A stretch of DNA of 64,000 bases from Acetobacterium woodii (GTDB lineage Bacteria; Bacillota; Clostridia; Eubacteriales; Eubacteriaceae): assembly GCA_016213825.1 (NCBI GenBank), contig JACQZP010000020.1, positions 1 to 64,000 of the forward strand, in the 5' to 3' direction. This document shows, piece after piece, positions 1 to 64,000 of this stretch (position 1 is the first letter of the stretch; every line of letters starts with the position of its first letter). Position numbers and translations under genes: made by a program. The notes under the pieces are model-generated. The model had not been told where the DNA came from, ran no database searches, and was given only the letters and a program-made list of their open reading frames with translations.

Positions 1-194
1 AATTAATAGAGATTTCCTTTCCAATAACCTGCTGGTAGGATTTTTAATTACATCCGAAAAAGCTGCAGCTTCTTTTCCCTCACTATTTATATTTCAACAA
101 TAAATACCTAATACTTATGATCTTAAACCCATGCCTTAAGTGTTCATCCATACTCTTAACAAGCACTGCATAAAAACCCAAAAATTGATACAAT

Positions 195-224
195 AAAGGC
201 CGCCTTGTGATGAGGTGGCTTTTT
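195..224 (+). terminator. Rho-independent terminator-like hairpin
   Basis: A GC-rich stem (GCCGCCT pairing with AGGTGGC, one G-T wobble) is followed by a T run. It would end transcription entering from left of the window. The rest of positions 1-342 shows no convincing gene; I see only AT-rich sequence there. A nearly identical hairpin lies at 1544-1575. Confidence 0.7.
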
Positions 225-342
225 CTGTTTAAAAGAGTATGGCTTTACGATAAAAAAATTTCTTAGTAGAATCAAGACTTGTACGGTATAATAATATACA
301 AGTATTAATGAAAATTAAAATTGTGAGGTGAAAATAAGCGAA

Positions 343-477
343 ATGGATTATATTCCGCCATACACGATAAAAGATAAAACCGTTAGTTTGGTTTCAGACA
401 TGTCTGAATTGATTGCACATATAACAATCGCTGATAATATAATAGACAAACAATTAGGAAAAGAAAGGCATCTGTGA
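343..477 (+). pseudogene. N-terminal remnant of a Fic-family protein
   Basis: A 44-codon reading frame starts MDYIPPYTIKDK and continues LVSDMSELI. From memory this is the typical N-terminus of Fic/DOC AMP-transferase proteins (MDYIPPFTIT...LVSxISELxG). The frame stops after about 44 residues, so the helical linker and the catalytic HPFxxGNG loop are missing. It sits just upstream of the RelA/SpoT-like gene. I read it as a decayed or truncated gene rather than a working protein. An independent small peptide gene cannot be excluded. Confidence 0.5.
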
Positions 478-499
478 AAATATTGAACAGATTCAGAAA

Positions 500-1495
500 A
501 TGATTATGAACAAATTAAATGATTATCTATATTCAGGTGATACCGTGCTTAAGATTTTGCAGCGCTATTCTCAGGACCTGAAACAGTCGGCAAAAGAAAC
601 GGACAATCAGATTGAGCTGCTGCATTGTAATTTTCTGCTTCAAATCGCGGAACTTTGGCAGCACAATGACTTCCTGGCTTCACAATCCCAGCGGATTCGG
701 GAATTCTATAAACTGATGGCTAATGATTATCCTTTTCTGGCCTTTACGTTTAAGGGACGAATTAAATCGCTGATCCGCGCAGAAGCAAAATTTAACGGAT
801 ACATTGTCGAATATATTTACGATTATTATATCGAACACGGCAAATACCCTTCGCTTCCGGAACTCAAAAATGCTTTAAACTGCTTTCGGGACCTGATTGC
901 CTATCGAATCGTGATTTCGCTGCCCAAATGTCATCTTCAAGAAGGGCAGACTTGCGTTGATGAAGAAATAAAATATCTCTATGATGTGGCCAACCAGTTG
1001 CCTGGTTTTCTCGAGGAACGGGGATTTACCGCCGAACTGTCTTCATTAAGGGGGCAGAAAAAATCGCCCTTGTTACAAGAGAGCGTCAGTCCGTACTATA
1101 AGGATTATATCGAGAATTCAGAGCCGAATGGCTATCAGTCACTGCATATCACATTTTATGATAACATTGCTCGTTGTTATGTGGAAGTCCAACTGCGCAC
1201 CAAAGAAATGGACGATTTTGCTGAGATTGGTCCGGCTAATCATTTAGGTTACGAAAAACGGCAAGAAGGTGAAAGAGCCAGACGTGAGGCCATTCCCAAA
1301 GGTGAAAATATTTATTTTGACGATGCTTTTGAAAGAGGAATCATCTTGCAGCAGCTGGAATTATCAGAATTAGATGTCAATATGTTTTCAGCCATGGATA
1401 ATTCCTTGATCAACGATGGCTGTGGCCTCTACCGTGGCAGACTGATTCTTCCCTATGAACATCTGTCACGATTTCAGAATGATTTGATTGATTAA
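500..1495 (+). CDS. RelA/SpoT-domain (p)ppGpp synthetase-like protein
   Basis: A 331-residue protein whose middle carries the nucleotidyltransferase signature of alarmone synthetases: FKGRIKSLIRAEAKFNGY near residue 85, CFRDLIAYRIVI near 127 with the metal-ligand Asp, NGYQSLHITFYD near 212 and EVQLRTKEMDDFAE near 229. It has no HD hydrolase, TGS or ACT domain, so it resembles a small alarmone synthetase with extra N- and C-terminal helices. Such proteins make pppGpp from ATP and GTP or GDP in the cytoplasm. The start is uncertain: ATG codons at 500 and 506 both lack a strong ribosome site. It stands alone between two similar terminators. Activity is inferred from motifs only. Confidence 0.8.
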   Translation: MIMNKLNDYLYSGDTVLKILQRYSQDLKQSAKETDNQIELLHCNFLLQIAELWQHNDFLASQSQRIREFYKLMANDYPFLAFTFKGRIKSLIRAEAKFNGYIVEYIYDYYIEHGKYPSLPELKNALNCFRDLIAYRIVISLPKCHLQEGQTCVDEEIKYLYDVANQLPGFLEERGFTAELSSLRGQKKSPLLQESVSPYYKDYIENSEPNGYQSLHITFYDNIARCYVEVQLRTKEMDDFAEIGPANHLGYEKRQEGERARREAIPKGENIYFDDAFERGIILQQLELSELDVNMFSAMDNSLINDGCGLYRGRLILPYEHLSRFQNDLID

Positions 1496-1543
1496 AGTAA
1501 GGTAACAAATCGTTCATCTAAATACATATCGCCTGATATAACT

Positions 1544-1575
1544 AAAGCCGCCTCGCAATGAGGCGGCTTTTTGTG
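1544..1575 (+). terminator. Terminator of the RelA/SpoT-like gene
   Basis: An 11-bp stem, AAAGCCGCCTC pairing with GAGGCGGCTTT around a 5-base loop, runs into a T tract about 50 bases after the stop codon. It is almost the same hairpin as the one at 195-224. Confidence 0.85.
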
Positions 1576-1662
1576 TTTGATAGAAATGACTCTGAATCGT
1601 GGATCGACAGCAGTTACCGCTGTCATAAATTACGGACTCTCATTTGTGATAAGGAGTGGTGT

Positions 1663-2160
1663 TTACCGAATATGATTAAACCAGTCAATTGTCGCCTGTC
1701 GCTCTGCTTCCGGGAGCTTGGTTTTTATCTGGTCATGCAACCACGCCAGGGTTTTGTTATGCAGATACTGTTTCATCTGGTCTTCCGCTTCGAACATGAC
1801 AACCTTGATGAGGCAGGGACATTTGGTATGGGTGTCGGGAAGATTGTCTTTATCGAGCAGAATTTCATTTTGCCTAATTTCAGCGCATTGAAATAAAGGG
1901 GAAGTCCCTTCGACGGCTTCGACAACATCCAGAAAAGTGATCGTTTCCGGCTTGCGGGCTAGCTCATAGCCGCCATTGACTCCCGGGATCGACTTGACAA
2001 TTCCTGATTTTTTTAATTTGGTATATACCTTAGATAGATACGTCTCTGAAACCCCCTGATAAGCCGCCAAATCTTTAATACCCACGGTTTTACCCGCAGG
2101 CATATCGACCATATATAATAAGCAATGCAAAGCATACTCAATTCCAACTGAAAACTGCAT
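1663..2160 (-). CDS. Rrf2-family transcriptional regulator
   Basis: A 165-residue winged-helix protein beginning MQFSVGIEYALHCLLYM, the usual Rrf2 opening. The recognition region YQGVSETYLSKVYTKLKKSGIVKS and wing GVNGGYELAR (residues 34-69) are intact. Three cysteines at 92, 114 and 116 match the C-x(n)-C-x-C arrangement used by IscR/NsrR-type members to hold an Fe-S cluster, so redox or NO sensing is plausible but inferred. It is divergent from the flavin-binding protein gene at 2376, with a shared promoter region, and probably controls that gene. Confidence 0.88.
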   Translation of the reverse strand: MQFSVGIEYALHCLLYMVDMPAGKTVGIKDLAAYQGVSETYLSKVYTKLKKSGIVKSIPGVNGGYELARKPETITFLDVVEAVEGTSPLFQCAEIRQNEILLDKDNLPDTHTKCPCLIKVVMFEAEDQMKQYLHNKTLAWLHDQIKTKLPEAERQATIDWFNHIR

Positions 2161-2282
2161 GTGTCGCTACCTCCTAATGAAATAATTTACTTTCTTCTAA
2201 TAGTACTTCATAATTTTTGTTTCGTCAATATCTCTACAGAATTATTACAGATAACTATTATCTATAATATCTGAAAAATCTA

Positions 2283-2310
2283 TTGACTTTCAAAAGGATG
2301 GTGATATAAC
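2283..2310 (+). promoter_or_regulatory. Sigma-70-type promoter for the flavin-binding protein
   Basis: TTGACT at 2283-2288 and TATAAC at 2305-2310 are separated by 16 bases, about 65 bases before the start codon at 2376. It lies in the divergent gap next to the Rrf2 gene and is the natural place for that regulator to act. Confidence 0.6.
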
Positions 2311-2375
2311 AGTTAAAGATAACATGTATCTACGTTATATTTATTTGATGCAAAATTATTAGGAGGTACTGTACA

Positions 2376-2750
2376 ATGCTTACAGACAAATTTCACGAGG
2401 TTTTGGAAAATGAAGGCGTGGTTTCAATCGTATCATGGGGAGTGGATGAACCGCACCTCGTTAATACCTGGAACTCCTATTTAGTGGTAACAGCGGATGA
2501 AAGAATTCTAATTCCCGCCTATGCCATGCATCGCACTGAAAAAAATGTCAATCAAAATAATAAGGTCAAGATCGCTCTGGGTAGCAAAGACGTTTTAGGC
2601 TACAAAGATTATCAGGGAACAGGATTTGCAATTGAAGGAACTGCTAAATTCATTGAATCTGGTTCGGAATATGAGATGATGAAGGAGAAATTCTCTTTCT
2701 TAACCAGAGTACTGGAGATTACCGTTATATCGGCAAAACAGATGCTATAA
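2376..2750 (+). CDS. Pyridoxamine 5'-phosphate oxidase-fold FMN-binding protein
   Basis: A 124-residue protein with the small split-barrel pattern seen in PNPOx-like flavoproteins of anaerobes: an N-terminal LENEGVVSIVSWG strand, PHLVNTWNSYLVV and the conserved AYAMHRTEKNVNQN turn followed by KVKIALGS. These proteins bind FMN in a dimer and often act as small reductases or flavin-dependent sensors; the substrate is not known. AGGAGG lies 7 bases before the ATG. It is the only gene in its unit, bounded by a promoter and a strong terminator, and is paired with the Rrf2 gene. Confidence 0.8.
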   Translation: MLTDKFHEVLENEGVVSIVSWGVDEPHLVNTWNSYLVVTADERILIPAYAMHRTEKNVNQNNKVKIALGSKDVLGYKDYQGTGFAIEGTAKFIESGSEYEMMKEKFSFLTRVLEITVISAKQML

Positions 2751-2829
2751 GGTTTGGCTTGATGCAGTAGATTTAAATAATAGTCTAACCATTTGAGATC
2801 GATACAGAAATACAGTTTGGTAAAATTAA

Positions 2830-2872
2830 AGCTCGCAGCAATGGAATTCTGTCATTGCTGCGAGTTTTTTTA
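2830..2872 (+). terminator. Strong Rho-independent terminator
   Basis: A 12-bp perfect stem (CTCGCAGCAATG with its complement, 9-base loop) is followed by seven T residues, 80 bases after the flavin-binding protein stop. Confidence 0.9.
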
Positions 2873-2933
2873 TGAGTGTTGTAAAAAACTGAATTATATT
2901 TTCTTAAAAATCTAAATTTTCTGAATTTAGTGA

Positions 2934-2962
2934 TTGACAAAACGTTTACAAAGGTTTATATT
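2934..2962 (+). promoter_or_regulatory. Promoter of the CobW-like / methyltransferase region
   Basis: TTGACA at 2934-2939 and TATATT at 2957-2962 with an exact 17-base spacer, just upstream of the GTPase gene. Confidence 0.75.
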
Positions 2963-2968
2963 GTATCC

Positions 2969-2994
2969 ATACTTACTTGTACGTATAAGTTGAG
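2969..2994 (+). promoter_or_regulatory. Candidate operator shared with the promoter at 7657
   Basis: A 26-base segment immediately after the -10 box matches 20 of 26 positions in the segment at 7668-7693, which lies at the same distance from another -10 box. Here it also contains a dyad: ACTTA, 3 bases, GTAC, 3 bases, TAAGT (2971-2990). Position at the expected transcription start suggests repressor binding. The GntR-type regulator at 8352 is the obvious candidate, by inference. Confidence 0.5.
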
Positions 2995-3007
2995 TTGGAG
3001 GTGAATG

Positions 3008-3601
3008 ATGACAGATACTAAATTAATACTTTTCACTGGTTTTCTGGGCTCGGGGAAGACATCTTTACTTTTAAAATGTGCAGAATATCTGGCCCGGAAC
3101 AAAAAGAAGTGTGCCATTATCATCAATGAGATTGGTGAAATCGGCATCGACAACTTACAAATGAAAAAAATGGGTTATGATGTCTGGGAAATATTTGGCG
3201 GCTGCATCTGCTGTACCATGGCCATCAGCCTGGAAGAAACCATCAAGCAATTGATGGATAATTACGAAATTGAATACATTCTCATGGAGCCTTCCGGTGC
3301 GGCTGATCCGGCAACCTTATATCAGCCACTTGGGCGCAGTGGTTTTACAGCCGCACAAATCCATAATATTTTTATTATGGATCCGACCCGGGTGGAGATG
3401 TTTGAGGCTGTTCTGGAACCTTATCTGCAGTCGGCGATCCCGTTGGCAAACCGTGTGGTCATTAATAAAATAGATCTGGCGAGTGTAGACGAAACGAAAA
3501 AATCCTACCAGATCATCAAAAACTATAACGAGAAAGTCCCAATTTCAGAAATAAATCTGAATGCGTTGGCAGAAAATCAAATTATTCAGCTACTCAATTA
3601 A
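3008..3601 (+). CDS. CobW/HypB-type P-loop GTPase, short form
   Basis: A 198-residue GTPase of the G3E metallochaperone class. Visible motifs are the Walker A GFLGSGKTS at residues 11-19, the CxCC metal motif in GGCICC near residue 64, EPSGAADP (Walker B region) and NKID for guanine recognition. CobW proteins hand metals (Co, Zn or Ni) to target enzymes. This one lacks the usual C-terminal CobW domain, being about 120 residues shorter. ATG at 3008 is preferred over 3005 because GGAGG at 2997-3001 then has a 6-base spacer. It is followed 16 bases later by a His-rich protein and then a corrinoid methyltransferase set, so a role in metal supply to those zinc- or cobalt-dependent enzymes is likely but unproven. 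Confidence 0.82.
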   Translation: MTDTKLILFTGFLGSGKTSLLLKCAEYLARNKKKCAIIINEIGEIGIDNLQMKKMGYDVWEIFGGCICCTMAISLEETIKQLMDNYEIEYILMEPSGAADPATLYQPLGRSGFTAAQIHNIFIMDPTRVEMFEAVLEPYLQSAIPLANRVVINKIDLASVDETKKSYQIIKNYNEKVPISEINLNALAENQIIQLLN

Positions 3602-3617
3602 GGAAATGGAGAAGACC

Positions 3618-4100
3618 ATGTATCAGAATACCTTTGAAACATTGGCGGTTGAGACAACCTTGACGTCGCGACAGGCAATTCACAACGAAAAATGGCAGGA
3701 AATCGGAAAATTCTTCTTGCAGAGTTATATTGAACAAATTGGCAAGATGGAAACAGTCGTCATCGGGCACATCAAGGGCTTAATTGAATTGAGTGATGAA
3801 AATTTTATCAAATTAAGCTGTACCAGTCAAAACCAGCCGATTAACAGTGAAATTGTCTCAGCTGATGGCAGCAGTCAGGCCGGGCGTTTAACCTTTAACG
3901 GGATTGTCAGTGGGATTTCCAAAGATAAAAGTATTCAGTATTTTCATATGGCATTGGAGAGAACCTGCAGCGTATTTGAGTTATTAACGGACTATCGAGA
4001 GACGGTCCATGGTGATTCGAAAAGCGATGTAAAAGAAGCTGAGGCATGTCCGGTCTGTCATGGACACCATCATCACCATGACGAAACCTGCGGGCATTAA
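3618..4100 (+). CDS. Uncharacterised protein with metal-binding His/Cys tail
   Basis: A 160-residue protein that I cannot place in a named family. The body is soluble and mixed helix/strand. The C-terminus is a clear metal-binding tail: CPVCHGHHHHHDETCGH, with three Cys and seven His in the last 17 residues. Start ATG 3618 has GGAG about 6 bases upstream. It directly follows the CobW-like GTPase and probably forms a pair with it, storing or presenting Zn, Ni or Co. The His tail resembles those on HypB, UreE or SlyD, but the rest does not. Confidence 0.7.
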   Translation: MYQNTFETLAVETTLTSRQAIHNEKWQEIGKFFLQSYIEQIGKMETVVIGHIKGLIELSDENFIKLSCTSQNQPINSEIVSADGSSQAGRLTFNGIVSGISKDKSIQYFHMALERTCSVFELLTDYRETVHGDSKSDVKEAEACPVCHGHHHHHDETCGH

Positions 4101-4430
4101 CACGAAAGGGTAATAACCGATTAAACCGTCGGTATTATAAAGTAAATAAAATTTGGAGGTAAGGTGAATGCAAAAAAGAAAAAAAGAGAATCCTTAAAAT
4201 TTCAACTGTACAGGCATTGCGGGCCACATTGTACAAAGAAGTCTAAAAGGAGTTCTCATTAATATTATCTTAACATAAATCAGGATAAATAATAAAGTAA
4301 TATTTTCAGATTGCAAATCAAATTTAAATATTATTCTTATTTAAAAATTATTTATAGTGATGAGTTTCTCCTTCTGTCATATTTGGTTCAAATAAAAAAT
4401 CATCTAAACAGAAACTTGGAGGATAAAAAA
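4101..4430 (+). other. Intergenic gap before the corrinoid gene
   Basis: No gene is supported here. A ribosome-site-like GGAGG near 4155 precedes only an 8-codon frame. Two TGTACA palindromes (4207-4212 and 4230-4235) lie 23 bases apart and could be a regulator site. The last 170 bases are AT-rich and may carry the promoter of the corrinoid/methyltransferase genes, but no good -35/-10 pair stands out. Confidence 0.35.
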
Positions 4431-5048
4431 ATGGCGAAAATTAGTGAATTGCTGGCGAATCTGGAAATGGATCAGCTGATGGAAGCAGTCCAGAACGAAT
4501 TAGATAACGGCACCGATCCCTTGGAGATTCTTAAAGAAGGTGAAGCCGGGATGATCAAGGTTGGTGAATTGTTCAGCTCCGGCGAATATTTCGTTTCCGA
4601 TTTAATGATGTCCGGGGAAATGTTCAAGGAAGTGGGCGAAATGCTGGAGCCGCATCTGGCCGGAAAAACAAATGAAGTTCTGGCCAAGGTTGTTTTGGGA
4701 ACCGTTGAAGGCGATATTCATGATATCGGCAAAGATCTGGTTTATATTATGCTCAAATCCGGTGGCTTTGATGTTATCGATGTCGGCGTGGATGCTAAAC
4801 CGGAAGCGTTTGTCACTGCGCTGAAAGAATCCGGAGCGACGATTCTGGCTCTTTCTTGTCTGTTAACGACCTGCTATGATTCAATCCTAAACACAGTGAA
4901 GGCGGTCGAAGCAGCCGGATTGAGAGATCAGGTTAAAATTGTGATCGGTGGCGGACCCACTGATGAATCTGTAGTTAAGTATACCGGTGCGGATGCAGTT
5001 GGTGATGACGCCCAGTCGGCCGTCAGATTATGCAAGGAGATGCTGTAA
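4431..5048 (+). CDS. Corrinoid protein of a methyltransferase system (MtvC/MtaC-like)
   Basis: A 205-residue cobalamin-binding protein. The N-terminal helical cap (residues 1-85) carries the methionine-synthase B12-binding pattern, and the Rossmann part has the base-off lower-ligand motif D-x-H-x-x-G as DIHDIGKDL with His97, followed by DVGVDAKPEAF, LSCLLTT and VIGGGP. It shuttles a methyl group on cobalt between a substrate methyltransferase and a methyl-THF methyltransferase. ATG 4431 has GGAGGATA 7 bases upstream; an extension further upstream would be AT-rich and unlike the family. Only one base separates it from the next gene, so the two are translated together. Confidence 0.93.
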   Translation: MAKISELLANLEMDQLMEAVQNELDNGTDPLEILKEGEAGMIKVGELFSSGEYFVSDLMMSGEMFKEVGEMLEPHLAGKTNEVLAKVVLGTVEGDIHDIGKDLVYIMLKSGGFDVIDVGVDAKPEAFVTALKESGATILALSCLLTTCYDSILNTVKAVEAAGLRDQVKIVIGGGPTDESVVKYTGADAVGDDAQSAVRLCKEML

Positions 5049-5049
5049 G

Positions 5050-6177
5050 ATGGCAAGTAAATTATACGAAGAAAGATCACAGAAGATAAAAGATACGGTT
5101 AATTTTAAAAATGAACGTGTTACCACATGTTTTATGGGACAAGCCGCACCGGCTGCCCATATGAATGTGAAAATGAAAGATTTTGCAATGAATTCGGATA
5201 TTATGATTAAAACAACACTTGACTATATCAATGAAATCGATGCGATTACATCTGTTGATTGCCTGAATATAGGCGTCAATGGAATGCGTTCAGATCATAG
5301 TCTGCCAATGGCCTGGTTGTCAAAGATAAAAATGCCAGGCAGAGAATTACCGGACGATTCATTGTGGCAAGTAGTTGAAACGAATGTCCTCACGCCGGAA
5401 GATTATGATGTGATCATTGAGCAGGGGTTTGAAACGGTATTTAATCGGATTTTCCCTACTCTTGTGGATATGAACGAATTTCAGGAAAGTATCGCATATC
5501 AACAGAAAAATGGACAGAACAATGTTGAATTATTTATAAACAGTGATCTTCCAGTCGTTAATAGCGGTTTTGCCAGCCCGCCTTTTGAAGTGTTGTGTGG
5601 GGGACGATCCATGTCTCAGTTTTTTATGGACTGTTATAAAATCCCAGATAAAATTGAAAAAGCCATTGAGGTGATGTTGCCGGGTTCGATTCAAAGCATG
5701 CTGTCGAGCATCAATCCTTTGTGTGGCAGGGGTGCCTGGGTTGGCGGCTGGCGGGGCGCCAGTGCTCTGGTGTCACCAAAAATATGGAATCGACTGGTTT
5801 GGCCGGGCATGAAAGCTATGGGACTGGCACTGATTGAAACTGATAATATTGCTACTTTCCATCTCGACCAATGCTGGGATCGCGATATTGAGCGGTTTTT
5901 GGAAATTCCAGAAAAGAAATCCATCATCAATACTGATGGCATGACCGATCTGCGTAAAGCCCGAAAAATACTTGGAGAACATGTGGCGATTATGGGCGAT
6001 GTGCCAGCACCCTTGCTGGCAACTGGGACAACCCAGGAAGTAAAAGATTATGTCACTAAATTAATTGATGACATTGGTCCGAAAGGGCTGTTTATCACCG
6101 CTGGCTGCGATGCACCAGCCAATACAAAATTTGAAAATATGGTAGCGATGTTCCAAGCCGCCAATGACTGGAAATAG
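5050..6177 (+). CDS. URO-D-type corrinoid methyltransferase (MtvB/OdmB-like, methyltransferase I)
   Basis: A 375-residue uroporphyrinogen-decarboxylase-fold protein. Its neighbours, a corrinoid protein and a methyl-THF methyltransferase, show that it is a substrate:corrinoid methyltransferase rather than a haem enzyme. Family members bind Zn through His and Cys; candidates here are His271 and Cys275 in FHLDQC and Cys353 in ITAGCDAP. The HxxxC spacing differs from the HxC of MtaA, so ligand assignment is tentative. The arrangement C-B-A matches the vanillate O-demethylase set of Moorella (mtvCBA type), so a methoxylated aromatic or another O-/N-methyl donor is a reasonable substrate guess, but the sequence does not decide it. 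Confidence 0.85.
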   Translation: MASKLYEERSQKIKDTVNFKNERVTTCFMGQAAPAAHMNVKMKDFAMNSDIMIKTTLDYINEIDAITSVDCLNIGVNGMRSDHSLPMAWLSKIKMPGRELPDDSLWQVVETNVLTPEDYDVIIEQGFETVFNRIFPTLVDMNEFQESIAYQQKNGQNNVELFINSDLPVVNSGFASPPFEVLCGGRSMSQFFMDCYKIPDKIEKAIEVMLPGSIQSMLSSINPLCGRGAWVGGWRGASALVSPKIWNRLVWPGMKAMGLALIETDNIATFHLDQCWDRDIERFLEIPEKKSIINTDGMTDLRKARKILGEHVAIMGDVPAPLLATGTTQEVKDYVTKLIDDIGPKGLFITAGCDAPANTKFENMVAMFQAANDWK

Positions 6178-6189
6178 ATCGGAGCTACC

Positions 6190-6993
6190 ATGATATTTAT
6201 CGGAGAAAAAATAAATGGCACCAGAAAAGCTATCCAGGAGGCCATCATCAACCGGGATGCTGACTTCATTAAGAAAACGGTCCTGGATCAGGTCAATGCC
6301 GGAGCCGACTACCTGGATGTCAATGCCGGCACCGATCCCTCCCGGGAGAAAGACGATATGTTGTGGCTGTTGGACGTGGTCCAGTCGGTTACCGACACAC
6401 CCATCTGCATCGACAGTTCCACCCCGGAAGTGATTGAATCAGCCATTCATGTGGTCAAAGCAACACCGATGATCAATTCCATCAATGGTGATCCAGAGCG
6501 GCTGAAAAGTTTTATCCCCTTTATTAAAGAACGGGATTGTAAGGTCATCGCTTTAGCTTTGGACGAATCACAATCGGGGATGCCAAAAACCGTGGATGAA
6601 CGAATGGAAGTACTGGAACGGATTTTTAAGGCCACCCAGGCAGCCGGGATTGCTGATGACAAAGTTTATATTGATCCGCTGATTATGGCCGTGGCCACGG
6701 ATCAGCAGGCGGGGCTGATTGCTTTTGAATCGATCCGAGCCATCCGAGCAACTTATCCGGAAGCCCATATCACCGGGGGACTGAGCAATATTTCCTTTGG
6801 TCTGCCAAATCGGGCTCTGGTCAATCGGACCTTCCTGACTTTAGCAGTGGCAGCCGGCATGGATTCGGCGGTGGTTAACCCGGAAAATATACCCCTGATC
6901 GAGTCGTTAAAAGCCACTGAACTGCTTTTAGGACGGGACCGTTTCTGCCGGAAATACACCACCGGCGCAAAAATTGAGTTTGTAAAAAAATAA
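6190..6993 (+). CDS. Methyltetrahydrofolate:corrinoid methyltransferase (MtvA/MtgA/AcsE-like)
   Basis: A 267-residue TIM-barrel protein of the dihydropteroate-synthase-like pterin-binding family. Characteristic segments are GEKINGTRKAIQ at the N-terminus, GADYLDVNAGTDPSRE, PICIDSSTPEVIE, INSINGD and GGLSNISFGLPNR. It moves the methyl group from the corrinoid protein onto tetrahydrofolate, feeding the Wood-Ljungdahl pathway. It starts 12 bases after the URO-D gene and completes a three-gene methyl transfer unit. A separate activator for oxidised corrinoid (RamA/MtvD-like) is not in this window. Confidence 0.92.
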   Translation: MIFIGEKINGTRKAIQEAIINRDADFIKKTVLDQVNAGADYLDVNAGTDPSREKDDMLWLLDVVQSVTDTPICIDSSTPEVIESAIHVVKATPMINSINGDPERLKSFIPFIKERDCKVIALALDESQSGMPKTVDERMEVLERIFKATQAAGIADDKVYIDPLIMAVATDQQAGLIAFESIRAIRATYPEAHITGGLSNISFGLPNRALVNRTFLTLAVAAGMDSAVVNPENIPLIESLKATELLLGRDRFCRKYTTGAKIEFVKK

Positions 6994-7016
6994 TAGTGAT
7001 GTTCTCAGTTCAAATT

Positions 7017-7055
7017 TGAGGCCCTTTTCCTAAAGAATTTAGGAAAAGGGCTGTC
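7017..7055 (+). other. Long perfect hairpin after the methyltransferase unit
   Basis: A 14-bp perfect inverted repeat, GCCCTTTTCCTAAA with its complement and a 3-base spacer, follows the stop codon by about 25 bases. No T run follows it, so it may stabilise the mRNA or act as a weak terminator. Confidence 0.6.
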
Positions 7056-7092
7056 AATGCTTATAAGTTAAAAAACGTAATAGGAGAAAAAT

Positions 7093-7626
7093 ATGAAAAG
7101 CTATCTTGAAAGAGGCAATTTTACTGAAATCGCAGAAATTGACGACCTCAATACCATTCATATTACTCAGGAAGTCCGGGACCGCTGTGCTGATAACTAT
7201 TGTGGATTTTACGGAAAAAACCACATGTGCCCGCCGGCGGTGGGCGATCTGGATCATTATCAGCAACTGATACAGGGCTACTGCAGAGGGTTGGTGTTTT
7301 CCAAAGCCTATCCGGTAAAGAGTCGTTATGATTATCAAAGTATGGTAGATGCCGGGATCGCCTTTCGGGAAGAAATCCAGGCAATCAATCGCCTGGCAAA
7401 ATCGGATGGGCGTGATTGTCTCTTTTTTTCCGCCGGAACCTGCAGTATCTGTGGGAGCTGTGCCATCCTTACTGACGAACCTTGTCGTTTTCCCGAGGAT
7501 GCCATTCCCTCCCTGGAAGCAGCTGGCATTGACGTTGTCGGATTGAGCCGGAGTCTGGGAATGACCTATAATAATGGTGCTGATAAGGTGACCTATTTTG
7601 GTTTGGTTCTCCATCAGACTGTCTGA
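7093..7626 (+). CDS. DUF2284 predicted metal-binding protein
   Basis: A 177-residue cysteine-rich protein of the DUF2284 type. Cys residues occur as RDRCADNYCGFYGKNHMCPP near residues 33-52 and as GTCSICGSCAI with a following EPCRFP near 115-135. These are conserved in the family and suggest an Fe-S or Zn site; the function is unknown. Such proteins recur beside corrinoid methyltransferase genes, and it lies between two corrinoid protein genes here. It has its own ribosome site (AGGAG before ATG 7093). Confidence 0.8.
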   Translation: MKSYLERGNFTEIAEIDDLNTIHITQEVRDRCADNYCGFYGKNHMCPPAVGDLDHYQQLIQGYCRGLVFSKAYPVKSRYDYQSMVDAGIAFREEIQAINRLAKSDGRDCLFFSAGTCSICGSCAILTDEPCRFPEDAIPSLEAAGIDVVGLSRSLGMTYNNGADKVTYFGLVLHQTV

Positions 7627-7656
7627 AAATGAGTAGGCTGAAAAAAGTAATTATGC

Positions 7657-7693
7657 TATAATCAAATATACAGATCTGTACGTAAGAGTTGAG
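7657..7693 (+). promoter_or_regulatory. Promoter -10 box with downstream operator-like motif
   Basis: TATAAT at 7657-7662 (no good -35) is followed at 7668-7693 by a 26-base segment that matches 20 of 26 positions of 2969-2994, including a common TGTACGTA and AGTTGAG. It also includes a perfect 12-bp palindrome, TACAGATCTGTA (7669-7680). Placement at the likely start point suggests control by a repressor, probably the GntR protein encoded in the same unit. Confidence 0.55.
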
Positions 7694-7701
7694 GGGAAAA
7701 G

Positions 7702-8355
7702 ATGAAGAATAAACTGATCGAACTGATTGCGGATTTAAAGTTAAATGAAGCTGAAGAAGTGGCAGATGAATTAATCCAGCAGGGCATTAAAGCCCAGGAT
7801 CTTTATGATATGGTGATGGAAGGATTGAATGCGATCGGCAAGAAATACGAAAACGGCGAATGCTATATTGCTGATTTGATTGTCTCAGGCATGATTGCGA
7901 AGAATATTTTTGCATCCGCTAATCTTCATCAAAGTGGCGAGAATAGTGTAAAACCACTGGGAACCGTTCTTTTTGGGACAATTTTTGATGATATTCATGA
8001 TATCGGAAAGGATCTGATGATTGATGCTTTGGAGAATCGCGGTATTGAGGTCATTGATTTGGGGGTGGATGTTAAAGTTGAGAAATTTATTGACGCTGTT
8101 AAACAGTATCAGCCGGATATTATTGCGGTCAGTTGTGTGATGACCAATTCAATTCCCTATCTTCAGCAATTAGGAAATGCCCTGGAAGAAGCGAACCTGC
8201 TGGAAAACCGCCGGTTTTTACTGGGCGGTGCCGTGGTCAATCATGATTATGTCAAAATTCCTCAAATTGATTTTATGACCAATAATTTTTACGAGGGCAT
8301 CCGCTATTGTGAGGTTTATCTGGAAGAGAAAAACAAGGGAGCGAAGGATGAATGA
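7702..8355 (+). CDS. Second corrinoid protein
   Basis: A 217-residue B12-binding methyltransferase subunit, clearly distinct in sequence from the one at 4431. The N-terminal four-helix cap is residues 1-88; the cobalt ligand motif is DIHDIGKDL with His99; DLGVDVKVEKF and VSCVMTNS follow. No cognate methyltransferase gene is next to it; instead its last four bases overlap the start of a GntR regulator. It may serve the URO-D enzyme upstream with a different substrate, or take part in sensing. The end (LEEKNKGAKDE) is charged. Confidence 0.9.
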   Translation: MKNKLIELIADLKLNEAEEVADELIQQGIKAQDLYDMVMEGLNAIGKKYENGECYIADLIVSGMIAKNIFASANLHQSGENSVKPLGTVLFGTIFDDIHDIGKDLMIDALENRGIEVIDLGVDVKVEKFIDAVKQYQPDIIAVSCVMTNSIPYLQQLGNALEEANLLENRRFLLGGAVVNHDYVKIPQIDFMTNNFYEGIRYCEVYLEEKNKGAKDE

Positions 8356-9077
8356 GTGATGTTTTATATTTGGCCATTGTAGCAAGCTTAAAGGATAAAA
8401 TCTTAAAAAGCCAGCTCAAACCTGGTGATATGCTCAATTCTGAAACCTCACTGATGAATGAGTATTCGGCCAGCCGGATGACGATCCGCAAAAGCCTGTC
8501 ACTGCTTTCCAACGAAGGCTATATTTATTCGGTTCCTGGCAAGGGCAATTTTGTCTGTAAGCCTGAGGTGGATATTTTCCAGTTCAAATTTAATAAATAT
8601 GATGGTCTAAATACCCATATCGATGAGGTCAAACTGATCTCGGTTAAAGTGCTGTTTCCAGAAAAACAGATTGATCGGATCTTAAATTTAGAAGAAAATC
8701 AGAAGGCAGTGGAAGTGAAGCGGATTTTATTTTCGGATCAAAAAGAAATTGCCATGGAAATTATTTATCTGCCTTATGTACACCATCAGCCGGTCATTGA
8801 GGACATGCTGAAATTTGCAAACTATCTGAAACCGGTGGAAGAAAAACTGGCGTTTGTGCTGGATAAATCACTAAACATTACGGTGGCCATGCCTTCTGAA
8901 GAAGTTCGGGAAAAACTTAATTTAAACGAGAATGAACCGATTTTTGAAATCACCGAAATCATTAAAAATGAAGCTACCTTAAAAATTCTGGAATATGCCT
9001 GGTTTTATGTGAGTCCCAAATATTTAACAATTAAAGCGGCTACCCCGAAAGACAGCGACGATAAACGGATTTTCTAG
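8352..9077 (+). CDS. GntR-family (UTRA/HutC-type) regulator
   Basis: A 241-residue regulator with an N-terminal GntR winged helix (residues 1-70; YSASRMTIRKSLSLLSNEGY as recognition region, GKGNFV as wing) and a C-terminal ligand-binding UTRA domain (EVKRILFSDQKEIAMEI, PIFEITEII, EYAWFYVSPKY). ATG overlaps the corrinoid protein stop (ATGA), so both are co-translated. It probably senses a methyl donor or its product and controls the methyltransferase region through the shared motif at 2969 and 7668. That link is inferred from position only. Confidence 0.88.
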   Translation: MSDVLYLAIVASLKDKILKSQLKPGDMLNSETSLMNEYSASRMTIRKSLSLLSNEGYIYSVPGKGNFVCKPEVDIFQFKFNKYDGLNTHIDEVKLISVKVLFPEKQIDRILNLEENQKAVEVKRILFSDQKEIAMEIIYLPYVHHQPVIEDMLKFANYLKPVEEKLAFVLDKSLNITVAMPSEEVREKLNLNENEPIFEITEIIKNEATLKILEYAWFYVSPKYLTIKAATPKDSDDKRIF

Positions 9078-9079
9078 CG

Positions 9080-9107
9080 CAGTAATTAATGCATTGATTA
9101 ATTACTG
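9080..9107 (+). terminator. Hairpin after the GntR gene
   Basis: An 11-bp perfect inverted repeat, CAGTAATTAAT / ATTAATTACTG with a 6-base loop, starts 3 bases after the stop. There is no long T tract, so it is a weak terminator or an mRNA end stabiliser. Confidence 0.5.
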
Positions 9108-9153
9108 TGGAGTCTTTAAAAAATGAAAGTTAAAAACGATTGAATAGTAATAT

Positions 9154-9215
9154 TGAACTGACCCAAAAAAGTTAGACCAAAAATCTGGCGATTGGAGGTC
9201 GGTTTTTTATTGCGA
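9154..9215 (+). mobile_element. Possible solo end of an IS3-type insertion sequence
   Basis: TGAACTGACCCAAAAAAGTT followed by AGACC, then TTGGAGGTCGGTTTTTTAT, resembles the terminal repeat and leader of IS3-group elements as I remember them. No transposase frame follows. It may be a scar of an old insertion. Confidence 0.3.
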
Positions 9216-9287
9216 AGAAAATGGCTGCCGTACAAAGTTATGTTATAATATTGACAGTGAAAACTAGCTATAACAAAGGAGAAGCCC

Positions 9288-9860
9288 ATGAAAAAGAATG
9301 CCAAGGATGCAATCATCGAATCATTTAAAGAACTGGTCAGCCGGAAATCCCTAGATCGGGTCACGGTGAAGGAAATTTGTGACCATTGCGGGGTCAACCG
9401 GCAGTCTTTTTATAATCATTTTTCTGATATTATGGCGGTCTTCAAAACTATATTTTACGAGGAATTATCTCGGGAAATCGCCCAGAACAGAACCTTTGAA
9501 ACCTGGGGCGGCGGGTTTCTAGCAACCATGAATTATGCCAAACGGAATTCGAAAATGATCCTGCATATCTACAATTCGTCCTATTGGCCAGAAACCAATA
9601 CCTATCTGATCCATCTCTCCAGCCGACTGCTGGATTGTGTGGTTGATGAATGCGTAAAAGAACTGGATGTGCATTTAAAAGTGCAGGATCAGAAATTTAT
9701 TGTCAATTTTTATCGCCATGTTTTTAATGGGTTGCTGATTGATTGGGTCAGCGAAGGGATGGAAGAAGAGCCGGAAATTATCCTGAAAAAACTGTTGATC
9801 ATGATTAGAGGCAGCATTCCCCGTTCGGTGGAGGCGTTTGTCAAAGCCGATATAAAATAA
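9288..9860 (+). CDS. TetR/AcrR-family regulator
   Basis: A 190-residue protein with a TetR helix-turn-helix in residues 1-55 (LDRVTVKEICDHCGVNRQSFYNHF) and a helical C-terminal domain ending in VFNGLLIDWVSEG, the pattern of the DhaS/TetR_C_8 group. It precedes a membrane protein and oleate hydratase and is separated from them by a terminator, so it may be their regulator, perhaps responding to fatty acids. AAGGAG is placed correctly before ATG 9288. Confidence 0.85.
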   Translation: MKKNAKDAIIESFKELVSRKSLDRVTVKEICDHCGVNRQSFYNHFSDIMAVFKTIFYEELSREIAQNRTFETWGGGFLATMNYAKRNSKMILHIYNSSYWPETNTYLIHLSSRLLDCVVDECVKELDVHLKVQDQKFIVNFYRHVFNGLLIDWVSEGMEEEPEIILKKLLIMIRGSIPRSVEAFVKADIK

Positions 9861-9872
9861 TAGATTTTTTAC

Positions 9873-9905
9873 AAAAGGAAGTGTCGAAGTCGACACTTCC
9901 TTTTA
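9873..9905 (+). terminator. Terminator of the TetR gene
   Basis: A 13- to 15-bp stem, AAAAGGAAGTGTCGA with its complement, ends in TTTT 12 bases after the stop. The A- and T-rich ends make it work in either direction. Confidence 0.8.
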
Positions 9906-9975
9906 TGTGTCTATTGAAGAAGTTTTAACAATGGATGTATAATGCTGGCATCAAATCATTTAGGGGGAATAAAAA

Positions 9976-10956
9976 ATGTTTGTTTTTAATTATGCTGAAG
10001 GGGCTACCGCATTTAGCGTTTGGGGCGTATGGGTAATCGTATTCATCGCACTCTTTGCTTTTAATGAAGTAGCCCGGCGATGGAAATATGTTGGTTTTTT
10101 CTGTTTTGTCATCTTACCGATTATTCTTTCATCATTGTGGTTTACGGTATTAAGAGATACCACCTATACCGACTGGTTTCATTTAGCAAAGGTTTATTCG
10201 GCCACCGCCGGATGTATTGGTTTCTGGTGTATCCGGCATGTTAAATGGAAAAATAAATCAACTGGTGAAGAACGCCGCCTGGTTGATGTGAAATGGGTGC
10301 TGATTTTTCCGGCACTGATCTTAGCCATCAATATTTTAGAAGCAGTATCCCGGGATTTTCAGATTGGGATGCAGTATGCCGGTGGTGGCATTTTAGCCGA
10401 CGAAGCGATGTACGTACTAGGCGGCTCATGGAATTATATGAATGGGATCGCCGGGATTTTGAACATCATCACGATTACCGGATGGTTCGGTATCTGCATT
10501 AAAAAACGGACCGCCAAAGATGGCAGTAAGGATATGCTTTGGCCGGATATGCTCTGGTTCTGGATCATTGCCTACGATTTATGGAATTTTGCTTATACCT
10601 ATAACTGTCTGCCCGGTCATGCCTGGTATTGTGGTTTTGCCCTGCTGCTGGCACCGACACTCTGTGCGTTCACCGTGGGAAAAGGCGCCTGGCTGCAACA
10701 TCGGGCTCAGACCCTGGCGATCTGGTGTATGTTTGCTCAAACCTTCCCGGCGTTTATTGATGAAGGAACCTATGCCGTCGCATCAACCTACAATACCACA
10801 GCGCTCTTTGGGTTTAGTTTACTCGCATTAGTTGTCAATATTGCGCTCTTTATTTATATGATTTATAAAATTATCAAAACAAAACGAAACCCATATCTGG
10901 GCGAATTGTATACCGATTTGAAGAAATATAAAGAAGTTAAAGCGCTGGCAGAATAA
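9976..10956 (+). CDS. DUF5692-type multi-pass membrane protein
   Basis: A 326-residue integral membrane protein with about eight hydrophobic helices. Examples are residues 16-33 (WGVWVIVFIALFAFNEVA), 42-60, 105-120, 195-215 and 280-305. It is rich in Trp and Tyr and has a basic, charged C-terminus (KIIKTKRNPYLGELYTDLKKYKEVK) on the presumed cytoplasmic side. I believe it matches DUF5692, a family of unknown function. It lies 64 bases before oleate hydratase and may help with fatty-acid uptake, export or membrane adaptation, which is inference from neighbourhood only. Confidence 0.65.
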   Translation: MFVFNYAEGATAFSVWGVWVIVFIALFAFNEVARRWKYVGFFCFVILPIILSSLWFTVLRDTTYTDWFHLAKVYSATAGCIGFWCIRHVKWKNKSTGEERRLVDVKWVLIFPALILAINILEAVSRDFQIGMQYAGGGILADEAMYVLGGSWNYMNGIAGILNIITITGWFGICIKKRTAKDGSKDMLWPDMLWFWIIAYDLWNFAYTYNCLPGHAWYCGFALLLAPTLCAFTVGKGAWLQHRAQTLAIWCMFAQTFPAFIDEGTYAVASTYNTTALFGFSLLALVVNIALFIYMIYKIIKTKRNPYLGELYTDLKKYKEVKALAE

Positions 10957-11020
10957 GCATCACGTTTTTAGTTTATAAATTGTTTTATCAAAAAGATATC
11001 AAATAACGGAGGTAATTTAA

Positions 11021-12790
11021 ATGTACTATAGTAATGGTAATTATGAAGCATTTGCCCGTCCCTTAAAACCGGTGGACGTGGATAAAAAATCAGCTTATTT
11101 AGTCGGTGCCGGTCTGGCATCGCTGGCAGCAGCCTGTTTTCTGATCCGGGATGGTCAAATGAAGGGCGAGAACATTCACATTCTCGAAGAACTGAGTCTT
11201 CCCGGCGGCGCCTGTGATGGCATTAAAGACAATCAAAAAGGCTTTATCATCCGGGGCGGCCGGGAAATGGAAAACCACTTTGAATGTCTGTGGGATCTGT
11301 TCCGATCGATTCCGTCCATCGAGACCGATGGGGTGTCGGTGTTGGATGAGTTTTATTGGCTGAATAAGGCCGATCCTAATTATTCGCTGATGCGGGTCAC
11401 CAAAAACCAGGGCCGGGATGCCGAGCTGGGCGGAAAATTTGATCTCAGTGAACAGGCCTCCAAGGAAATGGTCACCCTGTTTATGACCAAGGATGAAGAC
11501 CTCTATGACAAACGGATCGATGAGGTATTCTCTAAGGAACTGCTGAATTCCAACTTCTGGCTGTACTGGCGAACCATGTTTGCTTTTAGAGACTGGCATT
11601 CAGCCCTGGAAATGAAACTCTATCTGCAGCGTTTTATTCATCATATCGGCGGACTGCCGGATTTATCAGCCCTGAAGTTCACCAAATATAACCAATACGA
11701 ATCACTGATTCTGCCAATGGTCAAATATCTGGAAGCCCATGGGGTTCAATTCCAGTATGATACCATGGTTACCAATGTGATCTTTGATTGTAAAAACGGC
11801 AAAAAACGTGCGACCAAGATTATCTGCAACCATGCCGGCAAGGAAGAAATCATTTCGCTGACAAAAAATGAACTGGTCTTTATCACCAATGGTAGCTGTA
11901 CCGAAAATTCAACTCTGGGCGATGACGATCATGCCCCGGCGTTTGATGATTCCATCAGCGGTTGTTGGGAACTCTGGCGAAACATTGCCAAACAGGATCC
12001 GGCCTTTGGCAAACCGGATAAATTCTGCACCAATACCAAAGAAACCAACTGGGAATCGGCCACAGTTACCACATTAGATGACCGCATTCCGCCCTATATC
12101 GAAAAGATCTGCAAGCGTGATCCTTTTAATGGCAGGGTTGTTACCGGGGGCATCATCACCGCTCAGGATTCCAATTGGATGCTGAGTTATACTGTCAACC
12201 GCCAGCCTCATTTCAAGGAACAGCCCAAAGATCAGCTGACCGTTTGGGTATACGGTTTATTCTCGGAAGTGCCGGGCAACTATATCAAAAAGCCCATGAA
12301 AGAATGTACTGGGGTGGAGATTACCGAAGAATGGCTTTACCATATGGGCGTGCCGGAATCTCAGATTCACGACATGGCGACCAAGTCGGCCCACACCATT
12401 CCCTGTATGATGCCCTATATTACCGCTTTCTTTATGCCAAGACGAGCAGGAGATCGACCCAAAGTGGTGCCCGACGGCAGCGAAAACTTTGCTTTCCTGG
12501 GACAATTCGCCGATACCCCCAGAGATACCGTCTTTACCACCGAATATTCAGTAAGAACCGGAATGGAGGCCGTTTATACCTTATTGGACATCGATCGCGG
12601 TGTGCCTGAGGTATTTAATTCTTGCTATGATGTTCGAGTGCTGCTGGATTCGACTGTCAAAATGATGGATGGCAAAAAGCCCGGCGATACAAAGCTGCCA
12701 TTTATTATGAACGTTGTTAAAAAGAAAGGCTTAAAGAAGATTTCCGGAACTGTCATTGAAGAAGTATTGCAGCGCTATAACATCATTTAG
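11021..12790 (+). CDS. ohyA: Oleate hydratase (FAD-dependent)
   Basis: A 589-residue protein with the full length of the myosin-cross-reactive antigen/oleate hydratase family. The N-terminal FAD site is [17 protein letters not shown] (near residue 26), followed by GGACDG and the active-site block [17 protein letters not shown] (near 86), which includes the catalytic Glu. Later conserved stretches are [34 protein letters not shown] and the C-terminal [28 protein letters not shown]. It adds water across the 9-10 double bond of oleate to give 10-hydroxystearate, detoxifying unsaturated fatty acids. GGAGG lies 10 bases before the ATG. Confidence 0.95.
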
Positions 12791-12852
12791 TATAAAGCAT
12801 TTAAATATAAATAATAAAATAAATGAATACAAACCCAAATCGGAGAAATAAG

Positions 12853-13524
12853 ATGGATGCATATAAAGTATTAGAGATCAAACAGAGTGTTTTTGACGAT
12901 AATGACCAGCAGGCAGATTTACTGCGAACCGAACTGAAAAAAGAGCAGACCTTTTTACTGAATCTGATGTCATCCCCGGGTTCCGGAAAAACAACTACAG
13001 TATTAAGAACCATTGAAGCCTTACAAGATGAGATGACTATTGGTATTATGGAAGCCGATATTGACTCGGATGTCGATGCCCGAACCGTTGCAGGGACAGG
13101 AACCAAAGTCATTCAGCTCCACACCGGGGGGATGTGCCATCTGGATGCCGACATGACCAGACAAGGATTATTGGGGCTTGGCACTGCGGATATAGATTTT
13201 GCCATTCTGGAAAATGTTGGCAATCTGGTGTGTCCGGCCGAGTTTGACACCGGTGCGTCCAAAAATGCGATGATTTTAAGCGTGCCAGAAGGTGACGACA
13301 AACCCCTCAAATACCCGTTGATGTTTTCCATTGTTGATGTTTTGCTGATCAACAAGATTGATGCCGTCGATTATTTCGATTTTGATTTTGAAGCGGTCAA
13401 AGAACGGGTCACAAAACTAAACCCCGGCATCAAGGTGATTCCCATCTCCGCCAAAACTGGGGAAGGCATCAGCGAATGGGCTGATTGGTTGCGAACTGAA
13501 GTCGGCAGCTGGAACGGGATTTAG
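12853..13524 (+). CDS. hypB: Hydrogenase maturation GTPase HypB
   Basis: A 223-residue SIMIBI GTPase that delivers nickel to [NiFe] hydrogenase or, in acetogens, possibly to other nickel enzymes such as CO dehydrogenase. Motifs are Walker A MSSPGSGKTTT, EADIDSDVDA, the metal-binding GGMCHLDA, ENVGNLVCPAEFD and NKID. It lacks the N-terminal His-rich stretch and the CxxCGC motif of some homologues. ATG 12853 is chosen over upstream 12823 because CGGAGAA (12841-12847) fits it. hypA lies 3 kb downstream, separated by one large oxidoreductase gene. Confidence 0.93.
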   Translation: MDAYKVLEIKQSVFDDNDQQADLLRTELKKEQTFLLNLMSSPGSGKTTTVLRTIEALQDEMTIGIMEADIDSDVDARTVAGTGTKVIQLHTGGMCHLDADMTRQGLLGLGTADIDFAILENVGNLVCPAEFDTGASKNAMILSVPEGDDKPLKYPLMFSIVDVLLINKIDAVDYFDFDFEAVKERVTKLNPGIKVIPISAKTGEGISEWADWLRTEVGSWNGI

Positions 13525-13572
13525 GAAATATGCTTTATTGGTAAATGTAATATTTACAGAATCGAACAATAA

Positions 13573-13688
13573 TTGCTTTGATGTCGGTTTTCACAAACGC
13601 TTTTGTAACGTGTAGGCGAACAGGCGGTAGCCTGTCCGACGTACAGTGTAAAAAGTGTTTCGTGCAAAACTGGCAGCGAAGCTCACGG
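13573..13688 (+). repeat. Palindromic intergenic repeat, copy A
   Basis: A 116-bp copy of the window's repeat family, between hypB and the large oxidoreductase gene. The outer stem TTGCTTTGATGTCGGTTTT pairs imperfectly with AAAACTGGCAGCGAAGC. The constant core GTAACGTGTAGGCGAACAGG is followed by GGTAGCCTGTCC, which folds back on GAACAGGC. Confidence 0.85.
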
Positions 13689-13733
13689 ACGTATTGTCAC
13701 ACATATGTGCGTGTTAATAATGGAGGAAATAAG

Positions 13734-16415
13734 ATGGTAAAGAAAAAGGTACTTGAACTAGCCAATAAAATAGCCGCCGGGATTACCGGCGGGATCGTCA
13801 AAGTAAAACCGAGCGACCCGGAATATCGGATACTGGCACCGGTGACTTCCGATGAAGAGGCGGAAGTTGCCCTTAAGCTGGAAATCCGCAAGTATAAAAC
13901 CGCTGCCGAAGTCGCCAAGCTTTGCGGCAAGCCCGTCGATTACGTGGAGAAAATCCTTTATAAGATGGCAGTTGACGGATCAATAAAAGTGGAAACCGAA
14001 AACGGTGTAGATGTCTACTGCCTCGAACTTTTTGTTCCCGGCGTTATGGAATACATGGTTGTCAACAAGGAAAATGTTGCCAAGTATCCGGACATCGCGG
14101 CCTGTTTTGAAGAATACACCCGTAAACTGGGCGGACTGATGGCTGGCAATATTCCCATTGGATCAGGGGTCATGCGGGTCATTCCGATTGAAAGCGCCAT
14201 CGATGGGGATACCAAACGGGCCTCTTATGAAGAAATATCACATATCTTAAACAGCCATAATGTCTTCTCGGCGGCGGATTGTGCCTGTCGGACATCAATG
14301 CGCTCCATCGGTGAAGGCTGTGGCCATACCATTGAAGATATGTGTATTCAGGTGGGGCCAGCTGCGGAATACTATATTCGGACGGGCAAAGGCCGGGAAA
14401 TTAGCCGAGCCGAAGCCTTTGCCATTTGTGACCAGGCAGAAAAAGAGGGGCTGGTTCATTCCATCCCTAATTTATCAGGGCCGGGAAATGCCCTTGCGGT
14501 CTGTAACTGTTGTGGATGTTCCTGCTTCGGACTGCGTAACACCACGTTTTACCGAAATCCCGACTGGTCGCGTTCAAATTACGTCGCCCAGGTAGACAAA
14601 GATAAATGCGTGGCCTGTGGCGAGTGTGTTGAAAATTGTCAGGCCAGCGCCGCAACTTTAGGTCAAAATTTATGTACCAAGCAACCGCTCCCGGTTGCTG
14701 AAGTGACAGATCGCCCCTTTGATACCCAGTGGGGGAAAGATAAATGGAATTACGACTATCGTCATCGGAAATTTGTGGAGGAAAGCGGAACTAGCCCTTG
14801 CAAATCCGAATGTCCGGCCCATATTGCGGTTCAGGGTTATATCAAGATGGCCGCCCAGGGTCGCTATCGGGATGCCCTGGAGCTGATCAAAAAAGAAAAT
14901 CCCTTTCCGGCAATCTGCGGTCGGATCTGTCCCCGCAAGTGCGAATCCGCCTGTACCCGGGGCAGTTTCGATGAAGCTTTGGCCGTTGATGAGGTCAAAA
15001 AATTTGTTGCCGAACAGGATTTAAAAGCCGAACACCGCTTTGTTCCAGAAAAACGAGCCCAGCGCTCGGAAAAAATCGCCGTCATCGGCGCCGGACCAGC
15101 CGGATTATCTTGTGCTTATTTTCTGGCGGTTGATGGCTATCAGGTCACTGTCTTTGAAAAACAGCAGAAGCTAGGGGGGATGTTAACCCTGGGGATTCCC
15201 AACTTCCGTTTGGGAAAAGAGATCGTCAATGCGGAAATCGACGTCTTAAGAGAATTAGGGGTGGAATTTAAAGCCGGTATTGAAGTTGGCAAGGACATCA
15301 GCCTGCCAGCGCTTAGAAAATTGGGTTATGATGCCTTTTATGTAGCGATCGGCGCTCAGGTCGGAAAAAACCTCTGGCTTGATGGCGAAGATGCTGCTGG
15401 AGTGATGACCGGGGTGGATTTCCTGCGCCAGGTTAGTCTTGGTGATGATTTAAAACTGGATGGGCCGGCCATCGTAATCGGCGGCGGGAATGTTGCTATT
15501 GATGTCGCCCGGACGGCTGAACGCATCGGCGCCACACAAATCGATATGTTCTGCCTGGAAAGCCGAGCCGAAATGCCCGCTCTGGATGAAGAAATTGACG
15601 AAGCCTTGTCCGAAGGGATTATGATCAATAATTCCTGGGGGCCAAAACAAATCCTGGTGGAAAATGGCCGGGTTGTGGGAGTCGAATTCAAAAAATGTCT
15701 GTCGGTCTTAGATCAAACCGGCAAGTTCAATCCCCAGTTCGATGAGGGGGATACCAAAATTGTCAAAGCAAACCATGTCCTGATTTCAGTTGGTCAGGGA
15801 ATGGATTGGGGCGAATTGATAAAAGACTCTAAAATCGAACTAAACCTGAACAAAACCATCAAAGCGGATCCCATTACTTACCAGACTGGTGAACCGGATG
15901 TATTTGCCGGTGGCGATGCCCTGACTGGACCGAAGTTTGCCATCGATGCGATTGCATTGGGAAAACAGGGCGCCGTATCAATCCACCGCTATGTCCATGG
16001 TGATAACCTGACCATTGCCCGTGATCGGGAATACCATGCCCTTGATACGAAAAATCTGAACATGGATGGTTATGACCAGATGCCTCGGCAACGGGCGATC
16101 CACATCGATGGCAGTCAATCAAAAGAGACCTTTGAAGATTTGCGGGTAACCTTTACTGAAGAACAGATTCAGAAAGAAACCGAACGTTGCCTGGGCTGTG
16201 GTGCCACCTTTGTGGATCAGCATCAATGCGTGGGTTGTGGTGTCTGTACCACCAAATGCAAATTTGACGCCATCTCCCTGGTTCGTAAATATGACCAGTC
16301 CGGCATGGAATTAAAGGACATGAAACCAGCCGTGATCAAACATGTGATTAAACGTCAGGGCAGAATTGCCGTCAAAAATACTAAAAAAACCATCAATTCG
16401 ATTTTCTCAAAATAA
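13734..16415 (+). CDS. Large Fe-S/FAD NAD(P)-binding oxidoreductase (GltD-like core)
   Basis: An 893-residue multidomain protein. Residues 1-290 form a winged-helix-like and Cys-rich region (CACRTSMRSIGEGCGH, CNCCGCSC) leading to a 4Fe-4S motif (CVACGECVENCQA, near 293). Next is a glutamate-synthase small-subunit-like Fe-S domain (CKSECPAHIAVQGYI, CGRICPRKCESACTRG), an FAD site (AVIGAGPAGLSCAYFLA), an NAD(P) site (IVIGGGNVAIDVARTAE) and two C-terminal Fe-S motifs (CLGCGATF; CVGCGVCTTKCKFDAI). It should pass electrons from NAD(P)H to an Fe-S partner; the acceptor is unknown. The start at 13734 has GGAGGAAAT upstream. It sits between hypB and hypA, with a palindromic repeat on each side. Confidence 0.82.
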   Translation: MVKKKVLELANKIAAGITGGIVKVKPSDPEYRILAPVTSDEEAEVALKLEIRKYKTAAEVAKLCGKPVDYVEKILYKMAVDGSIKVETENGVDVYCLELFVPGVMEYMVVNKENVAKYPDIAACFEEYTRKLGGLMAGNIPIGSGVMRVIPIESAIDGDTKRASYEEISHILNSHNVFSAADCACRTSMRSIGEGCGHTIEDMCIQVGPAAEYYIRTGKGREISRAEAFAICDQAEKEGLVHSIPNLSGPGNALAVCNCCGCSCFGLRNTTFYRNPDWSRSNYVAQVDKDKCVACGECVENCQASAATLGQNLCTKQPLPVAEVTDRPFDTQWGKDKWNYDYRHRKFVEESGTSPCKSECPAHIAVQGYIKMAAQGRYRDALELIKKENPFPAICGRICPRKCESACTRGSFDEALAVDEVKKFVAEQDLKAEHRFVPEKRAQRSEKIAVIGAGPAGLSCAYFLAVDGYQVTVFEKQQKLGGMLTLGIPNFRLGKEIVNAEIDVLRELGVEFKAGIEVGKDISLPALRKLGYDAFYVAIGAQVGKNLWLDGEDAAGVMTGVDFLRQVSLGDDLKLDGPAIVIGGGNVAIDVARTAERIGATQIDMFCLESRAEMPALDEEIDEALSEGIMINNSWGPKQILVENGRVVGVEFKKCLSVLDQTGKFNPQFDEGDTKIVKANHVLISVGQGMDWGELIKDSKIELNLNKTIKADPITYQTGEPDVFAGGDALTGPKFAIDAIALGKQGAVSIHRYVHGDNLTIARDREYHALDTKNLNMDGYDQMPRQRAIHIDGSQSKETFEDLRVTFTEEQIQKETERCLGCGATFVDQHQCVGCGVCTTKCKFDAISLVRKYDQSGMELKDMKPAVIKHVIKRQGRIAVKNTKKTINSIFSK

Positions 16416-16454
16416 TAAAGAAGTGATAACGAAATTTAACGATTTGAACAATGA

Positions 16455-16657
16455 TTGTTTTGATGTCAGTTTCACAAACAACCAGAAGAAATCGCGATGC
16501 GAATTTCTTCGAGGTCGCGGACAGTCGCCAACTACAAGCAAGCTTGTGATTGGCTCGTTGTCTTCGCGAATTTTGTAACGTGTAGGCGAACAGGCGGCAG
16601 CCTGTACGCTGTACAGTGTAAAAACTGTTTCGTGTAAACTGGCAGTAAAGCTCATGG
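16455..16657 (+). repeat. Palindromic intergenic repeat, copy B, with internal insertion
   Basis: A copy of the family between the oxidoreductase gene and hypA. About 90 bases (16481-16570) interrupt the left arm between CACAAAC and TTTTGTAACGTG. The insert holds two hairpins of its own (GAAGAAAT...ATTTCTTC and ACAAGCAAGCTTGT). The constant core and right arm AAACTGGCAGTAAAGC are intact. Confidence 0.8.
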
Positions 16658-16703
16658 CAGTATATTAATTAGCAAGTTGTTTAAGAAGGTGAGGTGAAAC
16701 CAC

Positions 16704-17045
16704 GTGCATGAATTGGGAATTTTAATGGGCGCCATCAATACCGTCGAAAACTTTGCCAAGAAAAATGGGGTAACAAAAATACAGACCCTGGTGCTGCAAA
16801 TTGGGGAGCTTTCGTCGATGATTCCAAAATATATTGAAGACTGTTATCCGACTGCAGTAGAAGGAACCCTCTTGCAGGAGACCGAATTAAAAATTGAAAT
16901 ATTGCCCGGTAATGCCATTTGCAAAAGTTGCAATCATGTCTTTAATCTGATTGAGAATGAAGATACCTGTCCAAACTGCGGTACCCAGGATTGGGAAATA
17001 CTGTGCGGTAAAGAATTTATGATTAAAGAAATAATTGCTTGCTGA
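16704..17045 (+). CDS. hypA: Hydrogenase/nickel maturation protein HypA
   Basis: A 113-residue nickel chaperone. The start is GTG at 16704, giving the invariant MHE N-terminus whose His2 binds Ni; AGGTGAGGTG lies 7 bases upstream. The structural zinc site is formed by CKSC (near 72) and CPNC (near 90). It hands nickel to the target enzyme with HypB. It follows the large oxidoreductase gene after a palindromic repeat and ends at a terminator. Confidence 0.93.
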   Translation: MHELGILMGAINTVENFAKKNGVTKIQTLVLQIGELSSMIPKYIEDCYPTAVEGTLLQETELKIEILPGNAICKSCNHVFNLIENEDTCPNCGTQDWEILCGKEFMIKEIIAC

Positions 17046-17073
17046 TTGATTGCAACTAAATATAAACATTGAA

Positions 17074-17105
17074 AACGGCTAATTCTTATTTGCCGTTTTT
17101 TTGTT
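17074..17105 (+). terminator. Terminator of hypA
   Basis: AAAACGGC pairs with GCCGTTTT across a 12-base loop, followed by T residues, about 30 bases after the hypA stop. Confidence 0.75.
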
Positions 17106-17187
17106 TATTCGGTCAGAAAGATACCGTCTGAAAACTGTAAATAAACAAGCAAAAAAGATAAAGATAAAGCTAAAAAAGTGTTAGAAT

Positions 17188-17724
17188 TTACTCGGTAATG
17201 AGTATTTTCTTAACAGTTTCAATTATTGCGTCGATACCTGGAAAGAAGCTTGAAAATTTACTGTCTGGATTTGGATTTTTAACAAAAATAAAGCCATCTT
17301 CCTTTAATTGGTTGAAATTTCTCTGGACACTGGGTTTACTGTACATTGTCGGGTTTATATGTGTTGCAAATACGATCTGAGATTTTGCTGACAATAGGTT
17401 CGTTGAAAGAAGATTATCGGCTATGCCATTTGCAGCTTTTCCTAAAATGTTTGCAGATGCTGGAGCAATCAACATTAAATCGGACTTAATTGAAATCGAT
17501 TGATGATTTGAATTAAAAGCTTTCGGCAATTCAAATTGTTCAATTTGTATGGGTGTTCCAGCCTCTCTTTGAACTAGTAAAGGCGAAACAAAGTTAATCG
17601 AATTCGGTGTCATAATAACATGTACTTCTGCTCCCAAATTTTTTAGCTCTTTTATCAATTCAAGCGACTTGATTGCGGGACTGCACGCAGTAATTCCTAA
17701 AGTAATTGTTTTTCCATGCAACAT
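17188..17724 (-). CDS. HFCD-family flavoprotein (CoaC/UbiX-like decarboxylase fold)
   Basis: A 178-residue protein of the homo-oligomeric flavin-containing Cys decarboxylase family. LGITACSPAIKSLELIKEL is the N-terminal FMN segment; LIAPASANILGKAANGIADNLLST is the classic PASANT region; THINPTMYSKPSVQRN corresponds to the substrate-recognition clamp. It is a single domain and not fused to CoaB, so it may be EpiD-, MrsD- or Dfp-like with an unknown substrate. The ATG at 17724 is preferred because GGAGG lies 8 bases upstream. Part of a related gene survives as a fossil at 21286-21435. Confidence 0.8.
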   Translation of the reverse strand: MLHGKTITLGITACSPAIKSLELIKELKNLGAEVHVIMTPNSINFVSPLLVQREAGTPIQIEQFELPKAFNSNHQSISIKSDLMLIAPASANILGKAANGIADNLLSTNLLSAKSQIVFATHINPTMYSKPSVQRNFNQLKEDGFIFVKNPNPDSKFSSFFPGIDAIIETVKKILITE

Positions 17725-17739
17725 AATTGTTACCTCCAA

Positions 17740-18070
17740 AATGTAATTTAAATCTATCGGGAAATTCTATAACTGAGTTTATTTTAATTATAATAATATT
17801 ATATCATATGCTGAATTTTTTAATATCGCTTCTTCATATGAATGTTAAATAATGAGTAGTAAGATTTATTTCTTTATTAAATAAAAAAGGCATTGACACT
17901 GTTGATCATATTATATAATATAGTTATAAAAACTAGATTATATAATATGGATAATTATATAAGGAAAGACCTAAAGTAATGGGTTGAGAATAATCATACA
18001 GAATCGCGAAAAGCTGTTTTAAGCTCAAATGCAAATTAAAATAATTAATAATTGAAATGAGGATTGAAAA
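17740..18070 (+). promoter_or_regulatory. Divergent control region with paired 14-bp palindromes
   Basis: The gap between the flavoprotein and the SGNH hydrolase holds TTGACA at 17893-17898 and a TATAAT-like box about 15 bases on. A perfect 14-bp palindrome ATATTATATAATAT (17908-17921) overlaps the -10 region. A 13-of-14 match to it starts at 17935, 27 bases downstream. The pair looks like an operator for a dimeric regulator, although low-complexity AT sequence weakens the case. Confidence 0.45.
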
Positions 18071-18799
18071 ATGGACAATGAACATAAAAATGATGTGAAA
18101 ATGTGTGTGTTTGGTGATTCAATTGGAAAGGGCATCCTACAGCAAAATGATTCAGATCGTTATGGATTGTTTAAAATCGATTTAAATGATTTGGTTGAAC
18201 ACAAGAGAATAATACTTGATAATTTTTCAAAGATGGGCAGTACCGTTGCAAAGGGTCTGTCTATCGTAAAACGACATTCAAGCAAGCTTTCAAACTATGA
18301 CAGTGTTTTTTTAGAGTTCGGAGGAAATGATTGTAGCTATGCATGGAATGAAATTGCCGAAGATCCCAAAAGAGAGCATATTCCTAAAACACCAGCAATT
18401 ACCTTTGAAAAAACATATACCGAGATTATTGACGAAATTAAATTAAATGATGGCAATCCCATTATGCTTTCACTGCCGCCACTGGTTCCGGAGCGTTATT
18501 TTGAGTGGTTCTCAAAAAGCTTAAATCGGGAAAATATTTTAAAGTGGGTGGGCAGTATCGATGTCATTTATCGGTGGCAGGAAATGTACAATTTAAAGGT
18601 CGTTTTGTTGGCAAAGAAGCTGTCGATCCCCCTTATCGATATCCGTAGTGCTTTTTTAAACAAACGCCAGTATAAAGATTTTTTATGTAAGGATGGGATT
18701 CATCCCAATGATTCAGGTTATGAACTGATTTATAATACGATCATGAAAGCAATGCAAGAACGAAATATGCAGAAAGATGGTGTGGTTTTTGGCAAATAA
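18071..18799 (+). CDS. SGNH/GDSL-family hydrolase
   Basis: A 242-residue esterase-like protein with the SGNH blocks: VFGDSIGKGI (block I, nucleophile Ser), a Gly-containing region, FGGNDCSY (block III Asn) and KDGIHPNDSGYELI (block V with catalytic Asp and His). There is no signal peptide, so it acts in the cytoplasm on an unknown ester or acyl substrate. Its last 23 bases overlap the next gene, which implies translational coupling. Confidence 0.85.
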   Translation: MDNEHKNDVKMCVFGDSIGKGILQQNDSDRYGLFKIDLNDLVEHKRIILDNFSKMGSTVAKGLSIVKRHSSKLSNYDSVFLEFGGNDCSYAWNEIAEDPKREHIPKTPAITFEKTYTEIIDEIKLNDGNPIMLSLPPLVPERYFEWFSKSLNRENILKWVGSIDVIYRWQEMYNLKVVLLAKKLSIPLIDIRSAFLNKRQYKDFLCKDGIHPNDSGYELIYNTIMKAMQERNMQKDGVVFGK

Positions 18800-19385
18800 A
18801 AACAAAAATATCAATGAAGAAGTTTTAGAACTTATTAGTCAGGGTGACAATGATCGCGTGGAGTTTAGACATCATACTGGCGGACCAAATCTGCTGAGCA
18901 AGATCATCTCTTCGTTTGCCAATGCATCAGGTGGCAAATTGATTATTGGCGTTGGTGAAAATGGCAAAATTTATGGCTGTAAAAAAGATTCGGTAATGGA
19001 AACTTTTAATAAAGCAAAAGAAAAACTAATTCCTTGCCCGGATATTTCAATTGAATTTATTATCTTGGAAAATGAAACCGTAGCTGTCATTACGATAGCA
19101 CCAGCCGAAAAAATTGTTGCATCTAGTTTAGGTGTATTTATAAGAACCGACAACTCGGATGAAATCATGAAAACAGAAGAAATTTCAGAAAAACTGTTAA
19201 ACACCGAGAGTTATGATTTTGAAAATACCGTTGCAGAAATGGCACAGCAAATTACCCAGCTCACGATTTCGTTAGAAGAAACAGTCAAACGCTATCGAGA
19301 CAAAAATAAACTGAGCCGCAAAATCATGGAATGGATTGCCTGTGGAATTATCGGGATTATATTATCCATGTTTATTCATTTATAA
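18777..19385 (+). CDS. AlbA_2/Schlafen-type ATP-binding domain protein with C-terminal membrane anchor
   Basis: A 202-residue protein. Residues 25-130 match the AlbA_2 (divergent AAA-4/Schlafen-like) fold: RVEFRHHTGGPNLLSKIISSFANASGGKLIIGVGENGKIYG, VAVITIAPAEK and GVFIRTDNSDEI. A coiled segment follows (MAQQITQLTISLEETVKRYRDK), then a single transmembrane helix at the C-terminus (WIACGIIGIILSMFIHL). The full Schlafen-type proteins are soluble and longer, so this short, membrane-tailed form is unusual. The function is unknown. It overlaps the SGNH hydrolase gene by 23 bases. Confidence 0.7.
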   Translation: MVWFLANKNKNINEEVLELISQGDNDRVEFRHHTGGPNLLSKIISSFANASGGKLIIGVGENGKIYGCKKDSVMETFNKAKEKLIPCPDISIEFIILENETVAVITIAPAEKIVASSLGVFIRTDNSDEIMKTEEISEKLLNTESYDFENTVAEMAQQITQLTISLEETVKRYRDKNKLSRKIMEWIACGIIGIILSMFIHL

Positions 19386-19424
19386 AAGGTTTAAATGCTC
19401 GGATATTTAAATTGATGACCTGAA

Positions 19425-19450
19425 TTTTGAGGGGCATGCTCCCCTCAAAA
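19425..19450. other. Hairpin between convergent genes
   Basis: TTTTGAGGGG pairs with CCCCTCAAAA around 6 bases. It lies between two convergent genes. Neither strand has a T tract after the stem, so it is not a standard terminator, but it may still separate the two transcripts. Confidence 0.45.
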
Positions 19451-19454
19451 AAAA

Positions 19455-19955
19455 CTATCGGTTTTTGATACCGACCTGGAAATACATTTTGTTTGCAAAA
19501 GCCAGTACGGCTGAACGTAAAATAATGAGTTCCTGATCAGATTCTTTCAGTTGTTTGCTGGTTTTAATAGTTGATGTAAAAACCTCAGCTATGGCACGTT
19601 CCAGTTCATCGCAAAATAAATTATAAGCATAATCGATGGAGTGGAGATTGATTAAATAAGAAATTAAATCAGACGTTTCAGAAATACTAAGGACCCGTTT
19701 CATGATGCAAACCACAAAAAAGTACGCCAGATGTCCTCGATTGTAACGCTTTTTAATTGGTGGTTCGACGACTTTTTGTTTAACATAGTTATTGATCATC
19801 ATGGAAGTGATAATTTTCTCACCCCAAAGTTCTTCAAAGATAATTAAGTTCTTTTCTAAAATACTTACTAATTGATCCATATATAAGTCGATGTCAGGAA
19901 GTTCATTCCATCTTGGACAGTGAAAGTTAAGTATTTCTTGTGATATTGTTTTCAT
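19455..19955 (-). CDS. DUF1836 family protein
   Basis: A 166-residue protein with the DUF1836 features RWNELPDIDLYMDQLV, ITSMMINNYVKQKVVEPPIKKRYNRGHLAYFFVV and the following helices. Part of the family resembles a MerR-like DNA-binding helix-turn-helix, and members are thought to be regulators, but the function is not established. The start at 19955 is chosen because GAGGTG lies 9 bases upstream; ATG codons at 19961 and 19970 are alternatives. It is a single gene in its own unit. Confidence 0.8.
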   Translation of the reverse strand: MKTISQEILNFHCPRWNELPDIDLYMDQLVSILEKNLIIFEELWGEKIITSMMINNYVKQKVVEPPIKKRYNRGHLAYFFVVCIMKRVLSISETSDLISYLINLHSIDYAYNLFCDELERAIAEVFTSTIKTSKQLKESDQELIILRSAVLAFANKMYFQVGIKNR

Positions 19956-19970
19956 TTTCATGCACCTCAT

Positions 19971-20253
19971 CAGTATCTAGTCTATTTCTATTATAAAGTA
20001 ATATACAGGATGATGTCAAAATTAAATAAATAAAGATAGGTTATTCTTATAATGATGTTAGTTAGTTCATAAAACTAGAACGTGCCATTGAGTTGTTTTT
20101 TAAATCTTAGTCGATACTGATGATAAAAATTGGCATTCCCTTGATTAAAAAAGCATCAATAAGAAAGATCCTCTTAAAATAAATATTTGACAAAGCTTGC
20201 ATTGCCTATGGTAAACTAATTTCAGGATAAGAAAATAATGAAGGAGAAAAATG
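19971..20253. other. Divergent intergenic region
   Basis: No gene is seen. TTGACA at about 20188 precedes the aldo/keto reductase gene, but its spacing to any -10 box is poor. The rest is AT-rich and must hold the promoter of the DUF1836 gene on the other strand. Confidence 0.3.
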
Positions 20254-21261
20254 ATGGATTCGGTGATTTTAGGAAAAACGAAATTAAATGTCAACAAAAA
20301 CGGCTTTGGCGCCCTTCCCATTCAGCGTATCGAAAAAAAGGATGCCGTTTATTTATTGCAGAAAGCATTTTATCATGGCATCAATTACTTTGATACAGCT
20401 AGATGGTATTCTGATAGTGAAGAAAAAATTGGGGCCGCCTTCTCATGGACTCGTGAGAAAATTATTATCAGTACAAAAACCGCAGCCCAAACGGTCGATG
20501 TTTTTTGGAAAGAACTTGAGATTAGTCTCACGAATCTAAAGACAGATTATATCGATATTTATCAGTTCCATAATCCGGAATTCTGTCCGCAACCCGGGGA
20601 TCAATCTGGTCTGTACGAAGCGATGTTGGAGGCTAAAAAACAGGGAAAAATCCGTTTTATTGGTATTACAAACCATCGACAGGCGGTAGCGAGAGATGCG
20701 ATAGAATCAAATCTCTATGATACATTGCAGTTTCCTTTTTGTTATCTTGCCAGTGATGAGGACTTGGAAATTGTGAAGGCCTGTCAAACAAACAACATGG
20801 GATTTATAGCGATGAAAGCTTTGTCCGGAGGATTGATAACCGATGCAAAAGCCGCATATGCTTATCTGGGACAGTTTGATCATGTTGCGCCAATCTGGGG
20901 AATCCAAAGGGAATGTGAGCTGGATGAATTTTTATCTTACCAGGAAAGTCCCCCCACACTTACAAAAGAGATGAAATTAAAAATTGAAGCGGATCGCAAA
21001 GAATTATCAGGCAATTTTTGCCGTGGGTGTGGCTATTGTATGCCATGTCCAGCCGAGATTGAGATAAACAACTGCGCCAGAATGAGTCTGATGCTTCGTC
21101 GAGCACCTTCTGACAGCTTATTATCCCAAGAGTGGCAAGATAAGATGAAGAAAATTGAGAACTGTATTCAATGCAATCAATGTAAAGAAAAATGCCCTTA
21201 TGGTTTAAATACTCCCGATCTATTACTTAAAAATTATGAAGATTATCAGACCTTTTTATAA
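20254..21261 (+). CDS. Aldo/keto reductase with C-terminal 4Fe-4S motifs
   Basis: A 335-residue protein. Residues 1-230 form the (beta/alpha)8 aldo/keto reductase barrel: GFGALPIQRI, GINYFDTARWYSDSEEKIG with the catalytic Asp and Tyr, ISTKT and DYIDIYQFHNP. The C-terminal 80 residues carry CRGCGYCMPCPAEIEI and CIQCNQCKEKCPYGLN, two Fe-S motifs, as in the common clostridial Fe-S AKR group. It likely reduces a carbonyl using NAD(P)H or ferredoxin; the substrate is not known. AAGGAG (20241-20246) favours ATG 20254 over 20251. Confidence 0.88.
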   Translation: MDSVILGKTKLNVNKNGFGALPIQRIEKKDAVYLLQKAFYHGINYFDTARWYSDSEEKIGAAFSWTREKIIISTKTAAQTVDVFWKELEISLTNLKTDYIDIYQFHNPEFCPQPGDQSGLYEAMLEAKKQGKIRFIGITNHRQAVARDAIESNLYDTLQFPFCYLASDEDLEIVKACQTNNMGFIAMKALSGGLITDAKAAYAYLGQFDHVAPIWGIQRECELDEFLSYQESPPTLTKEMKLKIEADRKELSGNFCRGCGYCMPCPAEIEINNCARMSLMLRRAPSDSLLSQEWQDKMKKIENCIQCNQCKEKCPYGLNTPDLLLKNYEDYQTFL

Positions 21262-21285
21262 GGCGCTTGATAATCTACACGAAAG

Positions 21286-21435
21286 TTATACGAGAATAAA
21301 TAATTTCTTAACGCGTTTAATCGTAGTTTCTGCATTTTTGTAAAGTCTTGGGGACTTAGTTTGTGAATTAGAGTTTTCTGCAAAAATAAATCCGTCATCT
21401 GCAGCTGAAGAATATTTTGCGATAAAATTTCTTTG
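21286..21435 (-). pseudogene. Fossil 3' end of an HFCD flavoprotein gene
   Basis: Read on the minus strand, this stretch encodes QRNFIAKYSSAADDGFIF and ends KRVKKLFILV-stop. It lines up with the C-terminus of the flavoprotein at 17188-17724 (QRNFNQLKEDGFIF ... ETVKKILITE). No start codon or N-terminal FMN or PASANT region is present. It is therefore a truncated copy or relative, left on the same strand 4 kb away. Confidence 0.7.
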
Positions 21436-21583
21436 ATAATACAAATATTGAAAATGAAAACGGTTGAAATTGAGTTGTTTTAATAGTATACTAGACCATA
21501 GAAAGTGTTTTATTGGACATAGACGATTGATTTAATTGGCTAAATTTTTATGAATAAAAATGAATGATTTGGGAGGGAAAAAT

Positions 21584-21853
21584 ATGTTAAAAAATTATAT
21601 GGAGGATACAGTGGATGGGTTTTTACCCCATATGCTAAAACAGTATCCAGATATATGTAAGTGTGAGCTTTGTCTTGAGGATATTAAGGCAATTGCACTA
21701 AATAAGCTTAAACCGGCTTATTTTGTAACACACGAAGGACTCTTATTTTCTAAAATTGACGAAATGACAACCCAGCATAAGGCAGATCTTACCAGTGAAC
21801 TAACTCGCGCCATTGATATTGTATCAAAAAATCCACGTCACCCTAAGCAATAA
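21584..21853 (+). CDS. Late competence development protein ComFB-like
   Basis: An 89-residue protein of the ComFB family: YMEDTVDGFLPHMLKQYPDICKCELCLEDIKAIALNKLKPAYF, with the conserved CxxC (KCELC) that may bind zinc. Family members are small and are found near chemotaxis, motility or competence genes; some are reported to bind cyclic dinucleotides. The ATG at 21584 is preceded by GGGAGGG at a 6-base spacing. It ends at a bidirectional terminator shared with lysC. Confidence 0.8.
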   Translation: MLKNYMEDTVDGFLPHMLKQYPDICKCELCLEDIKAIALNKLKPAYFVTHEGLLFSKIDEMTTQHKADLTSELTRAIDIVSKNPRHPKQ

Positions 21854-21875
21854 CAGGATTAATTCCTGAATAAAT

Positions 21876-21925
21876 AAGCCGACATACCAACCCTTCCTCG
21901 GTTTGGTATGCCGGCTTATTATTTT
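21876..21925. terminator. Bidirectional terminator between comFB-like gene and lysC
   Basis: AAGCCGACATACCAA pairs with TTGGTATGCCGGCTT at 14 of 15 positions around a 12-base loop. The A- and T-rich flanks allow it to end transcripts from both convergent genes. Confidence 0.85.
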
Positions 21926-21987
21926 TTGGTGCTCGCAAATTTTAAATAAATCTGCTAATGATATTAACTCTTTTGTACGATCTAAAT

Positions 21988-23193
21988 CTATAAATCAAAG
22001 GCTTCAGCGGTGGCGGTGACAGCCTTATCCTTATCTTTTGATGGGATAATACAGCTAATTCGTATTTCCGAGGTAGTGATCATCAGCATCTGGATATTAT
22101 TGTCAGCCAGGAGCGCAAAAAACTTGGCGGCAACGCCGGACTGACTGCGCATACCGATTCCTACGACGGATAGCTTTGAAATATTTTCATTGACGATAAC
22201 GCCGATGCCGGGATGTTTTTCCTGAAAAGCAGTCAGGATTTTTTTGGCATCATCCAGATCAGTTGTTGGTGCGGTGAATGAAATGTTAATGAGTCCATCG
22301 ATGGGAGCGCTTTGGCTGATCATATCGATGTTGATGCTTTTGGTGGCAAATTGACTGAAAAATTGGGACGTAATATTCTTTTCAAAGGGAATGTCACGAA
22401 TGGTAATCATAATTTCGTCATTGTCAATGGCCACGCCGGTGATGGATTGTCCTTCCATGTTTTTTTCTCCTTTTTTTATGATGGTGCCGGGGACTTCGAA
22501 TTCGCTGGAGGCAACCCAGATGGGGGTGTCGTATTTACTGGCCAGCTCAATGGCTCGGGGATGCATAACCCCGGCGCCGAGGCTGGCCATTTCCAGCATT
22601 TCTTCATAAGAGACAGCATCCAGTTTTTTGGCCTGGGGATAAAGTCGGGGATCGACGCCATAAATCCCTTCCACATCGGTGTAGATCTCGCAGGGAGCAT
22701 CCAAGACGCAGGCCAGGGCAACGGCACTGGTATCGGAGCCGCCCCGACCAAGGGTAGTGACATCATCATTTTCATTGACGCCCTGAAAACCGGCAATGAT
22801 CACGATTTTATCTTCATTTAATGATTCGAGAATCTTGGTGGTATCAATGCCTTCAATCCGGGATTTGGTGTGGCGGCCGCTGGTGCGGATGCCCACCTGG
22901 GGGCCGGTGAAGGAAATAGCGTCGTGACCCATCGATTGGAGGGCCATGGACAGGAGTGAAATGGAGATCTGTTCACCAGTCGATAAGAGCCGATCCATCT
23001 CGCGTTTGGGCGGGGAAGGATTAATAGCATAAGCAAGTTTCACCAGATCATCAGTGGTTTTGCCCATGGCAGAAACCACGACCACAATCTGATGGCCATT
23101 TTTTTTCTTTTCGATGATGCGTTTGGCAACATTTTGAATCCGTTCGGTGGAACCTACCGAGGTTCCACCGTATTTCTGAACAATGATATTCAT
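21988..23193 (-). CDS. lysC: Aspartate kinase
   Basis: A 401-residue kinase that makes aspartyl phosphate, the first step to lysine, diaminopimelate, threonine and methionine. The N-terminal KYGGTSVGSTERI, VVVSAMGKTTDDL, GFQGVNENDDVTTLGRGGSDTSA and TDVEGIYGVDPR blocks form the catalytic core (1-250). Two ACT domains follow for feedback control. ATG 23193 has AGAGG upstream; the longer frame adds 42 residues encoded by repeat-flanking DNA and is rejected. It is last in the asd-dapA-dapB-lysC order, after a 400-base gap filled with two palindromic repeats. Confidence 0.95.
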   Translation of the reverse strand: MNIIVQKYGGTSVGSTERIQNVAKRIIEKKKNGHQIVVVVSAMGKTTDDLVKLAYAINPSPPKREMDRLLSTGEQISISLLSMALQSMGHDAISFTGPQVGIRTSGRHTKSRIEGIDTTKILESLNEDKIVIIAGFQGVNENDDVTTLGRGGSDTSAVALACVLDAPCEIYTDVEGIYGVDPRLYPQAKKLDAVSYEEMLEMASLGAGVMHPRAIELASKYDTPIWVASSEFEVPGTIIKKGEKNMEGQSITGVAIDNDEIMITIRDIPFEKNITSQFFSQFATKSINIDMISQSAPIDGLINISFTAPTTDLDDAKKILTAFQEKHPGIGVIVNENISKLSVVGIGMRSQSGVAAKFFALLADNNIQMLMITTSEIRISCIIPSKDKDKAVTATAEAFDL

Positions 23194-23284
23194 GAGATTA
23201 ACCTCTAAATCAGTAGCAGCTGTGATTAATCGACTGTTTATTGATCCTTTCTTGTATGGAATGATGGGCGTATGTAAAACTAGT

Positions 23285-23402
23285 GCCGTTAGCTTTGTTG
23301 CCAGTATTACACGAAACAATTCTTACACTGTACGGCGGACAGTGTAAGAATTGTTCGCCGACACGTTACAGAATAGTTTGTGAATACTGACAGCAAAGCA
23401 AT
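23285..23402 (-). repeat. Palindromic intergenic repeat, copy C (inverted)
   Basis: On the minus strand it reads TTGCTTTGCTGTCAGTATTC..., core GTAACGTGTCGGCGAACAA and ...AATACTGGCAACAAAGC. The apical arm differs from the other copies: AATTCTTACACTGT and ACAGTGTAAGAATT form a 14-bp perfect stem. Confidence 0.85.
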
Positions 23403-23456
23403 GATTGTTTATTGTTTGGCCGTTAAAACTTTTTTAGGCGCTTACATATAAACTCA

Positions 23457-23572
23457 ATTGCCTGGGTGTAGGTTTCATAATCAATTTCGTAACGTGTAGG
23501 CGAACTGGCGATAGCCTGTCCGACGTACAGTGTAGAAATTGCTTTATGCAAACCGGTAGCCAGGCAGGACGG
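23457..23572 (+). repeat. Palindromic intergenic repeat, copy D
   Basis: Outer stem TTGCCTGGGTGTAGGTTT pairs with AAACCGGTAGCCAGGCA. Relative to other copies both sides of the stem have changed together (GCTTTG/CAAAGC to GCCTGG/CCAGGC). The core TCGTAACGTGTAGGCGAACT is kept. It lies next to inverted copy C in the dapB-lysC gap. Confidence 0.85.
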
Positions 23573-23595
23573 TACTTGGTTTAGCGCCTTGTTAA

Positions 23596-24351
23596 TTAGT
23601 CGTTGACGACCATGGCCATGTCGTAGAGACCGGGTTCTTTTCCGACCAGGTATTGGGCGGCCTTGACAGCGCCTTCGGCGAAGACTTTTTTGGATAGGGC
23701 CATGTGATTGACCTCGATGATCTCGTCGTTGCCGGCAAAGATGACCGAATGCTCGCCGGGAATTGTGCCGCCGCGGATGGCGTGGATGCCCAGCTCGTTT
23801 TCGGTACGTTTGGCATCCCGACCATAACGGCCATAGATGTAGTCTTTTTTGGTTTCCAGGCCGTCGTTGATCGCGTCGGCTAAAAGCAGGGCGGTGCCGC
23901 TGGGGGCATCCAGCTTTTTATTGTGGTGTTTTTCAATAATTTCAATATCAAAGCCGCTTTCCAGCTTGGCAACCATTTCTTTAAGCATTTTGGCAATCAG
24001 ATTAATCCCCAGGGATAGATTGGCGGTTTTAAAAACTGGAAATTCCCGGGAACCTTCTTTAATGGCCGCCAGATCCTCATCAGACAGGCCGGTAGTGGCG
24101 ATGACAATCGGAATTTTTTTGCTTCTGGCAAAACCAAAAATACTGGGGAATGCCTTGAAGTGAGAAAAATCGATGATCACGTCCACCGCTTCGGTGCATT
24201 TTTCCAGATCGGTATAAACCGGAAAGGGCAGGGTATTAATCGCCTGATGATCAAATCCGGCCACTACCTGGGTGTCCGGGTTGGCGGCAATAATCTGCTG
24301 GAGGGTTCCGCCCATGGCACCGGAGACACCGCTGAGTAAAATATTGATCAT
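23596..24351 (-). CDS. dapB: 4-hydroxy-tetrahydrodipicolinate reductase
   Basis: A 251-residue enzyme that reduces the DapA product to tetrahydrodipicolinate with NAD(P)H. Seen are the nucleotide-binding ILLSGVSGAMGGTLQQII, DFSHFKAF, TTGL, the catalytic EIIEKHHNKKLDAPSGTALLLA and IRGGTIPGEHSVIFAG. GGAGGCAATC precedes the ATG. It begins 9 bases after dapA, so the two are coupled. Confidence 0.96.
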   Translation of the reverse strand: MINILLSGVSGAMGGTLQQIIAANPDTQVVAGFDHQAINTLPFPVYTDLEKCTEAVDVIIDFSHFKAFPSIFGFARSKKIPIVIATTGLSDEDLAAIKEGSREFPVFKTANLSLGINLIAKMLKEMVAKLESGFDIEIIEKHHNKKLDAPSGTALLLADAINDGLETKKDYIYGRYGRDAKRTENELGIHAIRGGTIPGEHSVIFAGNDEIIEVNHMALSKKVFAEGAVKAAQYLVGKEPGLYDMAMVVND

Positions 24352-24360
24352 GATTGCCTC

Positions 24361-25239
24361 CTATAATAAGCCGTAGGTTTTCAGGTCGGCAATCAGTTTT
24401 TCTTTATTAACATCTTCCATTTCGATCAGTGGCAGACGCATTTCGCCAGAATCCAGCCCCATCAGTCCCATGGCAGTTTTAACCGGAATCGGGTTGGTTT
24501 CATAAAACATTGCCAGATTAACCAGGTTAGTTTTAAATTGCAGTTCCTGGGCTTTTTTCAGATCTCCGGCCATAAAGCTGGCCACCAGATCATGCATCTC
24601 TTCAGGGATGATGTTGGCTGATACGGAAATCACGCCTTTGCCGCCCACTGACATAATCGGCAGCACGTGGTCGTCATTGCCACTGTAAATATCAATGTCG
24701 TCGCCGCAAACGCGAGCAATTTCGGTTACTTGACTGATATCGCCACTGGCTTCTTTAACGGCGGCCACATTGGGGATTTTACTCAGTTCTTTGATGGTGG
24801 CAACCGAAATGTTCATACCGGTTCGGCTGGGTACATTATAAATAATCACTGGAATGGTGATGGCGTTGGCAATGGCAGTAATATGCGCGATAATCCCTCG
24901 TTGGGTGGATTTGTTGTAATAGGGGTTAATAATCAGAGCGGCATCGGCTCCGGCTTTTTCAGCTTCTTTGGAAAGCATAATCGAATAGGCGGTGTCATTA
25001 CTGCCGGTTCCGGCCACAAATGGCACCCGGCCATTAATATATTTACCGGCATCCCGAAGCAACTCAAGATGCTCATCGTCGGTCAGGGTTGAGGTTTCAC
25101 CGGTAGTACCGGCAATCAGAATGGCATCAGTTTTCTTTTCGATCTGCCAGTCAATCAGTTTGTGAAAGCGTTCAAAATCAACTTTTCCATCTTTAAATGG
25201 GGTAACCAGTGCAACACAGCTTCCTATAAAAATACTCAT
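24361..25239 (-). CDS. dapA: 4-hydroxy-tetrahydrodipicolinate synthase
   Basis: A 292-residue TIM-barrel aldolase condensing pyruvate with aspartate semialdehyde. It shows ALVTPFKDGKVDF, AGTTGETSTLTDDEHLEL, the YNVPSRTGMN tyrosine region and the Schiff-base lysine in VAAVKEASGDISQV. ATG 25239 has AAAGGAGA 6 bases upstream; the frame extends upstream but has no better start. It follows asd after a palindromic repeat. Confidence 0.96.
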   Translation of the reverse strand: MSIFIGSCVALVTPFKDGKVDFERFHKLIDWQIEKKTDAILIAGTTGETSTLTDDEHLELLRDAGKYINGRVPFVAGTGSNDTAYSIMLSKEAEKAGADAALIINPYYNKSTQRGIIAHITAIANAITIPVIIYNVPSRTGMNISVATIKELSKIPNVAAVKEASGDISQVTEIARVCGDDIDIYSGNDDHVLPIMSVGGKGVISVSANIIPEEMHDLVASFMAGDLKKAQELQFKTNLVNLAMFYETNPIPVKTAMGLMGLDSGEMRLPLIEMEDVNKEKLIADLKTYGLL

Positions 25240-25279
25240 TTCAATCTCCTTTGATTTTGGTTTTGTGTGAGATACCACA

Positions 25280-25312
25280 CCGACCAATTGTTAATCTATT
25301 GTATACTGCAAG
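25280..25312 (+). repeat. Short repeat shared with 31051-31083
   Basis: CCGACCAATTGTTAATCT is identical at both places and the match continues imperfectly (TTGT...CTGC) for about 12 more bases. It is distinct from the larger palindromic family. Confidence 0.6.
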
Positions 25313-25377
25313 ATGTAATAATTGTTGGTACGGGGTTAGTGTTTTAAATAATTGTTCTTCAAAGAGAATAACCTTGA

Positions 25378-25484
25378 TTGCTTTGGTGCCGGTGTTCAGA
25401 AACAGTTTCGTAACGTGTAGGCGAACAGGCACTTGCCTGTCAGTGTAGAAACTGTTTGCTGTATACCGGTAGCAAAGCCAACGG
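25378..25484 (+). repeat. Palindromic intergenic repeat, copy E
   Basis: A shorter copy (107 bp) between asd and dapA. Outer stem TTGCTTTGGTGCCGGT / ACCGGTAGCAAAGCCA. Middle stem AAACAGTTTC / GAAACTGTTT is perfect. The apical hairpin ACAGGCACTTGCCTGT is a near-perfect palindrome; the CGACGTA segment of the other copies is missing. Confidence 0.87.
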
Positions 25485-25501
25485 TACTAATATTCGGCAG
25501 A

Positions 25502-26500
25502 CTAGATCAGATTCCGATTAATCAGTTCGAAGGCAATTTGGACGGCGTTTGACGCGGCACCTTTACGGATGTTATCAGCAACGACCCAGAGGTTCAGACC
25601 GTTATCAACGCTGAAATCCCGGCGCAGACGGCCGACATATACTTCATCAGTGTTTTCAGCCACCCGGGCCAGTGGGTAGACATTGTTGGCCGGATCATCC
25701 TGGAGAATAATCCCCGGGGAATTGGCATACAGATTACGGATGGCGTCAAGCTCAAATGGTTTTTTCAGTTCCACGTTGACACTTTCGCTGTGGCTGTAAA
25801 AAACTGGTACCCGGACAGTAGTGGCAGTGATCCGCAGGCTGTCATCATGGAGGATTTTCTGGGTTTCGTTGATCATCTTCATTTCTTCTTTGGTGTAACC
25901 ATTGTCTAAAAACGAATCAATGTGGGGCAGGACGTTGTAAGCAATCGGGTGGGGGTAGAAAGCATTTTCTTCGCCCTTGATCCCGTTTTCCAGATCGGCA
26001 TAACCCTTGACTCCGGAGCCAGAAACGGCCTGATAGGTGGAATATACAATCCGGTCGATGCCAAAGGCATCATACAGCGGTTTTAAAGCAACGACGGCCT
26101 GGATGGTGGAGCAGTTGGGGTTGGCAATGATATTTTTATGCCAGTCCAGATCTTCCGGGTTAACTTCGGGAACAACCAGTGGAACATTAGGATCCATTCG
26201 GAAGGCGCTGCTGTTGTCAATGACGATGACGCCCTTGGCAGCAGCTACCGGAGAAAATCGTTCGCTGGTGTCGCCGCCGGCAGAGAATAATGCGATATCA
26301 ATATCCTGATCAAAAGCTTCGTCACAAAGCTCCTGAACTACATAGGCTTTTTCATTAAAAATAATTTCTTTACCAGCTGAACGCTTGGATGCCATTGGGT
26401 AAAGATTTTTAACCGGGAATTTTAGTTCAGCTAATACCTGTAGCATTTTTTGTCCAACCATGCCAGTGGCACCAACGACTGCAACATTATAAGATTTCAT
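25502..26500 (-). CDS. asd: Aspartate-semialdehyde dehydrogenase
   Basis: A 332-residue NADPH enzyme reducing aspartyl phosphate to the semialdehyde. The N-terminus VAVVGATGMVGQKMLQVL is the cofactor fold; SAGGDTS, the catalytic Cys in IANPNCSTIQAV and the later VRVPVFYSHSESVNVEL are all present. TTTTGGAGG is 5 bases before the ATG. It is first in the lysine-precursor operon, downstream of a lysine riboswitch. Confidence 0.96.
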   Translation of the reverse strand: MKSYNVAVVGATGMVGQKMLQVLAELKFPVKNLYPMASKRSAGKEIIFNEKAYVVQELCDEAFDQDIDIALFSAGGDTSERFSPVAAAKGVIVIDNSSAFRMDPNVPLVVPEVNPEDLDWHKNIIANPNCSTIQAVVALKPLYDAFGIDRIVYSTYQAVSGSGVKGYADLENGIKGEENAFYPHPIAYNVLPHIDSFLDNGYTKEEMKMINETQKILHDDSLRITATTVRVPVFYSHSESVNVELKKPFELDAIRNLYANSPGIILQDDPANNVYPLARVAENTDEVYVGRLRRDFSVDNGLNLWVVADNIRKGAASNAVQIAFELINRNLI

Positions 26501-26558
26501 AAGTCCTCCAAAAATTGAAATTATAGTTAATTGCGGAATTCACAGCATTATACTGTAG

Positions 26559-26674
26559 TTGCTTTGATGTTGGTTTCCACAACACAATTGTGTAACGTGT
26601 AGGCGAACAGGCGGCAGCCTGTACGACGTGCAATGTAACAATTGTTTGTGAGAAACCGGCAGCGAAGCACATGA
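26559..26674 (+). repeat. Palindromic intergenic repeat, copy F
   Basis: It lies between the riboswitch terminator and asd, so it is inside the asd leader transcript. Outer stem TTGCTTTGATGTTGGTTTC / GAAACCGGCAGCGAAGCA; middle stem CAATTG / CAATTG; core GTAACGTGTAGGCGAACAGG; apical arm GGCAGCCTGT. Confidence 0.85.
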
Positions 26675-26708
26675 CAGTTTATGAATTACACAATTCTCCA
26701 TTAGAAAT

Positions 26709-26737
26709 TAAAAAAAGCCAGTAACGAGTACTGGCTA
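26709..26737 (-). terminator. Riboswitch-controlled terminator before asd
   Basis: On the minus strand AGCCAGTACTCGTTACTGGCT forms an 8-bp stem and is followed by a run of T residues. It lies directly downstream of the lysine aptamer and before asd, the layout of a transcription-attenuating L-box. Confidence 0.85.
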
Positions 26738-26774
26738 AAAATCAAAGAAACACTCAAAAAAGAGATCCCATTGG

Positions 26775-26948
26775 GTTTTAGATAGCACTCCATCATAAAA
26801 ATGATGACAGTCCCACTGCTCTTAACAGTAAGCCCAGGAAAAAGATGGCAAATCATTGTCCTTCGGCGAGCTTTCCTTTCACAACGCATCATCCCATTAG
26901 CCATGGTCACCGCCGTTAATCTTAAAGTCCGCACCTCTATCGTTTGTA
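26775..26948 (-). promoter_or_regulatory. Lysine riboswitch (L-box)
   Basis: The minus strand carries the conserved L-box landmarks in order: GATAGAGGTGCGGACTTTAA, GATTAACGG, GAAAGGAAAGCTCGCCGAAG, CTGGGCTTACTGTTAAGAGC, AGTGGGACTGTCA, and the closing GGAGTGCTATC that pairs with the first GATAG as stem P1. With lysine bound, the downstream terminator should form and switch off asd-dapA-dapB-lysC. Recognised from memory of the consensus, not by a covariance search. Confidence 0.93.
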
Positions 26949-26965
26949 TCTATTCGATTCTGACC

Positions 26966-26994
26966 ATTGTAACAATTATATTCGGTGATTTCAA
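26966..26994 (-). promoter_or_regulatory. Promoter of the lysine-precursor operon
   Basis: On the minus strand TTGAAA (26994-26989) and TACAAT (26971-26966) are separated by exactly 17 bases. The transcript would begin near 26959, just ahead of the lysine riboswitch. Confidence 0.75.
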
Positions 26995-27027
26995 GGGGAT
27001 ATTGATAAAAATTAAAATTTTTTTAAA

Positions 27028-27067
27028 ATAAAAAAAGCAACGTATCTATAAAAATAAATACGTTGCA
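27028..27067 (-). terminator. Terminator of the DUF1858 gene
   Basis: GCAACGTAT pairs with ATACGTTGC across a 12-base loop; on the minus strand it is followed by seven T residues, 15 bases after the stop codon. Confidence 0.85.
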
Positions 27068-27081
27068 AATTGCTGATTTAA

Positions 27082-27294
27082 TTATTTCGTTAAATCAATG
27101 GCGTCAATGGCGTCATTGATTGATTTAATTAATGCATCCACGTCAATACCGTGGGCCAGCGCACCTTCTTCAATACTTTCAAAGCGTGCCGCCATACAAC
27201 CAAAGCAATGCATGCCGTAAGCCTGGAAAACATTGACAGAATCCGGATATGCATTAACAGCATCTAAGATGCCCATATCTTTAGTAACCTTCAT
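27082..27294 (-). CDS. DUF1858 small redox-disulfide-type protein
   Basis: A 70-residue protein of the DUF1858 type, often called the hybrid-cluster-protein-associated redox disulfide domain. Its CxxC motif is in YGMHCFGCMAARFESIEEGALAHGID. A redox or thiol role is expected but unproven. GGAGGTG lies 6 bases before ATG 27294; a GTG at 27303 overlaps that site and is rejected. It is a single gene. Confidence 0.85.
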   Translation of the reverse strand: MKVTKDMGILDAVNAYPDSVNVFQAYGMHCFGCMAARFESIEEGALAHGIDVDALIKSINDAIDAIDLTK

Positions 27295-27463
27295 TTTTTT
27301 CACCTCCGCAAAGTGTTAATCTCATTTTACTTATGATACATTATAAAACTTAAAAAAAGATTTTACAACAAAAAAAGAAATAAAAGTCGTTTACTTGCTA
27401 AAATAGCGTGCTGAGGTTATAATAGTAGCATAGGGGAATTTTATAGTAAAGGGGTGGATTATT

Positions 27464-27739
27464 GTGATAGTTGATAAAGTAATCGTTAATAACAAGGCGG
27501 GACTCCATGCAAAACCAGCCTCTCTTTTTGTTCAAAGAGCCAATGATTTTAAAAGCGAAATCTATATCAAAAAAGATGCAACCAGGGTTAATGCCAAAAG
27601 CATTATGGGTGTGATGATTTTGGCCGTTCAAAGAGGCGACGAAATACAAATTGAGGCAAGTGGCGATGACGAAAAAAAAGCAGTTGAGCAATTAAAACAA
27701 CTGATCGAAGATCGTTTTGATTTTGTGGATGAAGTTTAA
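27464..27739 (+). CDS. ptsH: HPr-type phosphocarrier protein
   Basis: A 91-residue HPr protein with the phosphorylated His15 in NNKAGLHAKPAS and the regulatory Ser46 in NAKSIMGVM, both in standard positions. It carries phosphate from PTS enzyme I to sugar permeases, and the seryl-phosphorylated form acts in carbon catabolite control. The start is GTG at 27464 with GGGGTGG upstream. No PTS gene is next to it. A terminator follows. Confidence 0.9.
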   Translation: MIVDKVIVNNKAGLHAKPASLFVQRANDFKSEIYIKKDATRVNAKSIMGVMILAVQRGDEIQIEASGDDEKKAVEQLKQLIEDRFDFVDEV

Positions 27740-27785
27740 TTGCGTTATTGATATTCATTAAAACTAAAATTCAGAAATAATGGAC

Positions 27786-27828
27786 GCATAAAGTATGAAT
27801 GCAAATTCATGCTTTTCTTTTTTCTGGG
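27786..27828 (+). terminator. Terminator after the HPr gene
   Basis: ATGAAT pairs with ATTCAT within an imperfect longer stem (AAAG...CTTT), followed by a T-rich tract. Confidence 0.6.
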
Positions 27829-27872
27829 TTCAATCGACCCGGATCTGTATAATCTATAATTTGGAGAGCAAC

Positions 27873-28646
27873 ATGCGAAAAATTTTAATAGCAATTTCAT
27901 TTTTTACCCGGATACCGATTAAACTGAAGGATGTCAGTAATGAAGAGTTCTATGACTCCATGATTTTAATTCCTATTGTTGGGGTTTTTATCGGTTTGAT
28001 TCTATTCGGGGTTTCTATTTTGTTGTCATTTATCCACTTTGTTCAGCTACAGGCTTTGTTGATGATAATCGCCTATATCTGGCTCACCGGCGGACTTCAT
28101 CTGGATGGATTTGCAGATACCACCGATGCCCTGTTTTCAGCCCGCGATCAGAAAAAGATGATGGAAATCATGAAAGATAGTCGGTTGGGAGCCTTTGGAG
28201 CGATCGGATTGATCTTAATTATTCTGACCAATTGGATGACTTACACCATTATCCTGCCGCAATACAGTTCAGCCATTCTGGTTATCCCTGTTTTCGGACG
28301 GGTTGCAGCGATCATGTCAACCTGTTTTTCCACCTATGCCCCGGGTGGTGGCGGTTTGGGCAAGCGTTTTGTGGAAATGACAAAGCTTCATCATTTTATT
28401 ATTTATCTGGTCTTCTTACTTGGCTTTTCAACCCTGATACTGGGCTTGCCGGGACTGTTGACCGTAGTCATCTGTCTGTTGCCGGCGCTATTGTTAATGA
28501 AAAATCTCCAGCACAAAATTGGCGGCATGACGGGAGACACCATCGGGATGACCATCGAACTCAATCAAACCTTTTTTATGGTTGTTTTTAGTGTGTTCCT
28601 GATTAACTTTCCCACGTATTTAAGTCTTTTTAGAGGTTTGTTATAA
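27873..28646 (+). CDS. cobS: Adenosylcobinamide-GDP ribazoletransferase (cobalamin synthase)
   Basis: A 257-residue membrane enzyme joining adenosylcobinamide-GDP and alpha-ribazole in the last steps of B12 assembly. It has about six hydrophobic helices and the signature GGLHLDGFADTTDALFSAR and DSRLGAFGAIGLI, which supply the acidic metal ligands. GGAGAG lies before ATG 27873. It stands apart from other cob genes. Cobalamin is needed by the corrinoid enzymes in this window. No cobalamin riboswitch is visible upstream. Confidence 0.93.
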   Translation: MRKILIAISFFTRIPIKLKDVSNEEFYDSMILIPIVGVFIGLILFGVSILLSFIHFVQLQALLMIIAYIWLTGGLHLDGFADTTDALFSARDQKKMMEIMKDSRLGAFGAIGLILIILTNWMTYTIILPQYSSAILVIPVFGRVAAIMSTCFSTYAPGGGGLGKRFVEMTKLHHFIIYLVFLLGFSTLILGLPGLLTVVICLLPALLLMKNLQHKIGGMTGDTIGMTIELNQTFFMVVFSVFLINFPTYLSLFRGLL

Positions 28647-28679
28647 ATTGATGTGAAAAATTATTAAGAAAGGGTATGA

Positions 28680-30677
28680 ATGAAGAAATCATTAAACGAT
28701 TCTGGGCAAAAGCCCCGAATCGAAAAATCCCGCAGAGAAAATAAGGATTTTCTGCCAATGACAAAAAGTGAGATGCGCACCCAAGGAATTTCCCAATGCG
28801 ATTTTATTCTCGTAACTGGGGATGCCTATGTGGATCATCCGTCTTTTGGTGCGGCGATTATTGGTCGGGTACTTCAGGCTAAGGGTTTTTCGGTAGGGAT
28901 CATCGCCCAACCCAATTGGCAGGAAAACGCGGATTTTGAAAAGCTGGGAGCCCCTCGTCTGGGCTTTCTGGTTACTGCCGGTAACCTGGATTCGATGGTA
29001 AACCATTTTACGGTAAACAAAAAACGCCGCCGGGAGGACGTCTATGCGCCGGGAGGAAAGGCTGGTTTGCGGCCGGATCGGGCCACCATTGTTTATTGTG
29101 GAAAAATAAGAGAAGTGTTTGGGGATGTCCCCCTGATCATTGGCGGTATTGAAGCCAGTCTGCGTCGCTTTGCCCATTATGATTACTGGCAGGAAAAGGT
29201 GAGACGACCAATCCTCTTTGATTCCCGAGCTGATCTGTTGATTTATGGCATGGGTGAACTGGCCATGATTGAGATTGCTGAAGGCCTGAATGCCGGGATT
29301 CCTATTGATCAACTGACCCACATCAAAGGGACGGCGGTGATCAGCAAGGAACCGGAAGTGGAAGATACTGTCATGTTACCATCAACTGAAGCAGTGATGG
29401 CAGATCCTCTGGCTTATGCTAAAGCTACTGCGCTTATTTACCAGAGTAACAACGCCCATGATCCCAAAACCTATCTGCAGCCCACCGGAAACCGTTTCCT
29501 GTGTCAGAATCCGCCCCAATTACCGCTGAGTCAGGAAGCATTTGATGCCCTGTATGATCTGCCGTTTACTTATAGTTGGCATCCTGCCTATGATGAGGTT
29601 GGAGGAGTGCCAGGGTTGGAGGAAGTAAAGTTCAGTATCACAGCGAATCGGGGTTGCTATGGTAATTGTACCTTTTGTGCCCTGGCTATCCATCAGGGTA
29701 AATATGTGCAGATGCGCAGCCGTGATTCGATTGTCCGGGAAGCCAGTCGGATGTCAAAGGATCCCGAGTTTAAAGGTTATATCCACGATATTGGGGGACC
29801 TACTGCCAACTTCAGCCATTTAGCTTGTAAAAAGCAGGAAACCCGGGGTTACTGCAGCAATCGGGAGTGCTTGGCACCGGAACCCTGCAAGAACATTGAC
29901 CCCAGCCATAAGCCGTATCTGGAGACGCTCCGGGCGGTACGAAAATTGCCAGGAATCAAGAAAGTCTTTATCCGATCAGGTATCCGCTACGATTATATGG
30001 CACTGGACAAAGACAAAGCTTTTTTTCGGGAACTGGTGGAGCACCATATTAGCGGACAGCTTCGGGTCGCTCCGGAACATGTGTCCGACGAGGTGCTCCG
30101 TCATATGGGCAAACCGGCCTTTAAGGTTTATGATAATTTTGCCAGTCAGTTCAAGCAGATTGATGAACAGCTGGGCAAAAACCAGTTTGTCCTGCCTTAT
30201 TTCATCACCGGTCATCCCGGCTGCAGCCTTCAGGATGCGGTCAAGCTGGCAGAGTATATTCGGGACATGGGCTTTTTTCCGGAACAGGTTCAGGATTTCT
30301 ATCCCACTCCGGGATCTGTGGCCACGGCCATGTATTATACCGGAGTCAATCCCCTGACCATGGAAGCGGTTTATGTGCCCAAAGGACGGGAAAAAAACAT
30401 GCAGCGAGCCCTGGTTCAGTATAATAAACGGGAAAACTATTTACTGGTTCATGAGGCACTGACCAAAGCGTATCGGCAAGATTTAATCGGAACCGGAAAA
30501 AAAGCGCTGATTCCGGAAAAGGTAAAAAGTGCAAACCGTCCGGCAACCCAAGGAAATAAATCAAGCAAAACCAGTAAAACAAGATCAGCCAAGCCAGCTC
30601 AGGCGAAGCAGTCAAAAATAAATGAAAAAGATAAAAGTAGAGGTAAAAATGGAAAAAAAACTAACCGAATCCATTGA
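28680..30677 (+). CDS. YgiQ-family radical SAM protein
   Basis: A 665-residue radical SAM enzyme of the UPF0313/YgiQ family. The N-terminal half has FILVTGDAYVDHPSFGAAIIGRVLQAKGF (B12-binding-like fold) and PGGKAGLRPDRAT; the cluster motif CYGNCTFCAL (CxxxCxxC) is near residue 328. Later blocks are RSGIRYDYM and LRVAPEHVSD. The last 60 residues are a Lys/Ser-rich low-complexity tail (KSSKTSKTRSAKPAQAKQSK). Its reaction is not known. The 3' end overlaps the next gene. Confidence 0.9.
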   Translation: MKKSLNDSGQKPRIEKSRRENKDFLPMTKSEMRTQGISQCDFILVTGDAYVDHPSFGAAIIGRVLQAKGFSVGIIAQPNWQENADFEKLGAPRLGFLVTAGNLDSMVNHFTVNKKRRREDVYAPGGKAGLRPDRATIVYCGKIREVFGDVPLIIGGIEASLRRFAHYDYWQEKVRRPILFDSRADLLIYGMGELAMIEIAEGLNAGIPIDQLTHIKGTAVISKEPEVEDTVMLPSTEAVMADPLAYAKATALIYQSNNAHDPKTYLQPTGNRFLCQNPPQLPLSQEAFDALYDLPFTYSWHPAYDEVGGVPGLEEVKFSITANRGCYGNCTFCALAIHQGKYVQMRSRDSIVREASRMSKDPEFKGYIHDIGGPTANFSHLACKKQETRGYCSNRECLAPEPCKNIDPSHKPYLETLRAVRKLPGIKKVFIRSGIRYDYMALDKDKAFFRELVEHHISGQLRVAPEHVSDEVLRHMGKPAFKVYDNFASQFKQIDEQLGKNQFVLPYFITGHPGCSLQDAVKLAEYIRDMGFFPEQVQDFYPTPGSVATAMYYTGVNPLTMEAVYVPKGREKNMQRALVQYNKRENYLLVHEALTKAYRQDLIGTGKKALIPEKVKSANRPATQGNKSSKTSKTRSAKPAQAKQSKINEKDKSRGKNGKKTNRIH

Positions 30678-31023
30678 GGATTATATCGAAACCATTTATC
30701 TGGAGAGCCAAAAACACGGTAAAGGCGTGCGGATTACCGACGTCGCGTTAGAACTCAAAGTCAGCAAGGCCAGCGCCAATGATGCGGTCCGCAAGCTCAA
30801 GGAGTTGGGTTATGTGGAACATGAACGTTATGGGCAGATTTACCTCACTGAAACCGGGAAAAGCCGGGCAGTAAAGGTCTACGAAAAGCACCGGCTGATT
30901 ACTGAATTTCTGGTAAAGGCACTGGATGTGTCACTAACCAATGCAGAGCAGGATGCTTGCGGTATTGAGCATATCATTTCGGAAGAAACCTTCGAAAAAA
31001 TGAAGGCTTATTTGAGTCAGTAA
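30649..31023 (+). CDS. DtxR/MntR-family metal-dependent regulator
   Basis: A 124-residue protein with the DtxR winged helix (LTESIEDYIETIYLESQKHGKGVRITDVALELKVSKASANDAVRKLKELGYVEHERYGQIYLT) and a short metal-binding dimerisation helix region with AVKVYEKHRLITEFLV, EQDACGIEHIISEETF. This is near the size of MntR and lacks a C-terminal SH3 domain. It probably senses Mn or Fe. AGAGG (30639-30643) favours the ATG at 30649, inside the YgiQ gene's end. Confidence 0.88.
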   Translation: MEKKLTESIEDYIETIYLESQKHGKGVRITDVALELKVSKASANDAVRKLKELGYVEHERYGQIYLTETGKSRAVKVYEKHRLITEFLVKALDVSLTNAEQDACGIEHIISEETFEKMKAYLSQ

Positions 31024-31050
31024 ACAATAAGATTGCAGCAAACTGCCGTG

Positions 31051-31083
31051 CCGACCAATTGTTAATCTGTTGTTCGCTGCGGG
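31051..31083 (+). repeat. Short repeat shared with 25280-25312
   Basis: The second copy of the CCGACCAATTGTTAATCT element, in the gap between the DtxR-type gene and the rRNA methyltransferase gene. Confidence 0.6.
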
Positions 31084-31157
31084 GTTGTATTTTGTCTGTA
31101 ATCTTTATGAAGATAAAAACAAAACGATCACAAAATAAGAAAATTAAGGAAGTAAGA

Positions 31158-32522
31158 ATGAACGAAACAAGTAACCAAATTAAAGTTGGCGAGAAGTATA
31201 CAATGGAATTAATGGATATCACCCATAGTGGGGAAGGCGTTGGACGGCTGGAAAACATGATCGTCTTTGTTGAAGGCGGACTTCCCGGGGACGTGGTAGA
31301 AGTTGAAATTAAAAATGTGAAAAAAACCTATGCCCAAGGAAAGCTGCTGTCAATCAGCCAGGCTTCAACTGAACGGGTCACTCCGGACTGCCCGTATTTC
31401 GAGCAGTGCGGGGGCTGTCAGATCCTGCATATGAGTTATGAAGGTCAGTTGCGGGCAAAATCCAAGATGGTTAAGGATGCCCTCCAGCGAATCGGGGGAC
31501 TCAAAGAAATCGACGTAGCTCCGATCATCGGGATGGAAGATCCGCAGCGTTACCGGAATAAGGCTCAGTTTAAGCTGGACAATAAAGGCATGGGTTTCTA
31601 TGCCAAAAAATCCCATAATCTTGTTCATATTGAAGACTGTCTCAATCAACCTGAAAGTGCGGCGGATGCCATCAAAACCATTAACGGACTAATTCAGGAA
31701 CTAAATTTAAGCATTTACGATGAACGCACCCATAAGGGTTATGTCCGGGGAGTGCTTCAAAGAACGAATCTCCAGGGCGAAAACATGATCACCCTGATTA
31801 TTAACGGCAAAGATTTAAGTCAGCGTCAGGCTATTGTGGATGGAATTCTGGCAGGCATTCCTAATGTTAAAAGCATTTATGTGAATATCAACCGGGAAAA
31901 AGGCAATGTGGTTTTGGGTAGAAAAAGTCTCTGTGTTTATGGAGCAGCTCGTCTGGTTGAACAGATCGGTGATCTCAGTTTTTCTATTTCACCTAACTCC
32001 TTCTTTCAGGTCAATTCCCTACAGACTGTTAAGCTTTATGATACCATCAAAGCCTTTGCTGATCTGAAAGGAACCGAAACAGTTTTTGATCTCTATTGCG
32101 GCACTGGCACCATTGGTCTTTATCTGGCTGCCCAGGCCAAACAAATTATCGGGATTGAAAGCGTTGGAGATGCCATTCTGGATGCCAGAGAAAACGCCGG
32201 ACTGAATCAGATTGAAAACGCCACCTTCCATTTGGGCAGAGCCGAAGACGAAATGCTCAAAATCACTAAAGAAGGTATCAAACCGGATCTGATTATTCTG
32301 GATCCGCCGCGAAAAGGCTGTGAAGAATCCTTGTTGGCAGCGATTGTTGAGCTGGAAACACCTCGGGTTATCTATGTTTCCTGCAACCCATCAACTTTGG
32401 CCCGGGACCTTAAATTTATGACCGAAGCCGGTTATGCCATTAAAGCTGTCCAGCCGGTGGATTTATTCCCGGGGACTGGACACGTTGAGACGGTGGTATT
32501 GATGTCACGAGTAGAAAAATAG
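31158..32522 (+). CDS. rlmD: 23S rRNA (uracil-5-)-methyltransferase, RlmD/RumA type
   Basis: A 454-residue enzyme. An N-terminal TRAM domain (residues 1-65; THSGEGVGRLENMIVFVEG) is followed by an Fe-S motif (CPYFEQCGGCQILHMSYEGQ) and a SAM-dependent methyltransferase core (FDLYCGTGTIGLYLA, DPPRKGCEESL, YVSCNPSTLARDL). The catalytic Cys is the one in SCNP. It methylates one or two uridines of 23S rRNA. A 20-codon duplicate of its 3' end is found at 33138-33201. Confidence 0.92.
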   Translation: MNETSNQIKVGEKYTMELMDITHSGEGVGRLENMIVFVEGGLPGDVVEVEIKNVKKTYAQGKLLSISQASTERVTPDCPYFEQCGGCQILHMSYEGQLRAKSKMVKDALQRIGGLKEIDVAPIIGMEDPQRYRNKAQFKLDNKGMGFYAKKSHNLVHIEDCLNQPESAADAIKTINGLIQELNLSIYDERTHKGYVRGVLQRTNLQGENMITLIINGKDLSQRQAIVDGILAGIPNVKSIYVNINREKGNVVLGRKSLCVYGAARLVEQIGDLSFSISPNSFFQVNSLQTVKLYDTIKAFADLKGTETVFDLYCGTGTIGLYLAAQAKQIIGIESVGDAILDARENAGLNQIENATFHLGRAEDEMLKITKEGIKPDLIILDPPRKGCEESLLAAIVELETPRVIYVSCNPSTLARDLKFMTEAGYAIKAVQPVDLFPGTGHVETVVLMSRVEK

Positions 32523-32552
32523 ACTGTTGAAAAGTGTTTAAAACAGGCTATT

Positions 32553-32602
32553 TCCGAGAGTTAGAGCTGCCAGGAAGCAGTTTCTATCTCTCGGATTTTT
32601 TT
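32553..32602 (+). terminator. Terminator of rlmD
   Basis: TCCGAGAG pairs with CTCTCGGA across a structured loop that itself holds CTGC/GCAG, followed by seven T residues. Confidence 0.85.
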
Positions 32603-32679
32603 ATTTTCAGAATCTGAGAAAGAATGAAATCTAATGGGTTGAGTTAAGTGGATAAATTTAAAAACAACAGGAGGCTTTT

Positions 32680-32982
32680 ATGAGTGAATTTTTGAGATTG
32701 GATGATTTGATAATGGGCTGTTCAGAAACTGGCCATGAAGAAGCAGTTGTAAAGCTTTTACAAGACAATGGAATAACTGTAGATGACTTTGAGCACGTCG
32801 GAAAGTGCGATTCAGAGTGCCCAAATTGTGGTGTGGAAAACTTCAGCATTTGGCAAAGGAATATAGGCTTCATAAAAAAGAAAGAAATAGTCACTTTCGA
32901 TTTAGATAAGGCTGATGATATTTTGGACTTCGCAATATATTTTTGTAATAATTGCGGAAAGTGGACTACTTATGCTGAGTAA
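32680..32982 (+). CDS. Hypothetical protein with two zinc-knuckle CxxC motifs
   Basis: A 100-residue protein I do not recognise. It has CDSECPNCG near residue 43 and CNNCG near 89, which together could form a zinc ribbon; acidic stretches surround them. AACAGGAGG is well placed before ATG 32680. It lies alone between a terminator and an area of gene remnants. Confidence 0.6.
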   Translation: MSEFLRLDDLIMGCSETGHEEAVVKLLQDNGITVDDFEHVGKCDSECPNCGVENFSIWQRNIGFIKKKEIVTFDLDKADDILDFAIYFCNNCGKWTTYAE

Positions 32983-33137
32983 TGTAACAATTGTGCCTCG
33001 CCTTGCAGGATAAATTGAAATTGAAAAAAATCAAATCTTCTCCAATTAACACAAACGGTTCAAACCCTGTGAGTATATTTTTGAAATAGTATAGTACTCT
33101 GATTAAAAGTATCCCTTTGCCAAGGCCTCACTAGGTT

Positions 33138-33201
33138 CAAACGACATCTTTTTCACCGCTTCACGGCACGTTGAGACGGTCGTATTGATGTCGCGGGTTT
33201 A
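33138..33201 (+). pseudogene. Remnant of a second rRNA methyltransferase 3' end
   Basis: NDIFFTASRHVETVVLMSRV-stop is encoded here. The last 12 codons match the end of the rlmD gene at 32485-32522 (HVETVVLMSRV), with a few silent changes. The preceding residues fit the family's D-(L/M)-F-P-x-T-x-HVE pattern. Upstream codons have lost similarity. It is the tail of a former paralogue or of a partial duplication. Confidence 0.65.
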
Positions 33202-33229
33202 GAAATAAACCGCTGAATCGTGTTGAAAC

Positions 33230-33278
33230 AAAAGGATTCTGCCATTCCAACGAATTTGGAATAGCAGAATCCTTTTAA
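33230..33278 (+). terminator. Strong terminator after the methyltransferase remnant
   Basis: AAAAGGATTCTGC pairs with GCAGAATCCTTTT, with an inner ATTCCA/GGAAT pairing. The A/T ends make it bidirectional. Confidence 0.8.
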
Positions 33279-33360
33279 AATAACGGCATTAGGGGAATCT
33301 AGTTACTGTGAAAAACCGCATGGTTGAGTAGATCGAATTATTGCGTAATATGTAACCGTC

Positions 33361-33600
33361 ATGTTAAATTATGTCAATGAGCAAGTAGGATTTGATTATG
33401 ACGGCATCCTTGAACTTGCGGAGAATTTTCCAAACAAACAAGCAAATCGTTTTATTGAATGGTTTAGTTATAGCGTTGAAACGATCGATGGGAAGAGCAA
33501 ATCTAAGGGATATGTTCTTTCCTTGTTAGATACAATTGAAGTCGGTACTGTCAATGGCTTGCAGCAGATAATATGACATGCTATACTTCGATATAAAGGA
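33361..33600 (+). pseudogene. Fragment of a Fic-family gene
   Basis: The 71-codon frame reads FIEWFSYSVETIDGKSKSKGY, then LDTIEVGTVNGLQQI. From memory this matches the N-terminal region of Fic-type proteins (EWFTYSxETIDGKSKxKAY ... IEVGTxKGLQQIHAYLF). The frame stops exactly where HAYLFxGLYDFAG should begin, and after the stop codon HAIL is still readable in frame. The catalytic motif is missing, so the gene is decayed. Confidence 0.6.
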
Positions 33601-33611
33601 GCGTGAAAAAA

Positions 33612-33800
33612 ATGGAAATCTCTGAAATGAACCAGACTGATTTTGCAGCAGCGGTACATGTCAGCTTTGCTTCATCCAATGGATACGTAAATGCCATTTT
33701 TGAAGAAAGACCTGACGGCACTATCCACGAGCACCATGATATTTACTTGAACGATCCAAGAAAAGTTACTCAGGAAAAGAAGGGAGAAAATCATGATTAG
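33612..33800 (+). CDS. Small hypothetical protein coupled to the SRPBCC gene
   Basis: A 62-residue acidic protein (MEISEMNQTDFAAAVHVSFASS...) that I do not recognise. GGAG at 33598-33601 is 10 bases before ATG 33612. Its last 8 bases overlap the start of the next gene, so the pair is co-translated. It could be a partner or regulator of the SRPBCC protein. Confidence 0.5.
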   Translation: MEISEMNQTDFAAAVHVSFASSNGYVNAIFEERPDGTIHEHHDIYLNDPRKVTQEKKGENHD

Positions 33801-34650
33801 AATTCACCTTGAAAGGGCATTTCAGGCCGGTCCAGAACTACTTTGGGAACTTGTGGTTGATCCGGATCATTATCGTTTTTGGACGGATGCGTTCTCGCCA
33901 GGCTCAGGTTTTGATGGGGATTGGACTAAGGGGAGCAGCATTCGTTTTGTGGCGGAAGATGAAAATGGGATCGAAAGTGGCATGTTATCAGAAATTGTTG
34001 AAGGTCAATGGCCAGAGTTTATTTCGATAAAGCACGTGGGCCTGCTGATGAATGGCGTCAATGATTATGATTCCCCTTTGGCTCGGGAATGGTCCCCAGC
34101 TTTCGAGAATTATAGATTTATTCCGAAGGAAGATGGCACGAGTATTTTTGCAGTTGAGCAAGATTTGCCAGAGGAACAAGCGGATGAGTTTAAGGTTTCC
34201 TGGGAAAAAGCTTTTGACCGCATGGCGATTCGACTGAAAAGCTTTGCAGACAAGAACATGGTGATCACCCTTCGAGAAAAGTCGCTCAATCGTCCCGAGG
34301 TGATTTGGGAAAAGCTTGTTACACCGGAAAAAGTGATGACTTGGAATTATGCCAGTGATGATTGGCATTGTCCAAATGCCAAAAATAATTTGGTGATTGG
34401 CGGCGAATTTCACTACGAAATGGCTGCTAAGGACGGCAGTGCGTCGTTTGATTTTTGGGGCACCTATACGGAAATTGAAGCTCCCAAAAGATTGTATTTT
34501 GTGTTGGGGGATGGGCGTACAGTGCGCATCGATATCTTTAATAAGCCTTATGGCTGCTTGATTGAAGAACGCTTTGAGGCAGAACAACAAAACAATTTGC
34601 ATCTTCAGCGCCAAGGGTGGCAAAACATTCTGAAAAATCTGGCCCGATAA
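33793..34650 (+). CDS. Tandem SRPBCC/AHSA1-domain protein
   Basis: A 285-residue protein made of two Bet v1/SRPBCC folds. Domain 1 (1-150) begins MIRIHLERAFQAGPELLWELVVDPDHYRFWTD; domain 2 (155-285) shows ITLREKSLNRPEVIWEKLVTPEKVMTWNYASDDWHCPNAKNNLVIGGEF, the AHSA1/YndB pattern. The fold binds hydrophobic ligands; no function is known. It lies in an accessory patch and has no other partner than the small gene before it. Confidence 0.75.
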   Translation: MIRIHLERAFQAGPELLWELVVDPDHYRFWTDAFSPGSGFDGDWTKGSSIRFVAEDENGIESGMLSEIVEGQWPEFISIKHVGLLMNGVNDYDSPLAREWSPAFENYRFIPKEDGTSIFAVEQDLPEEQADEFKVSWEKAFDRMAIRLKSFADKNMVITLREKSLNRPEVIWEKLVTPEKVMTWNYASDDWHCPNAKNNLVIGGEFHYEMAAKDGSASFDFWGTYTEIEAPKRLYFVLGDGRTVRIDIFNKPYGCLIEERFEAEQQNNLHLQRQGWQNILKNLAR

Positions 34651-34960
34651 TGTAAGACCGTTGCATCATCAGGAAGGCATGTATTTATCTCAAGAAATTG
34701 TCAGATATTGACATAGCGGCGCAAAAAATCATTAATAATGCGGGGGATTTCCTGATCGATGAGCCTGCATATACATGAGCAGAATATTAAAATTAAACTC
34801 AAATAAACAGCATTTCATTCGATTCGCTGTTTATTTGAGTTTTTATTTGAAAATTTTCAAAAATTTACAATTCCGGGATTGCATGAATATTTCAGTTAGG
34901 GTAATATTAACTCTATGTAATTTATATAGTGACATTTAAATTATGCGAAAGGGAGTAACA
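34651..34960 (+). other. Gap with a possible gene remnant, then terminator
   Basis: After the SRPBCC gene, 34693-34777 can be read as YLKKLSDIDIAAQKIINNAGDFLIDEPAYT-like codons (given here only as a weak coding trace) ending at a TGA. No start or family match is seen. The remaining part holds the terminator at 34798-34845 and the region before the FIST gene. Confidence 0.25.
34798..34845 (+). terminator. Strong terminator upstream of the chemosensory cluster
   Basis: A 14-bp perfect stem CTCAAATAAACAGC with its complement, a 14-base loop, then TTTTTATTT. It separates the accessory patch from the chemosensory genes. Confidence 0.88.
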
Positions 34961-36061
34961 ATGAATTATAAGATTGGAAAAAGCAGTAATAGTAATCCAG
35001 CTGACGCCATCCGAGAGGCAAGTGGACAGCTGAAAAACCCCAAGTTAATTTTATTCTTTTCAGGCGTTGATGATTTCTCAGACTATGCCAGTGGAATAAA
35101 AGCCAGCTATCCTGATGCCGTATCAATGGGAGCCACCACCTTTGCAGCATTCTGTAAAGAAGGAGCCTTTAAAGAAACGCTGATGGTTATTGGTTTTGAA
35201 GACGGCATTAAGTGTGAAGCCGGACTATTGGAAGATGCAGACGTGTACCCGCTGAAATATGTGGATCAGGTTGAAAAATGTGCAGCACAGTTTAAAAAGC
35301 CTGAGAATACCATCTGCCTGGAGTTTGCCAGTGCTCTGATCAGTTGTGAGGAATTGGTATTATCGACTTTAAATGCCGTGCTGTCGAAAAAGAAAATACC
35401 TGTTTTCGGAGGTTCCTCCGGGGATCGGGGACGCGCAGAAAAAACAATCGTTGCCTTAAACGGCGTGGTCTATCAGAATGCCTGCGTCTTTGTGATTATT
35501 GAAAATCTGGGTGGCAAGATCAGATTGTACCGGGAAAATATTTACAAGCCAACCAAACATTATTTTAAATCAACCAAGGTCGATGTGCGAAAGCGCATCG
35601 TTTATGAATATGATCACAAGCCGGCCGCCAAGGTGATGGCCAACGCATTAGGGGTCAATGTCAGCGAACTGCCCAAATATCTGGATAGTTATCCCCTAGG
35701 ACGGATTATCGGAAACGAGATGTTCATTGTTGCTAACAACCAGGTTGTTAACGGCAGCGGGATGGAATATCATGCCAGAATCTATAATAATTCACAAATG
35801 GTATTATTGGAGCCTGATGATTATAAAACCGTGCTTCAGGAAACCTTAAATCAGGTACGGCAGGAATGCAGTCGGCCCAGTTTGACATTAATGGTCAATT
35901 GTCTGGCCCGATCCATGCTCTTTGAATCCAATAGTGATTTAAATGATTTTGCAACCAGGGTAGGCAATGCAGTGGGAAATTATGTCGGATTTGCCGGATA
36001 TGGCGAGCAGTTAAATGAGCAGCATTTTAATCAAACCATGGTTCTGGCTGTATTTGAATAG
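34961..36061 (+). CDS. FIST-domain sensory protein
   Basis: A 366-residue cytoplasmic protein with FIST N (residues 25-205; LILFFSGVDDFSDYASGI, VFGGSSGDRGR) and FIST C (215-350; YLDSYPLGRIIGNEMF, GNAVGNYVGFAGYGEQLNEQHFNQTMVLAVF) domains. FIST proteins are predicted small-ligand sensors linked to chemotaxis or two-component systems. It has no membrane segment. ATG 34961 has AAAGGGAGT upstream. It lies 12 bases before a soluble receptor, so it probably binds a ligand and signals to that receptor. Confidence 0.87.
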   Translation: MNYKIGKSSNSNPADAIREASGQLKNPKLILFFSGVDDFSDYASGIKASYPDAVSMGATTFAAFCKEGAFKETLMVIGFEDGIKCEAGLLEDADVYPLKYVDQVEKCAAQFKKPENTICLEFASALISCEELVLSTLNAVLSKKKIPVFGGSSGDRGRAEKTIVALNGVVYQNACVFVIIENLGGKIRLYRENIYKPTKHYFKSTKVDVRKRIVYEYDHKPAAKVMANALGVNVSELPKYLDSYPLGRIIGNEMFIVANNQVVNGSGMEYHARIYNNSQMVLLEPDDYKTVLQETLNQVRQECSRPSLTLMVNCLARSMLFESNSDLNDFATRVGNAVGNYVGFAGYGEQLNEQHFNQTMVLAVFE

Positions 36062-36073
36062 GGGTATTAGAAA

Positions 36074-37030
36074 ATGAACTTGTTAGAAAACAATCGTGTG
36101 AATGACAATAATAGTAATGAAGCGGTATTTATCACCCCCAAAAGTGAGAAGACCATGGAAAAAAGTATTCAGTTTGGTGTGAGGCACATTGAAGAGAAAA
36201 TCGAACTCCTAATGCAGGAAGAAGTTGAAGTTTCGAAATATATGGACGATGTTGCGCATACCTACTCACAAATAAATAATATCAGTGAAATGACCACTAA
36301 GATCAATGATGATTTCAAAAATTTCAGTTCCTATGCCAATCAGATTAATGAGGTTATTGATAGTTCAGATGTGGTGATTAATCAGACGGAAACAAATGTG
36401 GCAGAATTAGCAGACAATATTTTACATACTAATCAGCAATTGGATACCATATCCAGTGTATTTCAACAATTGGAAAAAGATTTTTCAAATATTAAGAACA
36501 TGTCCAACGGTATTAATGGCATTGCCATGCAATCAAATTTACTGGCTTTTAATGCGTCCATTGAAGCAGAACGGGCTGGCGAGGCGGGCCGAGCTTTTGC
36601 GGTTGTTGCTCAGCAAATGAGGATATTATCTACCTCAACTAAAGAACTGGTTGATGGCATTGATGACAGCGTAAAGGCCTTATTTAATAGTATAAAAGAT
36701 GTGAATTCTGAAATTCAGGCTTCAAAATCAACAAGTATCACAAATCTGCAAAAAGTGAACAATGTTAAAAAGAATATTGAACAAGTTAATGAATGCACAG
36801 ATGAAGTAAAGAATTTCAGCAAACAAATTATTAAAGACATCGATACAACAAGCGACAGAATCAATGGCGCAGCCGAAGGTTTTGGTGCTATTTCAGAGGT
36901 CGTCGATTCTTTTGGTGAAAAAATAGAAAATCTCAACGCAAAAATGAGCAAAAAATCCAGCATTATCTGCAGCGTCATTGATTTCTTACAGCAGATGGAG
37001 AATATGTTGGTAGAATTAGTAAAGGACTAA
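36074..37030 (+). CDS. Soluble methyl-accepting chemotaxis-type receptor
   Basis: A 318-residue coiled-coil protein lacking any transmembrane segment. The signalling tip is seen at MQSNLLAFNASIEAERAGEAGRAFAVVAQQMRILSTSTKELVDGIDDSVKAL (about 150-200), diverging from the usual E-V-R-x-L-A to Q-M-R-I-L-S. It has no ligand domain of its own. It is translated right after the FIST protein, which likely provides the sensing module. It probably signals to the CheA/CheW pair encoded downstream. Confidence 0.85.
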   Translation: MNLLENNRVNDNNSNEAVFITPKSEKTMEKSIQFGVRHIEEKIELLMQEEVEVSKYMDDVAHTYSQINNISEMTTKINDDFKNFSSYANQINEVIDSSDVVINQTETNVAELADNILHTNQQLDTISSVFQQLEKDFSNIKNMSNGINGIAMQSNLLAFNASIEAERAGEAGRAFAVVAQQMRILSTSTKELVDGIDDSVKALFNSIKDVNSEIQASKSTSITNLQKVNNVKKNIEQVNECTDEVKNFSKQIIKDIDTTSDRINGAAEGFGAISEVVDSFGEKIENLNAKMSKKSSIICSVIDFLQQMENMLVELVKD

Positions 37031-37534
37031 TCGGCCCAAAAGTCTGGCCGGAAAAATAGTTTGATTATGATTGTTACTCAATAAGCTCACCGATTACAGG
37101 TTAATTTTAAAACGAATTTGAAAGTTGCTACAATTTAATATAATCAGAAAAAGGCGTTTTTCAATTGGATCGATTTTAAGAGATCCGGTTAGAGATGCGC
37201 CTTTTTGTTTTTTGATAATCAAATTGAAGTTGGACAAAGAATCTTAGTAAGCGATGCGCTAGCTTCATTATGGATGATGATTCGGACTTTTATTACTGAA
37301 ATATTCGAAAAATGAACGACTAAATCATTTTTTCTGTTTAAAATGAATAAATATGTGTATAAAAAACAGGGAATGGATCCTTACTGGGTCTAAGAGTAGC
37401 TACGTAATATTTGATAAAGCGATCTAGTACTTAAAATTAGCAGATGTTTAATTTAAATGGAACTGGGAAACTGTAGGTTGAAGAATATTAAAATAGTTTA
37501 AAAGAAAAATCCGATGTCAAGTGAGGTGACGAAA
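37031..37534 (+). other. Intergenic region with a terminator-like hairpin
   Basis: At about 37150-37208 AAAGGCG pairs with a later CGCCTTT, with an inner GGATC/GATCC pairing, followed by TTTTT; this should end the FIST-receptor transcript. The remaining 300 bases hold no gene and probably include the cheA promoter, but no clear -35/-10 pair is seen. Confidence 0.5.
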
Positions 37535-39664
37535 GTGACAAAAAATTTCGAAAACGAACCGATGATGGAGGTATACATCTTTGAAACGACCCAAAATCTT
37601 GAGCAACTGGAGCAGGTTATAATTTGCAGCGAAAAAAACGGTGGATTTACGCCTGATGACGTCAGCGAGATCTTTCGGTTTATGCATACCATAAAGGGCT
37701 CATCAGCAATGATGTTGTTTAATAACATCGAAACGGTCGCTCACTCTATGGAGGATATTTTTTACTTCATCCGGGAGCAAAAACCACAGGGACTGGATTT
37801 TTCGGCGGTATCCGATCTGGTCTTGGAATGTGTGGATTTCATTAAGGAAGAAATCAATAAAATTACAAACAACAGTGATGTTGACGGGGACCCGGCTGTT
37901 CTCATAGATTCGCTAAAATTATTCCTCGATGAATTACGTCGTCTCTTTGGTGAAGAAGACTCGCAAAACAAAAACAACTCTAAAAAACAGCAGTACTATA
38001 TTCCTCAGGAAAAGAAACAGGGGTTACCAAAAGAAAAAGACAAACCGAAAAATGAATCAGAAACCAGCTCAGAAGGCGCCTGCTATCAGGTTATTATTCG
38101 CTATGAAGACGATTGCACGATGGAGAATATCCGAGCTTACACGCTGGTTTTTGGACTGGCAGAGTTGGTCGAAGAGGTCTATTATTTACCGGCGGACATC
38201 GCTGAAAATTCGGAAACAGCGGCTTATATCCGCGAAAATGGATTTGAAATCTATTTAAAAACAGAAATGGGTTATGAAGAGATCAAGGCTCATTTTGAAA
38301 ACATTATTTACATTGAACAGCTACTTTTTAGAGAAATTGAAGAGGAACGGATGGATCCGTTCCGAAAGGCACAAAATCAAGTGCAATCTAAAGAGAGCTT
38401 TGTTCTACCGAATGATGAATTATTCAAGCCAGACATCCCCCTGGCACCTGTCGCTTTTTCAGAGGAACCTCAGAAAAATAATACTGCCGCTCAGAAGATG
38501 ATCAGCGTCAATGTGGACAAACTTGATAATCTTATGAATCTGGTTGGTGAACTGATGATTACCGAATCGATGGTTACCCAATGTCCAGAGGTGGAGGTCA
38601 TTCAGTCGGAAAACTTTCACAAGGCTTCGATTGAGCTTCATAAGATCACGGTGGAACTGCAGGACATGGTGATGGCAATTCGGATGGTTCCGCTATCCAC
38701 TACCTTTGTGAAAATGAATCGGATTGTTCGGGATATGTGTAAAAAGCTGAACCGGGAAGTGGTCTTGGATCTCTACGGCGAAGAAACTGAAGTGGATAAG
38801 AACATTATTGAGCATATCTCCGATCCCCTGATGCATATCATCCGAAATGCCATTGATCATGGCATTGAAGGTGAAGAAGAACGGTTGTCTAAAGGCAAGG
38901 AGAAAGTCGGGCATATTATTTTAGAGGCGAAAAACGTCGGTAGTGATGTGCTCATTGTTATCAAAGATGATGGCCGAGGACTGAATAAGGCCCGGATTCT
39001 CGAAAAAGCCCGAAAAAATGATCTTTTAACAAAACCCGAGGAAGAAATGAGTGACCGGGAAATTTTCAAACTGATCCTTCTGCCTGGGTTTTCAACCAAA
39101 GAAAGCATCACTGAATTTTCTGGCCGGGGGGTTGGTATGGATGTGGTGACAAAAAACCTGGAGGAGGTCGGCGGCACCGTGTTGGTTGATAGTGAAATGG
39201 ATCAGGGCACGACCATTATCTTAAAAATTCCATTAACACTGGCCATTGTGGAAGGTATGAATATCCGGGTGGGGAAATCCCGTTATACCATCCCGATCAC
39301 CACCATTTCCGAATCGTTTCGGCCCGATGAAAAAGACTGCATGATGGATCCTGACAATAATGAAATGGTCATGATTCGGGGACAATGCTTCCCGATTTTG
39401 AGACTACATAAACACTATCATATAAAAAATGCAGAAACAGATCTGACCAAGGGAATTTTGATAATGGTGGAGCAGGAAGAAAAGGTAATCTGCGTATTTG
39501 CCGATGAGCTTTTAGGGCAACAGCAGGTGGTTGTTAAATCACTTCCTAATTATGTCAATTCAATGAAAAAAATTCTTGGACTAGCTGGCTGTACCCTCCT
39601 CCCGGACGGCAGCATCAGTTTGATCATGGACATCAGCGGCTTGACGGGCTTGCGGGTGCAATAA
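37535..39664 (+). CDS. cheA: Chemotaxis histidine kinase CheA
   Basis: A 709-residue CheA. The P1 HPt domain carries phosphorylated His51 in FRFMHTIKGSSAMM. A low-complexity linker and a P2-like domain (YQVIIRYEDDCTMENIRAYTLVFGLAELVEEV) follow. Then comes the dimerisation domain (ISVNVDKLDNLMNLVGELMI), the ATPase (HIIRNAIDHGIE, KDDGRGLN, GRGVGMDVV) and a C-terminal CheW-like domain. The GTG at 37535 fits GAGGTG (37523-37528); an ATG at 37514 would add 7 residues but lacks a ribosome site. Palindromic repeat G separates it from cheW. Confidence 0.95.
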   Translation: MTKNFENEPMMEVYIFETTQNLEQLEQVIICSEKNGGFTPDDVSEIFRFMHTIKGSSAMMLFNNIETVAHSMEDIFYFIREQKPQGLDFSAVSDLVLECVDFIKEEINKITNNSDVDGDPAVLIDSLKLFLDELRRLFGEEDSQNKNNSKKQQYYIPQEKKQGLPKEKDKPKNESETSSEGACYQVIIRYEDDCTMENIRAYTLVFGLAELVEEVYYLPADIAENSETAAYIRENGFEIYLKTEMGYEEIKAHFENIIYIEQLLFREIEEERMDPFRKAQNQVQSKESFVLPNDELFKPDIPLAPVAFSEEPQKNNTAAQKMISVNVDKLDNLMNLVGELMITESMVTQCPEVEVIQSENFHKASIELHKITVELQDMVMAIRMVPLSTTFVKMNRIVRDMCKKLNREVVLDLYGEETEVDKNIIEHISDPLMHIIRNAIDHGIEGEEERLSKGKEKVGHIILEAKNVGSDVLIVIKDDGRGLNKARILEKARKNDLLTKPEEEMSDREIFKLILLPGFSTKESITEFSGRGVGMDVVTKNLEEVGGTVLVDSEMDQGTTIILKIPLTLAIVEGMNIRVGKSRYTIPITTISESFRPDEKDCMMDPDNNEMVMIRGQCFPILRLHKHYHIKNAETDLTKGILIMVEQEEKVICVFADELLGQQQVVVKSLPNYVNSMKKILGLAGCTLLPDGSISLIMDISGLTGLRVQ

Positions 39665-39688
39665 TGGATATCGTTTAAATAAAGTGCA

Positions 39689-39780
39689 GTAAGTCGTTAT
39701 TGCCAGTATCATCAGAAACAATTCAGAAACTATTTGCCTTAACGTTACGAACTTTCCAGTGAAAACGGATAGCAAAGCAC
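39689..39780 (-). repeat. Palindromic intergenic repeat, copy G (degenerate, inverted)
   Basis: On the minus strand it reads GTGCTTTGCTATCCGTTTTC, TTCGTAACGTTAAGGCAAAT and GATACTGGCAATAACGAC. The core and outer arms are recognisable but the pairing is partly lost. It is the only copy outside the 13-27 kb part of the window, between cheA and cheW. Confidence 0.65.
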
Positions 39781-39843
39781 GATACGTTTTTAGTTTTATG
39801 TTTAGAAATATAGATAATAATCCCATAGATAGGAGTTGAGAAT

Positions 39844-40344
39844 ATGGTAAAAGACCTGACTGAAGAGATTGATCAGGATGATGACCAAAAAGGGATGTAT
39901 CTCACCTTTGAACTGGCCAATGAGTATTACGGGTTATGGATCGGATATGTCACCGAAATTATTGGCATTTTGCCATTTACTGAAGTTCCAGAGTTACCAG
40001 TATATGTGCGAGGAATTTTCAACCTCAGAGGCCGGATTATTCCGTTAATGGATATGCGCCTCAGGTTTCAAAAAGAATTTGTGGATTACGATGAACGATC
40101 CTGCGTGATCGTCATCGATGTGTTGGAAAATACCGTCGGTTTGATTGTGGACAGTGTTTCCGAGGTGATCTCCTTTGAAGAGGAGGATATCATTGAACAG
40201 CCCATGCTTAGCTCGGGAGTCTCCAATCAATTTATCAAAAGCATCGGTAAGGCAGGAAATGAAGTCAAATTACTGCTTGACTGTGACAAGTTACTATCCA
40301 ATCAGGAAATCGAAATTCTAAATAATGAGAAAGATGAGAGGTAA
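39844..40344 (+). CDS. cheW: Chemotaxis coupling protein CheW
   Basis: A 166-residue CheW linking receptors to CheA. It shows YLTFELANEYYGLWIGYVTEIIG, VPELPVYVRGIFNLRGRIIPLMDMRLRF and GLIVDSVSEVISFEEEDI. The N-terminus has a short acidic extension (EEIDQDDDQKG). TAGGAGTTG lies before the ATG. It is followed after 5 bases by a membrane receptor gene. Confidence 0.93.
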   Translation: MVKDLTEEIDQDDDQKGMYLTFELANEYYGLWIGYVTEIIGILPFTEVPELPVYVRGIFNLRGRIIPLMDMRLRFQKEFVDYDERSCVIVIDVLENTVGLIVDSVSEVISFEEEDIIEQPMLSSGVSNQFIKSIGKAGNEVKLLLDCDKLLSNQEIEILNNEKDER

Positions 40345-40349
40345 TAGAG

Positions 40350-42074
40350 ATGAAATGGTTTTATAATTTAAAAATTGGAACAAAGTTGATTCTCGGTTTT
40401 ATTGTGGTGGCATTGATTGCTGGTGGGATCGGTGTGATGGGGGTGATCAATATCCAGACGGTGAATCGTCAGGATACCTATCTCTATCAAAAAATGACGG
40501 TTCCTCTGGGTGAGCTTATTTATATTGTCGATGCATATAAGGGAATTACGAATAATGTGGATGCCATCATTTTATCTGGAAATAGTGACGAAATATCGCG
40601 GCTGGAAGCCAGTATTCAGGAAAAAAATACAGAATTCGATACCAATATGCAGAGCTTTCAGACAACGTTGATCTCCGAAGAAGGGAAAAAATTGGTAGAA
40701 AGCGCCATTATTCAAAAAGAAAAGATGAATAAGGCCGAAGCAGAGATCGTCGCCCTTGTTAGGCAAGGGAAACAGGCAGATGCTATTGCGCTGATGAAAA
40801 ATGGTGACTATAATAGTGCTGCAACCCAGATGGAAAGCGATATTGCCCGGATGATCGAAATCAAACTACAGGTAGCTGGGGAAACCGCTGCTGGAAATTC
40901 CGCCATAGCCAGTTCATCTACCTTCATGACGATTGTTTTAATTATCATCGGCATGATTTTATCGATCCTTTTGGGTATCTTTATTGCGTCAACCATTAAA
41001 AAACCGGTTCACAAAATGGTGGATGCCTCCAAACGTATGGCAGACGGGGATCTGGATGTAACCATTGACATCAATACTAAAGACGAGATGGGGGATTTAG
41101 CCGGTGCATTTAATCGCATGGCGGCAAATATTAACGAGGTTATGGTCAATATCAATGAAGCCACTGAACAGGTAGCCTCTGGATCCAGACAGGTTTCAGA
41201 TTCCAGCATTTCCCTTTCACAGGGCGCCACCGAGCAGGCCAGTTCAATTGAAGAACTCACAGCATCCATCGAAGAAATTGCCTCTCAGACACGACTCAAT
41301 GCTGAAAATGCAGAACAGGCAAATCAATTAGCGGAGAATACCAAAGACAATGCCAACCAAGGAAATGCCCGAATGCAACAAATGTTAGGTTCTATGGAAG
41401 ACATCAGCGAATCCTCCAATAATATCTCTAAAATTATTAAAGTGATTGATGAGATCGCCTTCCAAACAAATATTCTGGCACTAAATGCTGCGGTGGAAGC
41501 TGCCAAAGCAGGCCAAAATGGAAAAGGTTTTGCCGTGGTTGCCGTCGAAGTTCGAAATCTTGCCGCACGATCAGCTAGTGCCGCCAAGGAAACGACCGCG
41601 CTCATTGAAGGTTCAATCAAAAAAGTTGAAGGTGGAACAAAAATCGCAAATGAAACGGCTACCGCCCTTGTCCAAATTGTCGAATCCATTGAAAAAGTAT
41701 ATGCTTTAATCAATAATATTTCGGTTGCATCAAATGAACAGGCGATTGGCGTTGACCAGATTAATCAAGGTGTTACCCAAATTGCTAATGTTGTCCAGTC
41801 AACATCGGCTACATCACAAGAAACTGCCGCCGCCAGTGAAGAATTGGCGAGCCAGGCTGAAATGCTTAAAGAACAGGTATCCCGTTTTAAATTAAAACGA
41901 GGTGGATTCATGGGAGCAGAAAGTTATGAAAACCTTAGTCCAGAAATGATGAGAATGTTTGAAAATATGAAAGAACAAAATCGTCAAGCAGTGAAAAAGA
42001 GATCCACTGAGGGGAGTTATACACCAGCAAGTAAAAAAATCATCCTCAGTGATGATGAATTTGGAAAATATTAA
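40350..42074 (+). CDS. Membrane methyl-accepting chemotaxis protein
   Basis: A 574-residue receptor with TM1 at about 12-34 (LILGFIVVALIAGGIGVMGVI), an external four-helix-bundle ligand domain of about 150 residues, TM2 at about 190-213 (TIVLIIIGMILSILLGIFIAS), HAMP (KKPVHKMVDASKRMADGDLDVTI) and a signalling domain with the tip IDEIAFQTNILALNAAVEAAKAGQNGKGFAVVAVEVRNLA. The C-terminal tail is extended and ends DDEFGKY; no CheR-docking pentapeptide is obvious. The ligand is unknown. It is co-transcribed with cheW. Confidence 0.93.
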   Translation: MKWFYNLKIGTKLILGFIVVALIAGGIGVMGVINIQTVNRQDTYLYQKMTVPLGELIYIVDAYKGITNNVDAIILSGNSDEISRLEASIQEKNTEFDTNMQSFQTTLISEEGKKLVESAIIQKEKMNKAEAEIVALVRQGKQADAIALMKNGDYNSAATQMESDIARMIEIKLQVAGETAAGNSAIASSSTFMTIVLIIIGMILSILLGIFIASTIKKPVHKMVDASKRMADGDLDVTIDINTKDEMGDLAGAFNRMAANINEVMVNINEATEQVASGSRQVSDSSISLSQGATEQASSIEELTASIEEIASQTRLNAENAEQANQLAENTKDNANQGNARMQQMLGSMEDISESSNNISKIIKVIDEIAFQTNILALNAAVEAAKAGQNGKGFAVVAVEVRNLAARSASAAKETTALIEGSIKKVEGGTKIANETATALVQIVESIEKVYALINNISVASNEQAIGVDQINQGVTQIANVVQSTSATSQETAAASEELASQAEMLKEQVSRFKLKRGGFMGAESYENLSPEMMRMFENMKEQNRQAVKKRSTEGSYTPASKKIILSDDEFGKY

Positions 42075-42171
42075 GAAGTTAATCATTTTAGAAAATTTAA
42101 TTAAGTAGTTCAGTTGATTATAAAAGAAGACCTGGTCATAGTTTGGAAATAAGATTTTCATGGAGAAACAG

Positions 42172-45100
42172 ATGGACGAAATGAGAGAACAAATCATAAA
42201 CAAAGATAAAGCATGGTTGGTATCAACACTCAACAGTGCTGGCGACGCAATCATGACCTGTGAAATGGATGATCGGTTGGATTTTGCAAATGCTGAAGCA
42301 CTGAAAATTCTTGGCCTGTCGTTGTCTGAAATTCTGGGAAAGTCATTTCAAGACGTATTTAAAATATTTCGAGATGGGCACGATGCTCCTGTGCAATTCT
42401 GGAAAGATGATAAAGATGATCACATGTTGGCAAGTGTTGGATTACCCAGAGCTTCGTTTTATTTAAAACCGAACGGTGAAAAATGTTACTTGTCAGCCCA
42501 TTTGTCACCGCTGTTGTCAGACAATTTGGAATATATGGGAAAGGTTGTTGTTTTTCGGGATATTTCTAGAATTATTGAAGCTGAAAATACAATCAAGAAC
42601 GAGCGTAATAACTTAAAAATGATGTTTGATCTATTACCGACAAATATGTTGGTTATTGATGATACGTTTTTAATTCAACGTGTTAACCGTGCTTTTTTAA
42701 AAACTTTTAATCTTGAAGAACCAATGGTGATTGGAAAAGCTTTTGGTGATGCAATGGGATGTGTTTTCAGCGTGGATGATGGGTGTGGCTATTCGTTAAA
42801 TTGCAAATTTTGCAGTATCAGAAAAATTGTCAACAAAGTTATCAAAGATAAAAAAACGGTCAGAGACCGATCGATTAAAGTGAAATTCTTAAATGAAAGC
42901 AAACAACAAACACACTTTTTAAATGTCAGTGTCTTACCAGTAATAACATTTAGCAATTCAGAGTATATCATTACAATGGAAGATGTTACCGAACAGATTT
43001 ATTATGAAAAAAGTTTGAAAGAAGCCCGTGAGTCCAGTCTTTCGATATTAGATAGCTTGCCAGTTATGATTTATCGGATCGACCATGATCATCATTGTGA
43101 TTTTATCAACCAAACATTCAAAACATTTATGAAAATCACCAGAGAATCTTTTTTAGAAGCGTTGCGATTTCATATGAAACCGGAGGATCATCAGCGATTT
43201 ATTGATACATTGGAACTATCGCTTAGAGAGGAAACCTATTTCGACATTGAACTGGATCTTCTATCACCTGAAAATATCTTTCGAACTTTCCGAGGAATAG
43301 GAAGACCTTATTTTGATAAAAATCACGAATACGCTGGGATGATTGGTTTGTTTTTAGACATTAATGATGAGCGATTTGCTGAAGAACTATTTATTAAAAG
43401 TCAAAAAAAATACTTCTCTCTTTTTAAATACATGGAGAGTAGCATTTCTTATTACAAAGCGCTATTTGATGATGACAAAAATCTGATTGATGCCGTACTT
43501 GTGGAAATGAATCTGGCCACAGAAAAACTGTTTGAATCTAAACGCGATGATATAATCGGACATAAATTATCTGAAATGGGTTTTCTCGAGAAAGTCGAAA
43601 GACAGGGACTTTTAAATCGCTTTAAAGAAGTACTCGTTCAAGGTAAAAATGTACATATTGAAGAATACTATCTGAGAAAATTAAACCGCTGGGTGGAAGG
43701 TTCAATTTATAGTCCTGAAAGTGGATATATTGCGATATTGGCGTCGGATATCGACCTGAAGAAAAAGACGGAACTGAAGCTGATACTAGCGATAGAACGC
43801 TCCGAAGAAGCCAATCGGGCTAAAAGTGAATTTTTAGCAAATATGAGCCATGAAATACGAACACCGCTTAACGGAATTGTTGGCATGATTGATTTAACAG
43901 CCCTGGAACCGCTTTCTGAGGAACAGAAAGACAACTTAAGAACCGCAAAAGGCTGTGTCCAATCACTCATTAATATTATTAATGATATATTAGATTTCGC
44001 AAAAATTGAAGCCGGAAAACTAATGATTAATCCCATGAGTTTTAACCTGATGGAACTCATTGAATCCACGATTAAAACCCATAAGAAGCATGCCATTGAA
44101 AAGTGTCTGGATATTTCGGTAGATTATCAGAATTTAGTATCATTTTATGTTATCGGTGACAGTATGCGACTGAAACAGATTTTAAATAATCTGATTAGCA
44201 ATGCCATAAAATTCACAAATGAAGGATCAATTAAAGTCTTTGTTAATCAGAAATTAATCGAAAATAAAACCGATGAAGTAATCCAGGAAATTTCCGTAAC
44301 CGATACTGGAATTGGCATTGATCCTGAAAATTATTCCATGCTGTTTAAGAGTTTTACGCAGATTGATGGCTCCTATACAAGAGAATATGGTGGTACTGGT
44401 TTGGGACTGGTGATCACTAAACAACTTATTGAAATGATGGGTGGAACAGTATCCTTCACTAGTCAGCTAGGAACAGGCAGTACGTTTATCATTCGTCTGC
44501 CGATGGTGATAACAAAAAAACCAAGTGAAACAGCAGTTAATACAAATCCTGATGCTAGTTTTTCAGGGAGTCGAGTTTTGTTGGTTGAAGATGATCGGGT
44601 CAATCAAATTGTTATCTGTAAGATGCTTGAAAGTTTTGGTGCTGATGTCGATGTGGCTGCAAATGGCGTGGAAGGAGTCAAAAGAGCTTCTAAAAAGAAG
44701 TACAATATTATCCTCATGGATGTGCAAATGCCTGTGATGGATGGGATTAAAGCGACTCAGATTATTCGTGGAGTAGAGAAAAAAACGGAGCGGCATTTTA
44801 AATTTGATGAATTGGAAAATTCATTAAATTTAACCACGCCCATCATTGCCCTAACAGCGTTTGCTCTTAAAGGTGATGAAGCTATTTTTAAGGCCAGTGG
44901 GATGGATGGTTATTTATCAAAGCCGTTGGACCGACATCAAATGCAAATACTTTTAAAAAAATATCTCAATAACCTAGATAAATCAAAAACAGAAATGCTT
45001 CAAGATATGATCAGAGACTTACAAAAAACAGAAAATGGTAGAACTGAATCTGATCCATCAACGCGTTTAACCGCGGATGATTCAGAAAAACAGGAAGTTG

Positions 45101-45327
45101 ACCTAAAAATAAAAAACTTGAAAACAATTATGGACCAAGGAAATTACATGCTGATGGAAGTAATCGCTCATCAATTAAAAGGGATCTTCGAGAGAATGAA
45201 TGCGGAAGAATTAAAAAACCTGGTTTTTAAAATGGAATTGGAAATTCGAAAAGATCGTATTGAAAATGTTTCGGATTATCTTGAGCGCATTGAGCAAATA
45301 TGGCTGATGATGAATAGCTGCAAATAG
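42172..45327 (+). CDS. Multi-PAS hybrid histidine kinase with receiver and HPt domains
   Basis: A 1051-residue soluble kinase. Order: PAS 1 (about 12-125), a Cys-bearing PAS 2 (140-280) with Cys197, 205, 211 and 214, PAS 3 (285-405), a further PAS-like region (410-540), HisKA with His560 in MSHEIRTPLNG, HATPase (NLISNAIKF, DTGIGID, GGTGLGL), a receiver with Asp850 in ILMDVQMPVMDG, and a C-terminal HPt-like helix bundle with His1000 in AHQLKG. All phosphorelay stations are therefore in one chain. The four-Cys pattern in PAS 2 could hold a metal or Fe-S cluster. GGAGA favours ATG 42172 over 42160. Confidence 0.88.
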   Translation: MDEMREQIINKDKAWLVSTLNSAGDAIMTCEMDDRLDFANAEALKILGLSLSEILGKSFQDVFKIFRDGHDAPVQFWKDDKDDHMLASVGLPRASFYLKPNGEKCYLSAHLSPLLSDNLEYMGKVVVFRDISRIIEAENTIKNERNNLKMMFDLLPTNMLVIDDTFLIQRVNRAFLKTFNLEEPMVIGKAFGDAMGCVFSVDDGCGYSLNCKFCSIRKIVNKVIKDKKTVRDRSIKVKFLNESKQQTHFLNVSVLPVITFSNSEYIITMEDVTEQIYYEKSLKEARESSLSILDSLPVMIYRIDHDHHCDFINQTFKTFMKITRESFLEALRFHMKPEDHQRFIDTLELSLREETYFDIELDLLSPENIFRTFRGIGRPYFDKNHEYAGMIGLFLDINDERFAEELFIKSQKKYFSLFKYMESSISYYKALFDDDKNLIDAVLVEMNLATEKLFESKRDDIIGHKLSEMGFLEKVERQGLLNRFKEVLVQGKNVHIEEYYLRKLNRWVEGSIYSPESGYIAILASDIDLKKKTELKLILAIERSEEANRAKSEFLANMSHEIRTPLNGIVGMIDLTALEPLSEEQKDNLRTAKGCVQSLINIINDILDFAKIEAGKLMINPMSFNLMELIESTIKTHKKHAIEKCLDISVDYQNLVSFYVIGDSMRLKQILNNLISNAIKFTNEGSIKVFVNQKLIENKTDEVIQEISVTDTGIGIDPENYSMLFKSFTQIDGSYTREYGGTGLGLVITKQLIEMMGGTVSFTSQLGTGSTFIIRLPMVITKKPSETAVNTNPDASFSGSRVLLVEDDRVNQIVICKMLESFGADVDVAANGVEGVKRASKKKYNIILMDVQMPVMDGIKATQIIRGVEKKTERHFKFDELENSLNLTTPIIALTAFALKGDEAIFKASGMDGYLSKPLDRHQMQILLKKYLNNLDKSKTEMLQDMIRDLQKTENGRTESDPSTRLTADDSEKQEVDLKIKNLKTIMDQGNYMLMEVIAHQLKGIFERMNAEELKNLVFKMELEIRKDRIENVSDYLERIEQIWLMMNSCK

Positions 45328-45340
45328 TGGGAGAAGAACG

Positions 45341-45739
45341 ATGAAACGTATTTTAATAGTAGAAGATGACATGGTGAGCCGAAAGTTTCTATCGAAGTTT
45401 CTGAACAGATATGGTGATTGCGATTTGGTTGTAGATGGTCTGGAAGCGATCGATGCCTATCTTTTAGCAATAAAAGAAGGATTACCTTATGATCTGATCT
45501 GTCTGGATGTAATGATGCCTAAGATCGATGGCATTAAAGTGTTAAAAACAATCAGGGATTTGGAAAAACAAAATGATCTAGACGAAAATGAACGGTGTAA
45601 AATTATTATGACCACTGTATTAGGGGAAACTAAGATTGTCCAATCAGCTTTTGACTATGGTTGTAATGCTTATGCTTCAAAACCGATTGACATCGAAAAA
45701 TTAACTGAAGTATTAGGAAAAATCGGTTTTTTAGACTAA
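45341..45739 (+). CDS. Stand-alone response regulator (CheY-like)
   Basis: A 132-residue single receiver. The acidic pocket EDD (8-10), phosphorylated Asp56 in ICLDVMMPKIDG, the Thr in MTTVLG and Lys in ASKPID are all present. No output domain. It starts 13 bases after the hybrid kinase and is the likely receiver of its HPt, or acts as the CheY of this cluster. Confidence 0.9.
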   Translation: MKRILIVEDDMVSRKFLSKFLNRYGDCDLVVDGLEAIDAYLLAIKEGLPYDLICLDVMMPKIDGIKVLKTIRDLEKQNDLDENERCKIIMTTVLGETKIVQSAFDYGCNAYASKPIDIEKLTEVLGKIGFLD

Positions 45740-45823
45740 TGCATCAAATTGGATTAAGATGAAGAAAAAACAAATTTCAGGAAAAACTAGCAAAAGATAA
45801 ATAAGAATTTGTTTAATAACAAA

Positions 45824-45858
45824 GACCGCAGTCTTCAAAAAGTTGACTACGGTCTAAT
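45824..45858. terminator. Bidirectional terminator between receiver and hemerythrin genes
   Basis: AGACCGCAGTC pairs with GACTACGGTCT (one mismatch) between convergent genes. On the + strand the stem is followed by AATTTTAAA; on the minus strand by TTTGTT. Confidence 0.65.
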
Positions 45859-45872
45859 TTTAAAATAGTTGT

Positions 45873-46274
45873 TTAAAGAGTTTTGGCATAAATACCTATT
45901 TTTTTGTCCATTGATGAAATATGTTGGGTTAGCCAATTGATGATCATCTGGTTAGCATTAATAATCAGCGATATATTTCCACCTGATTCCTGATAATCTT
46001 TTTTTAGTTTTGCTAATTCTGAGATAAAATTGCTATGTAATTTCTTTTGTTCATCAATTCCGGGGTATTTAATTTTGGCCATATATGCCTCTTCGTCTTT
46101 AAAATGCTGTTTTGTATAATCATCGAGAAAATCAAACATTTGCGCAATATATTCCTTAGATTTTCCGCTTTTTCCAGCTTCAAAAAGCTGATCGGCTTTT
46201 TCAAACCATATTTTGTGTTGAGAATCGATATTTTCTACGCCAACTGATAAGTCTGGGGTCCATGCTATTGCCAT
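45873..46274 (-). CDS. Bacteriohemerythrin
   Basis: A 133-residue single-domain hemerythrin with the di-iron ligands in order: His in DSQHKIWFEKAD, His and Glu in QHFKDEEAYM, His in KKLHSNF, and His and Asp in LTQHISSMDKKIG. It binds O2, or perhaps NO, and in anaerobes buffers or senses oxygen. It has no attached sensory domain. It is convergent to the receiver gene and divergent from cheR. Confidence 0.92.
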   Translation of the reverse strand: MAIAWTPDLSVGVENIDSQHKIWFEKADQLFEAGKSGKSKEYIAQMFDFLDDYTKQHFKDEEAYMAKIKYPGIDEQKKLHSNFISELAKLKKDYQESGGNISLIINANQMIINWLTQHISSMDKKIGIYAKTL

Positions 46275-46589
46275 TATATTTCTCCATTCTAAATTAGATT
46301 TATTCTATTATAGAACTTTTTAAGAGATATTACAAGGAAATGTTTAAGGACAGCTGTTCCTATTGGGCAGTTTTCAATTTTTACGTAAATAACAGCATCA
46401 TTCTTTTCATACCCGAAATAAATATAAAAAACAAGATTTAAAACTCAGTGAAAACATAAGGATTTCCAGTAAAATCTTTATTTACTTTAGACACACACTA
46501 AGGTAAACTAGCCTATGTATTCATTTATTTATAAGCCGGTATTTGCTTTAAATGAAATGATGATAAAGCGATTGAGGATGTGTAGAGAT
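46275..46589. other. Divergent gap between hemerythrin and cheR
   Basis: It contains no supported gene. It is AT-rich and presumably holds both divergent promoters. An in-frame ATG at 46515 could extend cheR by 25 residues but has no ribosome site and adds unconserved sequence. Confidence 0.35.
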
Positions 46590-47417
46590 ATGATTCAAAT
46601 AACCGAAAAAGAATTTGCGATGCTAACCGAATATATTCATTGTGAATATGGAATTCAGCTAAAAAAAGAAAAGGAACTCCTGCTAATGGGCCGTCTACAC
46701 AAGCTGCTTGTTGAGTTAGGTTTCGATACATTTACTGACTATTATGAATACTTAATCTCAGACAAAACAGGGGAAGCTAGTTCGGTGTTAATCGACAAGG
46801 TATCGACTAACCATACCTTTTTTATGCGAGAACCGGAACATTTTGATTACTTTAAAAATACAGTATTGCCTTATTTAAAGAAAAAAAAGGAGCAGGAAAA
46901 TAATCGTGATATTCGATTGTGGTGTGCTGCCAGTTCTACAGGTGAAGAACCCTACACCTTGGCGATGATTATGGCTGAGTTTTTTGGAACAGATGCAAAA
47001 TTATGGGATAAAAAACTTCTGGCTACTGATATTTCAAACAAGGTATTGGACATCGCCAAGAAGGGGGTTTATGGCAAAGACCGGATACAGGCATTACCTC
47101 CAATGTGGAAATTAAGGTATTTTCAAACTTATGATGACAGCCAGGTTATGGTTGTCGACGAGATCAAGAAGGAAGTCATTTATCGACGGTTTAATTTAAT
47201 GACCCCGACATTTGTTTTTAAGAAGAAATTCGATGTTGTTTTTTGCAGAAATGTAATGATTTATTTTGATCAACCGACAAAAGATCGATTGGTTGAAAAA
47301 ATGTATCATTGGACAGAACCGGGGGGATATCTATTTATCGGACATGCTGAATCCCTCAATTTGAAGAACACCAACTATAAATTTATTATGCCGGCTTTGT
47401 ATCAAAAACCATTTTAA
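46590..47417 (+). CDS. cheR: Chemotaxis receptor methyltransferase CheR
   Basis: A 275-residue methyltransferase that adds methyl groups to receptor glutamates. The N-terminal helical domain (IQITEKEFAMLTEYIHCEYGIQL) precedes the SAM-binding part (RLWCAASSTGEEPYTLAMI, ATDISNKVLDIA, VVFCRNVMIYFD, GYLFIGHAESL). The start is uncertain: ATG 46590 is chosen by comparison with the family. No CheB methylesterase or CheD is in the window, so methylation would be one-way unless these lie elsewhere. A coiled-coil/LRR protein follows. Confidence 0.93.
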   Translation: MIQITEKEFAMLTEYIHCEYGIQLKKEKELLLMGRLHKLLVELGFDTFTDYYEYLISDKTGEASSVLIDKVSTNHTFFMREPEHFDYFKNTVLPYLKKKKEQENNRDIRLWCAASSTGEEPYTLAMIMAEFFGTDAKLWDKKLLATDISNKVLDIAKKGVYGKDRIQALPPMWKLRYFQTYDDSQVMVVDEIKKEVIYRRFNLMTPTFVFKKKFDVVFCRNVMIYFDQPTKDRLVEKMYHWTEPGGYLFIGHAESLNLKNTNYKFIMPALYQKPF

Positions 47418-47443
47418 TTAAAACATGTTATAATTATGGAAAA

Positions 47444-47477
47444 GATACAGGGTGTCGAAAACCTGTGTTTTTTTTAT
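47444..47477 (+). terminator. Terminator after cheR
   Basis: ACAGG pairs with CCTGT in a short hairpin followed by eight T residues. Confidence 0.65.
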
Positions 47478-47596
47478 AAAGTAGTTACTAATCATATAAA
47501 GTTTAAAATAAATATAAAAAGGTATAATCGATAAATAGCGTAAATTAAATAAGTTCGTAATTCAAGTTACTTAAAACATATGAGGAGGAATCAGTT

Positions 47597-49471
47597 ATGG
47601 AAGAAAAAAAAAGAGTAAACGTTCGTGATAGTGTAAAAAAAATGTATCATATCAGAGATCGTCATCTGTCATTAACAGGGGAACTTGACTGGCCACTTTA
47701 TTTAGCAATCGTACGAGTAGTTCGTCCAAAACAGAAGACGTTTCAAGTCTTGACGGAAGAAATGCTCTTAAAAAGATATGCACCTACCGCAGTATTGGTT
47801 GATCAATTCGGAAATATGCTTTATATTCATGGACATACAGGTTTGTATTTGGAACCCGCCCAGGGGTATGCTGGTGTTAACAACGTTCTTAAAATGGCAA
47901 AAAATAAACTGCGTCGCGATTTAAGTGTCGCCCTGCGCAAAGCCGTTACAAATCAAGAAGTGGTTGATTCGCCAGAATTTCCGGTTAAAAAGAATGGCAA
48001 AATTTTATGGATTAAACTTTCAGTGATTCCACTCCTAAAAAAAGCTTCAATCGATCAGACGAAAGATTTCTATCTTATTATTTTCAATCAAAAAAAAGAA
48101 CAAGTCAAACACCAAACGATGATAGTTCCCGATAAAGATGTAATGAATGTACCACAAATGGACCCGGAAATGGGCAGCTTGCATCATACAATAATTTCAA
48201 AAGAAATGGAATTAACTCAAATAAATAGCGAACTGGAAAATGTGAAAGCAGATCTGGAAATCTCCAGAAACAAACTACATTCAGTTAAGGCGAATATCTA
48301 CCTTTCAGAAACAGAATTACAAACAATTACTGAAAAAATAACCCTATCAAAAGATGAACTAGTGGGTCTTAACAATGAATTAAGCAATGCTAAGAATGAG
48401 TTGGAAGCCGCATTGATAATCCCTGAAAAGATAACTGAGGATTTTGCGCCGATCAGGCAGGAATTAGAAGTTATTAAAAACGAATTATCCACGGCAAATC
48501 AAGAATTAAACACCAAAAAGGAAGAGTTGGAAAAACTAAATCAGCAATTCGAAATTCGAACCGATGAGAGTCCCTTGATAAATCAAGAGAATATTTCGCA
48601 AATAGAAATAAAAACGAACCCTCTTGATCAAGTCGGTGTGAGCGATTCTGAAAATAGTGATCAGAATTTTGATAATGATCCTTTTAGCATGAACTTGAAT
48701 ACAACAGTTATGAATGAAAAGGGGATGGGTTTTTTCTCGAAAAATGAACCTAAACCATTTTTTCCGCCTCGAAAGAGTTTCGCCTTTGGACACGAATCGG
48801 ATCCTGTGTCTTCACCAGAAATTATAAAAGAACTAAAATTTAAGGATGTTCTGGAATTTCAGGCAGCTGCCAGCCATGGATTCAGACATGACAATGACAT
48901 TACATCAGTAGTCATCCCGGAGGGTGTTGAGGTCATAAAAAGAAGTATGTTCTATAAATGTACTCAATTGAAAGAGGTTAGCTTTCCCAGTACTTTAAAG
49001 ATAATCGAAGACTTTGCATTCTATGGCTGCGAAAAATTAAACAAGGCTGAATTAACCAAATGCCGGTTTCTTGAAACCATCGGAACCTCGGCATTTGAAG
49101 GTTGCATTGCTTTAACAGAGATAATTATACCAGATTCAGTTATCGGGATTGAAGAAGCATCATTTCTAGGATGCAAGGGAATTGAAACTGTTAAATTTCA
49201 AGAGAATAGCCAATTAGAGATTTTAGGAAGTCATGTCTTTAAAGATTGCGTAAGACTAAAGGAAATAATCTTACCGGATCAGCTAAAACATATCGGTATC
49301 AGTTGCTTTTACGGTTGTCAAAACTTGTCAGCAATTCATTTATCCAGGGAACTGCAGACAGTCGGGGAATATGCATTTTGGGGTTGTGATTCTTTGCGCG
49401 AAATTGAAATTGCAAACAAAAAAATACTAAAACAACCAGGGTTCACTGTTGGTTTTCCAGACGGTATTTAG
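47597..49471 (+). CDS. CheB/CheR-fusion-linker-like domain, coiled coil and BspA-type LRR protein
   Basis: A 624-residue protein with an unusual build. Residues 1-175 (MLLKRYAPTAVLVDQFGNMLYIHGHTGLYLEPAQG, NNVLKMAKNKLRRDLSVALRKA) closely resemble, from memory, the PAS-like linker between the methylesterase, methyltransferase and later domains of CheB-CheR fusion proteins. Residues 195-330 are a long heptad-rich coiled coil with Asn/Glu-rich repeats. Residues 410-615 are six or seven BspA/LRR_5-type repeats (EGVEVIKRSMFYKCTQLKEV...). There is no signal peptide, so the LRR part is intracellular. It lies just downstream of cheR and may be a scaffold or receptor-associated factor; this is inference. 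Confidence 0.75.
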   Translation: MEEKKRVNVRDSVKKMYHIRDRHLSLTGELDWPLYLAIVRVVRPKQKTFQVLTEEMLLKRYAPTAVLVDQFGNMLYIHGHTGLYLEPAQGYAGVNNVLKMAKNKLRRDLSVALRKAVTNQEVVDSPEFPVKKNGKILWIKLSVIPLLKKASIDQTKDFYLIIFNQKKEQVKHQTMIVPDKDVMNVPQMDPEMGSLHHTIISKEMELTQINSELENVKADLEISRNKLHSVKANIYLSETELQTITEKITLSKDELVGLNNELSNAKNELEAALIIPEKITEDFAPIRQELEVIKNELSTANQELNTKKEELEKLNQQFEIRTDESPLINQENISQIEIKTNPLDQVGVSDSENSDQNFDNDPFSMNLNTTVMNEKGMGFFSKNEPKPFFPPRKSFAFGHESDPVSSPEIIKELKFKDVLEFQAAASHGFRHDNDITSVVIPEGVEVIKRSMFYKCTQLKEVSFPSTLKIIEDFAFYGCEKLNKAELTKCRFLETIGTSAFEGCIALTEIIIPDSVIGIEEASFLGCKGIETVKFQENSQLEILGSHVFKDCVRLKEIILPDQLKHIGISCFYGCQNLSAIHLSRELQTVGEYAFWGCDSLREIEIANKKILKQPGFTVGFPDGI

Positions 49472-49645
49472 CTGTAAACCGATTATTTTAAAAATTGCAT
49501 TGATTTAATAAATTAACGGCAAAAAAAGTAGAATCTTAAGCATGGAAATGTTACAATGAATAAAGCGTTTCCTGGTTATTCAGATACGGAGAATGAATCT
49601 GACTAGGAATTCAGAGATTAAATCTATTTTGGAGGGTGAGGCTTA

Positions 49646-50638
49646 GTGAAAAGGCATGAGGATGTTATAAATATTGATACAATAAATGAAGACAATCGAA
49701 AAAGACTCAGTGAACAGTCTTTTGAAGAGGGCGTGCTGGCTTTATCTGAAAAGCTGGAATTGGCGAACAGTCTGTTAACGACAATTCTTGAAACTACCCA
49801 TGAATTTATGGTGTTTGGTCTAGATAAAGAATACCGTTACCTGAGCTTTAATAATCGGCATAAAGCGATGGCAAAAGATCAATGGGGAGTAGATATCACC
49901 ATTGGAACAAGAATTCTGGATATCATCGATAGTAGAGACGAACGAGAAAATTTAAAAGCTTTTTTTGATCGTGTTTTGTCTGGGGAACAATTTTCATCAA
50001 TTGAAGAGTATGAAGGCACAAACGGAACCACGGTTATCGGAAAAAATCATTGGGCACCCATTAGAAATAGCAATAACGATATTATCGGAATGGTTTGTTT
50101 TATTCAGGACGTTTCGGAAAACAAAGATTTTCTGAAAGAAATGCTTGAAGAAAAAAATTCTCAAGATAAAAGCATGGAATCAATGTCTTTTTATGACCAA
50201 TTAACTGGGGTCTATAATCGGAAATTTTATGATAAGGAACTAAAGCGATTGGATGATATTCTCTATTATCCGTTGTCAATCATTTTAGTAAGCATTAATG
50301 GTATCGAGAAAGTCAACAACCAATACGGTCAAACGGTTGGTGATATATTAATTAGAAAAGCTGTTCAAGTACTTAATCATGGATGCAGAGGCGATGATGT
50401 TGTTGCACGCTATGATGGCAATGAATTTGTTATTCTTATGCCAAGAACAGATGGTGCTAAAGTTGAGCGGGCTTTGGAACGAATCAAAAAGAGTATGGAT
50501 GAAGTAAAAGTTAAATCTGTCAAAGTATCTGTTTCTTTTGGCTTTTCAACCAAGTATGAAGAAACAGAGAAAACAGAGGACGTTTTAAAAATGGCACAAC
50601 GGCATTTAGAGCGACAAATTAAATTAAATTATATTTAA
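49646..50638 (+). CDS. PAS-GGDEF protein with degenerate active site
   Basis: A 330-residue protein with a PAS domain (residues 40-160; TILETTHEFMVFGLDKEYRYLSFNNRHKAM) and a GGDEF domain (175-325; SFYDQLTGVYNRKFYDKEL). The signature reads YDGNEF where YGGDEF is expected, so the first Gly and the Asp that help bind GTP and metal are replaced. It may be an inactive, GTP- or effector-binding protein rather than a diguanylate cyclase. The start is GTG at 49646 behind GGAGGGTGAGG. It ends the chemosensory cluster. Confidence 0.85.
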   Translation: MKRHEDVINIDTINEDNRKRLSEQSFEEGVLALSEKLELANSLLTTILETTHEFMVFGLDKEYRYLSFNNRHKAMAKDQWGVDITIGTRILDIIDSRDERENLKAFFDRVLSGEQFSSIEEYEGTNGTTVIGKNHWAPIRNSNNDIIGMVCFIQDVSENKDFLKEMLEEKNSQDKSMESMSFYDQLTGVYNRKFYDKELKRLDDILYYPLSIILVSINGIEKVNNQYGQTVGDILIRKAVQVLNHGCRGDDVVARYDGNEFVILMPRTDGAKVERALERIKKSMDEVKVKSVKVSVSFGFSTKYEETEKTEDVLKMAQRHLERQIKLNYI

Positions 50639-50988
50639 TACCTAACTGAGTACCAAGTATTAAGTAACTATAATCGATTACCGACAATGAAAAAATGATT
50701 ACAACTTAAAACAGCTATAGATAACTTGGTTAAAAAAGAGCGTTCGTTGCTTCAAGTAAACGAGCGTTTTTTTAGTTTAGTAATGAAAACGGTTTTAATT
50801 GTAATGAAAAATCATAGTGCACCTGTTGCCACTTATTGATCTTTTATAAGCTTGCTGGTAAGATTATTAAGAAGATTAAATGAATTGTTAAACAGCTGCA
50901 ACATTAAACCATGTTGCTTGCTAACTCGCTTAAATAATAAAGAATAATAAATAGGTCAAAATAAAAGAACATTTCGGAAAGGGATAAA
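50639..50988 (+). other. Intergenic region with terminator at 50733-50774
   Basis: GCGTTCGTT pairs with AACGAGCGT (with wobbles), flanked by an A run and a run of seven T residues, forming a good terminator for the GGDEF gene. No gene is seen in the remaining 210 bases, which lead up to the XRE regulator. Confidence 0.6.
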
Positions 50989-52260
50989 ATGAGTCAGGAA
51001 ATCGGTAATGCGCTAAAGGAAATCATTAAAGAAAAAAAAATTACGAATTTTCAACTTGCAAAAGAGGTAGGCGTTGATCGTACAACCTTTCAGCATTTTT
51101 TGTCCGGAAAACGAAAAATGAGTTTAGAAGACTTGCAAAGAATAATGGAAGCACTCAATCTCACTATCGATAAAAAGAAACAGTTTTATTCTTTATATGA
51201 GAATGAATATGATAACCGGGAAGTTTTAAAAAACGTTCAGGATATATTTTCTCTATATGAAGAGATCAGTAATCAGACTCTTTTTAAAAACAAGTGGGTT
51301 GAATCAGAGGAATATTTGATAAAAAATGAATTAACTTCAGATAAAACTCGAATTATTAAAGGGCAGGTAAAGATCGAGGGAATTATTCGAAGCTGCTTTC
51401 TGGAAGAAATGGGACGTAGTGCAGATGCCCATGTTATTATGTCGATTAATTTTAAACATTATTTCTTATATGAATTGATCATGCGTATTGCTAGCGGACA
51501 AAATAAATGTGGAAAAATTCAAAATATTATTCCATTGGTAAACAAAAAAAAACTGGGAAATAATCTGGATATCCTTAAGACCGTTCTACTTTTAAAGGGA
51601 TTTGATAATATTGAATATGAACCTTACTATTTTTATTCTGGAACAAAAATATATGATGATATCAGCATCATTGTTCCCAATTATTTTATTACATCAAAAC
51701 AATTAATTACCATTGACCGAGATTTTGAAAGCGCTATTATTTATGAAGATCCCGAAATAATCGACTACTATCGAAAAAAATCTCAATCAATCTTGAACAA
51801 ATGTGCTTGCTTTGTTGAAAAAGAACAATTGGATATGACGGAGATGCCAAAGACTTCATTCGAAAAAATCAAAGATAATAAGTCGGTAAAATATATATCA
51901 TTTGATCAATTAGAAAGTCACTTCAATATGGAGACTTGCGTTAAAGAGAAGAAAGCATTGACCCTAGTTTCAACTGGAGTTGATATCAAAACAAAGAGCT
52001 CCGAAGTTTTTGTTCTCAGGGATGGCTTATTAAATGAATATAAGAATTTGTGCATCCGATATCTGATTAACGAAGAAAAAATTGAATTTATACTTATTGA
52101 TGAAAATAAACAGACAATCAAGAACTTGATTGTCAAAGAAATTGGAATTGTTATTATTTTCAAGGAATTTTTTAATTACCTGGCTAATAGTGTTCATGTT
52201 TACTCATCGGAAGAAATAAAAAACGTATTAAGAAACATCAGCGGCGTTCCAGTTAGTTAA
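50989..52260 (+). CDS. XRE-type helix-turn-helix protein with large C-terminal domain
   Basis: A 423-residue protein. Residues 1-65 are a Cro/CI-type DNA-binding domain (IKEKKITNFQLAKEVGVDRTTFQHFLSGKRKMSLEDLQRI). The remaining 350 residues are of no family I recognise; they are AT-rich coding with mixed secondary structure and no membrane segment. GGAAAGGG is upstream of ATG 50989. It stands alone. The large unknown domain may bind a ligand or a partner protein. Confidence 0.7.
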   Translation: MSQEIGNALKEIIKEKKITNFQLAKEVGVDRTTFQHFLSGKRKMSLEDLQRIMEALNLTIDKKKQFYSLYENEYDNREVLKNVQDIFSLYEEISNQTLFKNKWVESEEYLIKNELTSDKTRIIKGQVKIEGIIRSCFLEEMGRSADAHVIMSINFKHYFLYELIMRIASGQNKCGKIQNIIPLVNKKKLGNNLDILKTVLLLKGFDNIEYEPYYFYSGTKIYDDISIIVPNYFITSKQLITIDRDFESAIIYEDPEIIDYYRKKSQSILNKCACFVEKEQLDMTEMPKTSFEKIKDNKSVKYISFDQLESHFNMETCVKEKKALTLVSTGVDIKTKSSEVFVLRDGLLNEYKNLCIRYLINEEKIEFILIDENKQTIKNLIVKEIGIVIIFKEFFNYLANSVHVYSSEEIKNVLRNISGVPVS

Positions 52261-52264
52261 GTAT

Positions 52265-52306
52265 AAAATACTGTCATCCGAAGAAACTTGGATAACAGTA
52301 TTTTTG
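52265..52306 (+). terminator. Terminator of the XRE gene
   Basis: AAATACTGTCATCC pairs with GGATAACAGTATTT with an internal mismatch, followed by TTTTTGC. Confidence 0.8.
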
Positions 52307-52405
52307 CATTTATTATCAAATGAAAAAACAAATAACATATAAAATTGCATACAATGAGATTGTGAGTTATAATAAATTAAAGTACATATTTAAGGAGTGA
52401 TTTGT

Positions 52406-52831
52406 TTGGATAACGAAAGACTAAAATTAAAAAATCAACTTTGCTTTCCACTTTATGCCTGTGCAAAAGAGGTTGTTAGAAGCTACAAACCATATTTGGA
52501 TGAAATTGGTTTAACTTATACTCAATACATAGCTATGATGGTTTTGTGGGAACATGAAACCATTAATGTGAAAACTCTGGGAGAGTATTTATATCTGGAT
52601 TCTGGGACATTAACTCCTTTGCTAAAACGGTTAGAGTCAGCCGGTTTTATCGAGAGAAATCGTGATTTGAACGATGAACGTAATGTAATTATCAAATTGA
52701 CTCTAAAAGGAGAGGCGTTAAAACAGCCAGCCAGTATGATTCCAGAAAAAATTCAAAAATGTTTACCAATTACACAAAATGAAGCAGAAATACTTTATAA
52801 GTTATTGTATAAAATACTTGATAACAAATAG
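52406..52831 (+). CDS. MarR/OhrR-family regulator
   Basis: A 141-residue winged-helix repressor. Cys13 in QLCFPLYACAKEV matches the peroxide-reactive Cys of OhrR proteins; YTQYIAMMVLWE, LDSGTLTPLLKRLESAGFI and RNRDLNDERNVIIKLT form the helix-turn-helix and wing. The expected role is an organic-peroxide-sensing repressor. AAGGAG (52392-52397) is 8 bases before TTG 52406, so a TTG start is proposed; GTG 52397 overlaps that site. No ohr gene is next to it. Confidence 0.85.
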   Translation: MDNERLKLKNQLCFPLYACAKEVVRSYKPYLDEIGLTYTQYIAMMVLWEHETINVKTLGEYLYLDSGTLTPLLKRLESAGFIERNRDLNDERNVIIKLTLKGEALKQPASMIPEKIQKCLPITQNEAEILYKLLYKILDNK

Positions 52832-53055
52832 AATAAAGAGCGGTGGAAATTGGTTGCATTATTGGAATTCAAGTATTTAGAAACATAAAAAAGTTTATGT
52901 CCACAAATTGTAACTAATCTTTTTTATCGATTGATTAATTTGATTCAAAAGATAGGCTATTATAAAAAGCAAAACTATCCCCTTGATTAATGAATTCGAA
53001 TGTGGTAATGTATATTTATATAGTAATTGAAAACTAAATAGAGGAGAAAGAATCC
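52832..53055 (+). other. Gap between the MarR gene and the frameshifted small gene
   Basis: AT-rich sequence without a supported gene. AATGTATATTTATATAGT near 53005-53025 could supply a -10 box for the small reading frame that begins at 53056. Confidence 0.3.
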
Positions 53056-53204
53056 ATGGAGCTTTAAGAGATTGGGTTTTTCTTGAGGATTTAGGCAATA
53101 ATAGAAAGGTGCTGGCTAATTTCAAGAAGCAGTGCTTTTATGTACAAAACGATATTTATAATTATAAAATCAACTCAAAAATATTTGTTTTCAAATTAAG
53201 CTAA
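53056..53204 (+). pseudogene. Small reading frame with an apparent frameshift
   Basis: GAGGAG is 9 bases before ATG 53056, but ATG GAG CTT is followed by TAA. Shifting by -1 at that point (CTT to TTA at 53064) opens 46 codons: LRDWVFLEDLGNNRKVLANF, KKQCFYVQNDIYNYK, then a stop at 53202. The open frame has credible composition. Either the gene lost one base or a frameshift is used. I do not recognise the peptide. Confidence 0.35.
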
Positions 53205-53337
53205 AAAATTACTAAAGTTTGTCGATATAATACTAAATAGCGTTAAATAAACGTTTAAAGAATATGTTTGGCACATTAGATAAGCATAATATAATAATGT
53301 TGTGCTGTTTTACATGTCAATATGAGGAGATAATTTC

Positions 53338-53625
53338 ATGGAAATGGACTTAAAAGATCACGAAGTTACTGCAGAAATTTTAAAAGCCTTAGGACATCCG
53401 GTTCGACTTTGTATTACAAAAGGGCTGATCGCAAACGGGCGATGCAATGTTTCCTATATGGAAGAGTGTCTAGAGGTGTCTCAATCAGGAGTATCTCAGC
53501 ATTTGTCAAAGCTTAAAAATGCAGGAATTGTAAAAGGTTATCGGACTGGCAATGAGATATATTATGAAGTTATTAGTAAACCCGCTCAAAATATCATTCA
53601 GGCATTATACGGAGATGATTTATAG
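53338..53625 (+). CDS. ArsR-family regulator
   Basis: A 95-residue winged helix: ILKALGHPVRLCITKGLIANGRCNVSYMEECLEVSQSGVSQHLSKLKNAGIVKGYRTGNEIYYEV. Cys residues at 30, 42 and 49 could sense metal or redox state, although the classic ELCVCDL site is absent. GAGGAG is located before the ATG. It has no neighbour that reveals a target. A hairpin lies at 53742-53772. Confidence 0.85.
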   Translation: MEMDLKDHEVTAEILKALGHPVRLCITKGLIANGRCNVSYMEECLEVSQSGVSQHLSKLKNAGIVKGYRTGNEIYYEVISKPAQNIIQALYGDDL

Positions 53626-53741
53626 ATTATCATATTTGAATTATCGAATAACTACTATTGAAACAAAAGCTACGATTAATTGACCTTGTTCATTGGGAGC
53701 TTAAAACTATCTTTTTTGATTAAGATGGATAAACTAGAAAG

Positions 53742-53775
53742 GCTGTTGCAGAATGGATGATTCTGTAACAGCTTA
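53742..53775 (+). terminator. Hairpin downstream of the ArsR gene
   Basis: GCTGTTGCAGAAT pairs with ATTCTGTAACAGC (one mismatch) around 5 bases, followed by TTATTTAC. It probably ends the ArsR transcript. Confidence 0.65.
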
Positions 53776-53889
53776 TTTACGTTGCTTAACCAAACCTGTA
53801 TTTCATGATTAACTCTGGCCGGAAACTTTTCTTTCATTTGTAAAAGTTATGAATTTATGATAAAATACAAATGGAAGGAAGTGAGTAAA

Positions 53890-54381
53890 ATGCCAAAGTA
53901 TTGTCCTAGATGTACTTTCATTTTGAGTATTGACGATACAAAATGCAATTTTTGCGGCATGGTTATAACAACGGGAATCGTTGTTGATAAGAAGATCGCT
54001 GATGAATTCACTAAAGAAGAAATGATGGAAAACGGAAGTTTTTCAAAAGAATTTTTGGATGGCGGCCGGGAAATGATGCCGGTTATCGAAACAAAACCAC
54101 TTCAAATTAATGATGAAGCTCTGACTGACGAACTAATCGCTGACGAAATTATCGGTGACAAATTATTTAGCAGTGAAACTGAAAAAGGTTTTGTAATTGA
54201 AAGTTTGTCAAAAGGATTGCTCGATCAGGGACGTGAAATGAAACCTGCAGTTGAAACGCAAATCCTGACAACAGACGATGAACTTTTTGCAGAAGAAATG
54301 ATCGGAGATGAAATTACAGCAGATGGATTTATGGCTCAAAAAAATCGACCATTCAATCTACCGAAATCAATGCGGCTGTGA
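53890..54381 (+). CDS. Zinc-ribbon protein with an internal 42-residue duplication
   Basis: A 163-residue acidic protein. The N-terminal zinc ribbon is MPKYCPRCTFILSIDDTKCNFCG. Residues 50-91 (SFSKEFLDGGREMMPVIETK...) and 105-146 (SLSKGLLDQGREMKPAVETQ...) are clear copies of each other, each ending in a (A/G)DEI(I/T) segment. There is no membrane segment. The start has GGAAGGAAGTGAG upstream. A relative with the same zinc ribbon and the ADEIIADG motif lies at 59722, and both share a TTTATGATA(A/G)AAT promoter-like box. The function is unknown. Confidence 0.65.
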   Translation: MPKYCPRCTFILSIDDTKCNFCGMVITTGIVVDKKIADEFTKEEMMENGSFSKEFLDGGREMMPVIETKPLQINDEALTDELIADEIIGDKLFSSETEKGFVIESLSKGLLDQGREMKPAVETQILTTDDELFAEEMIGDEITADGFMAQKNRPFNLPKSMRL

Positions 54382-54542
54382 TGAGTGAGAGATGACTAAA
54401 TGATGATTGATCAAAAGAAACGTTGGTATCAAGTGTTCGAGGACCCATTTATCTGAATACGGAGATTGTTTACAAGCAATCATAAGTAATTTTAAGATAA
54501 TGGCAAATCGGACACTTTTTTAATGAAAAAAACAAAAGAAGT

Positions 54543-54571
54543 TTGACAAAACTAGGTAATCGTACTATAAT
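54543..54571 (+). promoter_or_regulatory. Consensus sigma-70 promoter of the Fur-family gene
   Basis: TTGACA at 54543-54548 and TATAAT at 54566-54571 with an exact 17-base spacer, 38 bases before the start codon. Confidence 0.85.
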
Positions 54572-54609
54572 TTAAGAAAGAAATTATTAGTTAGGAGTTA
54601 TTCTTAATC

Positions 54610-55023
54610 ATGAAAAATAAAAAGATACAAATGTATACAGATATGATACGTAGTGTTGGATTAAAAGCCACACCGCAACGAATTAGTGTTTTGAAAGTGT
54701 TGTCAGAAATGACATCTCATCCCAGTGCTGATATGCTGATGGAAGCACTTGAAAATCAGGGATATGTGATGTCCGTTGGGACGATTTATAATATTCTAGA
54801 AACTTTTTCAGAAAAAGGTCTGATTTTAAAACTCAAGGATAATCAGGAAGTGATGCGTTTTGACGCAAACACTCAGTTCCATGTACATATCTACAACAAG
54901 GAAAACAACGGTATTTGCGATTATTATGATCCGGAATTGGAAGTTCTATTGGCAGATTATTTTAAAGATAAACTTCCTAATGATATTTCACTGAATCGCA
55001 TGGAAGTGTCTCTTTTTGCCTAA
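54610..55023 (+). CDS. Fur/PerR-family metalloregulator
   Basis: A 137-residue protein: GLKATPQRISVLKVLSEMTSHPSADMLMEALENQGYVMSVGTIYNILETFSEKGLI is the winged helix, and FHVHIYNKENNGICDYYD the regulatory metal region. The two CxxC pairs for the structural zinc in classic Fur/PerR are absent. It resembles PerR-like regulators of clostridia, so peroxide or metal sensing is likely. It lies 480 bases before cooS. AGGAGT is in front of the ATG. A terminator follows at 55086. Confidence 0.85.
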   Translation: MKNKKIQMYTDMIRSVGLKATPQRISVLKVLSEMTSHPSADMLMEALENQGYVMSVGTIYNILETFSEKGLILKLKDNQEVMRFDANTQFHVHIYNKENNGICDYYDPELEVLLADYFKDKLPNDISLNRMEVSLFA

Positions 55024-55085
55024 TCAAAATTAAGAAGCTAACTCCTTGTTTGCTTTTAAAAACGAATAAACAGTTAACATTTACA

Positions 55086-55122
55086 AAAAGCCTGATATTC
55101 TGATATTAGGCTTTTTTAATTT
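55086..55122 (+). terminator. Terminator after the Fur-family gene
   Basis: AAAAAGCCTGATATT pairs with the following AATATCAGGCTTTTTT-like sequence (a short overlapping stem AAGCCTGATA/TATTAGGCTT), then T residues. Confidence 0.75.
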
Positions 55123-55138
55123 TTTGTTTTTTGAAATA

Positions 55139-55208
55139 ACAAATATTTACTATGAATCATTCTTGACAAATATTTGTTCTAACTCTATAATTTTATTAAG
55201 AGTGATTC
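55139..55208 (+). promoter_or_regulatory. cooS promoter with flanking inverted repeats
   Basis: TTGACA (55163-55168) and TATAAT (55186-55191) have a 17-base spacer. An 11-bp inverted repeat flanks it: GAATCATTCTT (55154-55164) and AAGAGTGATTC (55198-55208), 10 of 11 matching. A 12-bp palindrome ACAAATATTTGT (55166-55177) lies in the spacer, and ACAAATATTT is repeated 27 bases upstream (55139-55148). This looks like a regulated promoter with operators. Confidence 0.65.
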
Positions 55209-55498
55209 TTTTAAAGAAACTAAAGCATTTTAAATCGTCTAAACATAAACCACAAAGCTTGAAATTGAACTAATTCACCATCGTTTTTTATTTAAGCTAA
55301 AAGTTTAGTTTGTATCAAATTATCAAAATAATTGATGCGATGGAAAGCAAAATATCAGATGGATTTAGGATTTAGTTTTTGGTATGGATTCACTTGATTA
55401 AAATTAACTGTTAAGGCATTTAGAAACGCAATTATTAAGCAATAAAAAACTATTAATCGGTTGCGGGTGCCAAATTTAAAATTATTGGAGGGTATCAT
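55209..55498 (+). other. Long leader between the cooS promoter and start codon
   Basis: About 290 bases of AT-rich sequence that would be transcribed ahead of cooS. I see no open reading frame or known riboswitch. A second promoter nearer the gene cannot be excluded. Confidence 0.4.
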
Positions 55499-57382
55499 AT
55501 GAATTCAAATTTTAGCTGTAAAACATGTGCTAGTGCGGACCAAAAACTGGAAACGTTTATTTCCAATCTCAGCGTGGATACATCCCATCACCGGATGGAA
55601 GGACAAAGTGTCAAATGTGGTTTTGGATTGCAGGGAATCTGCTGTCGTCTCTGTTCGAATGGGCCATGTCGAATCACCCCGGATGGACTCAAAGGTGTTT
55701 GCGGTGCCACCGCTGACACCATGGTTGCCAGAAACTTCCTGAGAGCCGTTTCAGCTGGATCTGGATGTTATATTCATATTGTTGAAAACACAGCGCTTAT
55801 GCTAAAGAAAACCGCATTAAGTAAAGGTGTATTAAAAGGTAAGGTCGCCCTTGCAAAACTAGCTGAAATATTTGAAATCGATGAAACTGATGAATATATC
55901 TGTGCCGAAAAAATTGCCGATTTGGTTTTGGCTGATTTATATAAACCAGACTATGTAAAGATGGAACTAGTCGAAAAAATGGCTTATAAACCGCGGTTTG
56001 ACCGCTGGAAAGAGCTGGGCATCTTGCCGGGGGGAGCAAAATCTGAAGTCTTTGCCGGTGTTGTTAAAACATCCACCAATCTTAATTCAGATCCCGTTGA
56101 TATGTATCTCAATTGTTTGAAATTGGGTATTTCCACCGGTCTTTATGGCTTAACGCTGACCAATTTGTTAAATGATGTAATGCTGGGCGAACCATCGATT
56201 CGTTTAGCACCAGTAGGTTTACGGGTCATCGATACTGATTATATTAATATCATGATTACCGGCCATCAGCATGCCATGTTTGCCTATTTACAGGATCGCC
56301 TGATTCAGGATGATGTGATTGAAAAAGCAAAAGCTGTCGGTGCCAAAGGATTTAAATTAGTTGGTTGTACCTGTGTTGGTCAAGATCTTCAATTGCGTGG
56401 CGAACATTACAAAGAAGTATTTAACGGACATGCCGGTAATAACTTTACCAGTGAAGCGATCCTGGCGACAGGCGCTATCGACGCGGTATTGTCGGAATTC
56501 AACTGTACCCTGCCAGGGATTGAGCCAATCTGTGATGAATTTAAAATTAAACAAATCTGCCTTGATGAAGTTTCCAAAAAAGCTAATGCCGAAATGAAGC
56601 CGTTTGTTTTTGAAGAAAAAGAAACCCAGAGCAATGAAATTATTGATGCGGTGATCGAAGCGTATCAGGCCAGACGGGGCGCTGTTGCCCTGAATATGAA
56701 TGCTGACCACGGCAACGACGATACCTTGACTGGTGTCAGTGAAGGTTCCCTGAAATCATTCCTGGGCGGCACCTGGAAACCGCTGATTGATTTAATTGTC
56801 AAAGGCGAAATAAAAGGGATTGCCGGAGTTGTCGGCTGTTCAAGCTTAACGGCCGGTGGCCACGATGTACTGACGGTTAATCTGGTCAAAGAATTGATTG
56901 CCAAAGATATTTTAGTCTTATCAGCTGGCTGCTCATCCGGGGGATTGGAAAACGTTGGTCTGATGTCACCGTCTGCCGCATCCCTGGCTGGACCAAAGCT
57001 GCGGGCGGTCTGTGAAAGTCTGGGGATCCCGCCGGTTTTAAATTTTGGTCCATGTCTGGCTATTGGTCGACTGGAGCTGGTAGCAACTGAACTGGCTGAA
57101 GCAATTGGCGTGGATTTACCGCAATTACCGCTGGTTTTATCAGCACCTCAATGGCTGGAAGAACAAGCATTGGCCGATGGAGCCTTTGGTTTAGCCCTTG
57201 GTTTGCCACTCCATTTGGGATTACCGCCGTTTGTTACCGGAAGTCCGGTTGCTGTTCAGGTATTTACCCAGGATATGTTAAGTCTAACCGGCGGACAACT
57301 GATCATTGATGATAATGCCAAATCAGCAGCTGAAACTTTAGATGCGATTATCGAAAAGAAACGTCAGGAATTAAACATCTAA
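55499..57382 (+). CDS. cooS: Monofunctional CO dehydrogenase catalytic subunit
   Basis: A 627-residue Ni-Fe-S enzyme that interconverts CO and CO2. The N-terminal Cys cluster for the B and D clusters is CGFGLQGICCRLCSNGPCRI, followed by GVCGATADTMVARNF. C-cluster regions include HQHAMF, GCTCVGQD, VVGCSSL, SAGCSSGG and NFGPCLAIGR. It has no acetyl-CoA synthase neighbour, so it is the stand-alone type. The next genes encode a four-cluster ferredoxin and a FAD/NAD oxidoreductase, which are likely to carry its electrons to NAD(P). TTGGAGGG is well placed. Confidence 0.95.
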   Translation: MNSNFSCKTCASADQKLETFISNLSVDTSHHRMEGQSVKCGFGLQGICCRLCSNGPCRITPDGLKGVCGATADTMVARNFLRAVSAGSGCYIHIVENTALMLKKTALSKGVLKGKVALAKLAEIFEIDETDEYICAEKIADLVLADLYKPDYVKMELVEKMAYKPRFDRWKELGILPGGAKSEVFAGVVKTSTNLNSDPVDMYLNCLKLGISTGLYGLTLTNLLNDVMLGEPSIRLAPVGLRVIDTDYINIMITGHQHAMFAYLQDRLIQDDVIEKAKAVGAKGFKLVGCTCVGQDLQLRGEHYKEVFNGHAGNNFTSEAILATGAIDAVLSEFNCTLPGIEPICDEFKIKQICLDEVSKKANAEMKPFVFEEKETQSNEIIDAVIEAYQARRGAVALNMNADHGNDDTLTGVSEGSLKSFLGGTWKPLIDLIVKGEIKGIAGVVGCSSLTAGGHDVLTVNLVKELIAKDILVLSAGCSSGGLENVGLMSPSAASLAGPKLRAVCESLGIPPVLNFGPCLAIGRLELVATELAEAIGVDLPQLPLVLSAPQWLEEQALADGAFGLALGLPLHLGLPPFVTGSPVAVQVFTQDMLSLTGGQLIIDDNAKSAAETLDAIIEKKRQELNI

Positions 57383-57394
57383 GGAGGTGTAATC

Positions 57395-57844
57395 ATGAAA
57401 CGAATCATCATTGATCGTGAAAAATGCGATGGCTGCCTGAACTGCAACATTGCCTGTATCAGTGCCCATGAAGAAGGCAGTAATTTTTACACCGTTAATT
57501 TGCAGAGTCCTGATGCTGAAACCCGAAATTTTATTAAATTTGACGCCCAGCAAGGTTATCTGCCTATTTTCTGCCGCCACTGTGACGAACCGGAATGTGT
57601 CCTGTCCTGTATGAGCGGTGCTTTGGAAAAAGACCAGTTAACCGGACATGTCCAGTATGACGAAACAAAATGTGCAGCCTGCTATATGTGTGTGATGAAC
57701 TGCTCCTATGGGGTTTTAAAACCAGATAAACAAACTCGGACCAAACTCATTAAATGTGATTTCTGTGATGATAAGCCAGATGGACCCAGCTGTGTTAAAT
57801 CCTGTCCCAAGAAAGCCATTGAAGTGAAAGAGGTAAGCAGATGA
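57395..57844 (+). CDS. CooF-like polyferredoxin
   Basis: A 149-residue iron-sulfur protein with four 4Fe-4S motifs: CDGCLNCNIACI, CRHCDEPECVLSC, CAACYMCVMNC and CDFCDDKPDGPSCVKSC. It takes electrons from the CO dehydrogenase. AAGGAGG lies 9 bases before the ATG, 12 bases after cooS. Its stop overlaps the start of the oxidoreductase gene (ATGA), so all three are one unit. Confidence 0.93.
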   Translation: MKRIIIDREKCDGCLNCNIACISAHEEGSNFYTVNLQSPDAETRNFIKFDAQQGYLPIFCRHCDEPECVLSCMSGALEKDQLTGHVQYDETKCAACYMCVMNCSYGVLKPDKQTRTKLIKCDFCDDKPDGPSCVKSCPKKAIEVKEVSR

Positions 57845-59073
57845 AAATAGTTATTATCGGAGCCAGCGCTGCCGGCATCAGTGCGGCCAAAACAATCAAA
57901 GCCTCAGAGCCAGATACGGAAGTGGTGATCATTTCCAAAGAAGACAGCATTCACTCCCGCTGTATGCTCCATAAATTTTTGGGCCATGAACGGGATACCA
58001 AAGGCGTCAATTTTATACCTGAAGATTTCTTTGAAACCAACAACATTACCTGGCTTAAAAATACCACCGTCATTAGACTGGATACCAATAACAAATTTGT
58101 CAAAACCCATGACAATCAGGAAATCAGCTTTGACAAATTACTGATTGCCACCGGAGCTTCCTACTTTATTCCGCCTATCCCAGACCTCAGAGAGTCCAAG
58201 AACGTTTATGGGTTTAGAGATTTGAAGGATGCGCAGCTGCTGGATATTGAGTGTAAAACTGCTAAAAATGCCGTGGTGATCGGCGCCGGTCTCGTTGGAA
58301 TGGACGCTGCTATGGCGATGCTGGAGCGTGGTTTAACGGTAACCGTCATCGAAATGACCTCCGATGTGATGAGCTTACAGCTTGACAAAAAATCTGCTCA
58401 AGCCTATCAACAGCTTTTTGAAAACGCCGGGGCTGAATTTATATTAAACGATAAGGTCGTTTCTGTTGATGTGGATGAAGTAGGACGCGGAAAAACCATC
58501 TACCTTGCCAGCGGAAAAGCCGTTCCGGCAGATGTTATTGTGATTGCAGCTGGGGTTCGACCGGCGTTTAACTTTACTGAAGGGTCTGGGATTGCAACGA
58601 ACCATGCTATTTTGGTCGGGGAGGACCTGAGGACAAACGTCAAAGATATTTATGCTGCCGGTGATGTCACCGGAATTGCCGGGATTTGGCCAAATGCAAT
58701 GAAACAGGGCAGAATTGCAGCAATTAACATGCTGGGCGAAAAACGCTTATATGAGGATCGTTATGCCCTTAAAAATACCGTTAACTTCTATGGACTGACG
58801 ACCCTGTCGCTGGGAAACATCAACCCGGAACCGGAAGAAAACTGCGAGATTTTCATCCGCGAAGATCGCAATAACTATCAAAAAATTGTCGTGAAAAACG
58901 GGGTCGTCCAGGGGGTTATTATCCAGGGGGATATTGGCGGCACCGGCTTCTGGCAATATCTGATCAAGAATAAAATCGATGTTTCGGGTATTGATAAAGA
59001 TGTCTTTAGCCTGAGTTATGCCGATTTTTATGATCTGGATCAACAAACTGGTGAGTATAACTACGCTGTTTAA
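57841..59073 (+). CDS. FAD/NAD(P) oxidoreductase of the CO dehydrogenase unit
   Basis: A 410-residue class I pyridine nucleotide-disulfide-type flavoprotein. The FAD site is IIGASAAGISAAKTIKA, the NAD site VIGAGLVGMDAAMAMLERG, and the second FAD contact NVKDIYAAGDVTGI. Near residue 40 SIHSRCMLHKFL places a Cys as in NADH oxidases/rubredoxin reductases. It probably couples CooS-CooF to NAD(P)+ reduction, a known gene order for CODH clusters. It lacks a C-terminal rhodanese or rubredoxin domain. Confidence 0.9.
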   Translation: MKIVIIGASAAGISAAKTIKASEPDTEVVIISKEDSIHSRCMLHKFLGHERDTKGVNFIPEDFFETNNITWLKNTTVIRLDTNNKFVKTHDNQEISFDKLLIATGASYFIPPIPDLRESKNVYGFRDLKDAQLLDIECKTAKNAVVIGAGLVGMDAAMAMLERGLTVTVIEMTSDVMSLQLDKKSAQAYQQLFENAGAEFILNDKVVSVDVDEVGRGKTIYLASGKAVPADVIVIAAGVRPAFNFTEGSGIATNHAILVGEDLRTNVKDIYAAGDVTGIAGIWPNAMKQGRIAAINMLGEKRLYEDRYALKNTVNFYGLTTLSLGNINPEPEENCEIFIREDRNNYQKIVVKNGVVQGVIIQGDIGGTGFWQYLIKNKIDVSGIDKDVFSLSYADFYDLDQQTGEYNYAV

Positions 59074-59166
59074 AAGCTTAAGAATCGGGATCACCTCTTT
59101 TCATTTTATTTCATTTGGTGTATACTACATTGAAGTAAAAATTAATAGAAATTTTTGGAGGAAATA

Positions 59167-59661
59167 ATGTCAGAAACAGCAAATCCAATTGTAAAAATTG
59201 AAATGGAAAATGGCCAGATAATGGAAGTGGAGCTATATCCTGAAATTGCCCCCATAACTGTAGAAAATTTTTTAACCTTAGTCAATGATGGCTTTTATAA
59301 TGGCTTAATCTTTCATCGGGTCATTCCTGGTTTTATGATTCAGGGCGGATGTCCCCAGGGAACTGGTATGGGTGGCCCAGGACACACCATTAAAGGTGAA
59401 TTTTCAGGAAATAAAGTTACCAATGATCTTAAACATGTAAAAGGTGTGATTTCCATGGCTCGTTCTGGAATGCCGGATTCTGCCGGTTCGCAATTTTTTA
59501 TCATGGTTGACGATGCCCCATTTTTGGACGGCCAATATGCCGCTTTTGGTAAGGTGATTTCAGGAATCGAAACAGCGGATGCAATCGTTGCTGTGGATCG
59601 GGATCGATCAGACAAACCCTATGAAGATCAAGTTATCAAGAAAATTGAAGTTGTATCCTAA
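59167..59661 (+). CDS. Cyclophilin-type peptidyl-prolyl isomerase
   Basis: A 164-residue cytoplasmic cyclophilin: FHRVIPGFMIQGGCPQGTGMGGPG, GVISMARSGMPDSAGSQFFIMVDDAPFLDGQYAAFGKVISG. The active-site Arg (FHR) and QFFI are present. There is no signal peptide. GGAGGAAATA precedes ATG 59167. It speeds proline isomerisation in protein folding. It seems to be a single gene. Confidence 0.95.
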   Translation: MSETANPIVKIEMENGQIMEVELYPEIAPITVENFLTLVNDGFYNGLIFHRVIPGFMIQGGCPQGTGMGGPGHTIKGEFSGNKVTNDLKHVKGVISMARSGMPDSAGSQFFIMVDDAPFLDGQYAAFGKVISGIETADAIVAVDRDRSDKPYEDQVIKKIEVVS

Positions 59662-59721
59662 ATTATATTTTGAAATCATCACACTTTTATGATAGAATAA
59701 AATAAAAAGGATGTGAGCGCA

Positions 59722-60288
59722 ATGGCAAAGTATTGTCCAAAATGTTATGCCGGTATCGGTCCAGATGACGAAGTTTGTGGTAATTGTGGTAATGTGTTAA
59801 AGGAAAATGCAGGCGGGGAAGAAGATTTCACTGCTGGCGTTTTCGACAACGAAAATCTTTCGCATGATGTTTCCGGAAAAGAGATTCCTGGTGAAACGCC
59901 GAATGAAGAAATCTTATCTCACGAAATTGTAGCAGATGAAATTATCGCTGATGGTATTGTAGAGGAAGCAATCATTGTCCCTGAAACCATCACAACAGCC
60001 CCAGACCCTGTTAAGGCTTCACCGCAACGTCAGACTGCCGTTGAAAATACCGAAGTCCCTATGACTCTGGGTGACTGGATGCTGACGCTTCTGCTTTTGT
60101 ACTTACCGATTGTCAATATCGTCATGCTCATTATTTGGAGTGTTGATTCCAAAACCAACACCTCAAAAAAACATTTTGCCTGGGCGACATTAATCTTTAT
60201 GGGGATCGGCATCGTCCTTTCCATCATCTTCTCCAGCATTGTGATGGCTATTATCGCATCCATGATGCAATCCATGTATTATTATTAA
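59722..60288 (+). CDS. Zinc-ribbon protein with membrane helices
   Basis: A 188-residue protein. MAKYCPKCYAGIGPDDEVCGNCGNVL is a zinc ribbon, close to that of the protein at 53890. An acidic linker follows with HEIVADEIIADGIVEEAI. Two transmembrane helices are near 120-140 (WMLTLLLLYLPIVNIVMLIIW) and 155-182 (WATLIFMGIGIVLSIIFSSIVMAIIA). It may be a membrane-anchored relative of the soluble one; the function is unknown. The ATG at 59722 has AAAGGATGTGAG upstream. Confidence 0.7.
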   Translation: MAKYCPKCYAGIGPDDEVCGNCGNVLKENAGGEEDFTAGVFDNENLSHDVSGKEIPGETPNEEILSHEIVADEIIADGIVEEAIIVPETITTAPDPVKASPQRQTAVENTEVPMTLGDWMLTLLLLYLPIVNIVMLIIWSVDSKTNTSKKHFAWATLIFMGIGIVLSIIFSSIVMAIIASMMQSMYYY

Positions 60289-60307
60289 GAAATATGAGTA
60301 AAATAAA

Positions 60308-60334
60308 AGAACCGTCGATGGACGGTTCTTTTTG
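60308..60334 (+). terminator. Terminator of the zinc-ribbon gene
   Basis: AGAACCGTC pairs with GACGGTTCT around GATG, followed by TTTTT. Confidence 0.85.
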
Positions 60335-60377
60335 CATTCATTTGATTAAAAATGATGTATTAATATAAATAAAAAGA

Positions 60378-61022
60378 TCAATAATCAACAGGATCTTCAA
60401 CGCAACTGATAATTGCGTTCTTGAAGGCTTCACAGGCAGTTCGGCAATTGGATTGGGTCCCAGTCAGGATGGCACCACTTAGATTTGAATTGGTCGGGGG
60501 ACCAAAAAATTTAACCACTTCCACATCGGCAACGGTTAAGGCTTCGTCAATACCAACAACACCTTCAAGTGCTGGAGCAAATAAGAAAGCGATGGATGAA
60601 CCAATTGGCAAACCATAGGTTTTCGAAAAATATTTGCCGATTTTAGGTACTAACTGAGCGTAAATCAGATTGCTGTCATCTTCGTTGACGCTGTAAATAC
60701 TGGATTTGTTTTCAGCATAGTCCCGGATATAGCGCAAACCACTTTCAACATCAGAAACAGTGGGGCCAGTGATGACACCAAATACCTGACCGTCATTGAG
60801 ACCGGCACCTGCTCCATAAAGGGTTTTAATATAAACAACATCCACATTCGAGGTTTTTGTGGCTTCATCGGCAGCACAGTAGCCGACACCGTCGTATTGG
60901 GTTGTGAAAATTCCGATATCAATACAGCCCTCCGGCAAATCAAACTCTTCTAACATGATGTCTTCAACAGCGGTTAGCATTTTACTATAAACAATATTGC
61001 ATTTAATTCTATCTCCAGTCAT
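60378..61022 (-). CDS. eutL: EutL-like bacterial microcompartment shell protein
   Basis: A 214-residue tandem-BMC (trimer) shell protein. It resembles EutL as I recall it: YCAADEATKTSNVDVVYIKTLYGAGA, GVITGPTVSDVESGL, GLPIGSSIAFLFAPALEGVVGIDEALTVADVEVVKFFGPPTNSNLSGAILTGTQSNCRTACEAF. EutL forms pseudo-hexameric tiles with a gated pore in ethanolamine-type microcompartments. No other microcompartment or ethanolamine gene lies within this window. It is a lone gene, with GGAGATG in front of its ATG. Confidence 0.85.
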   Translation of the reverse strand: MTGDRIKCNIVYSKMLTAVEDIMLEEFDLPEGCIDIGIFTTQYDGVGYCAADEATKTSNVDVVYIKTLYGAGAGLNDGQVFGVITGPTVSDVESGLRYIRDYAENKSSIYSVNEDDSNLIYAQLVPKIGKYFSKTYGLPIGSSIAFLFAPALEGVVGIDEALTVADVEVVKFFGPPTNSNLSGAILTGTQSNCRTACEAFKNAIISCVEDPVDY

Positions 61023-61102
61023 GGCATCATCTCCTTTTCTGAATTTTAAATAAATTTCTACTTGTCGTTTATAATATCATTATTTCAGCCTGTGGTAAAT
61101 AA

Positions 61103-61140
61103 AAAAAAAGCAGTACTACGGGTAGTTATCTGCTTTTTTA
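61103..61140 (-). terminator. Terminator of the acc operon
   Basis: AAAAAGCAG pairs with CTGCTTTTT, with an inner ACTA/TAGT stem. On the minus strand it ends in a long T tract, 27 bases after the accA stop. Confidence 0.85.
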
Positions 61141-61166
61141 ATGCTTGTTTTTGTTGGATTAAAAAA

Positions 61167-61958
61167 TTAATCAGACACGCTTTCAATTGCACCGTATTTG
61201 CGAAATCGTTGATAACGGTTTTGAGTTAATTGAGCGGTATCGATTGCTTTATTTTTTTGCAAACTTTTATATAAACCAATTGTAAGTTCCCGATAAACAT
61301 TTTTAAAATCACGATGGTTCTCAGAAATGATTTTATCAATGACCTGAAGTTCCAGTAAATCCTGGGCGGTCAGTTTGAGACAATTAGCGGCTTCTTTTGT
61401 CTTGGAAGCATCCTTCCAGAGAATACTGGCACACCCTTCCGGGGAGATCACGGAGTAAATGGCATTTTCCAGCATCCAGACCTCGTCTGCCACACCCAGT
61501 GCCAGCGCACCGCCGCTGCCGCCTTCACCAATAACGACAGATATAATTGGGACGGTAAGGCTCATCATTTCCATCAGATTTTGAGCAATAGCGTGACCCT
61601 GGCCTCGTTCTTCAGCACCGATTCCGCAAAATGCACCGGAGGTGTCAATGAGACACACAATCGGGCGATTAAATTTCTCAGCCTGTTTCATCTGCCGTAG
61701 TGCTTTTCGATAACCTTCCGGATGGGAAGAACCAAAGTTGCGTTTGACCCGGGACTTGGTGTTTTTACCCCGTTCCTGAGCAATGATTGTAACCGGCATG
61801 TCCATCAGCAGGCCCAGCCCGGTTATCATCGCCGGATCATCACCAAAACAGCGATCACCGTGAAGCTCAATAAAATCGGTAAACAGGTTATCAATAAAAT
61901 CCTGTCCGGTGGGCCGGGTCTTTTTTCGGGCCAGTGCCACGCGTTTATATGCTTCCAT
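61167..61958 (-). CDS. accA: Acetyl-CoA carboxylase carboxyltransferase, alpha subunit
   Basis: A 263-residue subunit that, with AccD, transfers carboxyl from biotin to acetyl-CoA to make malonyl-CoA. Visible are LFTDFIELHGDRCFGDD, FGSSHPEGYRKALRQMKQAEKFNRPIVCLIDTSGAFCGIGAEERGQ, VIGEGGSGGALALGV and SVISPEGCASILWKD. It lacks about 45 N-terminal residues common in B. subtilis AccA. The frame opens at 61985; the ATG at 61958 is preferred because AAGGCGG lies 8 bases upstream. It overlaps the end of accD. Confidence 0.95.
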   Translation of the reverse strand: MEAYKRVALARKKTRPTGQDFIDNLFTDFIELHGDRCFGDDPAMITGLGLLMDMPVTIIAQERGKNTKSRVKRNFGSSHPEGYRKALRQMKQAEKFNRPIVCLIDTSGAFCGIGAEERGQGHAIAQNLMEMMSLTVPIISVVIGEGGSGGALALGVADEVWMLENAIYSVISPEGCASILWKDASKTKEAANCLKLTAQDLLELQVIDKIISENHRDFKNVYRELTIGLYKSLQKNKAIDTAQLTQNRYQRFRKYGAIESVSD

Positions 61959-62832
61959 CTTCATCACCGCCTTTGGAAATCCCATGTAGGGTCAATAAAT
62001 GATTCAAGGTTTCTTTTTGAGTGCTACGGGGGACAATCGCATCAACAAATCCTTTTTCAAGTAAAAATTCGGCTCGCTGAAATCCTTTTGGTAACCGTTG
62101 ACGGATGGTCTGTTCAATGACCCGGGGGCCGGCAAAGGCAATCAGGGCTTCGGGTTCAGCCAGGATAATATCGCCTTCCATGGCAAAGCTGGCAGTAACA
62201 CCACCAGTGGTAGGATCGGTAAGAACGGTAAGGTATAGAAGACCGGCATCACTATGACGTTTGACAGCGCCGCTGGTTTTAGCCATCTGCATCAGCGCCA
62301 GCATCCCTTCTTGCATTCGGGCACCGCCGGAAACAGTATAGCCGATTACCGGGAGACGATGCGCCAAGGCATATTCAAAGATCAGGGTGATTTTTTCACC
62401 CACCACCTGACCCATGCTGCCCATCATAAAGGTGGCTTCCATCACGAATAGCGCAACCTCATGATCGCCTATTTTCCCGGTCCCGATGATGACGCCTTCG
62501 TTTTCGTGGCTGAATAGGGTGGCCTGTGCCAGCTTTTCATCGTATCCGGGAAATTCCAGACGATTGGATGAGGACAGGTCGTGATGCTGTTCCACAAAGG
62601 TATCTGGATCAACAATCATATTCAGGCGTTGTCTGGCATTAATACGAAAATGATGACCGCATTTAGGGCAAACATGGAAATTGTTTTCTAAATCCGAAGT
62701 GAAGCTCAATTGTTTGCAGGATGGACAGCTTCGACACAGTTCCGAGGGAATGGCCGGATCGGTTTTGCGTTTGATCCGATGCTGGGCTTCCAGTTCATTT
62801 TTTGGTTTTTTAAATAGACCTTTACTTAGCAT
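61945..62832 (-). CDS. accD: Acetyl-CoA carboxylase carboxyltransferase, beta subunit
   Basis: A 295-residue subunit with the N-terminal zinc ribbon CRSCPSCKQLSF ... CPKCGHHF and the carboxyltransferase fold (GSMGQVVGEKITLIFEYALAHRLPVIGYTVSGGARMQEGMLALMQMAKT, TDPTTGGVTASFAMEGDIILAEPEALIAFAGPRVIEQTI). GGAGG lies before the ATG. It begins 15 bases after accC and its end overlaps accA, so the subunits are made together. Confidence 0.96.
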   Translation of the reverse strand: MLSKGLFKKPKNELEAQHRIKRKTDPAIPSELCRSCPSCKQLSFTSDLENNFHVCPKCGHHFRINARQRLNMIVDPDTFVEQHHDLSSSNRLEFPGYDEKLAQATLFSHENEGVIIGTGKIGDHEVALFVMEATFMMGSMGQVVGEKITLIFEYALAHRLPVIGYTVSGGARMQEGMLALMQMAKTSGAVKRHSDAGLLYLTVLTDPTTGGVTASFAMEGDIILAEPEALIAFAGPRVIEQTIRQRLPKGFQRAEFLLEKGFVDAIVPRSTQKETLNHLLTLHGISKGGDEDGSI

Positions 62833-62847
62833 TTAAAACCTCCATTT

Positions 62848-64000
62848 CTATTCAGCCAAGGGTTTGCCGAACTCATTTTCCATAAAATCTGTATAATAGT
62901 CGCCTTTAATAAATAAAGGATGGCTGAGAATATCTAGTTGCACCTGGCTGGTGTGGTCGATGCCTTCAATCACCAGTTCACATAAAGCCGCTTTCATCTT
63001 TCGGATCGTTAGTTCCCGGGTTTTGGAATGGACAATCAGTTTGCCAACCATGGAATCATAATAGGGCGGAATCGAATAGCCTTGATAAAGCAGGGTATCA
63101 AAACGCACCCAGGGACCGCCGGGAACATGAAGAAAACTGATGGTTCCGCAGTTTGGTCTAAAATCAAGGAGGGGGTTTTCGGCATTGATCCGGCATTCGA
63201 TGGCATGGCCCTGAATATGAACATCTTCCTGACCAAAGGTCAGCGGCAGACCAGCGGCAATCCGGATCTGCCATTTAACAATGTCAACCCCCGTAACCAT
63301 TTCGGTAATGGGGTGTTCAACCTGCAATCGGGTATTCATTTCCATAAAATAAAAATGACCCTGGGCATCCATTAAAAATTCAATGGTACCGGCATTTTCA
63401 TAGCCAATAGTCAGTGCTGCCTTTCGGGAAACGTCCATCATGGCATTGCGTATTTCCGGAGTCAGGGACGGGGAAGGGCTCTCTTCCAGCAATTTCTGAT
63501 TTTTACGCTGGATTGAGCATTCTCGCTCGCCCAGAGCAACCACATGCTGATGCTGATCGCAAAGCAGTTGAATTTCGATATGTTTGACCCGAGTTAAAAA
63601 TTTTTCCAGATAAACCCCATCGTCATTAAATGCGTTTTGCGCTTCCTGGCGGGCCAACGAATATTCGTTTAAAAAATCTTCGGATCGCTCCACCAGGCGG
63701 ATGCCCTTGCCGCCACCGCCGGAACGGGCTTTAACTAACAGGGGATAGCCGATTTCATCCGCTTGCCGATGGGCCTCGACCGGATCATTAATAATGTCAG
63801 TGCCGGGGACAATCGGTACCCCGGCGGCAGCCATAGTGGAACGGGCCTGGTCTTTATCCCCCATTTTTTGAATAATTTCCCAGGTAGGTCCAATAAAAGC
63901 GATGCCGCATTGGGCACATAATCGGGCAAATTTCGGGTTTTCGGAAAGCAGTCCATAACCGGGATGGATGGCTTCGGCCCCGGTTAATACAGCCGCCGAC
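62848..64000 (-). CDS. accC: Biotin carboxylase (partial; 5' end beyond window)
   Basis: The C-terminal 383 residues of biotin carboxylase, which carboxylates biotin on AccB using ATP and bicarbonate. At the window edge the chain reads SAAVLTGAEAIHPGYGLLSEN; then MGDKDQARSTMAAAGVP, ARSGGGGKGIRLV, CSIQRKNQKLLEE, FYFMEMNTRLQVEHPITEMVTG and ECRINAENP. The frame is open to position 64000, so the start and the N-terminal biotin-carboxylase part lie outside. accB is expected upstream. It begins the accC-accD-accA run. Confidence 0.95.
   Translation of the reverse strand, partial: SAAVLTGAEAIHPGYGLLSENPKFARLCAQCGIAFIGPTWEIIQKMGDKDQARSTMAAAGVPIVPGTDIINDPVEAHRQADEIGYPLLVKARSGGGGKGIRLVERSEDFLNEYSLARQEAQNAFNDDGVYLEKFLTRVKHIEIQLLCDQHQHVVALGERECSIQRKNQKLLEESPSPSLTPEIRNAMMDVSRKAALTIGYENAGTIEFLMDAQGHFYFMEMNTRLQVEHPITEMVTGVDIVKWQIRIAAGLPLTFGQEDVHIQGHAIECRINAENPLLDFRPNCGTISFLHVPGGPWVRFDTLLYQGYSIPPYYDSMVGKLIVHSKTRELTIRKMKAALCELVIEGIDHTSQVQLDILSHPLFIKGDYYTDFMENEFGKPLAE

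Follow-up and report, generated by a model that had tools for sequence, protein, structure and literature searches.

CheB-CheR fusion proteins combine CheB, CheR, a linker, a coiled coil and a PAS domain in one chain. A full fusion of this kind is present in the genus Acetobacterium itself (genome G001, L045, 1028 aa), and a table note in the accessible part of PMC8396549 refers to cheBR fusions of Geobacter. In the accessible passages of the literature found, no function is given for the stretch that connects CheR with the coil, and those of PMC2577667 say nothing on the linker. In the CheR-TPR proteins FrzF and WspC, a repeat-type interaction domain is linked to CheR and the genes lie in clusters with multidomain regulators. 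According to the passages available from the same source (PMC3447774), the TPR repeat limits the methylation activity of FrzF, and CheR-TPR proteins are almost absent from Gram-positives. BspA-type LRR proteins (PF13306; PDB entries 4fs7, 4gt6, 4fd0, 6mlx and 4cp6) include several with 'cell-surface protein' or 'vaccine antigen' in the title. For enteric CheR binding, positions 2 and 5 of the receptor pentapeptide (NWETF-type tether) are stressed in the accessible part of PMC7390727.

The protein described here is encoded in a stretch of 64,000 nucleotides from Acetobacterium woodii, referred to as the window. It shares with the fusions a homologous PAS-like linker that is followed by a similar coil. 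In contrast to the fusions, it matches no methylesterase, methyltransferase or PAS_10 model and carries an LRR arm instead, and the CheR next to it is encoded separately and comes from a different lineage. The TPR of the CheR-TPR proteins is fused to CheR, whereas the LRR is located on a separate protein and in a Bacillota lineage here. The LRR is of the same type as in the BspA-type proteins and its fold is similar, but there is no signal-peptide-like stretch and the repeats sit on a signalling module. The receptors of the cluster resemble the NWETF-type tethers in their end (x-[FY]-x-x-Y) and differ from them in reading EFGKY, EYGKY or DYGKY with a basic position 4; this tail is a candidate CheR site. 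No description of the linker-coil-LRR architecture was found in the literature, as covered by titles, openings of abstracts and passages and with subscription journals mostly outside this scope.

Most likely, with a rough probability of 45%, the protein is a soluble adaptor in which the PAS-like linker and coil of the fusions are joined to a cytosolic LRR arm, and which would position or tune CheR at the receptors. If this is true, an intracellular LRR protein is tied to chemosensory adaptation, in parallel to the CheR-TPR proteins.

Domains of the linker-coil-LRR protein

In Pfam the chain matches LRR_5 (PF13306, E 1.2e-51) and LRR_8, in agreement with the BspA-type repeats of the original prediction. 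Coiled-coil look-alikes are all below threshold. The CheB methylesterase domain (PF01339) and the CheR domains (PF03705, PF01739) are absent from the chain in the Pfam scan, and the N-terminus thus stands without either enzyme, as had been proposed. The same scan shows no PAS_10 (PF13596), which is present after the coil in all four CheB-CheR fusions scanned, and does not identify the chain as a CheR-TPR fusion. No single model in the libraries scanned (Pfam, NCBIfam) spans linker, coil and LRR, which is in line with the suggested novelty of the domain combination.

The 19-residue Kyte-Doolittle mean has its maximum of 1.46 inside the LRR and reaches 1.09 in the first 60 residues. By this simple hydrophobicity measure (not SignalP), no signal-peptide-like stretch is found, as the original prediction had stated, and the protein is probably cytosolic. 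Five other open frames with LRR_5 were read in the own genome. Three of these start signal-peptide-like by eye, one was read without its start, and one (L088, contig G000:C31) has no signal-peptide-like start. The latter, a protein of 166 aa, is possibly a second cytosolic BspA-type LRR.

The N-terminal region of about 180 residues is matched by no Pfam or NCBIfam model and by none of the PHROG phage families. A tblastn search with residues 1–168 against 72,556 plasmid records (E ≤ 0.01) gave matches in 100 records, the best with an E of 1e-11 and ~33% identity. Among the 40 matches listed, 22 overlie an annotated feature; 20 of the 22 are annotated as 'CheR family methyltransferase' or 'chemotaxis protein CheB'. 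An HMM derived from 11 N-termini of the family matches seven of seven CheB-CheR fusions offered (E 1e-12 to 5e-30), which bears out the presumed relation to the fusion linker. The match is located between CheR and the coil in all four Pfam-scanned fusions, in a segment that no Pfam model matches in these four. Nineteen alignment columns are conserved to at least 80% in 26 fusion linkers. The majority of the family has the same residue in 17 of the 19, and a paralogue from genome G018 (see below) in 16 of the 19, compared to 32 identical columns between fusions and family majority among the remaining 104. The common signature includes G79, T81, G82, L85, E86 and G90 (numbering of the window protein). 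As this linker stands alone with its signature kept, its partner and ligand can be studied apart from the enzymes.

The linker may have a PAS fold, as judged from the structure model. The order of secondary structure elements (H-E-E-H-H-E-E-E) fits PAS, with a mean pLDDT of only 42.6. The top fold matches in the PDB are mostly titled PAS or LOV, at query TM-scores of just 0.23–0.43. For this low-confidence model the best Z is 9.4 (PAS of TraJ) and most others are 7–8, a level that the tool rates as common. The profile comparison with PAS_10 is in register but weak (probability 0.67 on a scale of 0–100, E 0.084). PDB sequence searches with the linker gave a single match apiece, with E values of 1 and 1.7, and are uninformative. 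Both structure predictions used alignments of three sequences, and the PAS-like part is poorly modelled as a result.

The long coiled coil of the original prediction corresponds to helices 190–272 and 284–318 of the model. It scores 60 bits against the coil of the G018 paralogue and 29–32 bits against three fusion coils. In the control, the receptor coils of the window score ≤15 bits and two other coils 17–20 bits; all such scores are prone to composition effects. An independent origin of the coil is disfavoured by these comparisons, though with this reservation. Coil and linker probably represent one lifted module rather than independent additions. Of the three parts proposed earlier, linker, coil and LRR are thus all present, but the coil is probably not an addition of its own.

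In the LRR model (residues 411–610) the ten-residue mean pLDDT is 72–90, which is fair to good, and the fold matches include the five BspA-type PDB entries named above. The LRR is the best-conserved large part of the protein, with a mean pairwise identity among orthologues of 0.705, compared to 0.607 for the linker and 0.418 for the coil (the near-identical pair of the window and L034 excluded). The segment from coil to LRR is highly variable in length. It contains the motif MGFFSK(N/T)EPKPF (residues 377–389, window positions 48725–48763) in six of the 11 orthologues, in variable surroundings.

Attached and detached linkers

Orthologues of the LRR protein are present in 11 of 19 Acetobacterium genomes and in none of 21 other genomes of the family. 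The frame is open in all 11. Eight genomes of the genus, some of them incomplete, lack the protein; four of these (G001, G003, G005, G015) still carry a close CheR relative.

Linker matches were found in 16 of 398 genomes in a phylum search and in 13 of 67 in an order search, the own genus being counted in both. Without the own genome, the phylum sample has the linker in 15 of 397 genomes, one of these cut by its contig. Both searches together yielded 19 linker loci outside the genus, and in 18 of them CheR is located upstream in the same frame. L067 is truncated by the contig start, and L066 ends soon after the linker. A class search (6 of 391 genomes) added G193, G327 and G293, each with the linker behind CheR. 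Six of the 100 plasmid loci were read, and in all six the linker is preceded by a complete or partial CheR without a break of the frame; two of them do not carry this annotation. This makes 28 linkers read outside the genus, and all but the truncated L067 (27 of 28) are found behind CheR in one frame.

In addition to the orthologue, G018 encodes a second protein with a detached linker (978 aa, L044:6954–9890, minus strand). Its linker is followed by a very long coil with fusion-like repeats and a C-terminal ferritin/rubrerythrin-like end. This end matches PF02915 with 23.7 bits (cut-off 22.8) when scanned alone; the scan of the whole protein gives no match (E 0.01). The neighbours include capsule genes and a Leu/Phe-tRNA transferase. 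None of six scanned neighbours is a che gene, and the flanks (6.9 and 9.6 kb) show no match to the che genes of the window or to CheB and CheD queries.

In an unrooted linker tree of 38 rows, the 11 orthologues and the G018 paralogue are on one side of a branch (98/94) and 26 fusions on the other. This agrees with a single origin of the detached linkers. As to direction, we infer that the module originated in the fusions and was later released from them, and not the opposite, because the fusions are more widely spread.

The succession of cheR and linker parallels the domain order of the fusions, so cheR and the linker-coil part might be the two halves of a broken CheB-CheR fusion. The CheR tree makes this extremely improbable. 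It comprises 62 rows with a midpoint root; L004, L058 and L052 from S. medicae (short matches) as well as L123 and L067 (no match) were excluded. Ten CheRs of the cluster group with ten stand-alone CheRs (98/90), and a clade apart (100/98) unites the 23 CheRs taken from fusions. On the fusion side of the root there are 19 further stand-alone CheRs. A profile of the cluster CheRs scores 307–367 bits on eight stand-alone CheRs, 70–159 bits on other stand-alone CheRs and 67–97 bits on fusions. Among stand-alone CheRs from outside the genus, seven score highest; the analysis covered the surroundings of six of these, all but L104. Fission of a fusion into the present pair of genes is contradicted by the tree. 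As a member of a stand-alone lineage, the cluster CheR did not evolve in cis with the linker of the LRR protein. Neither this lineage nor the lack of cheB in the cluster figures in the original prediction.

A wider interpretation of these sequence comparisons is offered tentatively. Linker and coil of the fusions may be a self-standing, exchangeable signalling module. In Acetobacterium this module would have become the driving part of independent cytosolic adaptors whose ends were exchanged, with an LRR next to cheR and a ferritin-like end at another locus. Receptor methylation would thereby come under an additional control in trans, in a cluster that has no CheB of its own.

Gene cluster and receptor tails

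Table 1. Genes of the chemosensory cluster and domains of the LRR protein (window positions).
Feature	Position	Strand	Basis and remarks
cheA	37514..39664	+	Hpt, P2, dimerisation, ATPase and CheW domains (Pfam)
cheW	39844..40344	+	Named by us from sequence and position
Transmembrane chemoreceptor, 4HB_MCP_1-HAMP-MCP signal domain, end ...LSDDEFGKY	40350..42074	+	Pfam, tail reading
Hybrid histidine kinase with PAS domains	42160..45327	+	Pfam
Single-domain response regulator	45341..45739	+	Named by us from sequence
Hemerythrin-domain protein	45873..46274	-	Pfam; same place in 9/11 loci
cheR, stand-alone lineage	46515..47417	+	Pfam, CheR tree; probable start at 46590, with which the length (275 aa) equals that of most orthologues
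LRR protein gene, 624 aa: detached CheB-CheR linker, coiled coil, BspA-type LRR	47597..49471	+	ORF reading, Pfam, 10 further genomes with an orthologue
PAS-like linker domain, residues 45-168 (bounds approximate)	47729..48100	+	Homology to the CheR-to-coil segment of CheB-CheR fusions
Coiled coil, residues 189-330	48161..48586	+	Model helices, coil comparisons with control
BspA-type LRR domain (PF13306), residues 409-610	48821..49426	+	Pfam, structure model, identity among orthologues
PAS-GGDEF protein	49646..50638	+	Pfam; directly downstream of the LRR protein gene in 11/11 loci

The position after cheR that the original prediction had pointed out is conserved: cheR lies directly upstream in the window and in the 10 other genomes, although in L038 its frame is incomplete because the contig begins there. 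The order with the LRR protein gene is MCP-HK-RR-(Hr)-cheR-LRR gene-GGDEF (unreadable in L038). The genes cheA-cheW-MCP-HK-RR precede it in the window and eight other loci; L043 has HK and RR without an MCP before them. Three genomes that lack the LRR protein have the order MCP-cheR-HK-RR. The position of cheR thus differs with the presence of the LRR protein gene. The gaps flanking this gene in the window are 179 and 174 bp, and promoter- or terminator-like sites around it are no more frequent than in shuffled DNA.

Two minor observations concern other genes of the cluster. The hemerythrin gene, which lies between RR and cheR in reverse orientation and is absent at this place in L036 and located elsewhere in L038, makes an oxygen or redox input to the cluster possible. 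In G017 the hybrid histidine kinase is split into overlapping frames of 759 and 296 aa (L040:11904–15070, minus strand), either by a frameshift or by an assembly error.

The PAS-GGDEF gene is as constant downstream as cheR is upstream, and in the four Pfam-scanned fusions the coil leads into further PAS domains. Both would suit a protein that serves mainly the c-di-GMP/kinase branch and links the receptor array with the hybrid kinase or the PAS-GGDEF protein (49646), with CheR as a mere neighbour. Given that cheR is found in all 11 loci as well, and that apart from the truncated L067 every linker read outside the genus follows CheR in frame, this explanation is considered unlikely.

The window's contig has no CheB domain, and neither CheB nor CheD was found in the stretches around the 10 other orthologues. 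Six near clusters from other genera were read (L126–L131, some of them truncated), and in all six cheB directly follows cheR, the place that the LRR protein gene occupies here. The LRR protein could accordingly stand in for CheB and restrain CheR or shield receptors, balancing methylation without a cognate methylesterase. We regard this as distinctly unlikely. In G003, G005 and G015, which lack the LRR protein, cheR is followed by HK and RR and not by cheB, and in G001 by a cheD homologue. A simple replacement of cheB is weakened by the three genomes with neither gene after cheR. Furthermore, the own genome has three CheBs elsewhere. One of them belongs to a sister cluster (G000:C7, L157, 96000–115500; cheA-cheW-MCP-cheB-cheD-HK-RR) with EFGKY receptors and could serve here. 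No cheR was found in that cluster.

The tail EFGKY of the window receptor is encoded at 42057–42071. The same pentapeptide ends receptors in each of the two own clusters, in four genomes that lack the LRR protein and in four clusters from other genera (besides the window L126, L127, L130, L131, L157 and L161–L164, from several families of the class). EYGKY and DYGKY also occur among the orthologues' clusters. Aromatic residues occupy positions 2 and 5 of the terminal pentapeptide in nine of nine readable cluster receptors. Because the tail is identical in both own clusters, CheR of the window cluster and CheB/CheD of the sister cluster may share receptors. With a basic residue in fourth place, tails of the EFGKY kind may represent a pentapeptide type.

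Possible role beside CheR

For the preferred reading as an adaptor, the following arrangement is conceivable. The PAS-like domain would contact CheR, or the complex in which CheR works, in trans, as it lies beside CheR in cis in the fusions. The coil would give the protein an elongated and probably dimeric shape. The LRR would bind a second protein, most simply a receptor, the kinase or the cyclase of the same cluster. As a whole, the protein would position or tune CheR at receptors with a pentapeptide-like tail (EFGKY).

Several results argue for this reading. The linker is homologous to that of the fusions and keeps 17 of the 19 conserved columns, the detached linkers form one clade, and cheR and the PAS-GGDEF gene are constant neighbours in 11/11 loci. 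The graded identity of LRR, linker and coil points in the same direction. A published analogue is the TPR of FrzF, which restrains methylation according to the accessible part of PMC3447774.

Other results weaken it. The neighbouring CheR is of a stand-alone lineage, and no che gene was detected near the linker-coil-ferritin-like paralogue of G018. The protein is missing from eight of the 19 Acetobacterium genomes, four of which nevertheless have a close CheR relative. The model of the PAS-like part is of poor quality (mean pLDDT 42.6), and promoter- and terminator-like sites are at shuffled level in the gaps of 179 and 174 bp. The scaffold or docking role in receptor methylation suggested by the original prediction is possible and would fit the conserved adjacency to cheR, but the G018 paralogue with a detached linker is found among capsule genes.

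The absence from eight of 19 genomes (some incomplete) and the greatly variable length of the coil-LRR segment would also be expected if the protein were a product of chance domain shuffling that has no set function and is being lost. This is highly unlikely, since the frame is open in 11 of 11 genomes, the location is constant, and LRR and linker retain mean pairwise identities of 0.705 and 0.607.
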